Notes under the pieces: generated by a model
What the model was told of the DNA's origin: nothing
What the model saw: the letters and a program-made list of their open reading frames with translations, nothing else
The model's database searches: none
From: Dryocola sp. LX212
GTDB lineage: Bacteria; Pseudomonadota; Gammaproteobacteria; Enterobacterales; Enterobacteriaceae
Length of the DNA stretch: 64,000 bases
Reading direction: 5' to 3'
Assembly: GCA_041504365.1 (NCBI GenBank)
Contig: CP167917.1
Span: forward strand, 4,092,001 to 4,156,000
Shown: positions 1 through 64,000 of the stretch, piece after piece
How positions within the stretch are numbered: the first letter of the stretch is position 1
How the letters are laid out: every line of letters starts with the position of its first letter
Program-made: the position numbers and the translations under genes

Positions 1-688
1 CCAGCTGTTCAATAGACAGGTTCAGCGGCTTAAGCAGCAGGTGGCGCAGCGCCAGCCACACCAGCACGATGATCCCGGCGGTTAGCAGCGCCGCGATGAT
101 AATCAGCGTCAGCACGATTTTCTTTTGCAGCTGAACGGCGGCAACCTCGTCGTTACCGCGCTGCTCCCCCCACTGGCGGAAAATCTGCAGGTCGGTATCA
201 AACTTCTGCGCCAGCGGGATCAGGCCGTTTTCCAGAAGGTCATAATAGTCATCCGGGCTCTGTTTGCCGAGCGCGGCCATCATCGGGGTGATGCCCTTCG
301 CCTGATAATCGGCGTAGGTTTGCGACAGGTTTTTGATCAGCTGATTACCCTCTTCGCTGTCCACGCCGCCGTCGATAAAGCTCTGAATGTCCTGCCGCGC
401 CTGGGCCACTTCGCCGGTCACGGTACTGGCGGATTTCGCCGCCTCCTCCAGCATGCCGATTTCCATCTGGCGCACGGCCTGCCCGGCTTCGTTGCGGGCG
501 CGCAGCAGGGCGGTGTAGCCGTCGGTCAGGCGCACCATCTGCTCGCCCTGCAGGCGGTTGATTTTTTCGAGTGAGCTGGAGCTTTGTTGCAGAGCAAAAA
601 TACCTATGCCGCTGACGACCAGCAGCAGAAATGTCATGACCGCCAACAGCGTTAGCAGCCCCGTACGTATCGACAGATTTCTCAGCAT
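1..688 (-). CDS. Methyl-accepting chemotaxis protein, N-terminal part (runs off window)
   Basis: The first 229 residues of an inner-membrane chemoreceptor are present; the signalling domain lies beyond base 1. The start is the ATG at 688-686, with AAAGAAG just upstream. The protein opens with a short basic leader and a membrane segment (about residues 10-32), then a helical periplasmic sensor region rich in Glu, Gln and Ala. It ends with a second membrane segment (about 190-213) followed by the start of a HAMP linker. This is the layout of the Tsr/Tar family, and the RGN(D)EV...QLQ stretch before the second membrane segment also suits that group. Which ligand it binds cannot be told. It is transcribed in the same direction as the ytfQ-yjfF importer but has its own flagellar promoter. 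E. coli K-12 has fbp next to yjfF instead. Confidence 0.85.
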   Translation of the reverse strand, partial: MLRNLSIRTGLLTLLAVMTFLLLVVSGIGIFALQQSSSSLEKINRLQGEQMVRLTDGYTALLRARNEAGQAVRQMEIGMLEEAAKSASTVTGEVAQARQDIQSFIDGGVDSEEGNQLIKNLSQTYADYQAKGITPMMAALGKQSPDDYYDLLENGLIPLAQKFDTDLQIFRQWGEQRGNDEVAAVQLQKKIVLTLIIIAALLTAGIIVLVWLALRHLLLKPLNLSIEQL

Positions 689-730
689 GCTTCTTTCCCG
701 GTGACTTAGAGGTGAAAACTCGTGGAGACG

Positions 731-757
731 TTATCGGCAGCCACCGGGGAAAGTTTA
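731..757 (-). promoter_or_regulatory. Sigma-28 (FliA) flagellar class 3 promoter of the chemoreceptor gene
   Basis: On the minus strand TAAACTTT (757-750), an 11-base spacer and GCCGATAA (738-731) match the FliA consensus TAAAGTTT-N11-GCCGATAA at all but one position and with exact spacing. The -10 element lies 43 bases before the chemoreceptor ATG. This is direct sequence evidence that the receptor is co-expressed with the flagellar regulon. Confidence 0.9.
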
Positions 758-781
758 GACGATTTACGCTAATTCAAGATG

Positions 782-1783
782 TTACGGCTTAGTTACCGCA
801 ACGCTAACGCGTTTAACAGGGGAGCTTTGCCTGTTCTCCCACAGTACCGTCAGGCCCCGCTGCAGGGCGATAAAAATAAACAGTAAAATGCCGATGGCGA
901 TCTTCGTCCACCAGGAGCTGAGCGTGCCGTCGAAGTTAATATAGGTCTGGATCAGCCCCTGAATCGCCACGCCGAACAGCGTGCCCAGCACGGTGCCTAC
1001 CCCGCCGCTCAGCAGCGTACCGCCGATCACCACGGAGGCAATGGCGTCCAGCTCCACGCCCATGCCCGCCAGCGCATAGCCAGCGGAGGTATAAACGGAA
1101 AAGACGATACCCGCGAGCGTAGCCAGCCCGGTTGAAAGCATGTAGATGCGCACGGTAGTACTGCGCGTTGAGATGCCCATCAGATTTGCAGAGGTCGCGC
1201 TGCCGCCAATCGCATAAACCTGATTCCCGAAGCGGGTACGGTGGGCAAGGAAAATACCTATCACCACCACTGCCAGCATCAGCAGCCCCATTGCGCTTAA
1301 GCGCCCACCGCCGGGAATGCGCCACGCAAGGCTTGAAAGCGTGTCGTAGATGGGGTGGTTGATGGGAATCGACTCTTCGGAGACCAGATAGCTGACTCCG
1401 CGCAGGAAGAACATCCCGGCAAGGGTGATAATAAACGCCGGGATTTTCAGCGCGTCGATGAGCAGCCCCATAAACGCCCCAAAGGCACAGCCCATTAACA
1501 GCACCAGCGGGAAGGCCATCAGCGGCGACAGCCCCCAGAAGCCAATCGCTTTAGCGAGAAACACGCCGGTAAAGGCAATCACCGAGCCGACCGACAGGTC
1601 GATGCCGCCGGATAGAATCACAAAAGTCATGCCTACGGCGATAATCCCCAGAAAAGCATTGTCGGTCAGAATGTTGCAAATCACCCTGGTGGAGGCGAAG
1701 CCGGGAAACTGCGTCAGGCAGTACAGGTAGCCCAGCACAAAAACCGCCAGGGTTATCATCAGCGGCAAGTTACGTTTGATCAT
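782..1783 (-). CDS. yjfF: Galactofuranose ABC transporter, permease subunit YjfF
   Basis: Second integral membrane permease of the YtfQ/YtfR/YtfT/YjfF importer for galactofuranose. The 333-residue product is almost colinear with E. coli YjfF (331 aa). It has about eight to ten hydrophobic segments and the BPD_transp_2 (RbsC-like) signature, including the GGIDLSVG motif and the later SVVIGGTLLSGGVGTVLG segment. I chose the ATG at 1783-1781 (MIKRNLPLM), not the upstream in-frame start at 1810, because it matches the family N-terminus. This start overlaps the end of ytfT by 14 bases, which suggests translational coupling. It is the last gene of the importer operon. Confidence 0.95.
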   Translation of the reverse strand: MIKRNLPLMITLAVFVLGYLYCLTQFPGFASTRVICNILTDNAFLGIIAVGMTFVILSGGIDLSVGSVIAFTGVFLAKAIGFWGLSPLMAFPLVLLMGCAFGAFMGLLIDALKIPAFIITLAGMFFLRGVSYLVSEESIPINHPIYDTLSSLAWRIPGGGRLSAMGLLMLAVVVIGIFLAHRTRFGNQVYAIGGSATSANLMGISTRSTTVRIYMLSTGLATLAGIVFSVYTSAGYALAGMGVELDAIASVVIGGTLLSGGVGTVLGTLFGVAIQGLIQTYINFDGTLSSWWTKIAIGILLFIFIALQRGLTVLWENRQSSPVKRVSVAVTKP

Positions 1784-2801
1784 GGCGGCGAAGTCCTTTG
1801 AGCAGAGCAATAAAACGCGGCGACTGCACGATCAGCACGCACATCACCACCACGGCTTTCACGACCTGGTTAAGCTCAGGCTGGAAGCCGGAAAGCAGGA
1901 TGCCGGTGTTCATGCCCTGGATAATCAGCGCGCCCACGACGGAGAGCGCGATGTTAAAGCGCCCGCCCATCAGCGACCCGCCGCCGATCACCACCGCCAG
2001 AATGGCGTCGAGCTCCAGCCACAGCCCGGCGTTGTTGGCATCGGCACCGCGAATGTCCGCCGTCACGATAATCCCGGCAATCGCCGCGCACAGGCCGCTC
2101 AGCATGTAGGTGAGCATCACAACCAGGCGAGTATTCACCCCGGCATTTTTCGCGGCGCGGATGTTGATTCCCACCGACTCAATGAACAGCCCCAGCGCCG
2201 TTTTGCGGGTAAAAAGCCAGAAGACGATAAGCGTAGCGATGGCGATAATCACCGGCGTCGGGAAGTAAAAGATCGAGCCGCTGCCGAGGAACGACAGGCT
2301 GGGCGAATCAAAAGTGACGATTTGCCCGGTGGTGATCAGCTGGGCGACGCCGCGCCCGGCAACCATCAGGATTAGCGTGGCAACAAACGGCTGGATCTTA
2401 AGAATCGCGACCAGAATACCGTTCCACAACCCCGCCAGTACCCCAACGCCCAGCGAGGCCAGCAGCACAACGGTCAGGCTATGTCCCGCAACGGTGAGCG
2501 TGGCGGCGGTCGCCCCGGCAATGGCCATCACCGCGCCGACGGACAAATCAATGCCGCCGGTAGCGATAACCAGCGTCATGCCAATCGCCAGCAGCGCCAC
2601 GGGCGCCGCGCGGTTTAGAATGTCTATCGGGCTGCCGAACAGCCGCCCGTCCTGCACGACGATATTAAAGAAATGGTTGGCGACCATGCTGTCGACCAGC
2701 AGTACCAGCACCAGCGCGACAATCTGCGGAATACCGGGCGGCCAGCGAAAGCTGCGCCTGGTTTTTGTCGTTTCCGTTTGCGGCAGTGAACGAGACATCA
2801 C
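1770..2801 (-). CDS. ytfT: Galactofuranose ABC transporter, permease subunit YtfT
   Basis: First permease of the galactofuranose importer, an inner-membrane RbsC-family protein of 343 residues. The GGIDLSVGAVMAIAG motif near residue 85 and the VIGGGSLMGGR motif near residue 270 are typical of monosaccharide ABC permeases. Two starts are possible: GTG at 2801 (six bases after GGAG) or ATG at 2798. The GTG gives the same double-Met N-terminus as E. coli. The ribosome site overlaps the ytfR stop region, so the two genes are coupled. The presence of two different permease genes (ytfT and yjfF) implies a heterodimeric channel. Confidence 0.95.
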   Translation of the reverse strand: MMSRSLPQTETTKTRRSFRWPPGIPQIVALVLVLLVDSMVANHFFNIVVQDGRLFGSPIDILNRAAPVALLAIGMTLVIATGGIDLSVGAVMAIAGATAATLTVAGHSLTVVLLASLGVGVLAGLWNGILVAILKIQPFVATLILMVAGRGVAQLITTGQIVTFDSPSLSFLGSGSIFYFPTPVIIAIATLIVFWLFTRKTALGLFIESVGINIRAAKNAGVNTRLVVMLTYMLSGLCAAIAGIIVTADIRGADANNAGLWLELDAILAVVIGGGSLMGGRFNIALSVVGALIIQGMNTGILLSGFQPELNQVVKAVVVMCVLIVQSPRFIALLKGLRRHDQT

Positions 2802-2811
2802 GATTTACTCC

Positions 2812-4311
2812 TCATGCCGCAATGGCATTCATAATGGCCGAGACGGACAGCGCTTCGAGTGGGATCTCTGCCACCTGCTGCCTGTCACGCATGATCACCA
2901 CGCGATCCGCGTAGCCCACCAGCTCCTCAAGCTCCGAAGAGATGACCAGCAGCGCCAGCCCGTCGGCGCACAGCGTTTCGATCAGGCGGATGATTTCAGC
3001 GTGCGCGCCCACGTCGATGCCACGCGTTGGTTCATCGAGGATCAGGAACTGCGGTTTGGTCAGCAGCCAGCGCGAAAGCAGAACTTTTTGCTGGTTGCCG
3101 CCGGAGAGAAATTCAACAGGCTGCTCGGCGCTCGGGGTGCGGATGCCAAGCTGGCGGATAAAACGCTCCGCTATCTGATTCTGTTCCCGGCGGGGGATAG
3201 GACGCAGCCAGCCGCGCTGGGCCTGAAGCGCCAGAATAATATTTTCCCGCACCGAGGCGGCGGCAATAATCCCGTCGGTTTTGCGATCTTCCGGACAGAA
3301 GCCGATGCCGAGGCTGGAGGCCTTATGCGGCGAACGCAGCGTCTGCGGCTTGCCTTTGATCCACGCCTTGCCGCTGTCGGCCGGTTTGATGCCGAAGATC
3401 ACTTCTGCAGTTTCCGTACGGCCCGATCCCAGCAGGCCGGCAAGCCCCACGATCTCTCCTGGACGTACTTCAAGATCGAACGGGTTGATCACCCCTTTCT
3501 TGCCGAACTCTTTGAATGCGGCAACGGGTTTTTCGCTGAGCAGCGTCCGCCCGGCACGCTGAAGCGCAGTGGTTTCCAGCTCGCGACCCAGCATCATTTT
3601 CACCAGATCGATCTGCGGCAAATCTTTCGTATCGCGGGTGCCGACAAACGCGCCGTTGCGCAGCACGGTGATCCTGTCGGTCACTTCGTAAACCTGATCG
3701 AGAAAGTGGGTGACGAAGATCAGGCTGACGCCCTGATCCCGCAGCTGGCGCATCAGGGTAAACAGCATCTCCACTTCTTTGGTGTCGAGGCTGGCGGTGG
3801 GTTCATCGAGGATCAGCACTTTGGCGGATAGGTCGATAGCGCGGCAGATGGCGACGATCTGCTGCATCGCCACGGAGTAGCGGTTGAGCGGCTCGGCGAC
3901 GTCCAGCGAGAAGCCGTAAGACTCCATAAGCCGGGTGGCGCGCTGCTCCATCTCTTTGCGACGCAGCAGCCCGAAACGGCGCGGCTCACGGCCAATAAAC
4001 AGGTTATCCGCAACGGACATATTGGGCAGGAGGTTAACCTCCTGGTAGACGGTGCCAATGCCAAGCTGCTGGGCATGGGCGGTATTTCTCGGCGAGATGA
4101 GCTCGCCTTCAAGGTAAATATTTCCGCTGTCGCGCTGGTATACCCCGGTCAGCGCTTTGATCAGCGTCGATTTCCCGGCGCCGTTTTCCCCCAGCAGCGC
4201 CATGATTTCCCCGCGTCGCAGGCTGAAATCGACTTTGTCGAGGGCCTTCACCCCCGGGAAATGTTTGCTTAGCCCTTCCGTGCGCAGAATTTCCTGATTG
4301 TTTGTGTTCAT
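2812..4311 (-). CDS. ytfR: Galactofuranose ABC transporter, double ATP-binding subunit YtfR
   Basis: Cytoplasmic ATPase with two fused ABC domains, as in RbsA and XylG. Walker A GENGAGKST is at residues 41-49 and Walker B LILDEPTASLD follows in the first domain. The second domain carries LSGGNQQK and LILDEPTRGIDVG, while its Walker A is the degenerate GLLGSGRTE, as usual for this family. The ATG at 4311 lies seven bases after AGGAG and gives the N-terminus closest to E. coli. A GTG three bases upstream is less well spaced. The gene is intact at 499 residues. Confidence 0.95.
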   Translation of the reverse strand: MNTNNQEILRTEGLSKHFPGVKALDKVDFSLRRGEIMALLGENGAGKSTLIKALTGVYQRDSGNIYLEGELISPRNTAHAQQLGIGTVYQEVNLLPNMSVADNLFIGREPRRFGLLRRKEMEQRATRLMESYGFSLDVAEPLNRYSVAMQQIVAICRAIDLSAKVLILDEPTASLDTKEVEMLFTLMRQLRDQGVSLIFVTHFLDQVYEVTDRITVLRNGAFVGTRDTKDLPQIDLVKMMLGRELETTALQRAGRTLLSEKPVAAFKEFGKKGVINPFDLEVRPGEIVGLAGLLGSGRTETAEVIFGIKPADSGKAWIKGKPQTLRSPHKASSLGIGFCPEDRKTDGIIAAASVRENIILALQAQRGWLRPIPRREQNQIAERFIRQLGIRTPSAEQPVEFLSGGNQQKVLLSRWLLTKPQFLILDEPTRGIDVGAHAEIIRLIETLCADGLALLVISSELEELVGYADRVVIMRDRQQVAEIPLEALSVSAIMNAIAA

Positions 4312-4341
4312 CACCGCACTCCTGGCGAAAGCCGTTCACTT

Positions 4342-4421
4342 TGTAGGGTAGATAAGCCCAGCGCCATCCACGCTGCCATCCGCTGAATGGCGAATGACGC
4401 TACGCTTATCCGCCCTACAAA
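4342..4421. repeat. REP pair (BIME-like inverted repeat) between ytfQ and ytfR
   Basis: Two copies of an extragenic palindromic repeat face each other. The left reads TGTAGGGTAGATAAGCCCAG; the right reads, in reverse, TGTAGGGCGGATAAGCGTAG. The same family recurs at about 6290, 26510 and 47720. Placed between the binding-protein gene and the ATPase gene, it may stabilise the 3' end of ytfQ mRNA so that the binding protein is made in excess. That role is inferred from E. coli malE-malF. Confidence 0.8.
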
Positions 4422-4436
4422 AGAAAATGCTGCCCG

Positions 4437-5393
4437 TTAGTAGCCCATCGTTTTTTTCTTCTCAAGCTCTTCTTTCGCGGTATCCGGCAGGTAGAGCGTG
4501 GATTTGGTCACGGTGACTTTTTCCGGCATGGTGCCGTCTTTCTTGAATTTCTCTAACGCGTCAAACGCCGGGCCAGCCATGTTCGGCGTCAGCTCTACGC
4601 TGGCGTTCGCTTCGCCGTCGATCATCGCTTTGTAGATATCCGGCACGCCGTCGATGGAGCCGGTCAGGATGTCTTTGCCCGGCTTCAGGCCCGCTTCTTT
4701 AATGGCCTGGATAGCACCGATGACCATGTCATCGTTATGCGCGTAGACCATGCAGATGTTTTTGCCGTTGTTCTCAGCCTTGATGAAGCTCTCCATCACT
4801 TCTTTGCCCTTGCTGCGGGTGAAGTCGCCGGACTGGGAGCGGATAATTTTCACGTTGGAGGCTTTAGAGATGGCGTCCGCGAAGCCTTTTTTACGGTCGA
4901 TGGCGACGCTCGCACCCACGGTGCCCTGCAGCTCAACCACGTTACACTGCTTGCCGTTCAGCTCTTTGAGGAGCCATTCGCCAATCAATTGGCCCTCCAG
5001 CACGTTGTTGGCGGTGACCACAGTCATGTACAGTGATTTGTCTTTTACGTCGATGTTACGGTCCAGCAGAAAGACCGGGATTTTGGCCTCTTTGGCTTCC
5101 TGTAATACCGGCTCCCAACCCGTGGCGACAATTGGCGCAATGAAGATAGCGTCCACGCCCTGAGCGATAAACGACCGTACGGCTTTAAGCTGGTTTTCCT
5201 GTTTTTGCTGGCCGTCGGCGATTTTCAGCGTAATACCACGTTTCTGGGCTTCGCTCTTCGCCACGGAGGTTTCTGCCGCGCGCCAGCCGGATTCAGAGCC
5301 TACCTGCGAAAATCCAACCGTTAAGGGAGCAGCAACTGCCATAGACGACATTGCTGCGGTTACTGCAGAGACCAAAAGTAAGCGCTTCCACAT
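4437..5393 (-). CDS. ytfQ: Galactofuranose ABC transporter, periplasmic binding protein YtfQ
   Basis: Periplasmic solute-binding protein of 318 residues, the same length as E. coli YtfQ, which binds galactofuranose. A signal peptide (residues 1 to about 22, ending AVAA) precedes the mature start PLTVGFSQVGSESGWRAAE. The body shows the two-lobe Peripla_BP_4 pattern with HNDDMVIGAIQAIKEAG and TGSIDGVPDIYKAM. The ATG at 5393 follows GAGGATG at good spacing; the in-frame extension up to 5462 has no counterpart in the family. This is the first gene of the importer operon, downstream of a GalR/GalS-type operator. Confidence 0.96.
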   Translation of the reverse strand: MWKRLLLVSAVTAAMSSMAVAAPLTVGFSQVGSESGWRAAETSVAKSEAQKRGITLKIADGQQKQENQLKAVRSFIAQGVDAIFIAPIVATGWEPVLQEAKEAKIPVFLLDRNIDVKDKSLYMTVVTANNVLEGQLIGEWLLKELNGKQCNVVELQGTVGASVAIDRKKGFADAISKASNVKIIRSQSGDFTRSKGKEVMESFIKAENNGKNICMVYAHNDDMVIGAIQAIKEAGLKPGKDILTGSIDGVPDIYKAMIDGEANASVELTPNMAGPAFDALEKFKKDGTMPEKVTVTKSTLYLPDTAKEELEKKKTMGY

Positions 5394-5510
5394 AGGGGCA
5401 TCCTCGTAGGGTTTATTGTTGGGTAAAAAATGGCCTGTGCGGAAAAGCATAGTCGACGCCATGGTTAACAGAATGAGTTACATCACAATTCCAAAAAGAT
5501 CCGTCCCACC

Positions 5511-5526
5511 TTGTAAACGCTTACAC
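5511..5526. promoter_or_regulatory. GalR/GalS-type (LacI family) operator upstream of ytfQ
   Basis: TTGTAAACGCTTACAC contains a perfect TGTAA-N-CG-N-TTACA palindrome, close to the GalR/GalS consensus GTGnAAnCGnTTnCAC. It lies 118-133 bases upstream of the ytfQ start and about 160 bases upstream of ppa. Control of the importer by a galactose regulator fits its substrate. Another LacI-family repressor cannot be excluded. Confidence 0.7.
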
Positions 5527-5642
5527 AAAAGCATGAAAAAAACGGCTGAGTTTATGGATATATTCGTTGCCGGAGTGCTCTGAAAAGCCGTCAGGTCAGG
5601 ATGGAGGGATAAAAGAGGCGGAGACATTTAGAGAGGTTTGGC

Positions 5643-5648
5643 TATAAT
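5643..5648 (+). promoter_or_regulatory. -10 element of the ppa promoter
   Basis: A perfect TATAAT lies 40 bases upstream of the ppa ATG. The best -35 at 16-17 base spacing is a weak GAGACA at 5621-5626. The ribosome site is TAAAGGA at 5673-5679. Confidence 0.6.
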
Positions 5649-5687
5649 ACCGGGCACTTGAATGTCCCCAGTTTAAAGGAAACCGAC

Positions 5688-6218
5688 ATGAGCTTACTCA
5701 ACGTCCCGGCGGGTAAAGATCTGCCAGAAGACATCTATGTTGTTATCGAAATCCCGGCCAACGCCGATCCAATCAAATACGAAATCGATAAGGACACCGG
5801 CGCGCTGTTCGTAGACCGCTTCATGTCTACCGCGATGTTCTATCCGTGCAACTACGGCTACATCAACCACACCCTGTCCCTGGACGGCGACCCGGTTGAC
5901 GTGCTGGTCCCAACGCCATACCCGCTGGCACCAGGCTCCGTGGTTCGCTGCCGTCCGGTTGGCGTGTTGAAAATGACCGACGAAGCGGGCGAAGATGCCA
6001 AGCTGGTTGCGGTTCCGCACACCAAGCTGAGCAAAGAATACGATCACATCAAAGACGTGAACGACCTGCCAGAGCTGCTGAAAGCGCAGATCACCCACTT
6101 CTTCGAGCACTACAAAGACCTCGAAAAAGGCAAGTGGGTTAAAGTTGACGGCTGGGACAACGCAGAAGCGGCGAAAGCCGAAATCGTTGCTTCCTTCGAG
6201 CGCGCAGCGAAGAAGTAA
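5688..6218 (+). CDS. ppa: Inorganic pyrophosphatase
   Basis: Cytosolic enzyme hydrolysing pyrophosphate to two phosphates, which pulls biosynthetic reactions forward. The 176-residue length equals E. coli PPase. The family signature DGDPVD (residues 66-71) supplies the metal-binding aspartates, and the metal and substrate residues of the YEIDKDTG and YPCNYGYI segments are also present. I chose the ATG at 5688 ([15 protein letters not shown]) over the upstream ATG at 5658 because it matches the family start and follows AAAGGA. Codon use is strongly biased, as expected for a highly expressed gene. It is monocistronic, with a promoter and a terminator of its own. Confidence 0.98.
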
Positions 6219-6241
6219 TTTTTCCCGCGATGCCGACGTAA

Positions 6242-6270
6242 AAACACCGCCAGATGGCGGTGTTTTTTTA
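6242..6270 (+). terminator. Rho-independent terminator of ppa
   Basis: Stem ACACCGCC / GGCGGTGT with loop AGAT, followed by a run of seven T, starting 24 bases after the ppa stop. Confidence 0.9.
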
Positions 6271-6282
6271 TGGGCGAGATGC

Positions 6283-6364
6283 TGGTGGATAATGCCTCGC
6301 TTATCCGGCCTGGCTCAAGACTGGCATGATTTGCAGGGCGGATAAGCGCAGCGCTCCGTCATTC
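6283..6364. repeat. REP pair (BIME-like) between ppa and ytfP
   Basis: An imperfect copy (GGTGGATAATGCCTCGCTTA) is followed by a second one (GCAGGGCGGATAAGCGCAGC). Both are related to the repeats at 4342 and 47719. They lie between convergent genes, where such elements are common. Confidence 0.7.
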
Positions 6365-6376
6365 ACATCCTGTTCA

Positions 6377-6721
6377 TTAGTACTTATCTTTATCCAGCCA
6401 GTTACCGCTGTCGATGCGGATTAATCCCTCCACCGGGCGCTGGTAGACATACATCCATGCGCTGCCCTGCGCGGTCTGAATTAGCTGGCGTTTGTACTCG
6501 CCACCCTTGGTTCTCAGGGCATCCAGTTCGGCAAGGGTTGAGGCATCAATACGGTAAACCTCGCCAATGACCTGGCCGACACCGGGCACCGCGCCCGGAT
6601 AGTGGCCAAGGCTATACAGCACATAGTTTTCCTGTGTGTGATCGCCCAGCCACTGGGCATTGGTCATCCAGTGGCTGTTGCCCTGCTTGCGTCTTAAACT
6701 GCCGTAAACAAATATTCGCAT
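6377..6721 (-). CDS. ytfP: Gamma-glutamylcyclotransferase-like family protein YtfP
   Basis: Small 114-residue protein (E. coli YtfP is 113) of the GGCT/AIG2 fold. The N-terminal FVYGSLRRKQGNSHWM carries the YGSLR substrate loop, and the middle GEVYRIDASTLAELDALRTKGGEY contains the region of the family's acidic catalytic residue. The physiological substrate is not established. The ATG lies two bases after the tamB stop codon, so it is the last gene of the tamA-tamB-ytfP operon. Confidence 0.9.
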   Translation of the reverse strand: MRIFVYGSLRRKQGNSHWMTNAQWLGDHTQENYVLYSLGHYPGAVPGVGQVIGEVYRIDASTLAELDALRTKGGEYKRQLIQTAQGSAWMYVYQRPVEGLIRIDSGNWLDKDKY

Positions 6722-6723
6722 TG

Positions 6724-9700
6724 CTAAAACTCAAACTGATAGAGCACATCAAGTGCCTGATCTATGCCAGACACCGCTTCCAGATACAGCTTAGGCATCA
6801 GGCGATAACGGAGCGTCAGCGTCGCCAACGAGTCAAAGATACCCACACCATATTTCACCTGGAGACCCGGCAGTACATAGCCGCTGACCACCACCTGGGA
6901 GGAATCTCCTACCCCTGCGGTATCCAGTGCCAGATTGCTTACGCCAAACGTCTCGCCGATTTTACCCACAACCTGCCCACTTTGTGCAACCCCCAGACCA
7001 ACAAGTGCAGATGCTAATGCGTTGCCGTCGTCACCAGAATTGTTTAAACCCTGGCCGCGAAGCAGGTAGGACAACGCTTGCTGCTGGGACATGGCCGGAT
7101 CGGAAAATATTTCGGCTTTCGGCTCATCCGCCGTTCCCGTGACGCGGACGCCGGCAATAACGTCATCTTCGGTCGCCTCCGGATTACGGATCGCCTCGAT
7201 GTTCAGCAGCGGCTGATCCGGCGGCCCGGAGAACAGCAGCTCCCCTTTACGCACAATCAGATCCTGGCCGTAGGCGTGGAAGCGCCCTTCCGGGATATTG
7301 ATCTGGCCATTCAGCCCCAGCCCCTGGCGGTCCTGCACCATTTTCAGATCGCCATTCAGCTTCGCTTTCAGACCGAAGGCGTCAAGCCGCACGTTGTTGC
7401 CGACGTGGATAATCAGGTTGCTGTTAATCGGAATGCCTGCGGTTTGCGGTTTCTCCGGCTTCAGGTCCTTATCAAGCATCACCTCATCGCTGGAAACGCC
7501 AACCGAGCTTTCCGGAACCTCATGCACCACAATACGCGCCCACGGAATATCGACACGCCCATCAAGTGTGAACAGACTAGGCGTGGCGACAAATTCAACG
7601 TCCGGCGAAACGTCCAGCCGCACCATTGGCGGCACGGTGATGCGCACTTTGTTACCTTTCGCCGCCACGCGCGCGCGCCAGTTATCTAGCTGAGTCCAGT
7701 CCGCGTCCCCGCTCAGGGCGATGTCCCCCTGTTTGGTACGCACGGTACCCGCGAGAGTAGAGTTCATGCCGTTGAAGTTCATGGCTATCTGGCTTGGCTG
7801 CATATCAAACGGCATAAAGTTTCCGTCGATGTCTATGCCGTTAAGCTGTAGCTGCCCGAAGACCTGCGGTCTTTCGACATTGCCACCGAGCCGCAGATTA
7901 GCATTCAGTTTGCCTGCTGCTTTCTCGCCACGAGCGAATATCGCGTTGGCGATAGCCAGATCGAAGCCGCGCAGATTAACGTTGCCGCCAAGATTTCGGC
8001 GCCCCTGCGGATCGGTTACCTGCACCTGGCCGTCGAACTGCCCGTTTTTAGCCACGCGAATCAGCCAGCCCAGCTGGGCGCGATTGTTTTTCAGCTCCGC
8101 ACTCAGGTTAAGCGTGTCGAACGATACCGGCAGCGGGCTGTTATTCACGTCCTGCGTCACCTTCACGCCGCGTCCGTTAAGCGTGACGGTCCCCTGCGGC
8201 AGGCCGCCGGACTCGCTGTCCCAGCTCACATCAGCCTTGCCGCTGAAGGTGCCGCTCGCCTGGGTGGTATCCGGCATAAAGGGCTTGAGCATCGCCAGGT
8301 CAAAGCGGTTAAGATTAACTATCGCCCGCCCCTTCGCACCGGCATCAATGGTCTGCGGTACGCACAGTTCGGCGTTCGGGTTGTTCCAGCAGTGCGGCCC
8401 GATGCTGATTTTCTGCTCTTTGTTACGATAATCCAGCGCGATGGTCCGGTTCAGACTCCACGGCCCCACCGGCGTTTCAAAGCGGGTGTTGGTGAGATTA
8501 CCCTTCCAGCGCTCCTCTGCCCGGTCAAAGCTGCCGCTAAGGCTTAGCTGCCCGGAAACCGGCTCGCCCTGCAGACGCAGCTGCAGCTGGTGCTGCTTCT
8601 CGTTGCCTTTCGCTTCCAGCGTGACGAGGCTTAGATTCACGCCGGGCTGCGCGATACGCTCGATGCGCAGGTTAAGATTGCCGCCAATTTGGTCGGTAGA
8701 TTTCACATCGCCTTTAAGCAATACGCGCGCGATGGAAAGCTCCTGCCAGCGCAAGTTATTGGCGGTCAGATCGGCCAGCAGCTGTGGCGCTTTAACGTCG
8801 CCGCGCACTTTGATCGTGCCCTTCGCCGTACCGCCCAGACCCGGCAGCGCGTTGTCCAGACCCGGCGCGTCGATACTGGCATCCAGCTTCAGATCTTTCG
8901 GACCCAGCTCACCCTTCACCTCCGCGCTGTTGCGGCCCAGCTCCAGATGCAGCCCCGGAATATTCCACTGCATGTAGCTGTTGCCCTTAAGCTTCCCGGA
9001 GACGCTGACTTTATTCTGCTTCACGTTCCCGGCGAGCTTCAGCTCCGGTACGTCTACCTGCCAGGTCCCGCCATAGAGGCTGCCGCTGGTTTTTACCAGC
9101 CCGTCAAGCTTCGCGGGCCAGTCCGGGAACTGCTTAGCGGTATTGATGCCGTCGAGCTTCAGCTCCCCGCGCCAGCTAATCGCCTTGCTCCAGTCGAGCA
9201 CGGCTTTCAGATCGGTGTTGCCCTGCAGTGCTGCAACGCGCAGTTTGTCCAGGTTAAGCTGTTGCTCATTACCTTTGCCATCCAGCGTAATGACGGCGGG
9301 GGGGATCTGCTCGCCCTTCACTGCGGCGCGGAACGACAGTGCATAGTCCGTCATCTTGCCGCTGAACTTCAGCTTCACGTCGTCCGCCTGGTACTCTTTT
9401 TTGTCGGTAAACGGCCAGTAGAGCTGTTTGCTGACCACCTCCAGGTTGAGCGGCAGGCCAGCTTCTGCAAGCTGCGTATGCGCAGTGAGATCCAGGTTGA
9501 CCGGGCCGGAGAGGCTCATGCCGACCTTCAGCACGTCCCGCAGCTCGCCGCCGATCTTCATCTTCACCTTCTCGCCTTTTACAGGGTCGATATTAAGCGT
9601 GGTGTTAAGCGTCAAATCGACCGGCCATTTGTCGCGCAGCTGGGCGCTGCCCGTGGCGTTGACCAGCCCCTGAGACGAGTCCACGTCCAACGTGTCGAGC

Positions 9701-10500
9701 TTAAGATTGCCGTCGATGCTGCTGACCTTTAAAAGCAGGCTGCTGACCAGCAGATCCGTGTCGCCCGTCAGGCGCAGGTTGCTACCGCGGAATTCTTCAA
9801 TATTCAGGTTGAGCGGCAGATGAACGTCGGTCATCTCCGGCAGAACGGGCTTTTCGAACAGCTGCCTGAGCGTCTCGCCCAGCGGCATCTCTTCCGGCTG
9901 CGGATTGTTGATTTTTGGCTCCACCACCTCTTCCTGGGCAACGTCTGCCACCTTCGGCAGGGCGATCAACAGCCCCTCAAGGTTGGTCGGCGTCAGCGTG
10001 ACGTTACGCTCCTGCCAGTTCAGACCGGAGGTAAACTCCATCACCGAGACGGTGGTGTTATCAATCTTAATATTGACGTTATTGAGCGCTACGCGCTCAA
10101 GCGTAAGGGGATAAGGCGTGGTCAGATCGAGCGGTCCGCTGTCCTCTTCGGGGGCAGGTGCTGATGGCGGCATCTTTTTAGTGTCCACAACCACGTCGAC
10201 ATCTTTCAGCGAGAAGTTATTCACGCAGAGGCTGCTGTCGCGCAGGCAGCCGAGCTTCACGGCGAGATTTATCTCTCCCGCTCTCACATCCACTCCGGGC
10301 TGCTCGTAGCGCAGTCCTTTGATACTCAGATTGCGCCAGCCGCCGGTTACGCTGCCGATGTCCAACCCCGGCACCCAGCGGTTTGCCGCGTTAAACAGCA
10401 CGTGCAGGCCGGTGGTGGTCCCCACCAGAAAACCTACCGCGCCAATCAGCAATAAAATAACAACCAGCACCGCGAGGCTTATTTTTTTCCAACGACTCAT
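6724..10500 (-). CDS. tamB: Translocation and assembly module subunit TamB
   Basis: Very large (1258-residue) inner-membrane-anchored periplasmic protein that pairs with TamA and acts in outer-membrane protein or lipid trafficking (E. coli TamB is 1259 aa). An uncleaved anchor (about residues 7-27) is followed by roughly 900 residues of repetitive beta-rich sequence. The C-terminal DUF490 domain contains [18 protein letters not shown] and ends in a hydrophobic, beta-barrel-like QFEF. Its ATG overlaps the tamA stop by four bases (ATGA), so the partners are translationally coupled. Confidence 0.97.
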
Positions 10501-12230
10501 AGTTCAGGCCCCAGACCGATGTAAAACTGCAATCCGTGTTCGTCTTTATCACCTACCGGCACGGCGAGGTCGAGCTTAATCGGCCCGACCGGCGACTGCC
10601 AGCGCACGCCGACACCGGCGCCGGTTTTAAAGTTGCTCTGTTTGATATCGTTAACCGCCTCGCCGGAATCGACGAAGGCCGCGCCCCACCACTTACCGCT
10701 GACGTTGTACTGATACTCCAGCGAGCCTGTAGCGAGCTTCGACGCACCGGTCAGCTCGCCCTTGTCGTTTTCAGGGGAGATAGATTTGTATTTATAACCA
10801 CGAATACTGCGGTCGCCACCGGCGAAGAAACGCAGGTCGGGCGGGACTTTCTCAAAGTCGCTGGTTTCAATCCAGCCCACGTTACCGCGCACCACAAAAC
10901 GGTGTTTGTCATACAGCGTGCGGATCCATACCTGTTGAGCCTGCACGACGGCGAAGTCCACGTCAGACCCCCAGGCCGTATTGGAAACATCAATCGAGTA
11001 GCGCTGCGAGTCGCCCCAGGTCGGCATTAAACCACCCCGGGAACGGGTACGATTGAGGCTTACCCCCGGGTAAAGCAGCATGGTGGTGTTGGTAACATCC
11101 GCCTGGGTAAAGTGATCGAGGCTCCAGCGCAGGTTGATCGCGTGCTGCCAGCCGCTGGACAGATCCCAGTAGCGTGAAATAGCGAGCGTGCTTGAATCGG
11201 ATTTTGTATCGTTGAGGTCGGTATTTTTAAAGCCGCCCTGCATCAGATAATACTGTTCGAGCGGGTTTTTCAGCAGCGGGACTTTATAGCTGAAGTCGAA
11301 AATCTGCTCGGGCGCGGAAATGCTGACGCTTGTCGTCAGGCTGTGTCCGTAGGAGTTCATCCACGGTTTTTTCCACGATGCCTTTACGCGAGGCCCGACG
11401 TCGGTGGAATAGCCCACGCCGGTTTCAATAGTGTTTTCCGTGCGCGGCGACATCACGCCGTGCAAGGGTAAAATTTTCGTTTCGCGGGATTTATCGAACT
11501 CCGGCGCAACCACCACGGAGTTAAACCAGCCGGTGGCCGACAGGCGCCGATTCAATTCAGCGAGGTCTTTCGACTGGTAGTAATCGCCTTTTTTAAACGG
11601 CACCAGGTTTTGCAGGTATTCTTCTCGGATCTGCGATCCTTCGAACGTCACGTCCCCAAAGCGATAGCGCTTCCCGCTGTTGTAATCGATATCCCAGAAG
11701 GCCTGATGGCGGGCAAGCGAAACGCCCAGCTGGCTCTTGTCGAACTGGCTGTCGAAATAGCCTTTACGCAGCGAGATACTGGTCAGGCTTTTTTTAAAAC
11801 TTTCATAGTCGCCGTGATTGAGCACGGTGCCGTTTTTCGGCCTGTCGTTCAGCAGATCCAGGAAGTCTTTATCTTCCCGGGCGCCGCCTCGCAGAATAAC
11901 ATCGGTACCGCCAATCAGCACCGGCGGGCCCGCTTCGACTTTTGCGAGCAGCACCTGACGGCCTTTTGCCGGTGGCGGACGCAGATCAAATTCTATAGTC
12001 GGCTCATAGTAGCCGAGCGCTTTTAGCCCTTTACGGATAGCATCATCCACGCGGGCGCGGAAACGCCTGTCCGGCGTCACTTCGTCACCCTGAATGGTCG
12101 AAAGCTGGGCGCGGACGTTTTTTTCCAGCTCCCCGCTTAGCCCTTCAACCTGTAATCGTACGTTGGCAGCACTTGCCCAGGTGCTGGCCAGGCATAAACT
12201 TGCCAGACATAAAAATCGGATTCTTGGCAC
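10497..12230 (-). CDS. tamA: Outer-membrane translocation and assembly module subunit TamA
   Basis: Omp85-family outer-membrane protein of 577 residues, equal to E. coli TamA. Signal peptide residues 1-21 (ending TWASA) precede three POTRA domains (about 22-265). A 16-strand beta-barrel follows, with the diagnostic [13 protein letters not shown] segment and a C-terminal [11 protein letters not shown] strand. It partners TamB, encoded immediately downstream with a four-base overlap. The gene is divergent from msrA, and the 221-base gap between them must hold both promoters; I did not identify them with confidence. Confidence 0.97.
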
Positions 12231-12451
12231 GTTTTCTCCTGAAGATCCTTCACGTCCCTGCTCAGAAACGCTGATACCGCTCCGCGGTTTAACAAAACCC
12301 CAACAAAGGGGGTTGAAATCTGCTCAAACACCCAAATAATTCTTATATGTACTGTAGTCTTATAAATCGCAGTTATTGTCCGCAATTCCACGCCGGGTTA
12401 CAACCGCGTAACGGTTGAGCTCACTATTCGCCTTATCGGGAGAAAAAATTC

Positions 12452-13090
12452 ATGTCACTCTTCGAGAAAACCCATCCCGTTGCGCAGTCAGAGGCCCTGC
12501 CAGGCCGCAACACGCCCATGCCGGTGGCCTCACTGCACGCGGTGAATGAACACTCTATGACCAATGTACCAGAAGGCATGGAAATCGCTTATTTTGCGAT
12601 GGGCTGCTTCTGGGGCGTTGAACGACTTTTCTGGCAGGTGCCGGGAGTTTATAGCACAGCGGCTGGTTATGCGGCGGGCTATACGCCAAACCCAACCTAC
12701 CGAGAAGTTTGCAGCGGCCAGACTGGACACACCGAGGCGGTCCGCGTGGTGTATGACCCAGCGGTTGTGAGCTACGGAGAACTGCTGCATATTTTCTGGG
12801 AAAATCACGATCCAGCCCAGGGGATGCGCCAGGGCGGCGACGTCGGCACCCAGTACCGCTCAGGCATTTATCCGCTAACGCCAGAACAGGATACAGCGGC
12901 ACGAGCAAGCCTTGAGCGCTTCCAGGCCGCCATGGTCGCGGCAGGCGATAAGCGCCAGGTAACCACGGAAATCGTCAACGCCGGTCCGTTCTACTACGCC
13001 GAAGACGACCACCAGCAGTATCTGCACAAGAACCCGTACGGCTACTGTGGTATCGGCGGGATTGGTGTTTGTCTGCCGCCTCAGGGGTGA
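12452..13090 (+). CDS. msrA: Peptide-methionine (S)-S-oxide reductase MsrA
   Basis: Cytoplasmic repair enzyme that reduces methionine-S-sulfoxide in proteins and free methionine. The 212 residues equal E. coli MsrA. The catalytic GCFWG motif is at 51-55 (Cys52), and the resolving cysteines are in the C-terminal [11 protein letters not shown] (Cys199, Cys207). The ATG follows CGGGAGAAAAA. The gene is divergent from tamA, as in E. coli; the parDE pair inserted just downstream is not found there in E. coli. Confidence 0.97.
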
Positions 13091-13148
13091 TGACTGTTAG
13101 GGCAGCCAAACTGTTTTAGTTTGTTGTAGAATTAATATCCACAATCGC

Positions 13149-13190
13149 TATACTCCTTTGTAAGATCAAATCTTACAAAGGAGGAGGATT
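13149..13190 (+). promoter_or_regulatory. parDE promoter and perfect inverted-repeat operator overlapping the ribosome site
   Basis: A -10-like TATACT (13149-13154) is followed by a perfect inverted repeat at 13153-13183. Its arms are 14 bases (CTCCTTTGTAAGAT and its complement) with a CAA spacer. The right arm contains the AAAGGAG of the parD ribosome site, and GGAGGA continues to 13188. This is the expected autoregulatory operator for a ribbon-helix-helix antitoxin. The same bases in mRNA would form a hairpin sequestering the Shine-Dalgarno sequence. Confidence 0.8.
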
Positions 13191-13457
13191 ATGGCGCGCA
13201 CGATGACTGTAGATCTCGGTGACGAGCTACGTGAGTTCATTGATTTATTAGTAGAGGCTGGTGATTACAGAACCCAGAGCGAAGTTTTACGAGATGCTTT
13301 ACGTCTGCTAAAAGAAAAGCAGGCCGCCTCTAAGCTTCAGGCTTTGAAAGAATTATTAGCGGAAGGCATCAACAGCGGAACGCCTGAAGCCTGGGAAAAA
13401 GATACTTTTCTACAACGGATGAAAGAAAAGGTGAAATCAAGGAATGAAAACAGTTGA
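13191..13457 (+). CDS. parD: Type II antitoxin, ParD family
   Basis: 88-residue antitoxin. Residues 1-45 form a ribbon-helix-helix DNA-binding domain (TMTVDLGDELREFIDLLVEA, then YRTQSEVLRDALRLL). The charged C-terminus (about 50-88) would wrap the toxin. It should neutralise ParE and, with it, repress its own promoter at the adjacent palindrome. The ATG is directly downstream of GGAGGAGGATT. Its 3' end overlaps the toxin gene by 14 bases. Base composition is more AT-rich than that of msrA or paeA, which suggests acquisition. Confidence 0.88.
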   Translation: MARTMTVDLGDELREFIDLLVEAGDYRTQSEVLRDALRLLKEKQAASKLQALKELLAEGINSGTPEAWEKDTFLQRMKEKVKSRNENS

Positions 13458-13740
13458 GCTAACGCCTAAAGCCACAGAGGACCTGGAGTCTATCTGGTTA
13501 TACAGCTACGACCGTTACGGCGAAACGAAGGCCGATGAATACATCGACAGGATTTCGATGGTCCTGAAGATGCTGATAAGCCATGAGATAGGGACTTCCA
13601 GACCTGAATTAGGTAAAAACATCTTCTCTCTACCAGCTGAACAACACGTGATCTTTTTTGTCAGCCATTGCTCCCGCATCACAGTGATTCGTATATTAAG
13701 CCATGCTCAGGATGCGCTCAGGCATTTAGCCTGGTATTAG
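13444..13740 (+). CDS. parE: Type II toxin, ParE/RelE superfamily
   Basis: 98-residue toxin. It begins MKTVELTPKATEDLESIWLY, the usual ParE opening of a strand followed by the first helix. It continues with a helical hairpin (YGETKADEYIDRISMVLKML) and the C-terminal strand pair around VIFFVSHCSRITVIRILS. ParE toxins poison DNA gyrase, though closely related RelE toxins cleave mRNA; pairing with ParD favours ParE. The start overlaps parD by 14 bases and GGAAT lies just upstream, so toxin translation depends on antitoxin translation. The gene looks intact. Confidence 0.87.
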   Translation: MKTVELTPKATEDLESIWLYSYDRYGETKADEYIDRISMVLKMLISHEIGTSRPELGKNIFSLPAEQHVIFFVSHCSRITVIRILSHAQDALRHLAWY

Positions 13741-13890
13741 CGCCAGTGGCAGCCCCTCCCCGCCTTACGCTATACTACCCGTTGAATTTGCTGACATGCT
13801 TCACGAGAGCGGCCAGCATTTTTTATGTATGACCCCAATGGATTTTCAACTTCCCCTTCCGAGGATCTGGCCACAACAGCCAGAAAAATT

Positions 13891-15228
13891 ATGTTAAACA
13901 GTATTTTAGTGATACTTCTCTTAATCTCCGTCAGCGCGTTTTTTTCGATATCCGAAATCTCGCTGGCCGCCTCCCGTAAAATTAAGCTCAAGCTGCTGGC
14001 TGATGAGGGCAACGTTAACGCACAGCGCGTGCTGAAGATGCAGGAAATGCCCGGCATGTTCTTTACCGTGGTGCAGATTGGCCTGAACGCGGTGGCAATA
14101 CTTGGCGGTATCGTCGGTGACGCGGCGTTTTCCCCGGCCTTTAAGTCGCTGCTGGAACGCTTCTTCTCACCGGAGATGTCGGATCAGCTCAGCTTTATTA
14201 TCTCCTTTACCCTTGTCACCAGCCTGTTCATCCTTTTTGCAGACCTCACCCCGAAACGCATCGGTATGATTTCGCCTGAAGCTGTAGCACTGCGAATCAT
14301 CAACCCGATGCGCTTCTGTCTGTATATCTTCCGCCCGCTGGTCTGGTTCTTCAACGGCCTGGCCAATATGATTTTCCGCATCTTCAAGCTGCCGATGGTG
14401 CGCAACGACGACATCACCTCCGACGACGTTTACGCCGTGTTTGAAGCCGGTGCGCTGGCGGGCGTGCTGCGCAAGCAGGAGCACGAGCTGATTGAGAACG
14501 TGTTTGAACTGGAGTCACGTACCGTGCCGTCGTCGATGACCTCGCGCGAAAACATCATCTGGTTCGATCTGCATGAAGACGAGCAGAGCCTGAAGAACAA
14601 AATTGCCGAGCATCCTCACTCCAAGTTCCTGGTGTGCAACGGGGATATCGATCATATCGTCGGCTATGTGGACTCTAAGGAGCTGCTGAACCGCGTGCTG
14701 GGCAACCAGAGCATGGCGCTTAATAGCGGCGTGCACCTGCGCAATACGCTGATTGTGCCTGACACCCTGACGCTCTCCGAAGCGCTGGAAAGCTTCAAGA
14801 CCGCCGGGGAAGACTTCGCGGTGATCATGAATGAATACGCGCTGGTCGTCGGTATCATCACCCTGAACGACGTAATGACCACGCTGATGGGCGATCTGGT
14901 CGGCCAGGGCATGGAAGAGCAGATTGTTGCCCGCGACGAGAACTCGTGGCTGGTTGAGGGCGGCACGCCGATCGACGACGTGATGCGCGTGCTGGATATC
15001 GACGAGTTCCCGCAGAACGGGAACTACGAGACCATCGGCGGCTTCATGATGTTTATGCTGCGTAAAATTCCGAAGCGCACCGACTCGGTGAAGTTCTCCG
15101 GCTACAAGTTCGAGGTGGTGGATATTGATAACTACCGCATCGACCAGCTGCTGGTGACCCGCATCGATAATAAACCGTCGGGGCTGTCGCCTAAGCTGCC
15201 GGATGCCGAAGAGCAGAATGCAGGTTAA
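13891..15228 (+). CDS. paeA: Polyamine export protein PaeA (YtfL), CNNM/CorC family
   Basis: Inner-membrane protein of 445 residues (E. coli 447), reported as an exporter of putrescine and cadaverine. An N-terminal CNNM (DUF21) domain has four hydrophobic segments in about residues 1-190, including FTVVQIGLNAVAILGGIVGD. It is followed by paired CBS domains (about 200-335) and a CorC/HlyC C-terminal domain. The ATG at 13891 (MLNSILVILL) matches E. coli. It has only a weak ribosome site, and the in-frame upstream ATG at 13825 gives a 22-residue extension with no family match. A TATACT at 13771 is a plausible -10. The gene is flanked by two insertions relative to E. coli: parDE before and the carbamoyl-transfer island after. 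Confidence 0.93.
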   Translation: MLNSILVILLLISVSAFFSISEISLAASRKIKLKLLADEGNVNAQRVLKMQEMPGMFFTVVQIGLNAVAILGGIVGDAAFSPAFKSLLERFFSPEMSDQLSFIISFTLVTSLFILFADLTPKRIGMISPEAVALRIINPMRFCLYIFRPLVWFFNGLANMIFRIFKLPMVRNDDITSDDVYAVFEAGALAGVLRKQEHELIENVFELESRTVPSSMTSRENIIWFDLHEDEQSLKNKIAEHPHSKFLVCNGDIDHIVGYVDSKELLNRVLGNQSMALNSGVHLRNTLIVPDTLTLSEALESFKTAGEDFAVIMNEYALVVGIITLNDVMTTLMGDLVGQGMEEQIVARDENSWLVEGGTPIDDVMRVLDIDEFPQNGNYETIGGFMMFMLRKIPKRTDSVKFSGYKFEVVDIDNYRIDQLLVTRIDNKPSGLSPKLPDAEEQNAG

Positions 15229-15233
15229 ATGAG

Positions 15234-15263
15234 AATATGCCGCCCAACCGGGCGGCATTTTTT
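15234..15263. terminator. Bidirectional terminator between paeA and the carbamate kinase gene
   Basis: Stem ATGCCGCC / GGCGGCAT with loop CAACCG?-type centre (CCAACCGG), followed on the plus strand by a run of eight T. It lies between convergent stops; the minus-strand T tract is weak, so it mainly serves paeA. Confidence 0.85.
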
Positions 15264-16169
15264 TTACAGATGTACCCGAGTTCCCTTCTGTCCCGCCAGA
15301 ATAGCCGGGGCGTCTTTTAACGCGCCAATCCACGCCACGTTCCCCGTCCGTTCCACAAACTCGATGACGGCCTCCGCTTTCGGCCCCATCGCCCCGTCCG
15401 GTGCGGCAAACGGTTTTAGCTGCGCCGTCGTTACGTCTTCCAGCGCTCTCGCCTGCGGCGTTCCCCAGTCCTGGTAAACCGCATCCGCGTCGGTGAGTAT
15501 CATCAGGTGCTCAGCTTCTAGCTCCACCGCCAGCCGCGACGCGGTGAGATCTTTATCGATTACAGCCTCCACGCCGCAGTACCCTTGAGTAACCGGCACG
15601 ACCGGCATGCCGCCGCCGCCCGCGCAGACCACCACGTGATCCAGCGCCAGCAGCCCTTTGATGCCCTCAACGTCCAGCACTCGCTGAGGGCGCGGGGAGG
15701 CCACCACGCGGCGGATGTACTGACCATCCTGCTTCATCTGCCAGCCATACTGCGCGCGCAGCTCCGCCTCCTGCTCCGGTGAGTAAACAGGGCCGATGTA
15801 TTTCCCCGGCGTCTGAAAAGCAGGATCGTCACCGTGCACCTCCACCCGCGTCAGCAGCGTGCTGACCAGCGGCATCCCTGCCGCTTGTCCCAGCTTCTGG
15901 GTAATCATGTAGCCCAGCATCCCCTGGGTTTCCGCCACCAGAATATCCAGCGGATAAGGCGGTGCCGCCGGGTAGGCCAGGTTTTGCAGGGCGAGCAGCC
16001 CAACCTGCGGACCATTGCCGTGGACTATCACCACGCGGTAATCGCGGCTCAGCGTCTCCACCACATCCGCCACCAGCGCAATATTTTTATATTGATTCTC
16101 TGCGGACAAAACTTCCCCGCGCTGCAATAACGCATTTCCCCCCAGGGCAATAACCAGCGTCTTCTTCAT
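15264..16169 (-). CDS. ybcF: Carbamate kinase family protein (YbcF/AllK-like)
   Basis: 301-residue amino-acid kinase-fold enzyme predicted to convert carbamoyl phosphate and ADP to ATP, CO2 and ammonia. The N-terminus KKTLVIALGGNALLQRGE and the VHGNGPQVGLLALQN motif are diagnostic of carbamate kinase. AVIDKDLTASRLAVELEAE and LTDADAVYQDWGTPQ fit the nucleotide and phosphate site, and GAMGPKAEAVIEFVE is the C-terminal signature. The sequence is closer to E. coli YbcF (allantoin locus) than to arginine-deiminase ArcC. The ATG at 16169 follows GAGGAAATAT; the longer frame to 16274 runs into AT-rich intergenic DNA. It is transcribed divergently from the MFS-fdrA operon, whereas in E. coli the kinase gene lies in the same direction as fdrA. 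Confidence 0.9.
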   Translation of the reverse strand: MKKTLVIALGGNALLQRGEVLSAENQYKNIALVADVVETLSRDYRVVIVHGNGPQVGLLALQNLAYPAAPPYPLDILVAETQGMLGYMITQKLGQAAGMPLVSTLLTRVEVHGDDPAFQTPGKYIGPVYSPEQEAELRAQYGWQMKQDGQYIRRVVASPRPQRVLDVEGIKGLLALDHVVVCAGGGGMPVVPVTQGYCGVEAVIDKDLTASRLAVELEAEHLMILTDADAVYQDWGTPQARALEDVTTAQLKPFAAPDGAMGPKAEAVIEFVERTGNVAWIGALKDAPAILAGQKGTRVHL

Positions 16170-16500
16170 ATATTTCCTCATCAGGCTGTTAGTTAATGAG
16201 CAACAAAATAAATAACTGATGAAGTTAAAATGTGATCTGCACGGCATGAAGGTGATTACCAAATTTATTTTCACAATTCAGCAAGCCATAAGGATAATTA
16301 TAAAAAACCTCCCCGCCGCGTCATTGTTTAAAATTTTTTAATAATAAATCGACGGCGGAGGCACTACTCAAAAGGAAATTATCACAATCGGGCAAGTGTG
16401 ATATTGCTCAAAAGATTCTCAGGCCCGCCCCGCTATGGTAGCGCCATCAGCTCTTACTTTTTGTTGAAAATCGGGTATTTAAGTTACTAAGGAAATTAAC
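16170..16500. promoter_or_regulatory. Divergent regulatory region of the carbamoyl-transfer island
   Basis: 331 bases, AT-rich, between the kinase gene and the MFS gene. An interrupted palindrome TATCACA-N10-TGTGATA lies at 16380-16403 and is a candidate operator for the LysR regulator of the locus. CTCAAAAG occurs at 16367-16374 and again at 16407-16414, exactly 40 bases apart, on either side of that palindrome. The MFS ribosome site is AAGGAAATTAAC before 16501. I could not assign promoters firmly. Confidence 0.5.
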
Positions 16501-17724
16501 ATGTCTGATTCAATTAACAACGCTGCGGCAACGCAAAAAAGAGGCATTCCCGCCTGGTGGGTGACCATCTTTCTCTTCTGGCTCGGCTGGATATTTATGT
16601 ACGCCGACCGCACAATATTAAACCCGGTAATGGGGGAGTTAGAAAAAGAGTTTTCATTAAGCGGCACCCAGCTCGGCATTCTTAATTCCGTATTTTATTT
16701 TTCCTATGCTCTGTTACAGGTTCCGGCTGGAATATTAGGCGATAAAATAGGGAAGAAAAAAGTTCTGGTGCCCGGCTTCTTATTATTTGGCGTATTTACC
16801 GCCGTCACCGGCTGGGCAAAAACCTGGACTACCCTGCTGTTTGCCCGCATGGTTACCGGCGCTGGCGAAGGGACCTATTACGGCCCGCAGTACGGCCTCT
16901 CCTCCGAACAGATCCCGAAAAAGTACCGCTCGCTGGGCAGCGCCATCATCAACAGCGGCATGGCCTTTGGTATCGCGCTGGGCCTGATGAGCTCCAGCTG
17001 GCTGGTTTACGACCAGGGCTACAGCTGGCGGATGCCGTTCTACGCCATGGCCGTGCCGTCAATTCTGGTGGGGCTGGGGATCTGGTTCTTCGTTAAAGAG
17101 AAAAAACGTGCGGCGGTGACCGCCGACGGCGTGGTCGTGAAGAAAGGCAAGTTCAGCGACCTGCTGAAAAACCGCAACTTGCTGCTGACCTATCTGATGG
17201 TGTTCTGCAGCCTGTTTGGCTTCTTCGTGATCCTCACCTGGCTGCCGTACTACCTGCAAAGCGAGCGCGGTATTGCGGGCAGCGAAACCGGCTTTATCTC
17301 TTCACTGGTGGCGTGGATTTCTATTCCCGGCGCGCTGATTTTCTCCTCCGTTTCTGACCGCCTCGGCAAACGTAAGCCGCTGATCTTAATCCTCGTCCCG
17401 GTCGCCATACTCAGCATGCTGTCGATTATCTGGATGCCGAGCATGACCGGCGTGGTGGTCGCCCTGTGCGTCTACGGCCTGGTTGGCAAGCTGGCGCTCG
17501 ACCCGGTGCTGGTGGCGCTGGTCGCCGACAGCGTAGATGAGAACAACTACAGCACCGCGTTTGGCCTGTTCAACTTCATCGGCATGAGCTCCTCCATCCT
17601 TGCGCCGATCATCGCGGGCGCCGCCCGGGATATGACCGGCAGCCTGGCCTCCAGCTTCTATGTTTCCGCCGTCCTGCTGGCCATCGGCCTGGTCGGCATG
17701 CTGTTTTTGAAAGAGAAGAAATAA
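16501..17724 (+). CDS. MFS transporter, anion:cation symporter-like, of the carbamoyl-transfer island
   Basis: 407-residue inner-membrane permease with about twelve hydrophobic segments. The loop after helix 2 reads GDKIGKKKVLVPG (the MFS A-motif, G-D-K-x-G-K-K-K), and the equivalent loop in the second half reads SDRLGKRKPL. Helix 1 contains FWLGWIFMYADRTILNPVM, a pattern of the family that moves sugar acids and other organic anions. It is the first gene of the operon, 15 bases before fdrA, so its substrate is probably the carbamoyl compound the downstream enzymes use (oxamate, oxalurate or a relative). The substrate is inference only. E. coli has no transporter in the matching fdrA-ylbE-ylbF-ybcF cluster. 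Confidence 0.85.
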   Translation: MSDSINNAAATQKRGIPAWWVTIFLFWLGWIFMYADRTILNPVMGELEKEFSLSGTQLGILNSVFYFSYALLQVPAGILGDKIGKKKVLVPGFLLFGVFTAVTGWAKTWTTLLFARMVTGAGEGTYYGPQYGLSSEQIPKKYRSLGSAIINSGMAFGIALGLMSSSWLVYDQGYSWRMPFYAMAVPSILVGLGIWFFVKEKKRAAVTADGVVVKKGKFSDLLKNRNLLLTYLMVFCSLFGFFVILTWLPYYLQSERGIAGSETGFISSLVAWISIPGALIFSSVSDRLGKRKPLILILVPVAILSMLSIIWMPSMTGVVVALCVYGLVGKLALDPVLVALVADSVDENNYSTAFGLFNFIGMSSSILAPIIAGAARDMTGSLASSFYVSAVLLAIGLVGMLFLKEKK

Positions 17725-17739
17725 TCAGAGGTAATAACC

Positions 17740-19407
17740 ATGATTTATGCGTTTATCAAAAAGGGCAGCTTTCAGGATTCCGTCAGCCTGATGCTCATTT
17801 CGCGCAAGCTCAGCGCGTCGCCCGAGGTAGAAGAAGTCTCGGTGATGATGGGCACGCCCGCGAACAAATCCCTGCTCGAAACCACCGGGTTCTGGCATGA
17901 GGATTTTGCCGACGCCACGCCGAACGATATCTGTACCGCCGTGCGGGCTGGCGCAGAAAATCAGGGGATCGTCGATTTGATCCGCGAACAGCTGGAAGCT
18001 GAACTGACCGCCATCACCCAGGCGGCGGGCCAGGGGCAGCATCTGGCGAAAGCGCGCCGCTGGCAGAGCGCCTGCGAAAAACTGCCGGACGCCAACCTGC
18101 TGCTGATCTCCGTGGCCGGGGAGTACGCCGCGGGCGTCGCCGAGCAGGGATTGCTGAGCGGTAAAAACGTGATGATGTTTTCCGATAACGTACCGCTTGA
18201 GCAGGAGGTTGCTCTTAAGCAGCAGGCGCGGGATCGCGGGTTGATCGTTATGGGGCCGGACTGCGGCACCGCAATGGTCGCCGGGGCGCCGCTGGCGTTT
18301 GCTAACGTGCTGCCGAAGGGCAGCATCGGGATTATCGGCGCGTCCGGTACCGGCATTCAGGAACTCGCTTCGCAAATTGCCCTTCACAACCACGGCGTCA
18401 GCCACGCCATTGGTCTTGGCGGACGCGACCTCAGCGCGGAAGTGGGCGGCATCAGCGCGCTGACGGCGCTGGAGTGGCTGGCCGCCGACGAGCAAAGCAA
18501 AGTGCTGGCCTTCGTCTCTAAGCCCCCGGCGGAAGCGGTGCGCCAGAAGGTGATCGCCGCTATGCAGCGCATCCCTAAGCCCGTTGTCGCCCTGTTCCTC
18601 GGCGCGAAGTCAGAGAAATGCAACGAGGGCAACGTCTGGCTGGCTTCTACCCTCGCACAGGCCGCACAGCTTGCCGTCATGCTCGTCTGCGTGGCGGAAG
18701 TCACCGAAACCCAGCCTGCGGTAGCCGGTAAAACCATCTCCGGGCTGTACGCCGGGGGAACGCTTGCCGCCGAAGCCGCGATGCTGCTTGCCGCGCGGCT
18801 GGACGTTGAGCCGGACGCCCATCACCACAACGGCATCATGCTGGAGGCGAAAGGCCACCGCATCGTCGACCTGGGCGACGACGTCTACACCGTGGGACGC
18901 CCGCACCCGATGATTGACCCCACCACCCGCTCCATCGAAATCGAGAAGCTCATCCAGCAAAAAGAGGTGGGCGTGCTGCTGCTGGACGTCGTGCTGGGCT
19001 TTGGCGCCTGTGCCGATCCTGCTGGCGCGGTAGTGGAAGCCGTTCAGAAAGTCCGCGAGGCGCGCGGGCCTGGCAATCCGCTGGTCGTTATCGCCACCTT
19101 AACCGGTACGGAAAACGATCCGCAGTGCCGCACCACGCAGGCCGACACGCTGCTGAACGCCGACATCGTGGTGATGAACAATCTTCAGGAAGCCATCCTG
19201 CTGGCAGCGTACCTCATCAGCCGCCACCAGCCGCCTGTCACCACGGCGCGTCCCGCCATTCTGGACGGCGTAAAAGTCATCAACGCCGGCCTGCGCAGCT
19301 TTGCCAGCGATCTGCAAAGCACGGGCACGCCGGTTGTGCACTATCAGTGGGCACCCGTTGCCGGTGGCAACGCACGGCTCGCCAGTCTGTTAAAACAACT
19401 GAATTAA
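17740..19407 (+). CDS. fdrA: FdrA/AllF, oxamate carbamoyltransferase subunit (acyl-CoA synthetase-like fold)
   Basis: 555 residues, the same length as E. coli FdrA, and clearly orthologous along its length. The fold resembles the alpha subunit of succinyl-CoA synthetase: GIIGASGTGIQELASQIALH forms a nucleotide-binding loop, preceded by MGPDCGTAMVAG and followed by GLGGRDLSAEVGG. A second half begins near residue 330 (GLYAGGTLAAEAAMLLAARL) and contains DLGDDVYTVGRPHPMIDP. In E. coli, FdrA, YlbE and YlbF have been proposed or reported together as the long-sought oxamate carbamoyltransferase (AllFGH). By that model it would turn a carbamoyl-oxamate-type substrate into oxamate and carbamoyl phosphate. 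The ATG follows AGAGGTAATAACC. Confidence 0.9.
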   Translation: MIYAFIKKGSFQDSVSLMLISRKLSASPEVEEVSVMMGTPANKSLLETTGFWHEDFADATPNDICTAVRAGAENQGIVDLIREQLEAELTAITQAAGQGQHLAKARRWQSACEKLPDANLLLISVAGEYAAGVAEQGLLSGKNVMMFSDNVPLEQEVALKQQARDRGLIVMGPDCGTAMVAGAPLAFANVLPKGSIGIIGASGTGIQELASQIALHNHGVSHAIGLGGRDLSAEVGGISALTALEWLAADEQSKVLAFVSKPPAEAVRQKVIAAMQRIPKPVVALFLGAKSEKCNEGNVWLASTLAQAAQLAVMLVCVAEVTETQPAVAGKTISGLYAGGTLAAEAAMLLAARLDVEPDAHHHNGIMLEAKGHRIVDLGDDVYTVGRPHPMIDPTTRSIEIEKLIQQKEVGVLLLDVVLGFGACADPAGAVVEAVQKVREARGPGNPLVVIATLTGTENDPQCRTTQADTLLNADIVVMNNLQEAILLAAYLISRHQPPVTTARPAILDGVKVINAGLRSFASDLQSTGTPVVHYQWAPVAGGNARLASLLKQLN

Positions 19408-19420
19408 GAAGGAAGTGGCA

Positions 19421-20683
19421 ATGTATTCATCAATTTCCGAAGCTAATGCGGCAATCATCGAGCAAATCAAAGCGGCGCGTCCCTACTGGACCGACGTACG
19501 TCTGGCCCATGAGGCCATTCCTGAGCTGGCGCAGGGCAAAAAGCTGCTCCATGCGGGCCCGCCGATCGCCTGGCAGGAGATGACTGGCCCGATGCGCGGC
19601 GCATGCCTGGGGGCCTGCCTGTTTGAAGGCTGGGCGGCTAGCGAAGAAGAGGCAAAGACCCTGCTGGACAACGGCGGCGTGACGTTCATCCCGTGCCACC
19701 ACGTCAGCGCGGTTGGCCCGATGGGGGGCATTACTTCCGCCCATATGCCGGTGCTGGTGGTGAAAAACAGCGTGCACGGCAACCAGGCCTGCTGCAACCT
19801 GAACGAAGGGATCGGCAAGGTAATGCGTTTCGGTGCCTATGGCCCGGACGTGCAGCAGCGCCTGCGCTGGATGCGCGACACCCTGGCCCCGGTGCTTCAG
19901 GAAGCGCTTGGGCGCATTGATAACGGCATCGACCTGACCGCATTAATGGCGCAGGCAATCACCATGGGCGACGAGTTCCACCAGCGTAACATTGCCGCCT
20001 CCGCCCTGCTGATGCGCACCCTGTCGCCTTATATCGTGCAGCTGGACCGCCCGAAGGCAGAGCTTGCGGAGGTGATGCAGTTCCTGAGCGTCACCGATCA
20101 GTTCTTCCTGAACCTGGCGATGGCCTACAGCAAAGCGGTAATGGACGCCGCCGCACAGATAAAAACAGGGTCGATTGTCACCGCCATGACCCGCAACGGG
20201 CGCGATTTCGGCATCCGCGTCAGCGGGCTGGGCGACCGCTGGTTTACCGCGCCGGTCAATACGCCGCAGGGGCTGTTCTTCACCGGCTTCAGCCAGGCGG
20301 ACGCCAACCCGGATATCGGCGACAGCGCCATCACCGAAACGCTGGGCATCGGCGGCGCGGCGATGATTGCGGCGCCGGGCGTGACGCGCTTCGTGGGCGC
20401 GGGCGGGATGGACGCCGCGCTGGAAACCAGCGAAGAGATGACCGAAATCTATCTCGACAGCAACCCGATGCTGCAAATCCCGTCGTGGAACTTTAAAGGG
20501 GCATGTCTGGGCCTTGATATCCGTCGCGTGGTGGAAACGGGGATCACGCCGCTGATTAACACCGGGATTGCCCACCGCGAAGCGGGCGTGGGGCAGGTAG
20601 GGGCCGGGACAGTGCGCGCACCGCTGCCCTGCTTCGAACTGGCACTTGAAGCCCTTGCGCAAGTTCATCATATTACGGCTTAA
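19421..20683 (+). CDS. ylbE: YlbE/AllG, DUF1116 family oxamate carbamoyltransferase subunit
   Basis: 420-residue DUF1116 protein, close to E. coli YlbE (419 aa). Conserved blocks include LLHAGPPIAWQEMTGPMRGA, FIPCHHVSAVGPMGGITSAH, NLNEGIGKVMRFGAYG and GACLGLDIRRVVETG. It has several conserved Cys and His residues, including the CHH cluster near residue 90. It probably works in complex with FdrA and YlbF in carbamoyl transfer. I chose the ATG at 19421, five bases after AAGGAAG. The in-frame GTG at 19415 lies inside that ribosome site. It follows fdrA by 13 bases. Confidence 0.9.
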   Translation: MYSSISEANAAIIEQIKAARPYWTDVRLAHEAIPELAQGKKLLHAGPPIAWQEMTGPMRGACLGACLFEGWAASEEEAKTLLDNGGVTFIPCHHVSAVGPMGGITSAHMPVLVVKNSVHGNQACCNLNEGIGKVMRFGAYGPDVQQRLRWMRDTLAPVLQEALGRIDNGIDLTALMAQAITMGDEFHQRNIAASALLMRTLSPYIVQLDRPKAELAEVMQFLSVTDQFFLNLAMAYSKAVMDAAAQIKTGSIVTAMTRNGRDFGIRVSGLGDRWFTAPVNTPQGLFFTGFSQADANPDIGDSAITETLGIGGAAMIAAPGVTRFVGAGGMDAALETSEEMTEIYLDSNPMLQIPSWNFKGACLGLDIRRVVETGITPLINTGIAHREAGVGQVGAGTVRAPLPCFELALEALAQVHHITA

Positions 20684-20729
20684 ACCTACGAGGGGGCGGC
20701 GCTGCTGCCCCTCAAATGGAGCGATATGA

Positions 20730-21554
20730 ATGGATCTCTTTCTGGCGCCGGGCGGCAGCGGGCTGCCCTTTCCTGACGGCAGCGAACTTCGCCTGCACAG
20801 CCGCTTTACCCACGCCATTAACGTGAAGCACCCCAGCGGCAGGCTTTTTACTTTTCATCGCTATGGCAAAGGCTGTAGCCCAACCGGCTGGATTTTTCAT
20901 AATGACGATTTCGATAAAATTAACCGCTTTATTGCCGCTGATAGCACCTTAAACGTCAAAAATCGAGGCTTTACTGGTCGTGGGTACTCGCTGCGAAACC
21001 GGCGTCGACTGAATTTTAACGTCCCAGAAGGCGAGATTGCGCCGCCCGACCTGCACAAATTCACTAACCCGACGGGCCTGCTCGGCCCGCTCAACGAGGC
21101 GGTTAACCAGCAGGATCATCCCCTGCTGAAATTACTGACCCACCAGCTGGACCGCTGGCTGGCAGGTCATAGGCCGGACTGGCGCGGCCTGATTGGCCTG
21201 GGGCCGGGGCTGACGCCGAGCGGCGATGATATGCTGACCGGCGCGCTGGCGGCGCTCTATTCCAACCAACAACTCCTTGCCCTTAACCGTTACCCTTTAA
21301 TTCTGCCGGACTTTCAGTCGCTTTTAACACTGACCACATCCGTGAGCTGTAGCTATCTCGACAGCGCTGCCAGAGGGCAGTTCTCAACGCCGCTGGTAAG
21401 ACTCATGGGCCGTCTGGCCCATTCTCGCGATAGCAAAACCGCCATCCGTGATCTGCTCGGTCACGGCCATACTTCCGGCGCAGATACCCTTCTCGGGCTG
21501 GTTACCGGGCTGCGCTGGCTCAGGAAAGCGTTTCCAGGAGCCAATCATGCTTGA
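20730..21554 (+). CDS. ylbF: YlbF/AllH, DUF2877 family oxamate carbamoyltransferase subunit
   Basis: 274-residue DUF2877 protein (E. coli YlbF 271). The diagnostic C-terminal block IGLGPGLTPSGDDMLTGALA is at about residues 154-173, and GHGHTSGADTLLGLVTG is near the end. It is the third member of the FdrA-YlbE-YlbF set. The ATG at 20730 is eight bases after GGAG. An overlapping ATG at 20726 is out of frame. Its 3' end overlaps the LysR gene by eight bases, so regulator and enzymes share one transcript. Confidence 0.87.
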   Translation: MDLFLAPGGSGLPFPDGSELRLHSRFTHAINVKHPSGRLFTFHRYGKGCSPTGWIFHNDDFDKINRFIAADSTLNVKNRGFTGRGYSLRNRRRLNFNVPEGEIAPPDLHKFTNPTGLLGPLNEAVNQQDHPLLKLLTHQLDRWLAGHRPDWRGLIGLGPGLTPSGDDMLTGALAALYSNQQLLALNRYPLILPDFQSLLTLTTSVSCSYLDSAARGQFSTPLVRLMGRLAHSRDSKTAIRDLLGHGHTSGADTLLGLVTGLRWLRKAFPGANHA

Positions 21555-22479
21555 CCATGAAACGATTCGCACTTTTATTAAGGTCGCGGAAACCGGCAGC
21601 TTTTCACAGGCCGCCGCCGCGCTGCATAAAACCCCGGCGGCGATGAGCTACCGCATCAAGACGCTGGAAGAGCACGTCGGCACCCTGCTGTTTACCCGCA
21701 CCACGCGCACGGTGAACCTGACGCTGGCGGGCGAATGCCTGCTGGAACATTGCCGACAGTGGCTAAGCTGGGTCGACGGCATGCCGGACGAGCTTAAGCA
21801 GATTAACGCCGGGGTGGAGCGCCAGGTTAACATCGTGGTCAACAACCTGCTCTACCAGTCCCAGGCCGTGGCGGAGTTTCTTGCCTGGCTGCACAGGCGC
21901 TTCCCGTTTACCCAGTTTCAGATCTCCCGCCAGGTCTATATGGGCGTCTGGGACGCGCTGCTGTATGACGATTTTCACATCGCCATCGGCGTGACCGGTT
22001 CGGAGTCCCTTTCGAACAATATTGCGCTTCACCCGCTGGGCGAGATTTCGTGGCTGTTCGTCGTCGCGCCGCACCATCCGTTAGCCAAAATCAGCGGCGA
22101 AACCATCGCGGAAGAGCATCTCCGGCGCTATCCCGCCATTAATATCGACGACACCTCACGGACGCTAACGCGCCGCGTCGCCTGGCTGCTGCCGGGCCAG
22201 AAAGAGATCAAAGTGCCGGATATCAGCACCAAGCTGGAGTGCCATCTCAAAGGGCTGGGGATTGGTTTTTTACCCTATAACCTCTGCCAGCCGTGGCTGG
22301 AAAGCGGCGAGCTGGTGACGAGGAAAGTCGAGCGCGCACGGCAGCCGTCGCAGCTTTCTCTGGCGTGGAAATCAACGGGAGTGGGTAAAGCGATAAGGGA
22401 AGTTGTGACGCAGTTTCAGCGCAATGAGCCGACGATCAGGGGATTTTTAAACCAGATAGACCGCAGGCCCACTCGATAA
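21547..22479 (+). CDS. allS: LysR family transcriptional regulator, AllS-like
   Basis: 310-residue LysR protein. The N-terminal winged helix-turn-helix (ETGSFSQAAAALHKTPAAMS, then YRIKTLEEHVGTLLFTR) is followed by an effector domain with NNLLYQSQAVAEFLAWLHRR and ISRQVYMGVWDALLYDDFHI. These segments closely match E. coli AllS, the activator of the allantoin genes. It is the promoter-distal gene of the MFS-fdrA-ylbE-ylbF operon and probably controls both this operon and the divergent kinase gene. The ATG at 21547 is seven bases after CAGGAG; longer in-frame starts lie inside ylbF. Whether it senses glyoxylate, allantoin or a carbamoyl compound is unknown, so the symbol denotes similarity only. 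Confidence 0.85.
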   Translation: MLDHETIRTFIKVAETGSFSQAAAALHKTPAAMSYRIKTLEEHVGTLLFTRTTRTVNLTLAGECLLEHCRQWLSWVDGMPDELKQINAGVERQVNIVVNNLLYQSQAVAEFLAWLHRRFPFTQFQISRQVYMGVWDALLYDDFHIAIGVTGSESLSNNIALHPLGEISWLFVVAPHHPLAKISGETIAEEHLRRYPAINIDDTSRTLTRRVAWLLPGQKEIKVPDISTKLECHLKGLGIGFLPYNLCQPWLESGELVTRKVERARQPSQLSLAWKSTGVGKAIREVVTQFQRNEPTIRGFLNQIDRRPTR

Positions 22480-22486
22480 AAACACT

Positions 22487-22516
22487 AACGGCACCCTCGG
22501 GTGCCGTTTTGTTTTT
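22487..22516. terminator. Terminator between the LysR gene and ytfK
   Basis: Stem AACGGCACC / GGTGCCGTT with a short CTCG-type loop, followed by TTTGTTTTT on the plus strand. It lies between convergent genes and may act in both directions. Confidence 0.88.
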
Positions 22517-22530
22517 ACTACCTGATGGCT

Positions 22531-22737
22531 TTACGCCATCTCCGCCTGCATGCGCAGAACCTGGCGGTTTACTTCAGACATAACGGATAAGTGCTGCTTA
22601 TCTTTCACTTTTGGGATGAGGATCTTGCCCTTATCGAACTCAAAAGCGCCAACGTCCTTGATGTACAACCGTCCACGGAACAGGATTTTCACGTACTTCG
22701 CCACCTGAAGCGGGTTGTAACGTTGGAAAATTTTCAT
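22531..22737 (-). CDS. ytfK: Stringent-response modulator YtfK
   Basis: 68 residues, nearly identical to E. coli YtfK ([20 protein letters not shown], then [20 protein letters not shown]). In E. coli this DUF1107 protein binds SpoT and shifts it towards (p)ppGpp synthesis during phosphate or fatty-acid starvation. The ATG at 22737 follows AGGAGAGTAAAAACA. The frame extends upstream to 22839, but that part has no family match. In E. coli ytfK lies next to ytfL (paeA); here 7.3 kb of inserted DNA separates them. Confidence 0.95.
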
Positions 22738-23073
22738 TGTTTTTACTCTCCTGCAGTGTTTACGCCCCTGCGGTTCCACATTTGGTCCGACAAAACGAGG
22801 CGAAAAATTTGGTGCCTGGAAACTATAGTTCATATACAAATCGACACCTAGTTTGCATAACCTTTTTTACCGTTTGATTACAATTTCTCAGAATAATCTA
22901 TTCAAATGTAAATAAATCCCAGCTTAAGCATTCAAAAAGCAGGGATATGTGCGGCGGCCCGCAAACTGGCATTGTTGTTGCGAGACAGATAGCGATTCAA
23001 CACTTATGCTTAAAACATCACGGCCAAGTGGTCGGATCACCTGCAACTCACTGCCCATAATAAGGAGTCACTT
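22738..23073. other. Divergent intergenic region ytfK / ytfJ
   Basis: 336 AT-rich bases. They must carry both promoters. TATAGT read on the minus strand near 22823-22828 is a possible ytfK -10, and ytfJ has the ribosome site TAAGGAGT. I saw no convincing Pho box, repeat or small gene. Confidence 0.4.
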
Positions 23074-23637
23074 ATGACCCTGCGCACGGCGCTTGCGCTT
23101 ACCGCCCTGCTGCTGCCTCTGATGGCCTCAGCCCATAATTTCGAAAAGAACCAGCGCGTGCCCCCGGTGGGCATAGCCGATAAAGGCGAACTGGTGCTGG
23201 ATAACGATAAAGATAAGTTTAGCTATAAAACCTGGAATAGCGCGCAGCTGCCTGGAAAAGTGCGGGTGCTGCAGCATATTGCCGGACGCTCAAGCGCAAA
23301 AGAGAAGAACGCCGGGCTGATTGAAGCTATTAAGGCCGCCAAATTCCCGCACGATCGCTACCAGACCACAACGGTTGTTAACACCGATGACGCGATTGTG
23401 GGAACGGGAATGTTTGTGCGCAGCAGCATTGAGAGCAATAAGAAACAGTATCCGTGGTCGCAGTTCATCGTGGACAGCAACGGCGTGGCGAAAAAAGCCT
23501 GGCAGCTGGAAGATGCCGGTTCGGCGATTGTGGTGCTGGATAAAAACGGCCACATTCAGTTCGCCAAAGACGGCGCGCTGACGCAGGAAGAAGTGCAGCA
23601 GGTGATGACCCTGCTGCAGAAGCTGCTCAGTAAATAG
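23074..23637 (+). CDS. ytfJ: YtfJ family periplasmic protein
   Basis: 187-residue exported protein (E. coli YtfJ 184). A cleavable signal peptide occupies about residues 1-20 (ending LMASA before HNF). The mature part has a thioredoxin-like core pattern ([44 protein letters not shown]) but lacks a CxxC active site. Function is unknown. The ATG follows AATAAGGAGTCACTT. Its 3' end overlaps the convergent cysQ by 11 bases. Confidence 0.9.
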
Positions 23638-24373
23638 AAACCCGGAAGCCTGGGTTTAAGAAGGATTCGCGCGGGGTATAGTCGAGAGGCTTACCCTGCC
23701 AGTCATGGACATGCGCCCCGGCGGCAACCGCCACGGCGTGGCCTGCGGCAGTATCCCAGATGTTGGTTGGCCCAAAGCGCGGGTAAAGCTGCGCCTGGCC
23801 ATCCGCCACCAGGCAGAACTTCAGCGAAGAACCGATGGCGGTGGTCTGGTGCTCGCCAATCTGCTGGAGATACTCTTTCAGCTCGCTGTCGGTATCCGAG
23901 TGGGAGCGGCTTACCACTACCAGCGGCGGGCGCGCATCGCGCACCTGAATTTGATTACGTGTTCCGCACTCTTCTTTCCACGCTTTGCCTTCCGCCGCGC
24001 CGTACATAATCTTCAGAACCGGGGCGTAGACCACTCCCATCACCGCCTTACCCTTTTCAATCAGCGCGATGTTTACCGTGAACTCTCCGTTGCGCTTAAG
24101 AAACTCTTTGGTGCCGTCCAGTGGGTCAACCAGCCAGTAGCGATCCCATTTCTGGCGAACCTCCCAGCTTTGCGGGTCCTCTTCGGATAACACCGGCACG
24201 TCCGGCGTCAGGGCCTGTAATCCCTGCATAATTATTCTGTGGGCAGCGAGATCGGCCGCGGTGACCGGCGAGTCGTCGGACTTCTGGGTAGCCTCCAGCG
24301 GCTTCTCCCCTTCGTAAACCTGCATGATGGCGGCTCCCGCCTCTCGTGCCAGCTGGCAAATTTGTTCTAACAT
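23627..24373 (-). CDS. cysQ: 3'(2'),5'-bisphosphate nucleotidase CysQ
   Basis: 248-residue inositol-monophosphatase-family enzyme (E. coli 246). It removes the 3'-phosphate from PAP, a by-product of sulfate assimilation. The metal-binding residues are in SEEDP (Glu64, Glu65) and [10 protein letters not shown] (starting at Asp83), and the C-terminal [15 protein letters not shown] motif completes the site. It is peripheral to the inner membrane or cytosolic. It is divergent from cpdB, also a nucleotide phosphatase, as in E. coli. Confidence 0.96.
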
Positions 24374-24575
24374 TCTTCACCTCATGTCGTTGCGACGCAC
24401 GCTTCACCGCGCGATTAACCTGTTGTTTTACTTATATCTCATTGCGTCATGATGCGCTATCTGTGAAGCGATTCCGGTTTCCCCGGCCCGATCTCTGGCA
24501 GACTTCACACTTTTGTAAGCAACGGCCTGTAAATTCATTGCCTTTTGTGGCGTACCTCGAAAAAGGACCTTAATC

Positions 24576-26507
24576 ATGATCAAGTTTAGCGTAACGATCC
24601 TTGCCACGCTGATTGCGACCAGCGTCAGCGCGGCAACGGTCGATCTGCGTATTCTCGAAACCACCGACCTGCACAGCAATATGATGGACTTCGACTACTA
24701 CAAAGAAACGTCCACCGAAAAATTCGGTCTGGTGCGCACGGCAAGCCTAATCAACGCGGCCCGCAGTGAAGCAAAAAACAGCGTGCTGGTGGATAACGGT
24801 GATTTGATTCAGGGTAGCCCACTTAGCGACTACATGGCGGCAAAGGGTCTAAAAGCCGGAGAAATCCACCCGGTTTATAAGGCGCTGAACATGCTGGATT
24901 ATGCCGTCGGCAACCTTGGAAACCATGAATTTAACTACGGGCTGGATTACCTCCACAGGGCGCTGTCCGGTGCGAAATTCCCGTACGTAAATGCCAATAT
25001 CATCGATGCAAAGACCGGCAAACCGTTGTTTACCCCTTACCTCATCAAAGAGACCAGCGTGACGGATAAAGACGGCAGGCCGCAGACGCTACGCATCGGC
25101 TATATCGGCTTCGTGCCGCCGCAGATCATGACGTGGGATAAGGCAAACCTGGAAGGCAAAGTCACAGTGCAGGACATCACCGAAACCGCAAAGCATTACG
25201 TCCCGCAGATGCGTAAAGCAGGGGCGGATTTGGTGGTGGTGGTCGCCCACTCGGGGCTTTCCAGCGACCCGTATCACGCGATGGCCGAAAACTCCGTGTA
25301 CTACTTAAGCCAGGTGCCCGGCGTGGATACCATTCTGTTCGGCCATGCCCACGCCGTGTTCCCGGGTAAAGACTTTGCGAACATCAAAGGCGCGGATATT
25401 AAACAAGGCACACTCAACGGCGTACCAGCAGTAATGCCGGGGATGTGGGGCGACCATCTGGGCGTGGTGGATCTGGTGCTCAACAACGACAGCGGCTCCT
25501 GGAAAGTCACCGGCAGCAAAGCAGAGGCGCGCCCAATCTACGACAGCGTGGCGAAAAAATCGCTGGCGGCGGAAGATAAGGATCTGGTGAAAGTGCTGGC
25601 CCACGACCACGATGCTACCCGCGAGTTTGTCGGCAAATCCATCGGCAAGTCCGCCGACAATATGTACAGCTATCTGGCGCTTGTCCAGGATGATCCTACC
25701 GTTCAGGTGGTCAACAACGCTCAGCGCGCCTACGTCGAGAAATATATTCAGGGCGACCCCGACCTCGCGAATCTGCCAGTTCTTTCCGCCGCCGCGCCGT
25801 TCAAAGTGGGCGGACGTAAAAACGATCCGGCGAGCTTCGTCGAGGTTGAAAAAGGCCAGCTGACCTTCCGCAACGCCGCCGATTTATACCTCTATCCGAA
25901 CACGTTGGTCGTGGTGAAGGCGAGCGGGAAAGAGGTGAAAGAGTGGCTGGAATGCTCTGCCGGGCAATTCAACCAGATTGACGTCAACAGCAGCAGGCCG
26001 CAGCCGCTCATCAACTGGGACGGTTTCCGCACCTATAACTTCGACGTTATCGACGGGGTGGACTACCAGATTGATGTCTCACAGCCTGCGCGCTACGACG
26101 GTGACTGTCAGCCTGCGAACCTGCAATCTGAACGCATCAAAAACCTGACGTTTAAGGGCAAGCCAGTCGATCCGAACGCCACCTTCCTGGTCGCGACTAA
26201 CAACTATCGTGCCTATGGCGGCACCTTCGCCGGAACGGGCGAAAAGCATATTGCCTTTGCGTCCCCGGATGAAAACCGCTCGGTGCTGGCAAACTGGATT
26301 AGCGCACAGATTGAGATCCACCCGGCGGCGGACAACAACTGGCGCCTGGCGCCGATTCACAGCGCGCAGCCGCTGGATATCCGCTTCGAAACTTCGCCGG
26401 GCGAGAAAGCCGCCGCGTTTATTAAGGAGAAGGCTCAGTATCCGATGAAAAATGTCGGCACGGACGAGATTGGCTTCTCTGTTTATCAAGTTGATTTAAC
26501 TAAATAA
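24576..26507 (+). CDS. cpdB: 2',3'-cyclic-nucleotide 2'-phosphodiesterase / 3'-nucleotidase CpdB
   Basis: Periplasmic metallophosphoesterase of 643 residues (E. coli 647). It hydrolyses 2',3'-cyclic nucleotides and 3'-nucleotides for scavenging. Signal peptide about 1-19 (ending SVSA). The calcineurin-like metal site is spread over [34 protein letters not shown] and [11 protein letters not shown]. The C-terminal 5'-nucleotidase domain (about 370-640) contains [14 protein letters not shown]. The ATG lies 11 bases after AAAGGA. Confidence 0.97.
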
Positions 26508-26508
26508 C

Positions 26509-26541
26509 CTGTCGGATGACGCTGCGCTTATCCGACCTACG
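26509..26541. repeat. Single REP element flanked by an imperfect 18-base direct repeat
   Basis: TGTCGGATGACGCTGCGCTT, continuing ATCCGACCTAC, is one REP copy of the family seen elsewhere in the window. It is bracketed by ATCAAGTTGATTTAACTA (26485-26502, the end of cpdB) and ATCAGGTTGATTTAACCA (26547-26564), which match at 16 of 18 positions. Confidence 0.75.
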
Positions 26542-26573
26542 GCTGCATCAGGTTGATTTAACCAGGTGAGGCT

Positions 26574-26966
26574 TCAGGCGTCCCGTTCGCGGGACGCCAT
26601 CACCTGGGGCAGATTCCCCTCAATCCAGTCCGCCAGCGCGGCGACTTTCTCAGCCACTTCTTCACCGAGCGGCGTCAGGCTGTACTCTACATGCGGCGGA
26701 ACTACCGGGTACGACTTACGGTTCACAAAGCCGTCTGCTTCCAGCCACTGCAGCGTTTGCGCCAGCATTTTTTCGCTCACGCCGCCCATTTTACGGCGCA
26801 GGTCGCTGAAACGGTGCGTACCGCCCTGAAGCGCGACCAGAATCAGCACGCCCCAGCGGCTGGTGACGTGTTTCAGCACGTCCCGCGACGGGCATTTCTC
26901 GGCAAACAGGTTGCCGCTACGCATCTGCTCGCTAAGCGTTGGTGCGCTTTCAACGATTTCGCTCAT
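26574..26966 (-). CDS. ytfH: HxlR family transcriptional regulator YtfH (QorR)
   Basis: 130-residue HxlR-type winged helix protein (E. coli YtfH 126). The typical core CPSRDVLKHVTSRWGVLILV is followed by FSDLRRKMGGVSEKMLAQTL and YPVVPPHVEYSLTPLGEEV. The conserved cysteine of redox-sensing HxlR/YodB proteins is present in the CPSR motif (about residue 25). It is divergent from qorB, which it probably represses in response to quinones or electrophiles. The 88-base gap contains the inverted elements ACTAAAAGTTAGT and GTACGTAC, possible operator parts. Confidence 0.92.
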   Translation of the reverse strand: MSEIVESAPTLSEQMRSGNLFAEKCPSRDVLKHVTSRWGVLILVALQGGTHRFSDLRRKMGGVSEKMLAQTLQWLEADGFVNRKSYPVVPPHVEYSLTPLGEEVAEKVAALADWIEGNLPQVMASRERDA

Positions 26967-27054
26967 CTCATACTTACCTTTTTGTACGTACTTACTAAAA
27001 GTTAGTTAGGGTGCTAGTGTGGCACAACTAACCAAAAACAGTAAGGTGTTTACC

Positions 27055-27903
27055 ATGATTGCGATTACCGGCGTTTCCGGCCAGCTTGGCCGTCAGGTTG
27101 TAGAAGAGCTGTTGAAAAGCGTGGAAGCAAACAGCGTGGTGGCGATTGTCCGCACGCCGGCCAAAGTGAGTGACCTGGCCGGGCGCGGCGTGCAGGTTCG
27201 CGCCGCTGACTATAACGATAAATCGGCTATGCAGCAGGCGCTGGCGGGAGTCGAAAAGCTCCTGCTGGTTTCTTCCAGCGAAGTAGGACAGCGCGCCATT
27301 CAACACCGCAACGTGATTGACGCCGCGAAAGCCGCAGGCGTAAAACTCATCGCCTACACCAGCCTGCTGCACGCGGATACCTCCCCGCTTGGCCTGGCCG
27401 AAGAGCATGTGGCAACGGAAAAAATGCTTAAAGAGTCTGGCGTTCCTTTCGTGCTGCTGCGCAACGGTTGGTATACCGAAAACTATCTCGCCAGCCTTCC
27501 GGCTGCCCTGCAGCACGGCGTGTTTATTGGTAGCGCAGGGGCAGGAAAAATTGCCTCTGCCACGCGCGCTGACTATGCGGCCGCGGCGGCAAAAGTTCTG
27601 ACGCTGGATAACCAGGCAGGGAAAACCTATGAGCTGGCGGGCGATCGCGGCTGGACACTGGCGGAACTGGCGGAAGAAGTCAGCAGGCAGAGCGGTAAAA
27701 CCGTGGTTTATCAGAACCTCAGCGAAGCGGAATTCAAAGCGGCGCTGCTGGGCGCGGGTTTACCGGAAGGTTTTGCGGCAATGCTCGCAAACTCAGACAT
27801 CGGCGCATCCAAAGACGGCCTGTTCGACGATAGCCACCAGCTCAGCCAGCTGACTGGTCGCCCCACACCTTCCCTTGCGGAAAGCGTTCGCAGCACGCTG
27901 TAA
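27055..27903 (+). CDS. qorB: NAD(P)H:quinone oxidoreductase QorB (YtfG)
   Basis: 282-residue atypical short-chain-dehydrogenase-type reductase (E. coli QorB 286). It reduces quinones by two electrons without forming semiquinones. The Rossmann nucleotide loop GVSGQLGRQVVEELLK is at the N-terminus. Further family blocks are EKLLLVSSSEVGQRAIQHRN, IAYTSLLHADTSPLGLAEEH and RNGWYTENYLASLPAALQHG. I chose the ATG at 27055 (MIAITGVSG) after AAGGTGTTTACC; the frame opens 12 codons earlier without a family match. Confidence 0.95.
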   Translation: MIAITGVSGQLGRQVVEELLKSVEANSVVAIVRTPAKVSDLAGRGVQVRAADYNDKSAMQQALAGVEKLLLVSSSEVGQRAIQHRNVIDAAKAAGVKLIAYTSLLHADTSPLGLAEEHVATEKMLKESGVPFVLLRNGWYTENYLASLPAALQHGVFIGSAGAGKIASATRADYAAAAAKVLTLDNQAGKTYELAGDRGWTLAELAEEVSRQSGKTVVYQNLSEAEFKAALLGAGLPEGFAAMLANSDIGASKDGLFDDSHQLSQLTGRPTPSLAESVRSTL

Positions 27904-27967
27904 TTGTTAACTATCCGTTAACGGCGGACATCCCTATACTTATGGGGTGTCCCCGCGGAGGTTTTCA

Positions 27968-28792
27968 GTGCAAGGCGTTCCCGAGCAGTTCATTGATGAG
28001 AAAGACAACGCCCAGTTCCGGCAGCTGCCGCAGCTGCCGGGCGTCGAGCTTTACCACGCCCACATCTCACGCTACGCCTTTGAACCCCACACCCACGAAG
28101 CTTTTGGCATCGGCACCGTCACCTGGGGAGCCGAGCGCTTCCGCTATCGCGGCGTGCAGCACGTTGCCGCCCAGGGCTCTCTGGTGCTGATGAACCCGGA
28201 CGAGCTACACACGGGCGAAGCGGAGACCGAAGACGGCTGGCAGTACCGTATGATTTATCTTGAGCCTGAACTGCTGGAATCCGTCACCGGCGAGCGCTGC
28301 TGGTGGTTCAGCGATGCGGTCACCCATGACCCGCAGCGTTCGCGCCAGGTTGGGCAACTGATTAACGGTCTCTGGAGCGCAGGCGACACAATGACCCAGC
28401 AAGGTCTGCTGCTCAACCTCATCGAGGCTTTTCGGCCTTACGCGCATCATCAGTCCGCCGGGCCGCGGGAAGCCGCGCATCGCTTCGACCGCATCCGCGA
28501 ATACCTGCACGACAACTATATGCGTCCGGTTACGCTCGACGAGCTGGCCGCCCTGGTATCACTCAGCCCCTGGCACTTCCAGCGCCAGTTCAAGGCCCAT
28601 TTCCACGCCACTCCGCACCAGATGCTGATGGCGATTCGCCTGTGGTACGCCAAACAGTTTCTGACCAACGGCGTTCCCGCAGCGCAGGTTGCGGCCATGA
28701 GCGGCCTGACGGACCAGGCTCACCTGACCCGCGCTTTCGCCCAGCGTTATGGCATCACGCCCGTACGCTACCAGAAACAGGTTTCCCGCTAG
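27968..28792 (+). CDS. AraC family transcriptional regulator with N-terminal cupin domain
   Basis: 274-residue regulator. An N-terminal AraC-binding cupin (about 1-150; HISRYAFEPHTHEAFGIGTV and LVLMNPDELHTGEA) is followed by a C-terminal pair of helix-turn-helix motifs (about 175-272; TLDELAALVSLSPWHFQRQF and PAAQVAAMSGLTDQAHLTRA). The start is the GTG at 27968, six bases after a strong GGAGG. An upstream in-frame GTG at 27947 lies before that ribosome site. The gene is not at this position in E. coli, where qorB and ytfF are neighbours. It lies 77 bases before ytfF and probably regulates it. The effector is unknown. Confidence 0.88.
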   Translation: MQGVPEQFIDEKDNAQFRQLPQLPGVELYHAHISRYAFEPHTHEAFGIGTVTWGAERFRYRGVQHVAAQGSLVLMNPDELHTGEAETEDGWQYRMIYLEPELLESVTGERCWWFSDAVTHDPQRSRQVGQLINGLWSAGDTMTQQGLLLNLIEAFRPYAHHQSAGPREAAHRFDRIREYLHDNYMRPVTLDELAALVSLSPWHFQRQFKAHFHATPHQMLMAIRLWYAKQFLTNGVPAAQVAAMSGLTDQAHLTRAFAQRYGITPVRYQKQVSR

Positions 28793-28869
28793 CTAAACCG
28801 CAATCTCATACAATACTCGCAACCGTCCCATCCCTACACTGACCGCAAAGAACTAACCGGAAGAGTAAA

Positions 28870-29841
28870 ATGTTAACTGGCGTACTGTATGCCCTGATGG
28901 CCGGGCTGATGTGGGGGCTGATTTTTGTCGGCCCGATTATCGTGCCGGACTACCCGGCCGCACTGCAGTCTACCGGGCGCTACCTTGCGCTGGGGCTGAT
29001 TGCCATTCCGCTAGCGTGGCTCGGGCGGCAGCGTCTACGCCAGCTTAGCGGCAGGGACTGGTTTACCGCGCTTAAGCTCTCTACCGTCGGGAACCTGATC
29101 TATTACGTCTGCCTGGCAAGCGCGATTCAACGCACCGGTGCGCCCATTTCTACGATGATTATTGGTACCCTGCCGGTAGTGATCCCCGTATTTGCCAATC
29201 TGCTCTATAGCAAGCGCGACGGAAAACTGCCGTTGCGACGGCTCGCCCCTGCTCTGGCAGTCATCGCAATTGGGCTGGTGATGGTCAATACCGCCGAACT
29301 GCGCGGTGGAGGGGGTGATTTCAGCTGGTGGCGATATGCCAGCGGTATCGGCCTGGCCTTTGTTTCCGTTGTCTGCTGGGCATGGTATGCGCTGCGCAAC
29401 GCCCGCTGGCTGCGGGAGAATCCTGATAAAAATCCGATGATGTGGGCCACCGCGCAGGGGCTGTCCACGCTGCCTTTCTCGCTGCTGGGGTACGTTGTCA
29501 TCTGCCTGTTTATAGCTCGCAGCAGCGCCGATTTTGCCCTGCCGTTTGGCCCGCGTCCGGAAGTGTTCGTCACGCTGATGCTGGCTATCGCCCTGCTCTG
29601 CTCCTGGCTGGGCAACCTGTGCTGGAACATCGCCTGTCAGCGCCTGCCGACGGTGATCGTCGGACCGCTTATCGTTTTTGAAACGCTTGCCGGACTGGCC
29701 TATACCTTTATACTGCGCCACAGCTGGCCACCCCTTCTCACGCTGCTGGGCATTCTTTGTTTGGTTTTCGGCGTGGTGCTGGCGGTCCTCACGAAGCCGC
29801 AGAAACGACAGATAGAAGAGGTAGCAGCCGTAGGGGAATAA
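28870..29841 (+). CDS. ytfF: DMT superfamily (EamA) inner-membrane transporter YtfF
   Basis: 323-residue protein (E. coli YtfF about 321) with ten predicted membrane helices in two EamA repeats. Family segments include MAGLMWGLIFVGPIIVPDYP, QRTGAPISTMIIGTLPVVIP, CWAWYALRNARWLRENPDKN and VGPLIVFETLAGLAYTFILR. It is probably an exporter of small metabolites; the substrate is unknown. The ATG follows CCGGAAGAGTAAA. It follows an AraC regulator in the same direction, and AraC/EamA pairs often form autonomous export modules. Confidence 0.88.
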   Translation: MLTGVLYALMAGLMWGLIFVGPIIVPDYPAALQSTGRYLALGLIAIPLAWLGRQRLRQLSGRDWFTALKLSTVGNLIYYVCLASAIQRTGAPISTMIIGTLPVVIPVFANLLYSKRDGKLPLRRLAPALAVIAIGLVMVNTAELRGGGGDFSWWRYASGIGLAFVSVVCWAWYALRNARWLRENPDKNPMMWATAQGLSTLPFSLLGYVVICLFIARSSADFALPFGPRPEVFVTLMLAIALLCSWLGNLCWNIACQRLPTVIVGPLIVFETLAGLAYTFILRHSWPPLLTLLGILCLVFGVVLAVLTKPQKRQIEEVAAVGE

Positions 29842-29876
29842 CGGCGCTACCCAAAAATAGGCATAGCCTCAGCCTA

Positions 29877-29899
29877 AAGATGCATTTAATATGCATCTT
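29877..29899. promoter_or_regulatory. NsrR operator of ytfE
   Basis: A 23-base near-perfect palindrome with arms AAGATGCAT and ATGCATCTT around TTAAT matches the NsrR consensus AAGATGCYTTT-N-AAARGCATCTT layout. It lies 28 bases before the ytfE ATG. The repressor gene nsrR is in the same window at 50.3 kb. Confidence 0.9.
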
Positions 29900-29926
29900 A
29901 TATTTTACAAGATGAGGTATCTGACC

Positions 29927-30589
29927 ATGGCCTTCCGCGACCAACCCTTAGGTGAACTGGCATTAACCATTCCCCGCGCCTCCGCGCTGTTCCGTAAGCT
30001 GGATCTGGATTTTTGCTGCGGTGGCAGGCAGACGCTTGAGCGTGCCGCTGCCCGTAAAGAGCTGGATCTGGCAGCTATAGAGGCCGAGCTTGCGGCGTTG
30101 GCTGAAGAACCCCTCGAGAAGGAGTGGCGAACCGCGCCGCTGCCGGAAATCATCGCCCATATTGTGGTTCGCTACCACGACAGGCACCGCGAACAGCTAC
30201 CGGAGCTGATTTTACAGGCGAACAAGGTTGAGCGGGTGCATGCTGATAAACCTGACGTGCCGAAGGGGCTGGCGAAATATCTCACCATGCTGCATCAGGA
30301 ATTGAGCAGTCATATGATGAAGGAAGAGCAGATTCTGTTCCCGATGATTAAACAGGGCATGGGCGCTCAGGCCATCGGCCCGATTAGCGTCATGGAAAGC
30401 GAGCATGATGAGGCGGGAGAGCTGCTGGAGGTCATCAAGCACACCACCAATAACGTTACCCCGCCGCCGGAAGCGTGCACCACCTGGAAAGCGATGTATA
30501 ACGGGATTAACGAGCTGATTGACGATCTGATGAATCACATCAGCCTTGAGAACAACGTGCTGTTCCCCCGGGCTTTGGCCGGGGAGTGA
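29927..30589 (+). CDS. ytfE: Iron-sulfur cluster repair di-iron protein YtfE (RIC)
   Basis: 220 residues, equal to E. coli YtfE, which helps repair Fe-S clusters damaged by nitric oxide and oxidants. The N-terminal ScdA_N domain has the [16 protein letters not shown] motif (Cys30, Cys31). The hemerythrin-like four-helix domain supplies di-iron ligands in [43 protein letters not shown] and [15 protein letters not shown]. The ATG at 29927 ([12 protein letters not shown]) fits the family; the frame opens 12 codons earlier inside the NsrR operator region. Confidence 0.97.
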
Positions 30590-30596
30590 TTTTTAA

Positions 30597-30621
30597 CCCC
30601 TCTCCCCAGGCGGGGAGAGGG
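30597..30621. terminator. Hairpin between convergent ytfE and cycA
   Basis: Stem CCCCTCTCCCC / GGGGAGAGGG with a short AGGC-type loop. There is no T tract on either side, so it may be a weak terminator or an mRNA 3'-end stabiliser. Confidence 0.55.
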
Positions 30622-30631
30622 TCACAAGAGG

Positions 30632-32044
30632 TTATTTGCCTGAATTAGCCAGACGCTTTTTACCCATAAACAGCCAGCACACGCCGAGCACCACAAACCA
30701 AATCGGCGTCACCATCAGCGCCTGACGGGTATCCGTTTCCAACGTCAGCAGCACAATCACAAACACAAAGAACGCCATGCAAACCCAGCACATCAGTTTG
30801 CCAAGCGGCATTTTGTAGATGGATTTTTTGTGCATCTCCGGACGCTGCTTGCGGTACACCAGGTACGAACAAAGAATAATCGTCCAGACGAACATAAACA
30901 GAATCGCCGACACGGTGGTGATCATCGTGAAGGCTGCAATGACGTTCGGATTCACGTACAGCATTACCACGCCGCCCAGCAGGCAGATGCAGGAGAAAGT
31001 TAACCCCTTAGCCGGAACGGCACGTTTAGACAGCTTAGCGAACGCCTGCGGCGCCATCTTGTCCTGCGCCAGACCAAACAGCATGCGGCTGGTAGAGAAG
31101 ACGCCGCTGTTGGCCGAGGATGCCGCCGACGTCAGCACAACGAAGTTGATGATGCTCGCGGCGGCGGGCAGCCCCACCAACACAAACAGCTCAACGAACG
31201 GGCTCTTATCCGCCACCACGGAGTGCCACGGCGTCACCGACATAATGACGATCAGCGCAAACACGTAGAACATGATGATGCGCACTGGAATCGAGTTAAT
31301 GGCGCGCGGCAGGGATTTCTCCGGATCTTTGGTTTCCGCCGCGGTGGTACCCACCAGCTCAATTCCCACGAAGGCGAAGACCGCTATCTGGAAGCCGGCA
31401 AAGAAGCCGCTGAGGCCTTTCGGGAACCAGCCGCCGTCATTCCACAGGTTATTGAAGGAGGCCTCAACGCCCGACGGCGAGTGGAAGTGCGTCAGGATCA
31501 TCACCAGGCCAATCACAATCAGCCCTACGATGGCGACGATTTTGATCATTGCAAACCAGAACTCCATCTCCCCGAACATCTTCACCGTAGCCAGATTCAG
31601 GCTCAGCAGCAGGATGACTACGGCCAGTGAGGCTACCCAGTCGGACAGTCCCGGGAACCAGAACTGTGCATAGGAGGTTATCGCCACTACATCGGCCATG
31701 CCGGTTACTACCCAGCAGAACCAGTAGGTCCAGCCGGTGAAATACCCGGCCCACGGGCCTAACAGGTCGGCGGCAAAATCGCTGAAGGATTTATATTCGA
31801 GGTTGGAAAGCAGCAGCTCCCCCATCGCCCGCATCACGAAGAACAGCATGAAGCCGATGATCATGTAGACGAAGATGATGGATGGCCCCGCGAGGCTGAT
31901 GGTTTTACCGGAGCCCATAAACAGGCCGGTACCGATAGCGCCGCCGATGGCGATAAGCTGTATATGGCGGTTCGTTAGATTTCGCCGTAGCGACTGTTCG
32001 GCCGGAGCCTGTGCGGCTTCAGCGACTTTTACCTGATCTACCAT
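30632..32044 (-). CDS. cycA: D-serine/D-alanine/glycine:proton symporter CycA
   Basis: 470-residue amino-acid permease with twelve hydrophobic segments (E. coli 470). The APC signature is near the N-terminus (GGAIGTGLFMGSGKTISLAG), and FVGIELVGTTAAETKDPEKS lies in the middle. It imports glycine, D- and L-alanine and D-serine. It has the E. coli neighbours ytfE and fklB. The long leader upstream (32045-32333) is where GcvB RNA pairs in E. coli; I did not define a pairing site here. Confidence 0.96.
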   Translation of the reverse strand: MVDQVKVAEAAQAPAEQSLRRNLTNRHIQLIAIGGAIGTGLFMGSGKTISLAGPSIIFVYMIIGFMLFFVMRAMGELLLSNLEYKSFSDFAADLLGPWAGYFTGWTYWFCWVVTGMADVVAITSYAQFWFPGLSDWVASLAVVILLLSLNLATVKMFGEMEFWFAMIKIVAIVGLIVIGLVMILTHFHSPSGVEASFNNLWNDGGWFPKGLSGFFAGFQIAVFAFVGIELVGTTAAETKDPEKSLPRAINSIPVRIIMFYVFALIVIMSVTPWHSVVADKSPFVELFVLVGLPAAASIINFVVLTSAASSANSGVFSTSRMLFGLAQDKMAPQAFAKLSKRAVPAKGLTFSCICLLGGVVMLYVNPNVIAAFTMITTVSAILFMFVWTIILCSYLVYRKQRPEMHKKSIYKMPLGKLMCWVCMAFFVFVIVLLTLETDTRQALMVTPIWFVVLGVCWLFMGKKRLANSGK

Positions 32045-32299
32045 GTTGTGTTTTTCCTGTACCTGTCTGTTGTGTTCAGGCTCTTCTGGCCTTTACGTCA
32101 AAGTGTGTAATGTTGCTTGTAGAAAGCACTTGGATAGTAGGAGAGATTCGGCGGGATGAATACCTGCAAAAAACGTTCTTGTTAATTTTTTGTTTTATTT
32201 GAGTGCGAAATCACTGTCGCATTGCGAAGTGCCTCACAAAAATACCCGTAACGTGGGCATATACAAGATTAAATCACGGTTATTTGTTAAGAACCAAAC

Positions 32300-32325
32300 G
32301 AAAACCCCGCCGGAAGCGGGGCTCG
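32300..32325 (-). terminator. Rho-independent terminator of fklB
   Basis: On the minus strand the stem CCCCGC / GCGGGG with loop TTCCG is followed by TTTTCGTTT, starting nine bases after the fklB stop. Confidence 0.85.
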
Positions 32326-32333
32326 GCTACTGC

Positions 32334-32954
32334 TTACAGAATTTCCAGCAGTTCTACTTCGAAGACCAGGGTGCTGAATGGCGGGATGGACGCGCCAGCG
32401 CCGCGCTCGCCGTAGGCCAGGTTGTGAGGGATAGTCAGTTCCCACTTCGAGCCAACCGGCATCAGGGTCAGGGCTTCAATCCAGCCTGCGATCACGCCGC
32501 TGACCGGGAATTCAGCCGGTTCGCCACGCTGGACGGAGCTGTCGAATACGGTGCCGTCGATGAGCTTACCGGTATAGTGCACGCGAACGTGATCTTTACG
32601 CGCAGGAATTGCGCCGGTGCCCTGAGTCAGAACGCGGAATTGCAGGCCGGATTCGGTGCTGCTCACGCCTTCTTTCTTGACGTTTTCTTCCAGGTATTTC
32701 TGACCTTCTACCGCCATCTCTTTCTGACGCTCCTGACGCACCGCATCGGCACGTTCGTGCACTTCACGCAGGGCACGGTGAACAACGTCAACAGGAACCA
32801 CCGGCGCGTTGCCTTCCAGCGCATCACGCAGACCCGCCACCAGCGCTTCGGGCAGCAGGCCCTGCAGACCAGATTCGCTCAGCTGCTGACCGACCTGTAA
32901 ACCAATACCGTAACTTGCTTGCGCTTCGACGCTGTCAAAAGAAGGGGTTGTCAT
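32334..32954 (-). CDS. fklB: FKBP-type peptidyl-prolyl cis-trans isomerase FklB
   Basis: 206 residues, equal to E. coli FklB (FKBP22). The N-terminal dimerisation domain (about 1-85) is linked by a long helix (about 85-115) to a C-terminal FKBP domain. That domain carries [38 protein letters not shown] and [20 protein letters not shown]. It has no signal peptide, so it is cytosolic, although some relatives are periplasmic. The ATG follows TTAAAGGAAAATTC. Confidence 0.96.
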
Positions 32955-33138
32955 GAATTTTCCTTTAAGGTTTTAAAAGCAAGCGTGCAGCATAGCAGCG
33001 TCATCTGGTCGGGTAAAATGTAAAAGGCCGGTGAGTGACAAATGCGAACGAAACGGGAACAATGGCCTGATGAGTGCTAAATTACGGTGAAGCGTCACGG
33101 AAACCGGGATCGTTCACTGCATCAAACAGTTAGCGTTC

Positions 33139-33144
33139 TATAAT
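33139..33144 (+). promoter_or_regulatory. -10 element upstream of ytfB
   Basis: A perfect TATAAT, 52 bases before the chosen ytfB ATG. A -35 is poorly conserved (TTCACT at 33113 gives a long 20-base spacer). Confidence 0.45.
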
Positions 33145-33195
33145 GGAGTTGGGAAATGGTCAAAGCACATTATGTGGACTTGAGGAGGGTTGCCG

Positions 33196-33795
33196 ATGCG
33201 ATTCGCTATTAAACCAATGCTCGTACGGATTTGGCACGCCCCTGAGCATTTCCGGCTGATGGATCCGCTTCCTCCCCTGCACCGCTGGGGTATTATTATT
33301 GCCGCCGCCGTCGTCGTGGTGGGCTTCTTGTTACCCGCGGCGGATGAGCCTGACCACCCGGTCACGCGCGATGCGCAGCTCTCGGTTGAATCCCAGACCC
33401 CGATGCATGCCGAACTGGTCAACCCTCCAGCTAACGCTTCGCCTGTCGCGCCAGCAGAGCCCGTACCAGCGCCGTTGGAACCACAGGTTCAGGACCAGGC
33501 GCCCGTTCCCCACGCCAACAACGATATCGAGCAGCAGTGGCGCTCCTACCGCGTGGAGTCCGGCCAGACGATGGCGCAGCTGTTCCGTGACCACAACCTG
33601 CCGCCAGCAGATGTCTATGCCATGGCGCAGGTTGAAGGTGACAATAAACCGCTGAGTACGCTACAGACCGGGCAAATGGTGAAGATTCGCCAGAACGCGA
33701 ATGGAATAGTGACGGGGTTAACGATTGATTCTGGCAGCGGCGGAGAGATTCTGTTTACGCGTCAGCCTGACGGCAGCTTCCTGCGCGCACAATAA
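33196..33795 (+). CDS. ytfB: Cell-division-associated OapA domain protein YtfB
   Basis: 199-residue single-pass membrane protein (E. coli YtfB 212). A cytoplasmic OapA N-terminus (about 1-28; WHAPEHFRLMDPLPPLHRWG) is followed by one membrane helix (about 29-47). A Pro/Ala/Gln-rich spacer follows, then a C-terminal OapA/LysM-like domain from about residue 113 (WRSYRVESGQTMAQLFRDHN). In E. coli it localises to the septum and binds glycan. I prefer the ATG at 33196, eight bases after GGAGG. A TTG two codons upstream would give the E. coli-like MP start but is only two bases from the ribosome site. Confidence 0.88.
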   Translation: MRFAIKPMLVRIWHAPEHFRLMDPLPPLHRWGIIIAAAVVVVGFLLPAADEPDHPVTRDAQLSVESQTPMHAELVNPPANASPVAPAEPVPAPLEPQVQDQAPVPHANNDIEQQWRSYRVESGQTMAQLFRDHNLPPADVYAMAQVEGDNKPLSTLQTGQMVKIRQNANGIVTGLTIDSGSGGEILFTRQPDGSFLRAQ

Positions 33796-33817
33796 ATTTA
33801 TGGCGATGTTAAAATGC

Positions 33818-33844
33818 AAAACGCCGGCACTTGGCCGGCGTTTT
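33818..33844. terminator. Bidirectional terminator between ytfB and rplI
   Basis: A-tract, stem ACGCCGGC / GCCGGCGT with loop ACTTG, then T-tract. AAAA and TTTT flank the stem, so it can serve both convergent genes. Confidence 0.88.
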
Positions 33845-33864
33845 AACGTTTGATTTAGCTTAAA

Positions 33865-34329
<465 letters not shown>

Positions 34330-34358
34330 TCAAAGTCGTATTAATGGACCGTGACCGA

Positions 34359-34908
<550 letters not shown>

Positions 34909-34914
34909 CAGAAA

Positions 34915-35400
<486 letters not shown>

Positions 35401-35671
35401 ATTGACGCGTAATCATACTTGCGGGGCCTGACAAACTCAAGGCCGAACGGAAATTAATTCTTTTGGCTGACGGACAAAAAACCCATGGCGGGCTAACACC
35501 GTGAATTTTATAAAGTTGAGCTGGATCACTAAAAATTTTTGACCAACACCATCAGAAATGGTCGCTTTTTATTCAACCACATCGGTTTACACTGAGTATC
35601 ACAGGCCGCCACTAATCATTCACAGGAGCGACGACCACTGCTAACACACCAGCTGTAAGTGGAGCGCAAAT

Positions 35672-35947
35672 ATGAAAACCCTCGCTTATTTTCTTGCCGC
35701 GGCATTCTTGCTAAGCGCAAATGCGACGGCAGCGATCAAAATAGACAGCCGCATCGCCCGAAATATGGATGATGTGCAGAGCCTCGGCGTGATTTACATC
35801 AACCATAATTTTGCCACCGAGCAGGAAGCTGAAGAGGCGATACATCAGGATGCAGACCAGCACGGTGCGGCTTACTACCACACCATTTTAATGAGAGAAC
35901 CGGGTAGTAACGGCAATATGCGGGTCAGCGCAGATATTTACAGGTAA
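35672..35947 (+). CDS. yjfY: DUF1471 (YhcN-type) periplasmic protein YjfY
   Basis: 91 residues, as in E. coli YjfY. A signal peptide about 1-21 (ending ATAA) precedes one DUF1471 domain (MDDVQSLGVIYINHNFATEQ; AAYYHTILMREPGSNGNMRV). DUF1471 proteins are small stress- and biofilm-related periplasmic proteins. The ATG follows TGGAGCGCAAAT. Two other DUF1471 genes (bsmA, yjfN) lie on the far side of the ula genes. Confidence 0.92.
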   Translation: MKTLAYFLAAAFLLSANATAAIKIDSRIARNMDDVQSLGVIYINHNFATEQEAEEAIHQDADQHGAAYYHTILMREPGSNGNMRVSADIYR

Positions 35948-36030
35948 CAGCAGGTACGAGTAAGCAGCACCGTCAGTCCCAGCGTTAACACCAGGAATAC
36001 CACAACGACATAGAAAGCCAACGTTCGATT

Positions 36031-36056
36031 TGCCCCTGCTTGCAGGGGCTTTTTTA
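36031..36056 (+). terminator. Rho-independent terminator downstream of yjfY
   Basis: Stem GCCCCTGC / GCAGGGGC with a minimal TT-centred loop, then six T, ending just before the convergent YagU-like gene. Confidence 0.85.
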
Positions 36057-36057
36057 G

Positions 36058-36618
36058 TTAATAGTCTCCAGCAAGCGTTATCTCGGCATCAGCTTCACCG
36101 GTAATACGGTTACGGAGATCCCGTCTCATCAACTCGATGGTCCAAAACCAGAAGATATGCCCCAGAATTTCCGCAATATACTCATCGAAAGGAAGTCTAT
36201 TGAGCGGTGGTGTTAAACCCAACAAAGGAAATGAGATACCGTGAACTGCAACCGTAATAATTAATCCCGATAATATCCCTTGCCATAATTTTATTTTCGG
36301 GAAAATCTCGGCAGTGATACAGTAACCTACCGCAAACAACAACGAGAAAATGACATGCGTCACCATTACAGGATTGATAACATGTTCAGAGAAGGTATAA
36401 ACAGTTTGTGTTGGATCGATGCCTAAGTAGTCCCTCAAAAATAAATAAGGAGGGTTAAACTCATCACGTCCGCCCGAAAACGTGCGGGGTGGAAGAGGAA
36501 CTTCTGCTCCCCATTTTACAAAAGCAGATATGATACCTGCGGCTACTCCTACAACAGCAGCCACACCGTAGCGACGGCGACGAGGGTCAGTCTTTACAAA
36601 TATTCCATTTTTGACCAT
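36058..36618 (-). CDS. yagU: YagU family inner-membrane protein (DUF1440)
   Basis: 186 residues with about four hydrophobic segments: residues about 17-36 ([20 protein letters not shown]), 80-105, 115-130 and 145-160. The family blocks [15 protein letters not shown] and [20 protein letters not shown] are present. E. coli YagU (204 aa) is linked to acid resistance; the exact role is unknown. The sequence is visibly more AT-rich than its neighbours and followed upstream by a 131-base AT-rich gap. No gene is found here in E. coli, so it was probably acquired. The start MVKNGIF follows TAAGGATTT. Confidence 0.8.
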
Positions 36619-36749
36619 AATAAATCCTTACTGTAAATATCATATAACGAACTCAATCTCTTATTAGAGGATCCATTATTATATTGAGGTCAGATAGTTT
36701 ATTAACATGACAACAATTAAAATTTATTAACCTTAATTTATGTTTAAAC

Positions 36750-37436
36750 TTATCTTTGCCCGTAATATGCACAGGGGCCATGCTTACGCTGGAAATGCTT
36801 TTCCATCAAATAGCTTTCAATTGGTTTTAATCGTGGGTTAATCTCGCGTGCGATCCAAGCCATTTTCGCTACTTCTTCCATTACTACGGCGTTATGTACC
36901 GCATCATGTGCATCTTTCCCCCAGGCAAAGGGGCCATGCTGGTACACAACTATTCCCGGCGTGTGAAGAAGATTCCGATAACCCAGCGTTTCGATGATCA
37001 CTTTTCCGGTATTGAGCTCGTACTCGCACTGTACCTCCTCTTCGGACAGTGCACGGGTACAGGGAATATCCCCGAAGAAGTAATCCGCATGCGTGGTTCC
37101 AAGCGCGGGGATGGACAACCCTGCCTGCGCCCAGGCCGTGGCGTGCGTGGAATGGGTATGCACCACTCCGCCCAGTTCCGGGTATTTGTTATAAAGCGCA
37201 AGGTGCGTTGCCGTATCCGAGGAGGGACGATAACGCCCTTCAATGACCACGCCGTTCATATCAACCACCACCATGTCATCTGCCGACATTTGCTCATACG
37301 CCACGCCGCTTGGCTTAATCACCACGCGCTGGCGCTGGCGGTCGATACCGCTGACGTTTCCCCAGGTAAAGGTCACCAGCCCATGGCGCGGCAGCGCCAT
37401 GTTCGCCTCGAAAACCTGCTGTTTAAGCTGCCGCAT
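36750..37436 (-). CDS. ulaF: L-ribulose-5-phosphate 4-epimerase UlaF
   Basis: 228 residues, equal to E. coli UlaF. It converts L-ribulose-5-phosphate to D-xylulose-5-phosphate, the last ascorbate step before the pentose phosphate pathway. It is a class II aldolase/epimerase: the zinc ligands lie in [16 protein letters not shown] and at the later [11 protein letters not shown] histidine. The ATG at 37436 ([19 protein letters not shown]) overlaps ulaE by 14 bases; the longer frame to 37475 lies inside ulaE. A 131-base AT-rich gap follows it towards the YagU-like gene. Confidence 0.96.
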
Positions 37437-38289
37437 AACCTTCCTCCAGCAATCCTGCCCGCGCCATGCGTTCAAGCACCCAGTCCCGGGCTTTAATGAC
37501 CTCGACTACCGGATCTTCCGCCGTTTCGCTCCACATCTCGATAAGATACGGACCGCGATAGCCGCTGAGTTTTAACGTCTCAAAGCAGCGTTCAAACTCC
37601 ACGACGCCCGAGCCAAAAGGCACATTTTTAAAAACGCCGGGGCGCGTGTCTTTAACGTGAACGGCGACGATATGCCCGCTTCCTGCCTGCAACTCCATCT
37701 GCACGTCGTTATCCCACGCGGAGAGATTGCCGATATCCGGGTAAAGTTGGAACCACGGATTATTGAGATAGTGAGCGTAGCCCATTGCCTTGCTGATGGA
37801 GTTCATCAGCGGGTAGTCCATGATTTCCATCGCTAGCGTCACCTGCGCGCGGCTCGCCATTTCAACCGCCAGGGTTAGCCCTTCCCGGAAGCGACGGCGG
37901 GTTTCGCCGTTAGCCTGCTGGTAATAGACGTCATAGCCCGCCAGCTGGATAACGCGAATTCCCACGTCCTGCGCCAGCTCAATGGCTTTACGCATGATCT
38001 CCAGCCCCTGGTTACGCACCGCATCGTCTTCACTCCCCAGCGGATAGCGGCGGTGGGCGCTAAGGCACATCGACGGAACGCGAACCCCGGTTTCGGCCAC
38101 GGCCTGCACCAGCGCCAGCCGCTGTTCACGGCTCCAGTCCAGGCGCGATAGCCGGTTATCCGTTTCATCCACCGACATTTCCACGAAATCAAACTCAAGC
38201 GTTGCCGCAAGAGCCAGCTTTTCCTGCCAGCACTCCCCGACGGGGAGCGCCTTTTCATAGATACCCAGCGGAACCTGTTTGTGCAACAT
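37423..38289 (-). CDS. ulaE: L-xylulose-5-phosphate 3-epimerase UlaE
   Basis: 288 residues (E. coli 284), TIM-barrel xylose-isomerase-like fold. It interconverts L-xylulose-5-phosphate and L-ribulose-5-phosphate. Metal-binding blocks are [55 protein letters not shown] and PYLIEMWSE. It lies nine bases after ulaD. Confidence 0.96.
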
Positions 38290-38298
38290 AACCGCTCC

Positions 38299-38955
38299 TT
38301 ATCCCCAAAGCTGGGCAATGGAACGTTTAAACTGTCGCGCCGCCGCAACGGGATCTGCGGCGTCACGAATGCTGCGCCCGGCTATAAATACGTGAATCGG
38401 GATGCCCTGAAAGAGCGGCAAATCCTCCAGTGCCAGACCGCCGGTAACCGTGACTTTAAAGCCCATATCCGCAAGGCGTTTTATCGCCGTGATATCCGCT
38501 TCGCTCCAGGCTACGCCCGCAGCCTGAGCATCCCGGCTACGATGGTAGACCACCTGCTCAATCCCCGCTTTGCGCCACTCCTGCGCCTGGTCCCACGTCC
38601 AGAAGCCGGTCAGCTCGATTTGCGCATCGCCGTTAAATTCGCGGGCGACTTCCAGCGCGCCTTTTGCGGTGTTGATGTCCGCACAGCAGATGACGGTGAC
38701 CCAGTCCGCACTGGCTTCAAAACACATACGAGAAAGGATTTTCCCCGCGTCGGCAATCTTGGCATCCGCCAGCACAATCTTGTGCGGGTAAAGCGCCTTT
38801 AGGTCACGTACCGCACGCACGCCCTCGCCCACGCAAAGAATGGTGCCGACTTCGATAATATCCACCTCTTCGGCGATTAGTCGCGTGGTGCGGTAGGCTT
38901 CAGAAAGGGTCTGGTTATCCAGCGCGACCTGCAACATGGGTAATGAATGAGACAT
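38299..38955 (-). CDS. ulaD: 3-keto-L-gulonate-6-phosphate decarboxylase UlaD
   Basis: 218 residues (E. coli 216), of the orotidine-monophosphate-decarboxylase suprafamily. It removes CO2 from 3-keto-L-gulonate-6-phosphate to give L-xylulose-5-phosphate. The catalytic DxKxxD motif is [11 protein letters not shown], and the phosphate-binding [12 protein letters not shown] and [13 protein letters not shown] blocks follow. Ten bases separate it from ulaC. Confidence 0.97.
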
Positions 38956-38965
38956 AAAAAACTCC

Positions 38966-39433
38966 TCAGGCAGCCGCAGCCGTGGCGCGGTCGATTAAAT
39001 CCAGCACTTCCTGCTCGGTTCGGCAGGCGCGTAAACGATCAAAATTGGCTTCATCTTCAAACAGGTTGACGATCTGCATGATGCCCACCTCCTGATGGGT
39101 ATGGGCATCTTCCGCAGCCAGGGTAATCAGGATGTCTACCGGATCGTTATCGTCATGGTTGAAGACCAGCGGTGTTTTCAGCGTCACCAGCGCAAAGCCG
39201 GTGCGCTTCACGCCTTCCTCCGGCCTTCCGTGGGGCATGGCAAGACCCGGTGCGATAACGAAGTAAGGTCCGAACTGCGCCACCCCCTCCAGAATGGCCT
39301 GGTAGTAACGTGGCTCCACAACTCCGGCATCCACCAGCAGATCGACGCCAATTTTTACCGCCTCCTGCCAGGTTTCAGCTTCCGCCTGCAGGCGGATAGC
39401 GTGGTTCTGCGCCAGCGAATCACGTAATTTCAT
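38966..39433 (-). CDS. ulaC: Ascorbate-specific PTS enzyme IIA UlaC
   Basis: 155 residues (E. coli 154), of the PTS_EIIA_2 mannitol/fructose type. The phosphorylated histidine is in [15 protein letters not shown]. It passes phosphate from HPr to UlaB. I chose the second of two adjacent ATG codons (39433), five bases after the AGGAG; the first is too close. Confidence 0.96.
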
Positions 39434-39442
39434 CATGGCTCC

Positions 39443-39748
39443 TTACTGCATATCCTTCGGAAAATGCGCCTGAATCACTTCCATTAGCTTTGGCCCGAAG
39501 TCCGCGGCGCTCAGCATGTTGCGAACCCCGACCACGTGCTTGTTGCCCGACACCGTGATTTCGCTGGCGACATGGGTGGAAGCGATAATGATGTCTGCGC
39601 CGCTCAGCTCGCTTTTATACTCCCCGACGGCGCAGCTGTTGACGCTGTGCTGCACGCCCTGTTCGGTCAGAAACTGATCGACTTTCATTTTCATAATCAT
39701 GGAACTGCCCTGCCCACAGCCACAAACAGCAAGAATGCGTACGGTCAT
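39443..39748 (-). CDS. ulaB: Ascorbate-specific PTS enzyme IIB UlaB
   Basis: 101 residues, equal to E. coli UlaB. The phospho-acceptor cysteine is in the N-terminal P-loop [20 protein letters not shown]. It phosphorylates ascorbate as it is imported by UlaA. Six bases separate it from ulaC. Confidence 0.97.
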
Positions 39749-39751
39749 AAT

Positions 39752-41539
<1,788 letters not shown>

Positions 41540-42604
41540 ATGAGCAAAGTAGCAACGATCACCCGCGAGTCCTGGATACTGAGCACTTTCCCTGAGTGGG
41601 GGAGCTGGCTGAACGAAGAAATTGAGCAGGAAGCGGTCGCGCCGGGAACATTTGCGATGTGGTGGCTGGGCTGCACCGGGGTCTGGCTGAAGTCCCAGGG
41701 ACAGGCCAATATCTGCGTCGATTTCTGGTGCGGCACGGGCAAACAGAGCCACGGCAATCCGCTGATGAAAGCCGGACACCAGATGCAGCGTATGGCGGGC
41801 GTGAAAAAACTTCAGCCAAACCTGCGCACCACACCGTTCGTGCTCGATCCTTTTGCCATTCGCTCTGTTGATGCGGTACTGGCGACGCACGATCACAACG
41901 ATCATATCGACGTGAACGTTGCGGCAGCAGTCATGCAGAACTGTCCTTCAGACGTGCCTTTTATCGGGCCGCAAACCTGCGTTGATATCTGGGTAAACTG
42001 GGGAGTGCCGCGTGAACGCTGCATCGTGGTAAAGCCGGGCGACGTGGTGAAGGTGAAAGATATTGAAATCCATGCGCTGGACGCCTTTGACCGTACGGCG
42101 CTGATTACCCTGGCGGCGGAAGAGAAAGCCGCTGGCGTTTTGCCGGATGGAATGGATGAACGCGCGGTGAACTACCTGTTCAAAACACCGGGCGGCAATC
42201 TCTATCACAGCGGTGACTCCCATTATTCCAACTACTATGCGAAGCACGGTAACGACCACCAGATTGACGTGGCGCTTGGCTCTTACGGCGAGAACCCGCG
42301 CGGCATCACGGATAAAATGACCAGCGCTGACATTCTGCGCATGGCCGAGTCGCTTAACACCAAAGTCGTGATCCCGTTCCACCATGATATCTGGTCAAAT
42401 TTCCAGGCTGACCCGCAGGAGATTCGCGTGCTGTGGGAGATGAAAAAAGATCGGCTGAAATATGGTTTTAAACCCTTTATCTGGCAGGTGGGGGGCAAAT
42501 TTACCTGGCCGCTTGATAAAGACCTGTTTGAGTACCACTACCCGCGCGGATTCGACGATTGCTTTACCATCGAACCGGATCTTCCTTTCAGGTCCTTCCT
42601 TTAA
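41540..42604 (+). CDS. ulaG: L-ascorbate-6-phosphate lactonase UlaG
   Basis: 354 residues, equal to E. coli UlaG. This cytosolic metallo-beta-lactamase-fold enzyme opens the lactone of L-ascorbate-6-phosphate to 3-keto-L-gulonate-6-phosphate. The metal motif THDHNDHID is at residues 116-124, with further ligands in [12 protein letters not shown] and [10 protein letters not shown]. The ATG at 41540 follows CAGGAGAAGGTTC. It is divergent from ulaABCDEF, as in E. coli. Confidence 0.97.
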
Positions 42605-42609
42605 ACTTA

Positions 42610-42634
42610 AGCCGGGCAGCTGCCCGGCTTTTTT
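42610..42634 (+). terminator. Rho-independent terminator of ulaG
   Basis: Perfect palindrome AGCCGGGCAGCTGCCCGGCT followed by TTTTT, five bases after the ulaG stop. Confidence 0.9.
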
Positions 42635-42706
42635 CAGCGTAAAACTTAGGTTTTTCACCCTTTTTCAAATATCATCTTTAAAAATCACAACTTATCGGGA
42701 ATAAGC

Positions 42707-43462
42707 ATGACCGAAGCACAGCGTCATCAGATTCTGCTTGAACTGCTGCAGCAAACTGGGTTCGTCACGGTTGAACAGGTTATGGAACGCCTGGCCATTT
42801 CACCCGCCACCGCGCGCCGCGACATCAACAAGCTGGATGAGAGCGGCAGATTGAAAAAGGTGCGTAACGGCGCGGAGGCGGTAAGCCAGCAGCGGCCTCG
42901 CTGGACGCCAATGAATATCCACCTGGCACAGAATCACGACGAGAAAAGCCGTATTGCCAGCGCCGCTTCGCAGCTGGTGAGTCCGGGGGAAAGCGTCGTC
43001 ATCAACTGTGGATCTACCGCGTTTTTACTCGGGCAGGAAATTTGCGGCAAGCCGGTACAAATCATCACTAATTACCTGCCGCTGGCGAATTACCTTATCG
43101 ACCAGGAGCATGACAGCGTGGTTATCATGGGGGGGCAATATAACAAGAGCCACTCTATTACCCTCGGCCCGCAGGACAGCGAAACCTCGCTGTACGCCGG
43201 CCACTGGATGTTTACCAGCGGCAAAGGGCTGACGGCGGAAGGGCTGTATAAAACGGATATGCTTACCGCAATGGCGGAACAGAAGATGCTGGGGGTGGTG
43301 GGCAAACTGGCGGTACTGGTCGACAGCAGCAAAGTGGGGCAGCGGGCAGGTATGCTGTTCAGCCGCGCAGAGCAGATTGACCTGGTCATCACCGGCAGGC
43401 AGGCCTCGCCTGAAGTGGTTAAAAAGCTTCAGGATCAAGGCGTACGGGTCATTCTGGTTTAG
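42707..43462 (+). CDS. ulaR: DeoR family repressor of ascorbate utilisation, UlaR
   Basis: 251 residues, equal to E. coli UlaR. The DeoR N-terminal helix-turn-helix (about 5-55; [20 protein letters not shown] then [18 protein letters not shown]) is followed by a sugar-phosphate-sensing DeoRC domain ([20 protein letters not shown]). It represses ulaG and ulaABCDEF until L-ascorbate-6-phosphate is bound. It has its own ribosome site (GGGAATAAGC) and lies 102 bases after ulaG. Confidence 0.96.
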
Positions 43463-44191
43463 CTAAAGATTGCTGATGAAAAAGCGGCTGGTCGCTTCCA
43501 GCGCGGTGGGGGTAATCCGGTGCTTTACACCCGCTTCCCACAGGCAGGTCAGCTGCTGGTCCAACCCCTGCTGAATTAACGCCTGTTGTAAACGGAAAGT
43601 CTCTGCCGCTGGCACCACGTCATCCTCTTCACCATGCCACAGCAGCAGCGGGCGGTTGCCGATGCGCACCAGCTGGCTGCTGATATCGTAATCCGCAAGC
43701 TGGGCGAGGGTTGTTTCCAGTTGGTCTGCTTTCGGCGGGAATAAGGTTTTCGCGAGCTGGGCGAAATAGCCAGAGCCCATCAGGCAGGCCACGCTGCGCA
43801 CTTCCTCATGGCGGGCCATTATCCCCAGCGCGGTCATGCCCCCCATCGATGCCCCGCCAACGGCGAGACGCCCCTCCGCAATCAGGCCCTGCTCCTCAAG
43901 CGCATCTCGTAAAAGGGGGTACTCGTCAATATTCGTTTTCAGAATCGGCCAGAACTGGCTCAGACGCGCTTCAACATCCCCGTTAAAACGAGCGCCGTGG
44001 GCTTTCGCATCCGGCATTATCACGCGTACTCCCGCCTGCGCCAGCGCTACGGCAAAATAACTGTAAACCAGCTTCGAGGAGGTAAAGCCGTGATAAAACA
44101 GTACGGTGGGCAACGTTTCTTGCCTTTTCCCGCCAGGAACAGCATGTAAAACCTCGATCCCTGCGAGCCGTTCCGTATACATTTCTATCAT
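43463..44191 (-). CDS. yjfP: Esterase YjfP (alpha/beta hydrolase)
   Basis: 242 residues (E. coli YjfP 249), with carboxylesterase activity reported for the E. coli protein. The nucleophile serine is in VGGASMGGMTALG and the oxyanion region is YHGFTSSKLVYSYFA. The catalytic Asp is near LWHGEEDDVVPA and the His is in GVKHRITPTALE. The ATG at 44191 (MIEMYTERLAG) is better spaced from GGGGAGAG than the preceding ATG at 44194. It is convergent with ulaR: its stop begins one base after the ulaR stop. Confidence 0.93.
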   Translation of the reverse strand: MIEMYTERLAGIEVLHAVPGGKRQETLPTVLFYHGFTSSKLVYSYFAVALAQAGVRVIMPDAKAHGARFNGDVEARLSQFWPILKTNIDEYPLLRDALEEQGLIAEGRLAVGGASMGGMTALGIMARHEEVRSVACLMGSGYFAQLAKTLFPPKADQLETTLAQLADYDISSQLVRIGNRPLLLWHGEEDDVVPAAETFRLQQALIQQGLDQQLTCLWEAGVKHRITPTALEATSRFFISNL

Positions 44192-44386
44192 CATTCTCTC
44201 CCCGTCATTGCGCTGTGAATGTCTGTTGTAAGCCACGGCGTAGCGGGTGGCAAGAAAATCACTCTTACGGATTATTGTAACGATGAGATCTCACCGACGA
44301 TTTTCATTCGAAAGCGATCCAAAAGCGCGGGAGAGGTAACAGAAAGGGAACATTCCCTCTTCACAGCGCTTACCCGGAACTACACT

Positions 44387-44716
44387 ATGGCTATCAGGAA
44401 ACGAGAAAATACCATGCGACTGCTAACTGTTCTGTTACTGGCAACGACGCTTAGCGCCTGTTCTGTCCTGCAGGGAACGCCTCAGCCAGCGCCACCGGTT
44501 GCGGACCATCCCCAGGAGATACAGCGCTATCAAACCCAGGGGCTGACAAAGATTGGCACTGTCACCGCCATGGAGCGCGGTTCGCCGATGGATTCCGAAG
44601 CGGTGATTAAAGCGAAGGCTGCGGCGGCCAAAGCGGATTTTTATGTCATCGTCCTGAACGACGAGACGGTCGTACCGGGGCAATGGTACGCGCAGGCGAT
44701 TTTATATCGAAAATGA
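44387..44716 (+). CDS. bsmA: Biofilm peroxide resistance lipoprotein BsmA (YjfO)
   Basis: 109 residues, as in E. coli BsmA. A lipoprotein signal with lipobox LSAC (Cys24) follows MAIRKRENTMRLLTVLLLAT. A DUF1471 domain (LTKIGTVTAMERGSPMDSEA; WYAQAILYRK) completes it. In E. coli it affects biofilm stress tolerance and motility. I chose the ATG at 44387 for its match to E. coli length. The next in-frame ATG (44414) would leave a shorter lipoprotein signal. Confidence 0.9.
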   Translation: MAIRKRENTMRLLTVLLLATTLSACSVLQGTPQPAPPVADHPQEIQRYQTQGLTKIGTVTAMERGSPMDSEAVIKAKAAAAKADFYVIVLNDETVVPGQWYAQAILYRK

Positions 44717-44875
44717 GATCCTGATGCTGCTTGTTTATTGATATTTACACAGATTTTCGGCGATTTATTGTTTCACATGCACAATGAACCCCACGCCATA
44801 CCGGCTCGCACGGGGTCCAGTTTACGCGAAGGAATGCCCTGCTGATGACCGGGGTTTGTTAATAAGGAACTGACA

Positions 44876-45151
44876 ATGAAACGATCGTTTGCCTTAACCT
44901 CACTACTGTTATCGGTGGGGATGATCACCACCGCAGCCCAGTCGGCAGAAGATGTCGCGGCAGACCGCGTAACCGGTCTGAATGAGATTGGCCTTATTTC
45001 CCTGAACAGCATCGCGGGCAGCGCGCAGGATGTGGAAAAGGTGATTGCGCTGAAGGCCGACGAGCAGGGCGCATCTTACTATCGCATTGTGACAATGCAG
45101 GAGAATCATCATGCTGACAGCTGGCGCGCACAGGCCATTCTCTATGCCTGA
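44876..45151 (+). CDS. yjfN: DUF1471 periplasmic protein YjfN
   Basis: 91 residues, as in E. coli YjfN, reported there as a stress-induced activator of the DegP protease. A signal peptide (about 1-23, ending AQSA) is followed by a DUF1471 domain (VTGLNEIGLISLNSIAGSAQ; ASYYRIVTMQEN; WRAQAILYA). The ATG follows TAAGGAACTGACA. Third DUF1471 gene in the window. Confidence 0.92.
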   Translation: MKRSFALTSLLLSVGMITTAAQSAEDVAADRVTGLNEIGLISLNSIAGSAQDVEKVIALKADEQGASYYRIVTMQENHHADSWRAQAILYA

Positions 45152-45171
45152 AAATAATGCTGACACTCGCT

Positions 45172-45198
45172 AAAAGCCACCGCATCGGTGGCTTTTTT
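45172..45198. terminator. Bidirectional terminator between yjfN and aidB
   Basis: AAAA, stem GCCACCG / CGGTGGC with loop CAT-type centre, then TTTTTT. It lies between convergent genes and is usable in both directions. Confidence 0.88.
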
Positions 45199-45201
45199 GT
45201 T

Positions 45202-46836
45202 TTACGCGGTCCGCCCCGTAGCCCGCAGCAGCACGTCTGTCAGCACAGCCTCCGGCAGCACCGATTCCCCTCGCTCATCGAGCGCCATACGGCACCAGGC
45301 TTCGGCCAGCGGCGGCGATAAATGGGGCAGCAGCTGGGCACCGGTTGCCAGATTTGCCAGCTGCTTGGCAATGTTACGCCCCCACTCCTCCTGCGGCTTA
45401 CGCAGGCGCTGCTGCAGCTGCCGCCAGCTGCGATCGAAATGGCGGTTCTGGCCCTTCACCTCATCAAAATCGGCGTGGAGCATTTCCAGTACGCCAGGCT
45501 GGCGCGTAATGACCCGCAGCACGTCCAGCCCCATAATGTTCCCTGAGCCCTCCCAGATGCTGTTAACCGGCATCTCGCGATAGATGCGGGGCAGCTCGCT
45601 CTCTTCGCAATAGCCGATACCACCCAGCGCTTCCATCGCCTCTGCGACAAACGGTATTCCCGCCTTACAGACGCTGAATTTCGCCGCAGGGGTAAACAGG
45701 CGGCTGTAGGCCAGCGCCTGAGGGTCGTTCGGTGATTCCCAGGCACGAGCCAGCCTGAAGAGAAATGCCGTTTGCCCCTCCAGCTGAAGAGCCATACGGC
45801 CAAGCACCTGACGCATGATCGGCTGGTCGATGAGATTCTTGCCAAACGCCTGCCGCTGATGGGCATGATAGAGAGCAACTGAAAGAGCACGTCGCATCAG
45901 GCCATGGCTGCCCAGCGCGCAGTCGAAGCGGGTATAGCCCCCCATTTTCAGGATGCAGCGTACGCCCTCACCTTCCTCCCCGATTAGCCAGCCGACAGCA
46001 TCGCAAAACTCCACTTCGCTGCTGGCGTTGGAGCGGTTGCCGAGTTTGTCCTTCAGGCGCTCAAGCCTGACAAAATTACGCTGTCCGTCCGGCAGGAATC
46101 GAGGCACGAAGAAGCATGATAGTCCGCCTTTGGCCTGCGCCAGCACCAGATGGGCATCGCTTTGCGGCACGGAGAAGAACCACTTGTGGCCTACCAGCCG
46201 ATATATCTCGCCCGGCCCTGATTTGTCTACTGCCTCTGCCTTCGTCGTATTGCTGAGGACGTCCGAACCGCCCTGCTTTTCTGTCATTCCCATGCCGACC
46301 AGCAGGCCGCGTTTCTGATTACCCGGCAGAAGATGAGCATCGTAACGGTCGCTTAGCAGAGGTTTTGTCCATGAATGAAACTCTTTCGGAAGATACTTTT
46401 GCAGCAGCGGAATGGCGCCAAACGTCATCGTTACCGGGCATAGCGTTCCCGCTTCCACCTGAGCATGCTGGACAAACCGGGCCGCACGCGCCACGAAAGA
46501 GCCGTGACGGGCGTCTTCCTGCCACGGAAAATTATGTACCCGGTTTGCGCACAGCCCCTGCATCAGCAGGTGCCAGGCCGGATGGAAACGTACGTCGTCA
46601 AGGCGTTCGCCGCTGGGGTCGTAGCGCAGCAGCTCCGGAGGATTGGCGTTGGCCAGCCTGCCGAGCTCTAACGACTCAGCGGAGCCCAGCTGTTGGCCAA
46701 TGCTGGCAAGCAGCTCGGCGTCCCAGCCAGCCCCTTCACGGGCAACGGCCTCGCACAGCGAGATATCGGAAAGAAAGAGGTTACTGTTGTTGAGAGGGGT
46801 GGGTTGGTTAAAAACGGTATGAGTTTGCCAGCGCAT
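45202..46836 (-). CDS. aidB: Isovaleryl-CoA dehydrogenase-like DNA alkylation-response protein AidB
   Basis: 544 residues (E. coli 541), of the acyl-CoA dehydrogenase family with FAD. Induced by Ada in E. coli and thought to bind DNA and destroy or exclude alkylating agents. Family blocks include MTEKQGGSDVLSNTTKAE (flavin contact), KLGNRSNASSEVEF, MGGYTRFDCALGSHGLMRRA and EALGGIGYCEESELPRIYRE. The start MRWQTHTVFNQPTPLNN follows CAGGAGGGAACGCG. In E. coli six yjf genes separate aidB from rlmB; here they are absent. Confidence 0.96.
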   Translation of the reverse strand: MRWQTHTVFNQPTPLNNSNLFLSDISLCEAVAREGAGWDAELLASIGQQLGSAESLELGRLANANPPELLRYDPSGERLDDVRFHPAWHLLMQGLCANRVHNFPWQEDARHGSFVARAARFVQHAQVEAGTLCPVTMTFGAIPLLQKYLPKEFHSWTKPLLSDRYDAHLLPGNQKRGLLVGMGMTEKQGGSDVLSNTTKAEAVDKSGPGEIYRLVGHKWFFSVPQSDAHLVLAQAKGGLSCFFVPRFLPDGQRNFVRLERLKDKLGNRSNASSEVEFCDAVGWLIGEEGEGVRCILKMGGYTRFDCALGSHGLMRRALSVALYHAHQRQAFGKNLIDQPIMRQVLGRMALQLEGQTAFLFRLARAWESPNDPQALAYSRLFTPAAKFSVCKAGIPFVAEAMEALGGIGYCEESELPRIYREMPVNSIWEGSGNIMGLDVLRVITRQPGVLEMLHADFDEVKGQNRHFDRSWRQLQQRLRKPQEEWGRNIAKQLANLATGAQLLPHLSPPLAEAWCRMALDERGESVLPEAVLTDVLLRATGRTA

Positions 46837-46911
46837 CGCGTTCCCTCCTGTAATGGCTTTGCCATTAATTATGGACGCATATGATGCTTATGCCCGGAGG
46901 GGGATCACAAA

Positions 46912-46936
46912 GCGGGGGCGTCACCACCCCGCCCAT
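46912..46936 (-). terminator. Possible terminator after rlmB
   Basis: On the minus strand GCGGGG and CCCCGC pair around a ten-base loop, followed by TTTGT, three bases after the rlmB stop. The T tract is weak. Confidence 0.4.
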
Positions 46937-46939
46937 TTT

Positions 46940-47671
46940 TTAGCTGCGCTGACGCACCGCTTCGAACAAGCAGATGCCCGTTGCGACGGAGACATTCAGT
47001 GAAGAGACGGAACCTGCCATTGGAATGCTGATCAGCTCGTCGCAGTGCTCGCGAGTCAGACGGCGCATGCCCTCGCCTTCCGCACCCATCACCAGCGCCA
47101 TCGGACCGGTCATTTTGCTCTGGTACAGGGTGTGGTCTGCTTCGCCAGCGGTACCGACAATCCAGACGTTCTCTTCCTGCAGCATACGCATGGTACGAGC
47201 CAGGTTTGTCACGCGGATCAGCGGAACATTTTCTGCTGCGCCACAGGCTACTTTTTTCGCCGTTGCGTTCAGCATGGCGGAACGATCTTTCGGGACGATT
47301 ACCGCATGCACGCCAGCGGCATCTGCGCTACGCAGGCAGGCACCGAGATTATGGGGATCGGTAACGCCATCCAGGATCAGCAGGAAAGGCTTCTCGAGGC
47401 TGCCGATAAGCTCCGGCAGATCGTTTTCCTGATACTGACGCCCCGGCTTCACGCGGGCGATGATCCCCTGGTGTACCGCGCCTTCGGATTTCTCGTCGAG
47501 CCACTGGCGGTTTGCCACCTGTACCGGTACGCCCTGGGCTTCCAGCGCGTGGATCAGCGGCATCAGACGTTTGTCTTCACGGCCTTTAAGGATAAAAACT
47601 TCCTGAAAACGCTGCGGGGCGTTATCCAGAAGCGCCTGAACGGCGTGAATACCGTAAATCATTTCACTCAT
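46940..47671 (-). CDS. rlmB: 23S rRNA (guanosine-2'-O-)-methyltransferase RlmB
   Basis: 243 residues, equal to E. coli RlmB, a SPOUT-fold enzyme methylating G2251 of 23S rRNA. The N-terminal substrate-binding domain ([20 protein letters not shown]) is followed by motifs [39 protein letters not shown] and [20 protein letters not shown], which form the trefoil knot. The ATG at 47671 fits the family; the frame extends upstream through the REP region. Confidence 0.97.
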
Positions 47672-47718
47672 TGCTGTTACTCGTTTCAGACGCGATAGCG
47701 TCTGTATTGTTCTGTAAT

Positions 47719-47785
47719 CGCAGGGCGGATATGCCTGCGTCATCCGGTAAAACGGTGGATGACGCTTCGCTTATCCACCCTACGT
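47719..47785. repeat. REP pair (BIME-like) between rnr and rlmB
   Basis: GCAGGGCGGATATGCCTGCG and, inverted, CGTAGGGTGGATAAGCGAAG face each other across CATCCGGTAAAACGGTGGATG. It lies between co-directional genes rnr and rlmB, where it may tune the relative amount of downstream mRNA. Confidence 0.8.
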
Positions 47786-47788
47786 GGG

Positions 47789-50254
47789 CTAGCTCGTCTG
47801 ACCCGGCTGCTTTTTAGCAGCGCGCTTGGCTTTCGTGGCGGCGGCTATCTTACGGGTTTTGTCGGAAGGCGTTTTGGCTTTCTTCGCCTTCGGCTCGGCC
47901 GGCTTGTCAGCCTTCGCTTTCTTCGCTTTGGCTGGCCCTTTCTCTTTACGGAATGCGCTGTCCGGCTCGAAGTTTACGCGTTTGCCGCCCTGACGACGTT
48001 TTGGCCCGCCGCCGTTACCGCCCTTTTTGGCGCGGTCTTTGGCGGTTTTGCCTTCGCCACGCGGGGCGCGGGTGCTGGAAATCAGCGCGAAGTCTATTTT
48101 ACGCTCGTCCATATGAACAGCTTCAACACGCACTTCTACGCGATCGCCCAGACGGTAAGTCTGACCGCCGGATTCACCAATCAGGCGCTGCCCGATCTGG
48201 TCGAAGCGGTAGTAGTCGTTGTCCAGCGTCGAAACGTGGACCAGGCCGTCGATGAACAGATCGTCAAGACGGACAAAGAAGCCGAAGCCGGTCACGCTGG
48301 CGATGATACCGTTAAACGTCTGCCCAACCTGATCCTGCATAAAGTCACACTTCAGCCAGTCCGCTACGTCACGGGTGGCTTCATCCGCACGCCGTTCGGC
48401 CATGGAACAGTGCTGACCAAGCTGCAGCATCTCTTCCATGCTGTAATGCCAGCCGCCGGAATCCGTGCTGTTGCCCTTATGGCCCTGCTCTTTCGCCAGC
48501 AGATATTTAATGGCGCGGTGGAGCAACAGGTCCGGGTAACGGCGAATCGGCGAGGTGAAGTGCGCATAGGACTGCAGCGCCAGACCGAAGTGGCCACGGT
48601 TTTCCGGATCGTAAACCGCCTGCTTCATGGAGCGCAGCAGCATAGTTTGCAGCATTTCATGATCCGGGCGATCCGCGATGGACTGAAGCAAATCGGCGTA
48701 GTCGCGCGGTTCAGGCTTCTGCCCGCCCGGCAGCTCAAGCCCAAGCTCAGCCAGCACCGAACGGAACGCGGTGATCGCGTCGTTGCTCGGCCTGTCGTGA
48801 TCGCGGAACAGCGACGGTTCGTTGGCCTTTTCAACAAAGCGGGCCGCAGAGATATTCGCGAGGATCATGCACTCTTCAATCAGCTTGTGCGCGTCGTTAC
48901 GCACGGTCTGTTCCACGCGTTCGATACGGCGTTCAGCGTTGAAGATAAACTTCGCCTCTTCGCTTTCAAACGAGATACCTCCACGCTGGGCACGGGAGAC
49001 GTCCAGCACTTTGTAGAGGTTATGCAGCTCTTCGATGTGCTTAACCAGCGGCGCGTACTGTTCACGCAGCTCCTGGTCGCCCTGCAGCATATGCCACACT
49101 TTGGTGTAGGTCAGACGCGCATGGGAACTCATCACCGCTTCGTAGAACTTAGACCCGGTAAGGCGGCCCGTAGAAGAGATGGTCATCTCGCAGACCATGC
49201 ACAGACGGTCTACCTGCGGGTTAAGCGAGCAAAGGCCGTTGGACAGCACTTCCGGCAGCATCGGCACAACCTGCGACGGGAAATAAACGGACGTGCCACG
49301 GTTGCGAGCCTCGTTGTCCAGTGCGGTTGGCGGTCGAACGTAGTAGCTTACGTCGGCAATGGCAACCCACAGGCGCCAGCCGCCGCCGCGTTTTTTCTCG
49401 CAGAATACGGCGTCATCGAAGTCGCGGGCGTCTTCACCATCGATGGTGACCAGCGGCAGGTCGCGTAAGTCCACGCGGCCAACTTTAGCCTCTTCCGGCA
49501 CCTGTTCCTTGAGGGAAGCCACCTGGGCTTCTACTTCCGGCGGCCAGACATAAGGGATTTCGTGGGTGCGCAGGGCCATATCGACGGCCATGCCGGTGCC
49601 CATATTATCGCCCAGGATCTCCACGATTTTGCCGACGGCTTTAGTACGACGAGTAGGACGCTGGGTAAGTTCAACGACCACGACAAAGCCCATACGCGCG
49701 CCCATCACACCTTCCGGCGGGATAAGGATGTCGAAGCTCAGGCGGCTGTCGTCCGGCACCACGAAACTGATGCCGGCATCGGTGAAGTAACGTCCTACGA
49801 TTTGCGCGGTTCTTGGCTCCAGCACGCGAACAATACGCGCTTCACGGCGGCCTTTGCGGTCGGCACCCAGCGGCTGCGCCAGCACGATATCGCCGTGCAT
49901 GCACATTTTCATCTGTTCGGATGAAAGGTAGAGGTCGTCTTTACGGCCCTCTACGCGCAGGAAGCCGAAGCCATCACGGTGGCCGATGACCTTGCCCTTC
50001 AGTAAATCAAGGCGCTCCGGCAGCGCATAGCACTGGCGGCGGGTGAAGACCAGCTGCCCATCACGCTCCATGGCGCGCAGACGGCGGCGTAAGGCTTCAA
50101 TCTGCTCTTCGCCACTAATGTTCAGTTCTACAGCCAGTTCTTCACGGTTGGCTGGTTTTTCACGGTTGGTCAGGTGAGCGAGAATAAACTCCCGGCTTGG
50201 GATCGGGTTTTCGTATTTTTCGGCTTCTCGTTCCTGAAAAGGATCTTTTGACAT
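47789..50254 (-). CDS. rnr: Ribonuclease R
   Basis: 821-residue processive 3'-5' exoribonuclease (E. coli 813). N-terminal helix-turn-helix and cold-shock domains (about 20-230) precede the RNB catalytic domain with [19 protein letters not shown]. An S1 domain (about 640-725; [20 protein letters not shown]) and a Lys/Ala-rich tail follow. It degrades structured RNA and, with tmRNA, aberrant messages. The ATG at 50254 ([20 protein letters not shown]) matches the family. It is co-transcribed with nsrR, whose stop lies 38 bases upstream. Confidence 0.97.
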
Positions 50255-50292
50255 TGCGGTTCCTCCGTTGTCATCCGCAGACAGAGTAGCGA

Positions 50293-50718
50293 TCACTCCA
50301 CCAGCAGTAATTTGTAGAGCGGTTGGTTTTGGTCCACCAGTTCGGCCAGCGTGTGTTTATCCAGCTCTGTCAGAAAGCTCTGCACCGCCTGGGCCAGCGC
50401 CTGTTTCAGGCGACATGCGGGGGTGATATGACAAAACTCACTGCTACAGTTCACCAAAGAAAGCGGTTCCAGCTCACGCACTACATCGCCCACGCGAATG
50501 GTATTCGCAGGCTTGCCGAGGCGAATGCCGCCGTTTTTGCCGCGTACCGCTGTTACGTAGCCAGCACGACTGAGTTGATTGATGATTTTCACCATATGAT
50601 TACGGGAGACGCCATATACGTCAGTCACTTCCGAAATGCTGGTCATCTTGCCTTCGGGCAAAGACGCCATGTAAATCAAAGCACGTAAACCGTAATCAGT
50701 AAAACTCGTTAACTGCAC
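50293..50718 (-). CDS. nsrR: Nitric-oxide-sensing repressor NsrR
   Basis: 141 residues, equal to E. coli NsrR, of the Rrf2 family. An N-terminal winged helix ([40 protein letters not shown]) is followed by the [Fe-S] cluster cysteines Cys91, Cys96 and Cys102 in [13 protein letters not shown]. The start is GTG at 50718, five bases after AGAGGT; the frame continues upstream to 50751 without a family match. Nitric oxide disrupts the cluster and releases repression of genes such as ytfE, whose operator is at 29877. Confidence 0.97.
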
Positions 50719-50847
50719 ATCAACCTCTGGGGTGGGAGGGGAAACGCTCATCGCCCGTCTGGCGATATATTGATGATAAACCAGCCATATCTTTGGCGGC
50801 TAATTTATTTGTTCGGGGAAGGTAAAAAAAGCGGCGAGAGAAGGAGC

Positions 50848-50878
50848 TAAACGGGGTGTGAAGGCCACACCCCGTATC
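50848..50878 (-). terminator. Terminator of purA
   Basis: Stem ACGGGGTGTG / CACACCCCGT with a five-base loop, starting a few bases after the purA stop; only a short T run (TTTA) follows on the minus strand. Confidence 0.7.
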
Positions 50879-50882
50879 CAGA

Positions 50883-52184
<1,302 letters not shown>

Positions 52185-52187
52185 TCA

Positions 52188-52203
52188 AAATCACCGTTTG
52201 CTT
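52188..52203 (-). promoter_or_regulatory. PurR box candidate upstream of purA
   Basis: On the minus strand AAGCAAACGGTGATTT has a strong left half-site GCAAACG of the PurR consensus ACGCAAACGTTTGCGT and a weak right half. It lies 7-22 bases before the purA ATG. PurR control of purA is known in E. coli. Confidence 0.5.
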
Positions 52204-52283
52204 AAAAAAGGATTCTACCACCGGTTTCGACGATGATCAGCCCTTTTAGTCCACAAAATAGCAATCAGTAAGTTTGAGGGGGT

Positions 52284-52481
52284 TTAGCCGCCCACATGAC
52301 TCAACATGTAGTAGATAACGACGCCCGCAACCACAAGACCGCCGCCAAAACGACGCAGCGTATTATCAGGAAGCTGAATAAGTGCGGCGATCATTTTGCG
52401 CCACGTGCGCGGATAGAGCATGGGGCCCAGCCCTTCGAGAACCAAAACCAGCGCCAGCGCAATCCAGATTGTTGAGTTCAT
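52284..52481 (-). CDS. yjeT: DUF2065 inner-membrane protein YjeT
   Basis: 65 residues with two membrane helices (about 4-20, ending LVLEGLGPMLYPRTW; and about 44-60, RRFGGGLVVAGVVIYYMLSH). It is a conserved neighbour of hflC in enterics; function unknown. The ATG at 52481 follows CAGGGACAACT, itself just after the hflC terminator. Confidence 0.93.
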   Translation of the reverse strand: MNSTIWIALALVLVLEGLGPMLYPRTWRKMIAALIQLPDNTLRRFGGGLVVAGVVIYYMLSHVGG

Positions 52482-52499
52482 AGTTGTCCCTGAAACGGA

Positions 52500-52530
52500 T
52501 AAAAAAAGAGCCGGTAAGACCGGCTCTTCT
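52500..52530 (-). terminator. Terminator of the hfl operon after hflC
   Basis: On the minus strand the stem AGAGCCGGT / ACCGGCTCT with loop CTT is followed by seven T, 20 bases after the hflC stop and before yjeT. Confidence 0.92.
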
Positions 52531-52549
52531 AAAGTCAAAGCTGTCGATA

Positions 52550-53554
52550 TTAACGTGTGCTGTTAGCCGGCGTCTTCATGTAGCGGAAGAAATCGCTGTC
52601 CGGGCTGAGCACCATCACGTCCTGACCGGACTTGAAGCTCGCCTCGTAAGCACGCAGGCTACGGATAAAGGCGTAGAAGTCTGGATCCTGGCTGAACGCA
52701 TCGGCAAACAGCTTAGCGGCTTCGGCATCCCCTTCACCACGGCTGATACGGCCCTGACGTTCGGCTTCTGCCAGCGTACGAGTCACCTCGTAGTCCGCAG
52801 TTGCACGCAGCTTCTCAGCTTCTTCCTGACCCTGTGAACGGTGACGACGCGCTACCGCTTCACGCTCGGCGCGCATACGGTTGTAGATTGCGTCAGACAC
52901 TTCCGCAGGCAGGTTGATCTGCTTGATACGCACGTCAACAACTTCGATACCCAGCGCGGCCATACTGTTCGGGTTAACAACCGGGACTTTACCGTTCGTT
53001 TCCTTCGTAATACGCGCAGCCGCAGAAGCGATTGCATCATCCGCTGCAGGAGTAGCGACTTCATCTTCAGTGCCCGCAGAACCAGAGTTCAGCGCATCGC
53101 GCACGTCCAGAGTCAGACGACCACGGGAGTCGGTCACGATGTCTTTCACATCCAGTCGACCGATTTCAGAACGCAGACGGTCACTGAACTTACGCTTTAA
53201 CAGCACTTCGGCCTGAGAAGTATCGCCGCCGCCCGTTGCCAGGTAGTAGCGGCTGAAGTCGCTGATGCGCCATTTGATATAGGAATCAACGATCAGGTCT
53301 TTCTTCTCTTTGGTGACGAAGCGGTCTGCCTGGTTGTCCATGGTCTGAATGCGAGCATCAAGGGTTTTCACCGACTCGATAAACGGCACCTTAAAGTGCA
53401 GGCCCGGCTCGTAAACCACCGGCTTGTTCTCATCATCACGCAGAACTTTGCCAAAACGTAACGTTATCCCACGCTCGCCTTCGTGAACCACGAAGACCGA
53501 GGTGAAGAGCACCACCAGCACGATGATGATTAAAGCAATGACTGACTTACGCAT
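52550..53554 (-). CDS. hflC: FtsH modulator HflC
   Basis: 334 residues (E. coli 334), of the SPFH/prohibitin family. An N-terminal signal anchor (about 4-22) is followed by a periplasmic SPFH domain (EGERGITLRFGKVLRDDENK) and a long helical region rich in Glu/Arg/Ala. It forms the HflKC cage around FtsH in the inner membrane. It starts two bases after hflK. Confidence 0.97.
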   Translation of the reverse strand: MRKSVIALIIIVLVVLFTSVFVVHEGERGITLRFGKVLRDDENKPVVYEPGLHFKVPFIESVKTLDARIQTMDNQADRFVTKEKKDLIVDSYIKWRISDFSRYYLATGGGDTSQAEVLLKRKFSDRLRSEIGRLDVKDIVTDSRGRLTLDVRDALNSGSAGTEDEVATPAADDAIASAAARITKETNGKVPVVNPNSMAALGIEVVDVRIKQINLPAEVSDAIYNRMRAEREAVARRHRSQGQEEAEKLRATADYEVTRTLAEAERQGRISRGEGDAEAAKLFADAFSQDPDFYAFIRSLRAYEASFKSGQDVMVLSPDSDFFRYMKTPANSTR

Positions 53555-53556
53555 CG

Positions 53557-54810
53557 TTATTCACTCCCTACGCGCTGGTTATCAGTGCGCTGTGCGTCGG
53601 CACGGCGCTGATCCATGATATCGCCTCGGCTAGTCGAGGACGGGGTGCCAGTGCTGCTGGAAGAGCTTGATGCCGGTGGCAGACGCAACAGGTTGCTGGC
53701 GCCACTGTTATCGCTCTTCTGGGCAGGCTGCGAGCTCCCTTTCAGCATCTGGTCGAGTGGCAGAACCATCAGGTTGCCACCCTTATCGTTAACCAGCACT
53801 TTGCGGGTATGGCTCAGCACTTTTTCCATGGTTTCGATATACAGACGCTCACGGGTGATTTCCGGTGCGGCCTTATACTCCGGCAGCATCTTCGCGAAGC
53901 GGGCAACTTCACCCTGCGCTTCTAACACGGTCTGTGTTTTGTAGGCGCGAGCTTCTTCGAGGATACGCTGTGCCTGACCGTTGGCACGCGGCTGAACTTC
54001 GTTGGTGTAAGCTTCCGCTTCACGGATGTACTGCTGCTCGTTTTCACGTGCGGCAATAGCATCATCGAAGGAGGCCTTCACTTCTTCCGGCGGACGTGCC
54101 GTCTGGAAGTTAACGTCCAGCAGGGTGATCCCCATGTTGTACGGACGAATGGTCTCCTCCAGCTCGCGCTGGGTATCGGTACGAATAATGGTACGACCCT
54201 CGGTAAGGATCTTATCCATGGTGTACTTACCGATAACGCCACGCAGCGCACTGTCCGTTGCCTGACGCAGGCTGTCATCAGCGCTGGTCACGCTGTACAG
54301 ATAGCGTTCTGGATCGGTTACGCGGTACTGCACGTTCATCTCAACGCGCACGACGTTTTCATCGGAAGTCAGCATGACGCCCGATGCGGCTAATTCACGT
54401 ACGGACTCGACGTTAACGGCGCGAACGCTGTCAATGAAGGTCGGTTTCCAGTTCAGACCTGGCTCAACCAGATGGCTGAATTTACCAAAACGCGTTACAA
54501 CGCCGCGCTCGGCTTCTTTAATGGTGTAGAACCCGGTAGCTGCCCAGATGATCACCGCAGCAACGGCCACGATGCCAATCACACGCCCGCCAATCTGCGG
54601 ACGTGGGGTCTGTGCAGAACCGCCGCCGGTGCCGCCGCTTTTGCCGCCGCCCAGCCCACCCAGTTTTTTACTTAATTTTCGGAAGATATCATCCAGATCG
54701 GGTGGCCCCTTATCGCGCCCTCCCTTATTACCCCCAGAGTCGCCGCCAGGTTTGCTGCTTCCCCACGGGTCGCGGTCCTGTCCGTTATTACCGGGCTGAT
54801 TCCACGCCAT
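53557..54810 (-). CDS. hflK: FtsH modulator HflK
   Basis: 417 residues (E. coli 419). A Gly/Pro/Asp-rich cytoplasmic N-terminus (about 1-75) precedes a membrane helix (about 78-98, GIVAVAAVIIWAATGFYTIK). The SPFH domain (EAERGVVTRFGKFSHLVEPG) and a helical domain follow, with a Ser/Thr-rich C-terminus. Partner of HflC. The ATG at 54810 (MAWNQPGNNGQDRDPWGSS) fits the family; the frame extends another 27 codons upstream. Confidence 0.97.
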   Translation of the reverse strand: MAWNQPGNNGQDRDPWGSSKPGGDSGGNKGGRDKGPPDLDDIFRKLSKKLGGLGGGKSGGTGGGSAQTPRPQIGGRVIGIVAVAAVIIWAATGFYTIKEAERGVVTRFGKFSHLVEPGLNWKPTFIDSVRAVNVESVRELAASGVMLTSDENVVRVEMNVQYRVTDPERYLYSVTSADDSLRQATDSALRGVIGKYTMDKILTEGRTIIRTDTQRELEETIRPYNMGITLLDVNFQTARPPEEVKASFDDAIAARENEQQYIREAEAYTNEVQPRANGQAQRILEEARAYKTQTVLEAQGEVARFAKMLPEYKAAPEITRERLYIETMEKVLSHTRKVLVNDKGGNLMVLPLDQMLKGSSQPAQKSDNSGASNLLRLPPASSSSSSTGTPSSTSRGDIMDQRRADAQRTDNQRVGSE

Positions 54811-54883
54811 GTTTATGCTCCATATGTATTGTGCGGTGATATCCCCCGAGGGGGAAAAAGTCTTCAGGACAAACACACTCCGG

Positions 54884-56164
54884 TCAAACAATGTAATCCA
54901 TTAGAGCCGGCTCTTGTTTACAAAGGCGACGCCAGTCAACGATAGGCATACGTACCTGCAAGCCCACGCTACCGTCATCCTCGGTCCACTCTTTTTCTAT
55001 TGCCTGAAGCTGATAAAACCGGCTCCGAAGTCGCCCAGCCTGGGGGGGTAAGCACAACGTATGCTGCGCAATTTCACCAGATAAACGTTCTGTCAAAGCC
55101 TGGAAAAGCAGGGGAACACCGGCACCCGTCTGAGCAGAAAGCCAGACGCGTATCGGGACGTTCTCATCGTTTCTGTCGATACGTGGCTCAAATTCATCCA
55201 GCGCATCGATTTTGTTCATTACCAGCAGGGTTGGGATCTCATCGGCCTCGATCTCTTCTAAAACGGTATCTACGGCGGCGATGTTTTCCTGGATCCGAAG
55301 ATCCGATGCGTCAATCACGTGTAACAGCAGCGTGGCCTGTCGCGTCTCCTGCAAAGTAGCTTTAAACGCCGCCACCAGATCGTGTGGCAAATGACGAATA
55401 AAGCCGACCGTATCCGCCAGCACGGTTTCCCCAACGTCTGCGATGTCAATTCTGCGCAGGGTCGGATCCAGCGTGGCGAACAGCTGATCTGCGGCATAAA
55501 CGTCAGCCGCGGTAATCTGGTTAAAAAGAGTGGATTTACCGGCGTTGGTGTAGCCCACCAGTGAGACCGTTGGCACATCAGCCTTTGCTCGCGACCGCCT
55601 GCCCTGCTCACGTTGTTTTTCGACTCGTTGTAAGCGTGAGAGGATCTGCATGATGCGGTTACGCAGCAGCCGACGGTCCGTTTCAAGCTGAGTTTCGCCA
55701 GGGCCGCGTAAACCAATCCCGCCTTTCTGACGTTCAAGGTGGGTCCAGCCGCGAACCAGTCGGGTTGCCAGATGGCGCAACTGTGCCAGCTCAACCTGCA
55801 GCTTACCTTCGTGGGTACGCGCACGTTGGGCAAAGATATCTAAAATCAGGCCTGTTCTGTCGATAACCCGACACTCGCACAGGGCTTCAAGGTTACGTTC
55901 TTGTGCCGGGGACAACGCATGATCAAATAGCACGACCGAGGCCCCAGATGACTTAACTGCTTCGGCAATTTCTACCGCTTTGCCTTCACCAACAAAATAC
56001 TTGGGATGCGGCGATTTGCGACTACCGGTAACCACCTGCAGCGCTTCGACTCCGGCTGAAGAGACCAGGGATTCAAACTCCGCCAGGTCTTCCATATCTT
56101 TGTCTTGCGAAAAGTAGATGTGTACCAGCACCGCCTGCTCACCAGCGTCATAACGGTCAAACAA
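54884..56164 (-). CDS. hflX: Ribosome-associated GTPase HflX
   Basis: 426 residues (E. coli 426). An N-terminal HflX domain (about 1-190, with GETQLETDRRLLRNRIMQIL) is followed by a G domain with GYTNAGKSTLFN (P-loop), DTVGFIRHLPHDLV (G3) and VMNKIDALD (G4). It splits stalled 70S ribosomes under stress. It lies between hfq and hflK, as in E. coli. Confidence 0.97.
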   Translation of the reverse strand: MFDRYDAGEQAVLVHIYFSQDKDMEDLAEFESLVSSAGVEALQVVTGSRKSPHPKYFVGEGKAVEIAEAVKSSGASVVLFDHALSPAQERNLEALCECRVIDRTGLILDIFAQRARTHEGKLQVELAQLRHLATRLVRGWTHLERQKGGIGLRGPGETQLETDRRLLRNRIMQILSRLQRVEKQREQGRRSRAKADVPTVSLVGYTNAGKSTLFNQITAADVYAADQLFATLDPTLRRIDIADVGETVLADTVGFIRHLPHDLVAAFKATLQETRQATLLLHVIDASDLRIQENIAAVDTVLEEIEADEIPTLLVMNKIDALDEFEPRIDRNDENVPIRVWLSAQTGAGVPLLFQALTERLSGEIAQHTLCLPPQAGRLRSRFYQLQAIEKEWTEDDGSVGLQVRMPIVDWRRLCKQEPALMDYIV

Positions 56165-56239
56165 GCGTATAACCTCTCAAAAAAATCAGCGGGGAACGCA
56201 GATTCTCTGGTCCCCCGACTTGGAAAACAGCAGGAAGCC

Positions 56240-56551
56240 TTATTCAGCGTCTTCGCTGTCTTGTTGCGGCGCAGCACCCTGCGCGCTGCCACCTTGATGG
56301 TAGTTGCTGCCAGAACCGCCAGTACCGGTGTTATTACTATGATGAGATACCGGACGAGACGGAACAACAGTTGAAATCGCGTGCTTATAGACCATCTGGC
56401 TGACCGTGTTTTTCAACAGGATCACAAACTGATCAAAAGACTCGATCTGCCCTTGCAGCTTAATACCATTCACCAAATAAATAGAAACCGGAACACGTTC
56501 CCGACGCAATGCGTTCAGAAACGGATCTTGTAAAGATTGCCCCTTAGCCAT
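56240..56551 (-). CDS. hfq: RNA chaperone Hfq
   Basis: 103 residues (E. coli 102). The Sm core (residues 1-65: [20 protein letters not shown] through [13 protein letters not shown]) is invariant. The variable C-terminal tail is rich in Gly/Ser/Gln and ends in an acidic DSEDAE tip. It forms a hexamer that pairs small RNAs with mRNAs. Confidence 0.99.
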
Positions 56552-56653
56552 TCTATCTTTTCCTTATATGTTTGTTGTTTGTAACTCAAGAACCCTGCGG
56601 CTCTGAAAAACTGCGTAAAAATTTGCGCACGATGTCGATTCAATTGTACACAT

Positions 56654-57601
56654 TCATTGATGCTTCGCACTAACAACCTGTAATACTTCATTGCGCGCCT
56701 GGTCTGGATTTGCCCTGTCTAACCAGTGAACGCCATCCCATCCTCGCAACCAGGTCATCTGGCGCTTAGCCAATTGTCTCGTCGCGCAAATACCTCGATA
56801 AACCATCTCCTCGTGTGAAATGTCTCCCGCCAGATATGACCACATCTGCCGGTAGCCCACACAACGAATGGATGGCATCTCCGTATGCAAATCTCCGCGG
56901 GCGAAAAGAGCCCGCACTTCTGCTTCAAAATCTGAAGCTAACATCTGATGAAAACGCTGCTCAATTCGCTGATGGAGCAGTTCACGGCTCGCCGGGGCGA
57001 TGGCGAACTGATGCACCTGATACGGCAGAGCCTCTCCTGACGTTTGCGTCAGTTCCGTTAAAGTTTTACCCGAAATGAAAAAAACTTCCAGTGCCCGGGA
57101 AAGCCTTTGCGGATCATTTGGATGAATCCGTGCTCCGGCAACGGGGTCGATGTCGACCAGGTGACGATGCAACGCGTCCCATCCTAGCTCTGCTGCCTGT
57201 TGTTCTATCCTTGCCCGAACCTCGGGATCCGCCGCAGGCAGCGGCGAAAGCCCCTCGAGTAATGCTTTGAAATAAAGCATTGTTCCCCCCACTAACAGGG
57301 GGATACGGCCTGAAGCGGTAATCTCGGCCATCTCGGCCAGCGCGTCGCGACGGAAGTCCGCGGCGGAATACGCCTGTGCCGGGTCGAGGATATCGAGCAG
57401 ACGGTGCGGTGCCAGGGCGAGTTCTTCCGCCGTCGGCTTCGCCGTTCCGATGTCCATTCCCTGATAGATAAGGGCCGAATCGACACTTATCAACTCTACC
57501 GGCAGCGTTTTACGCAAGTTTATGGCTAATGCCGTCTTACCGGAGGCCGTTGGCCCCATCAAAAATATCGCCTTCGGCAGGCTTTTCGTCGCTTCAGTCA
57601 T
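56654..57601 (-). CDS. miaA: tRNA dimethylallyltransferase MiaA
   Basis: 315 residues (E. coli 316). It adds the isopentenyl group to A37 of tRNAs reading codons that begin with U. P-loop [35 protein letters not shown] and the C-terminal [16 protein letters not shown] and [15 protein letters not shown] blocks are present. The start overlaps the mutL stop by eight bases. Confidence 0.98.
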
Positions 57602-59444
57602 GTTTCAGAGCGTTCATCGCCAGAGTTAAATCAACAGGTTGTAACAAACCGCCGGGTGGATTTCGCACCAGCTGCGGGCAAAGACGCTCAACATCTGCAA
57701 GCAAAGCAATGGCCTGTGCCTGATTCCACTGTTCGTGTTCGGCGGTCAAATGACGGGCAAACCAGTGGGCAATTTGTGTTGCGGTTATCTCTGCCTGTTG
57801 CGCCAGGTATCCTGGCAGTTCATGAATCAAGATTTGTAAATTTTGTTTACGCAAAGGTAAAGGTACGGTGCGAATAACGATTTGTTTCGCCTCTGCTGTA
57901 AATTCGATGCCCATACTGAGCAATAACGGTTGATAACTCACCAACACATCCAGTTCTTCTTTGCTGACTTTCATACGCACCGGGATCAGCAGCGGCTGCG
58001 CGCGAACGCCTTCGCTGCCGGGAATCAGCTGCGCCTGTTTAAGCCAGCGATCCGCCACGCTCAAAGAGAGCAGCATAAGCTTGCCTTCTCTCTCCAGCAG
58101 CGCGTATTCAGGCTGAACGACGGTTAAAACGCGTCCAAAGCTTTGGCTGTGCCCTTCCAGCGCGTCCGGCTCCTCTGCGCGGATAGCGACAGGGGGAACC
58201 GTTGGCGTATCCAGCAGCTCGCGATATAACGCTCCCTGCTGCTTCTGGTAGCCCTGTGCCGCGTTCGGCCATAAAGGCTGCCTTTGCGTTCCACCAGCAC
58301 CACCAGACGAGCGAGGAGCCGATTCTCGGGCAGCAGAAGGGGCTGGCGTAGAAAACTGATTGCGCCCGGATGCCACGCGATTTTCTGGCTGCCAGCGCTC
58401 CTGCTTTACCTCCACAGGCGTCTCTTCCTGCAACAGGCTATTTTCACTTTGCTGCTGAAGAACGGTCAGCACGCCCTGATAGATAAAATCATGCACCAGC
58501 CGCGACTGATGAAAGCGCACTTCATGCTTCGCCGGATGAACGTTGACGTCCACCTGATGCGGATCGATTTCGAGATAGAGCACAAACGCGGGCTGCTCGG
58601 AGCCAAGCTTATCTTCGCAGGCCTGTCGAATTGCATGGGTGATCAGACGGTCGCGCATCATGCGCCCGTTCACATAGCAGTACTGGATTTCGGCCAGTGC
58701 AGACGTTGTGCCGGACGGTTCCGCTACCCAGCCGCGCAGGGCCAGATCGCCATGCTGCCATTCGATTTCCAGCGCCTGCTCAAGAAACTGCGTACCGCAG
58801 ATAGCCCCAAGACGCTTAGTGCGCGGCGCACCCTCCTGCACGGCACGGTACTGGCGCACCATTTTGCCGTTGTGGCTGAGGTTAATAGAGACGTCGAACC
58901 GCGCCAGCGCGATGCGCCGGACAATTTCATCGATATGGTTAAATTCTGTTTTCTCGGTGCGCATGAACTTGCGGCGAGCAGGCGTGTTGTAGAAGAGATC
59001 CAGGACTTCCAGCGTAGTCCCGACCGGGTGCGCGGCAGGTTTTACCGTTACCGCCTGGTCGCGCCCTTCGGCGTATGCCTGCCAAGCTTCGTTCTGTTCT
59101 TCCGTGCGGGAAGTCAGCGTGAGGCGGGCCACTGAACTGATACTTGCCAGCGCTTCGCCGCGAAAACCGAGGCTGATAATCGCCTCAAGGTCGTCGAGGC
59201 AGGCAATCTTGCTGGTGGCATGACGGGCCAGCGCCAGCGCCAGCTCGTCTTTTTTGATCCCGCAGCCATTGTCGCGGATGCGAATCATCTTCGCGCCGCC
59301 GCGTTCAATGTCGATGTCGATGCGAGTGGCACCGGCATCCAGGCTGTTTTCGATAAGCTCCTTCACCACCGACGCTGGGCGCTCAACCACTTCGCCTGCG
59401 GCAATCTGGTTCGCAAGCTGGGGAGGCAGAACCTGGATCGGCAT
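57594..59444 (-). CDS. mutL: DNA mismatch repair protein MutL
   Basis: 616 residues (E. coli 615). The N-terminal GHKL ATPase has [31 protein letters not shown] and [16 protein letters not shown]. The C-terminal dimerisation domain (about 430-616) lacks the endonuclease DQHAAxER motif, as in methyl-directed (MutH-using) enterics. A proline/serine-rich linker lies between. Confidence 0.98.
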
Positions 59445-59452
59445 AGAATTCC

Positions 59453-60811
59453 TTATTGAGTGATGGCGACGGTGTCGGGGTCGGCGTTTTGCGTCCTGGC
59501 GGTTTGTTCAGCCGCCGGTGCCGACTGCATCGGGTGCGCCAGGAAGTAGACGCGCAGCCCCTCGTAGATCGCTTTCGCAAGCTGCTGCTGGTAAGCATCG
59601 CTGCCCAGCAGGCGCTCTTCACCGCCGTTGCTGATAAACCCTGTTTCAACCAGGACGGACGGGATATCCGGCGAGCGCAGCACGCCCAGGCTTGCATGCT
59701 CAGGCCGACGTTTGTGCAGCGAGCCAATTTGGCCTAACTGCGTCAGCATTTTTGTCGCCACATCATACCCGACGCGCTGAGAATGGCCGAACTGCAAATC
59801 CAGCACCGCCTGGCTTAGGTACGGGTCAGCCTGGCTGTTTGCCAGCACGTCGCCCGCCCCGCCCAGCAGCTCGGACTGCTTCTCGTGCTGCTCAAGCCAG
59901 CCCGCCATTTCGCTGTTGGCGCGGCGGTTAGAGAGCACCCACACGGAAGCTCCGGTCGCATCACGGTTTGGTGCGGCATCGGCGTGAATCGACACCAGAA
60001 TATTGGCATTCTGCTTACGCGCAACGTCTGAACGACCCATCACCGAAATGAAATAGTCCCCGTCGCGCGTCAGCACCCCCTTAAACATCGGGTCGTCGTT
60101 GAGCAGAGAACGCAGCTTGCGGGCGATAGAAATAGTGACGTTTTTCTCTTTCGTGCCGCCAGAGCCGATAGCGCCAGGATCCTGCCCACCGTGCCCGGCA
60201 TCAATGGCGACGATAATAGTGTCTGAACTGACATTGGTTTTTTTCGGCGACCGCGCCGGACGCGTGACCGTATTCGAACTGATTGCCCCGGTCACCTGCT
60301 GCGGTTTGAACGGATTTTTGGCCGGTTCGGACGAACGAATAACAGGCGCAGGCTCTACGCGCTTCGCAATAACAGGCGGAGGCGGTGGCGGTGGTGGTGG
60401 TGGTGGTGGTGGTGGTGGTGGCGCGTCGGCGTTAATCGTGAAGACTACCGTATAGTTTGCACCGTTTTTCTGTTTCACCGCACGCGTTTTACCGGCCTGA
60501 GTTAAATCGACTACCAGACGGATAGTGCCGACATCTTTCGACTGCCCGGAACGGATGCTTTTCACGAGGTTATTACCGCTGAACTGCAGCGGTAGCCCCT
60601 GAATCACGCCGGTCTGTTTGATATCCAGCGCGACGCTTCTTTTGCCGTCCTGAGAGAATGAATACTCCGGATCGCCCATAAAGCTGAAGGTGATACGCGC
60701 CTGGTTATCACCGTTGGACACCTGAATATCGGCGAGACTCGCCGCCCCGGCCTGGGCACAAAGCACCAGCAGCCAGGCCGCTATCAACCAACTCTTAACG
60801 CGATAGATCAT
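59453..60811 (-). CDS. amiB: N-acetylmuramoyl-L-alanine amidase AmiB
   Basis: 452 residues (E. coli 445). It cleaves septal peptidoglycan and is activated by EnvC. A signal peptide (about 1-24, ending AGAA) is followed by an AMIN domain (about 25-128) and a run of 16 prolines at residues 131-146. The Amidase_3 zinc domain (about 210-430) has [25 protein letters not shown] and [17 protein letters not shown]. The ATG at 60811 is close after a GGATGGCGGG ribosome region; the longer frame overlaps tsaE. Confidence 0.96.
60374..60421. repeat. Trinucleotide microsatellite encoding poly-proline in amiB
   Basis: Sixteen consecutive proline codons, the last ten by position on the plus strand being an uninterrupted (TGG)10 run at 60392-60421 (ten CCA codons on the coding strand). 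Slippage here changes length in multiples of three and would keep the frame. Confidence 0.95.
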
Positions 60812-60824
60812 CCCGCCATCCTTG

Positions 60825-61286
60825 TTATTTGGCCAACCGCGCCAGTAACGACTCACCAGATGAGGAAACTGCTGTTATGCGCGCCTCACGCCCTTGCGCC
60901 TCGTAGTCCAGGTGCAGCTCAATATCGGGTTCAGGCAGCACGCCTTTCCCCTGCTGCGGCCACTCTACCAGGCAGATTGCATCATTGGCAAAATAGTCGC
61001 GGATGCCCATGAACTCGAGCTCTTCCGGGTCTGCCAGACGATACAGGTCGAAATGGTAAACCATCAAATCATCGAGCGTGTACGGCTCGACTAAGGTGTA
61101 AGTCGGGCTTTTCACACTCCCTTTATGGCCCAACGCCTGCATAAAGCCACGGCTGAACGTTGTTTTGCCCGCGCCCAGGTCCCCATAAAGATAAATAACG
61201 GTTGCTCCTTCGCAGGCGGCCGCTACGCGTGCGCCCAGGTCAAGAGTGGCTGCTTCATCAGGTAATGCAATAACACGATTAATCAT
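60825..61286 (-). CDS. tsaE: tRNA threonylcarbamoyladenosine biosynthesis ATPase TsaE
   Basis: 153 residues (E. coli 153). ATPase that works with TsaB and TsaD to make t6A37 in ANN-decoding tRNAs. The P-loop is [20 protein letters not shown], followed by [12 protein letters not shown] and [20 protein letters not shown]. It overlaps the end of nnr by eight bases and lies 13 bases before the amiB start. Confidence 0.97.
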
Positions 61287-62805
61287 GATTTAGGGTTTTC
61301 AAATCCGGGTTAACAAAACGGTACAACGTTGAAAGCAGGTCCGTTGCCAGCATGCCGCGCATGCCGTAACGGCTCGCCAGCTCATCGGCTGCGGCGCCGT
61401 GAGCAACACAACCCGCACAGGCTGCATCATACGGGCTAAGCCTCTGTGCCAGCAATGCCCCAATGATACCCGAAAGTACATCGCCCATGCCGCCGCTGCC
61501 CATCCCGGCGTTGCCTGCGTCAATCAGCCCGCATTCACGATCCTGACTGGCGACTATCGTGCCCGCACCTTTTAAGACCACGCATCCGCCATAACGTTTT
61601 ACGAGGCGGTCAGTAGCAAGTAAGCGGTCACTCTCAATTTGTGACACCGCGCAATTTAACAGGCGCGCCGCTTCCCCTGGATGGGGAGTAATGACGCGAT
61701 TCTGACGTTTATCGGGATTGATTGCCAGAAGGTTAAGCGCATCCGCATCCCAAAGCATCGGCTTGCGGCTGTTTTCCACTTTTTGCAGGGCCTTTTTGCC
61801 CCACTCCTGCTGGCCCAGACCTGGCCCAATCACGATGACATCTGCCCAGTCCAGACTCTCTTCGAGGGAAGCAGGCGTCAGCTCGTGGACCATTAATTCC
61901 GGTCGGGCAGTAATCAGCGGGGCGATATTTTCCTGTCGAGTTAACACACGCACAAGTCCAGCACCGGCACGAAGTGCCGCTTCACTGGCCATGCGGATAG
62001 CACCAGCCGTGCCATGATCCCCACCGATGATCACCAGCCGCCCGTTAGTGCCTTTGTGGGACGTAGGCTGACGCGGCTTCAGCCAGCGTGGCAAATCTTC
62101 ACTGTCAAAGCGCAATATCGGTGCAGCCTGCTCTTCCAGCCACGAATCCAGCCCCAGCGCGTGATAATGAAGCTTGCCAACAACATCCCTCGCCTTGCCG
62201 GTGAGTAACCCTGGCTTGAGGGCGATAAACGTCAGCGTATGGTCAGCATTGATAACCGCACCGGGCGTGGCCCCCGTCTCGGCTAACAAGCCTGATGGAA
62301 TATCGAGGGCAACAACGGAAGCAGAATGCAGATTAGCTTTTTCGATGAGCCGCGTGAGATGTTCGCGGGGGGCGGCGTTCAGGCCCGTGCCCAACAGACC
62401 GTCAATAATCAAATCGCTATCCTCCGGCAATGGAATGTCCGAAGAATGGATGACCCCACCGGCGTTCAGCCAGGCTTCTCTCGCCTGCGCCGCCTCTTCC
62501 GGCAACGGTTTATCGCTCTCCTGCGCAAGCAAGGTCACAACAATACCCGCTGATTGCGCGAGACGGGCCACAACATAGCCATCGCCGCCATTGTTGCCAT
62601 GGCCGCATAAAACGAGCCAGCGGCGGGTATCAGGATAATGACGTCTGGCAAGGGTAAACGCAGCCTCTCCTGCTCTGAGCATCAGCTCGTAGAGGGTCAG
62701 GCCCAGGCTATCAGCCGCCTGTTTTTCGGCGTTACGCAGCCAGTCTGCCGACCAGACGGAGTGTGGTATACTTTTGGCGGTTAATTTCTCGTTATGGTCC
62801 GTCAT
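61279..62805 (-). CDS. nnr: Bifunctional NAD(P)H-hydrate repair enzyme Nnr (YjeF)
   Basis: 508 residues (E. coli 515). The N-terminal epimerase domain (about 1-220; [20 protein letters not shown] and [20 protein letters not shown]) is fused to the C-terminal ADP-dependent dehydratase (about 230-500; [20 protein letters not shown] and [20 protein letters not shown]). Together they repair damaged NADHX and NADPHX. The ATG at 62805 shares a CATG with the divergent queG start. Confidence 0.97.
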
Positions 62806-63943
62806 GTCACAGCCCCTCGATCTCAATCAGTTAGCGCAAAATATTAAACAGTGGGGCAATGAACTCGGCTTCCAGCAGGTGGGTATTGCTGATACCGATC
62901 TCAGCGCCCAGGAGCCAAAGCTACAGGTCTGGCTGGATAAACAATACCATGGCGAGATGGAATGGATGGCGCGTCACGGCATGATGCGCGCACGCCCTCA
63001 TGAGCTGCTCCCCGGTACGCTGCGCGTTATCAGCGTCAGAATGAACTATTTGCCCGCGAACGCGGCATTCGCGTCCACGCTTAAAAATCCGGGCCTGGGC
63101 TATGTCAGCCGCTATGCCCTGGGCCGCGACTACCACAAGCTGCTGCGTAACCGTCTGAAAAAGCTGGGCGAGATGATTCAGTCCCACTGTTCCACGCTGA
63201 ATTTTAGACCCTTTGTTGATTCCGCGCCCATTCTTGAACGCCCGCTGGCGGAAAAGGCGGGCCTTGGCTGGACAGGTAAGCACTCACTAATCCTCAGCCG
63301 TGGCGCCGGTTCGTTCTTCTTCCTTGGTGAACTGCTGGTTGATATCCCTCTGCCCGTTGACCAACCGGTGGAAGAAAACTGCGGGCGCTGCGTAGCCTGC
63401 ATGACAATTTGCCCGACCGGCGCGATTGTTGAACCATATACCGTAGATGCCCGCCGCTGTATCTCCTATCTCACGATTGAGCTGGAAGGCGCGATCCCCG
63501 AGGAGTTTCGTCCGCTAATTGGCAACCGAATTTACGGCTGCGATGACTGCCAGCTGATTTGCCCTTGGAACCGCTTCTCGCATCTTACCGAAGAAGACGA
63601 CTTCAGCCCGAGGCGTGCGCTTCACGCGCCGCAGCTTGTAGAACTGTTCCGCTGGAGTGAGGCTCAGTTTCTTAAAATTACGGAAGGCTCGGCAATTCGC
63701 CGCATCGGGCATTTGAGGTGGCTGCGAAATATCGCCGTCGCCCTCGGTAACGCGCCATGGGATGAAAGCAATCTTGCCGCGCTTCAACGGCGTAAAGGTG
63801 AGCACCCACTTCTTGATGAGCACATTGACTGGGCGATTGCGCAACAATTAATCAGGCGAAGCGAGCAGGCGATAGAGGTGCAGCTGCCACAGAAACAGAG
63901 GCTGGTCAGGGTCATTGAAAAGGGGTTAAAACGCGATGCATGA
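62804..63943 (+). CDS. queG: Epoxyqueuosine reductase QueG
   Basis: 379 residues, equal to E. coli QueG. A cobalamin- and Fe-S-dependent enzyme making queuosine from epoxyqueuosine in tRNA. A DUF1730 N-terminal domain (about 1-180) is followed by two 4Fe-4S motifs, NCGRCVACMTICPTGAI and CDDCQLICPWNR, and a HEAT-like C-terminus. The start ATG at 62804 overlaps the nnr start on the other strand. The remaining 57 bases (63944-64000) show no gene; in E. coli the glyVXY tRNA genes end near here. Confidence 0.97.
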   Translation: MSQPLDLNQLAQNIKQWGNELGFQQVGIADTDLSAQEPKLQVWLDKQYHGEMEWMARHGMMRARPHELLPGTLRVISVRMNYLPANAAFASTLKNPGLGYVSRYALGRDYHKLLRNRLKKLGEMIQSHCSTLNFRPFVDSAPILERPLAEKAGLGWTGKHSLILSRGAGSFFFLGELLVDIPLPVDQPVEENCGRCVACMTICPTGAIVEPYTVDARRCISYLTIELEGAIPEEFRPLIGNRIYGCDDCQLICPWNRFSHLTEEDDFSPRRALHAPQLVELFRWSEAQFLKITEGSAIRRIGHLRWLRNIAVALGNAPWDESNLAALQRRKGEHPLLDEHIDWAIAQQLIRRSEQAIEVQLPQKQRLVRVIEKGLKRDA

Positions 63944-64000
63944 TATGTCCACAGGATGTGAATAAAAATAAAAATGCTTTGCCAGACAAGGGGAAAAAAT

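Follow-up and report, generated by a model that had tools for sequence, protein, structure and literature searches.

A six-gene unit predicted to draw ATP and ammonia from external oxalurate independently of the other allantoin-pathway enzymes

The gap between paeA and ytfK in the gut-type bacterium Dryocola sp. LX212 holds six open genes that, to judge from their families and surroundings, would import external oxalurate (a late product of purine breakdown) and convert it to ATP and ammonia with no need of the other allantoin-pathway steps, a reading to which we assign a probability of about 70%. The genes lie in a window of 64,000 nucleotides (contig CP167917.1) from a genome close to Cedecea sulfonylureivorans, with a carbamate kinase on the minus strand and, divergently on the plus strand, an MFS transporter, AllF, AllG, AllH and an AllS-like LysR regulator. 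A preliminary description of this DNA had placed a compact divergon of these families between paeA and ytfK, and all six frames are indeed open there; the kinase had been listed as an ORF with a GTG extension (15264-16274), and its checked start is an internal ATG. The features are as follows.

15237..15258, plus strand: terminator-like stem-loop in the paeA/kinase gap (9-bp stem, T run)
15264..16169, minus strand: catabolic carbamate kinase of AllK/YbcF type, 301 aa (NF006926, YbcF identity; ATG at 16169)
16231..16235, plus strand: kinase-proximal TGTGA, kept in 24/24 island intergenic regions
16322..16348, plus strand: AT-rich block, conserved, similar to positions -134 to -108 upstream of E. 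coli allF
16397..16412, plus strand: conserved TGTGA-N6-TCA, CRP-like by the general CRP consensus (TGTGA in 24/24 islands)
16501..17724, plus strand: MFS transporter, proposed oxalurate importer (PF07690, context, DgoT-type residues)
17740..19407, plus strand: AllF (FdrA), predicted oxamate carbamoyltransferase subunit (NF004760, FdrA identity; solved homologue 3dmy)
19415..20683, plus strand: AllG (YlbE, DUF1116), predicted oxamate carbamoyltransferase subunit (PF06545, YlbE identity; solved homologue 3clq)
20730..21554, plus strand: AllH (YlbF, DUF2877), predicted oxamate carbamoyltransferase subunit (PF11392, YlbF identity)
21547..22479, plus strand: AllS-like LysR regulator, final operon gene (NF007501; 8-bp overlap with allH)
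22487..22508, plus strand: terminator-like stem-loop 3' of the LysR gene (stem-loop scan)
22531-22737, minus strand: ytfK, flanking the LysR side of the island

Terminator-like stem-loops number 21 in the region against 8.5 expected, and the two that flank the island are among the strongest. The adjacency of paeA and ytfK in E. coli, from which an insertion had been proposed, holds in strain K-12; the same site is empty (about 80 bp) in two other Cedecea-group genomes, and most relatives carry the unit elsewhere.

Enzyme genes and the remainder of the pathway

In the proposed route, the MFS transporter would take up the oxalurate anion, probably with protons, and AllF-AllG-AllH would convert oxalurate and phosphate to oxamate and carbamoyl phosphate, as others have shown for the E. 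coli homologues. With carbamoyl phosphate the kinase would then phosphorylate ADP, the products being ATP, ammonia and CO2 (a reaction that others have demonstrated for E. coli YbcF/AllK), and oxamate would probably be released from the cell. The operon-encoded AllS-like regulator may switch both arms of the divergon, and the ArcA/CRP-like sequences upstream suggest anaerobic use.

The carbamoyl transfer and ATP conservation suggested earlier are both consistent with the gene families, which score over curated cut-offs: AllF reaches 870.9 with the FdrA model NF004760 (cut-off 433), AllG 333.3 with PF06545 (cut-off 27), AllH 96.1 with PF11392 (cut-off 25) and the kinase 473.9 bits with the carbamate kinase model NF006926 (cut-off 416); with the ArcC model TIGR00746 the kinase falls slightly under the cut-off (353.2 vs. 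358.25). Identity to the E. coli K-12 proteins is 60% for the kinase (YbcF), 63% for AllF (FdrA) and 76% for AllG (YlbE), and only 34% for AllH (YlbF). The island thus shares with the E. coli allFGHK/all cluster its enzyme families, an AllS-type activator and upstream AT-rich and TGTGA blocks; it differs in lacking AllB, AllD, AllE and AllR, in having its own MFS transporter, in its chromosomal sites, in a divergent kinase gene (the last of the operon in E. coli) and in a regulator encoded inside the operon.

The absence of allantoin-pathway genes, first claimed for the window, extends to the whole genome for AllB (best match 23.6 bits; curated cut-off, by which presence was called, 357.85), for the ureidoglycolate dehydrogenase AllD (best 110.7; cut-off 496.2) and for AllE (no match). 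None of the three exceeds its cut-off in the 30 other genomes with the island, i.e., 0/31 overall, and this, together with a transporter and regulator of its own, supports the earlier proposal of an autonomous import module. Allantoinase-like proteins below the cut-off (288-291 bits) occur in two island genomes (G126 and G296), and G070 has an AllD-like protein of 317.9 bits (cut-off 496.2) with a stop.

The preliminary description had also suggested a search for allB, allC, allD, allE and a second fdrA set; a second full set of the allantoin kind was rejected, since the genome has just two AllG loci, the island and a yah-type locus. The yahBCDEFGHIJ locus resembles the island in its FdrA/DUF1116/DUF2877/carbamate kinase set and LysR gene and differs in sequence (38-45% identity to the window's AllF, AllG and kinase), in gene order and in having an amidohydrolase; in this genome it also contains an ORF, absent from the island, of 512 aa that resembles a membrane protein and matches no Pfam family. 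Coupling between the two loci was considered, but a second AllG (44-52% identity) is present in only 16/31 island genomes, so the island does not need the yah locus.

A ladder of shortened pathways

Among 392 genomes of the family, 62 carry an all- or island-type AllG, and these fall into four classes: AllB, AllE and AllD together (16 genomes), AllE and AllD (8), AllD alone (7) and none of the three (31), with no other combination among the 62. The island MFS transporter occurs in 30/31 genomes of the last class and in 0/31 of the longer rungs; its relatives (84-100% identity) are confined to those 30 of the 392 genomes, every one with an island-type AllG locus. All eight genomes with AllE and AllD have a different MFS protein (37-39% to the island MFS) between allE and allC, and all seven with AllD alone have a third (46-49% to the island MFS). 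The 37-39% type was sought at the loci of all 15 middle-rung genomes and of 5/16 full-rung genomes (G260, G046, G322, G337 and G273). Within the full rung, this type adjoins allC in G337, and a 35% MFS lies between glxR and allW in G260; the genomes G060 and G180 carry the 46-49% type on a contig other than that of the all genes.

The pattern suggests a series of allantoin pathways cut back step by step, with a particular transporter at every step and the island as the shortest form. Across all 392 genomes, avoidance of AllD beside the island is within chance (Fisher p = 0.094), so the ladder reading rests instead on the rungs and on the contrast between AllG types, AllD accompanying the island type in 0/31 genomes and the all type in 31/31. 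Outside the 62 genomes, AllD exceeds the cut-off in three, and AllB in three, that lack an all- or island-type AllG. Because the island genes form one clade (support 83/13 with G032, 99/99 without it), the ladder represents few evolutionary events and not 62 independent ones.

These comparisons bear on the substrate, which the preliminary description had suggested may differ from that of the allantoin pathway. It is conceivable, although we consider it unlikely, that the MFS protein takes up a different ureido acid (e.g., another N-carbamoyl carboxylate) for a related phosphorolysis: AllH is divergent, the transporter is unlike any characterised one, and other FdrA/DUF1116 modules, i.e., yah and ExPEC GR29 (PMC12928451), seem to use other substrates. 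The GR29 accessory region likewise pairs a transporter with genes for carbamate kinase, DUF1116 and FdrA, and differs in its CodB-like permease, its RutB-like hydrolase and proteins nearer to yah/YqeA (PMC12928451). However, AllF, AllG, AllH and the kinase of the island and allantoin types differ at only 5 fixed positions against 594 conserved in both, whereas the yah proteins are far less alike, and the last rung is exactly where the MFS stands in for AllD. Because of these few differences, the ladder and the demonstration that oxalurate is the substrate of E. coli AllFGH (PMC11326118), we favour oxalurate. Speaking against it, the E. coli OXTCase reportedly binds oxamate only weakly (KM 36.9 mM; PMC11326118).

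Ammonia oxidisers (archaea and Nitrospira) carry stand-alone allFGHK beside biuret/triuret genes, embodying the same idea of oxalurate made by others with the upstream purine genes missing (PMC12625717); unlike the island, they have no such MFS or AllS-type regulator reported in the excerpted text of that source (PMC12625717).

The transporter and its regulator

Although the transporter belongs to PF07690, it scores 182.9 bits with the galactonate-transporter model TIGR00893 (cut-off 395), which makes it a distant relative only, and its closest solved relative by sequence is DgoT, a D-galactonate:H+ symporter (SLC17-like MFS), at a score of only 58 bits. Because the family score is far under the cut-off and the protein is distant from any solved transporter, its substrate was read from context, which also makes it certain that the substrate is other than that of DgoT. 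An AlphaFold model from six close sequences had a mean pLDDT of 35.4, too low to use. The TM1 residues D36 and R37 and the TM4 residues R116 and E123 are kept in 34/34 aligned rows (31 distinct loci) and align to DgoT D46, R47, R126 and E133, and the 46-49% type has G/S, R, W and Q at these positions in 13/13. In DgoT, D46 and E133 are required for proton-coupled transport (PMC6532931).

The direction of transport could be otherwise: oxalurate might be made in the cell by some other route, with the MFS exporting oxamate or exchanging oxalurate for it. Substrate/product exchangers do serve the amine and arginine carbamoyl-phosphate pathways. E. coli, moreover, has no onward use for oxamate, which builds up during growth on allantoin (PMC8550087). 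This we regard as improbable: D36 and E123 correspond to the residues that couple the importer DgoT to protons, the AllB, AllD and AllE that would make oxalurate were not found in the genome, and E. coli, whose all cluster has no such MFS, forms oxamate nonetheless. The wider proposal given below, if true, would make this the first dedicated oxalurate transporter, and none was described in the literature that we found. Literature searches for an external source of oxalurate (including oxaluric acid in urine) and for Cedecea with allantoin returned nothing relevant.

The LysR protein reaches 504.3 with the curated AllS model NF007501 (cut-off 372) and is 61% identical to AllS of E. coli K-12, in which allS is controlled through AllR (PMC12535856). 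The best AllR match in the present genome has 42% identity (G260, an all-type genome, has a 91% match plus a 42% paralogue), and since no AllR-like protein above 44% was found in the 9 island genomes tested, the island regulator must act without AllR. Five candidate compounds, oxalurate among them, left DNA binding by E. coli AllS unaffected (PMC12535856); the wider proposal, if true, would have AllS sensing its inducer directly. Since the operon is free of AllR, has AllS built in and points to one candidate substrate, the transporter and AllS-effector questions can both be approached in a laboratory strain.

The AT-rich and TGTGA blocks are common to the islands and the E. coli allF upstream region (the shuffles in this comparison were first-order Markov samples). 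ArcA-P bound an E. coli allF upstream fragment that includes the AT-rich stretch (PMC12535856), and a site similar to TGTGA-N6-TCA lies at -102 to -87 of allF. A sigma-70 promoter scan was uninformative (2 sites vs. 2.7 expected).

Distribution and mobility

The unit is present in 31/392 family genomes at six kinds of site, being adjacent to mscS in 20/31, and is absent from three other Cedecea-group genomes. Its six-gene order is kept in 29/30 other family loci (all but G316, whose locus runs into the end of its contig), a conservation far beyond chance. In E. coli it occurs in 3/5,426 genomes, with all six genes unbroken by annotation, and rides in a larger island with an integrase and IS elements; no integrase or transposase was found inside the six-gene unit. 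Plasmid carriage was rejected, as 0/72,556 plasmid records had 80% of the query together at a single location. The unit moves between genomes as a whole, its entry into E. coli is recent, and it is a shortened, transferable variant of a pathway already known from that species.

Were the island instead a remnant of a larger allantoin cluster with no working autonomy, its sequence kinship to the all cluster, the split allG of G311 and its absence from the Cedecea-group relatives would be accommodated. We hold this to be very improbable given the six open frames here, the gene order kept at six kinds of site, the regulator and transporter of its own and the recent, unbroken entry into E. coli.

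Beyond the import of oxalurate by this unit, we are evenly poised on a wider proposal in which a mobile oxalurate-fermentation operon ends a series of shortenings, each paired with a new MFS (for allantoate, ureidoglycolate and oxalurate), such that bacteria split one pathway among them. The ladder also puts forward a particular candidate importer for each of allantoate and ureidoglycolate, and it suggests three points of entry at which the members of a community divide purine nitrogen among themselves.

With regard to the sites themselves, the names mscS and argO come from the annotation of the E. coli records, and most other flanking genes are presumably pgk, fbaA, hpt, can, argI, sbcB, qmcA and similar, to judge from their sequences.

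A six-gene unit for probable oxalurate use

Judged from sequence comparison, the six-gene unit that separates paeA from ytfK appears to be an autonomous, transferable module for oxalurate use, an abridged form of the allantoin pathway. The autonomy suggested in the preliminary description is supported: the genome lacks AllB, AllD and AllE, and the unit has its own MFS transporter and regulator. Its placement as an insertion also holds, since paeA and ytfK are adjacent in E. coli K-12.

Features of the divergon and its borders (window coordinates)
15237-15258, terminator-like stem, outer end on the kinase side
Left arm, transcribed leftward, carbamate kinase
16231, TGTGA, conserved in island intergenic regions
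16322-16348, AT-rich block, conserved in island intergenic regions
16397-16412, TGTGA-N6-TCA, conserved in island intergenic regions
Right arm, transcribed rightward in this order, MFS transporter, AllF (FdrA), AllG (YlbE), AllH (YlbF), LysR regulator
22487-22508, terminator-like stem, outer end on the LysR side
22531-22737, ytfK, right neighbour of the unit

Because its genes are separated by 15, 7 and 46 bp and then overlap by 8 bp, the rightward arm reads as a single operon with the regulator gene last; the LysR protein satisfies the curated AllS model. Terminator-like sites were commoner in the scanned region than in shuffles (21 vs. 8.5). A ParD/ParE toxin-antitoxin pair (13191-13740; PF03693, 62.3 bits; PF05016, 41.9 bits) lies between msrA and paeA, a gap in which the E. 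coli K-12 annotation has no gene.

No allantoinase, allantoate or ureidoglycolate gene had been seen in the window, and genome-wide neither AllB (best 23.6 bits vs. a cut-off of 357.85) nor AllD (110.7 vs. 496.2) exceeds its cut-off, AllE has no match, and the nearest protein to AllR is only 42% identical. Nor does the genome hold a second fdrA/AllG set of the allantoin kind: its only other AllG sits within a yah-type locus (L005 5608-14079; G000:C1:1263608-1272079), whose proteins match E. coli YahB, D, F, G, I and J at 70-87% and YahE at 47%. Between yahG and yahI of that locus, at the K-12 yahH position, is a 512-aa hydrophobic open reading frame that had no Pfam match at 0.001 and may encode a transporter for the yah substrate.

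E. coli AllFGH, as described in PMC11326118, interconverts oxamate plus carbamoyl phosphate and oxalurate. When 31 island rows were compared with 20-21 allantoin-type rows (conserved meaning 95% or more), columns conserved with the same letter in both types numbered 218 in AllF, 233 in AllG, 39 in AllH and 104 in the kinase, and those conserved with different letters only 2, 3, 0 and 0, the pattern expected if the reaction is unchanged.

Distribution and mobility

AllG matched at 1e-20 or better in 108 of 392 genomes of the family. An AllG belonging to the all or island kind (at least 73% identity, counting G311 although its gene is split) was present in 62, the remainder having only yah-like or weaker matches. 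Island loci numbered 31, with AllG at 82-100% in 29; of the others, G032 was counted for its 76% AllG, 84% MFS and lack of AllD, and G311 has its allG broken into two frames, which suggests possible decay of its unit. The island MFS (84-100%) occurred in 30 of the 31 island genomes and nowhere else among the 392; it was missing from G316, an assembly of 73% completeness in which the contig stops within allF. A search of 345 genomes of the order found the island-type MFS in three, each belonging to this family, while five had a relative at 46-48%. Two loci from another family of the order (L121 and L123; genomes of 2.2-2.4 Mb) combine AllFGHK-type genes with a 46-48% MFS, which in L123 adjoins allD, with allB nearby. 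Among named relatives, Cedecea sulfonylureivorans is closest to the window genome, its island proteins being 93-99% identical; a sixth named relative, Buttiauxella sp. A111, is not among the 392.

Gene set and order are constant across six kinds of site among the 31 loci. The island adjoins mscS in 20, of which 16 have pgk/fbaA genes on the opposite side; it lies at paeA-ytfK in three, and four further gene pairs flank one to three loci each. Within the six-genome, genus-level group of the window genome, three carry the island at paeA-ytfK (the window genome, G065 and G388), two (G265 and G333) have an empty junction of about 80 bp, and G188 has a different insert of about 1.9 kb. That insert (L112 2160-4108) consists of a colicin M-like gene (PF14859, 300.1 bits) with a YebF-like gene next to it (PF13995, 36.5 bits; cut-off 27); the junction accepts different inserts.

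Only three of 5,426 E. coli genomes carry the unit (strains CM2, 23CRST013 and GF4), each with six annotated genes and no pseudogene flag on any. The E. coli copy is closest to that of genome G001 (88% over 7,175 bp). In all three, IS66 and IS4 family transposase genes adjoin the kinase and a damaged mscS lies downstream of the regulator, joined in two by argO, as if part of an fbaA-mscS donor site had been transferred along with the unit; a tRNA-Phe gene and an integrase are near it in two. Each carrier has three matching places, so resident fdrA-like loci do not preclude the unit. Among plasmid records, none had 80% of the query at one place.

A ladder of shortened pathways and its transporters

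Scored by curated cut-offs, the 62 genomes fall into four rungs, with AllB, AllE and AllD (16), AllE and AllD (8), AllD alone (7) or none (31), and no other combination. In the fetched loci, on which the pattern of transporters rests, all eight second-rung genomes have between allE and allC an MFS 37-39% identical to that of the island, which first-rung G337 also has. All seven third-rung genomes have one of 46-49%, which adjoins allD in three genomes and follows the kinase gene in the remaining four; it also occurs in five of eight second-rung and one of 16 first-rung genomes. The last rung carries the island MFS.

Loci of the two other MFS kinds
L079, L086-L088, L090, L091, L096, L099: 37-39% MFS, in the allE-allC gap
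L081-L083: 46-49% MFS, beside allD

The three kinds form separate groups in a tree (support 93-100, by a quick method and with long branches). The natural reading of this pattern is that the 37-39%, 46-49% and island transporters import allantoate, ureidoglycolate and oxalurate, respectively, making the first two candidate allantoate and ureidoglycolate importers. AllD occurs in 0/31 island genomes vs. 31/31 other all-type genomes, a contrast that reflects few evolutionary events because island AllF/G/K form one clade (support 83/13 with G032, 99/99 without it); tested over all 392 genomes, its absence beside the island was not significant (p = 0.094).

Among solved proteins, the galactonate:H+ symporter DgoT is closest in sequence to the island MFS (58 bits); in DgoT, according to PMC6532931, active transport needs D46 and E133 and R47 holds the substrate carboxylate. 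D36, R37, R116 and E123 of the island protein, kept in 34/34 rows (31 distinct loci), align with DgoT D46, R47, R126 and E133; these positions read G or S, R, W and Q in the 46-49% kind (13/13) and Y, R, S and C in the 37-39% kind (10/10). These matches give the island MFS the appearance of an importer that couples carboxylate uptake to protons, and oxalurate would suit such a carrier. That it serves purely to exchange oxalurate for oxamate is less likely, given its DgoT-like proton-coupling residues.

The concept of stand-alone oxalurate use is not wholly new, because an earlier proposal for ammonia oxidisers already pairs stand-alone allFGHK with cross-feeding on oxalurate (PMC12625717). In the open-licence literature we found no earlier description of the ladder, of the dedicated MFS or of an AllS encoded within the operon.

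Regulation of the island

In E. coli, as reported in PMC12535856, allS is controlled through AllR, and AllS binding was unchanged by oxalurate or four other compounds. Since nothing above 44% identity to AllR was found in the nine island genomes tested, the island AllS must be induced otherwise, perhaps directly by the substrate itself.

The promoter blocks, conserved across 24 island intergenic regions, were also scored on 13 allantoin-type allD-allF regions against 100 shuffles each. The AT-rich block scored above all shuffles in eight (two on the minus strand) and was reached by 1, 2, 3, 8 and 16 shuffles in the other five; TGTGA-N6-TCA scored above all in 11, and in the remaining two regions 9 and 21 shuffles reached it. 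The E. coli counterparts of both blocks fall inside the fragment from -142 to -83 that phosphorylated ArcA binds, as described in PMC12535856.
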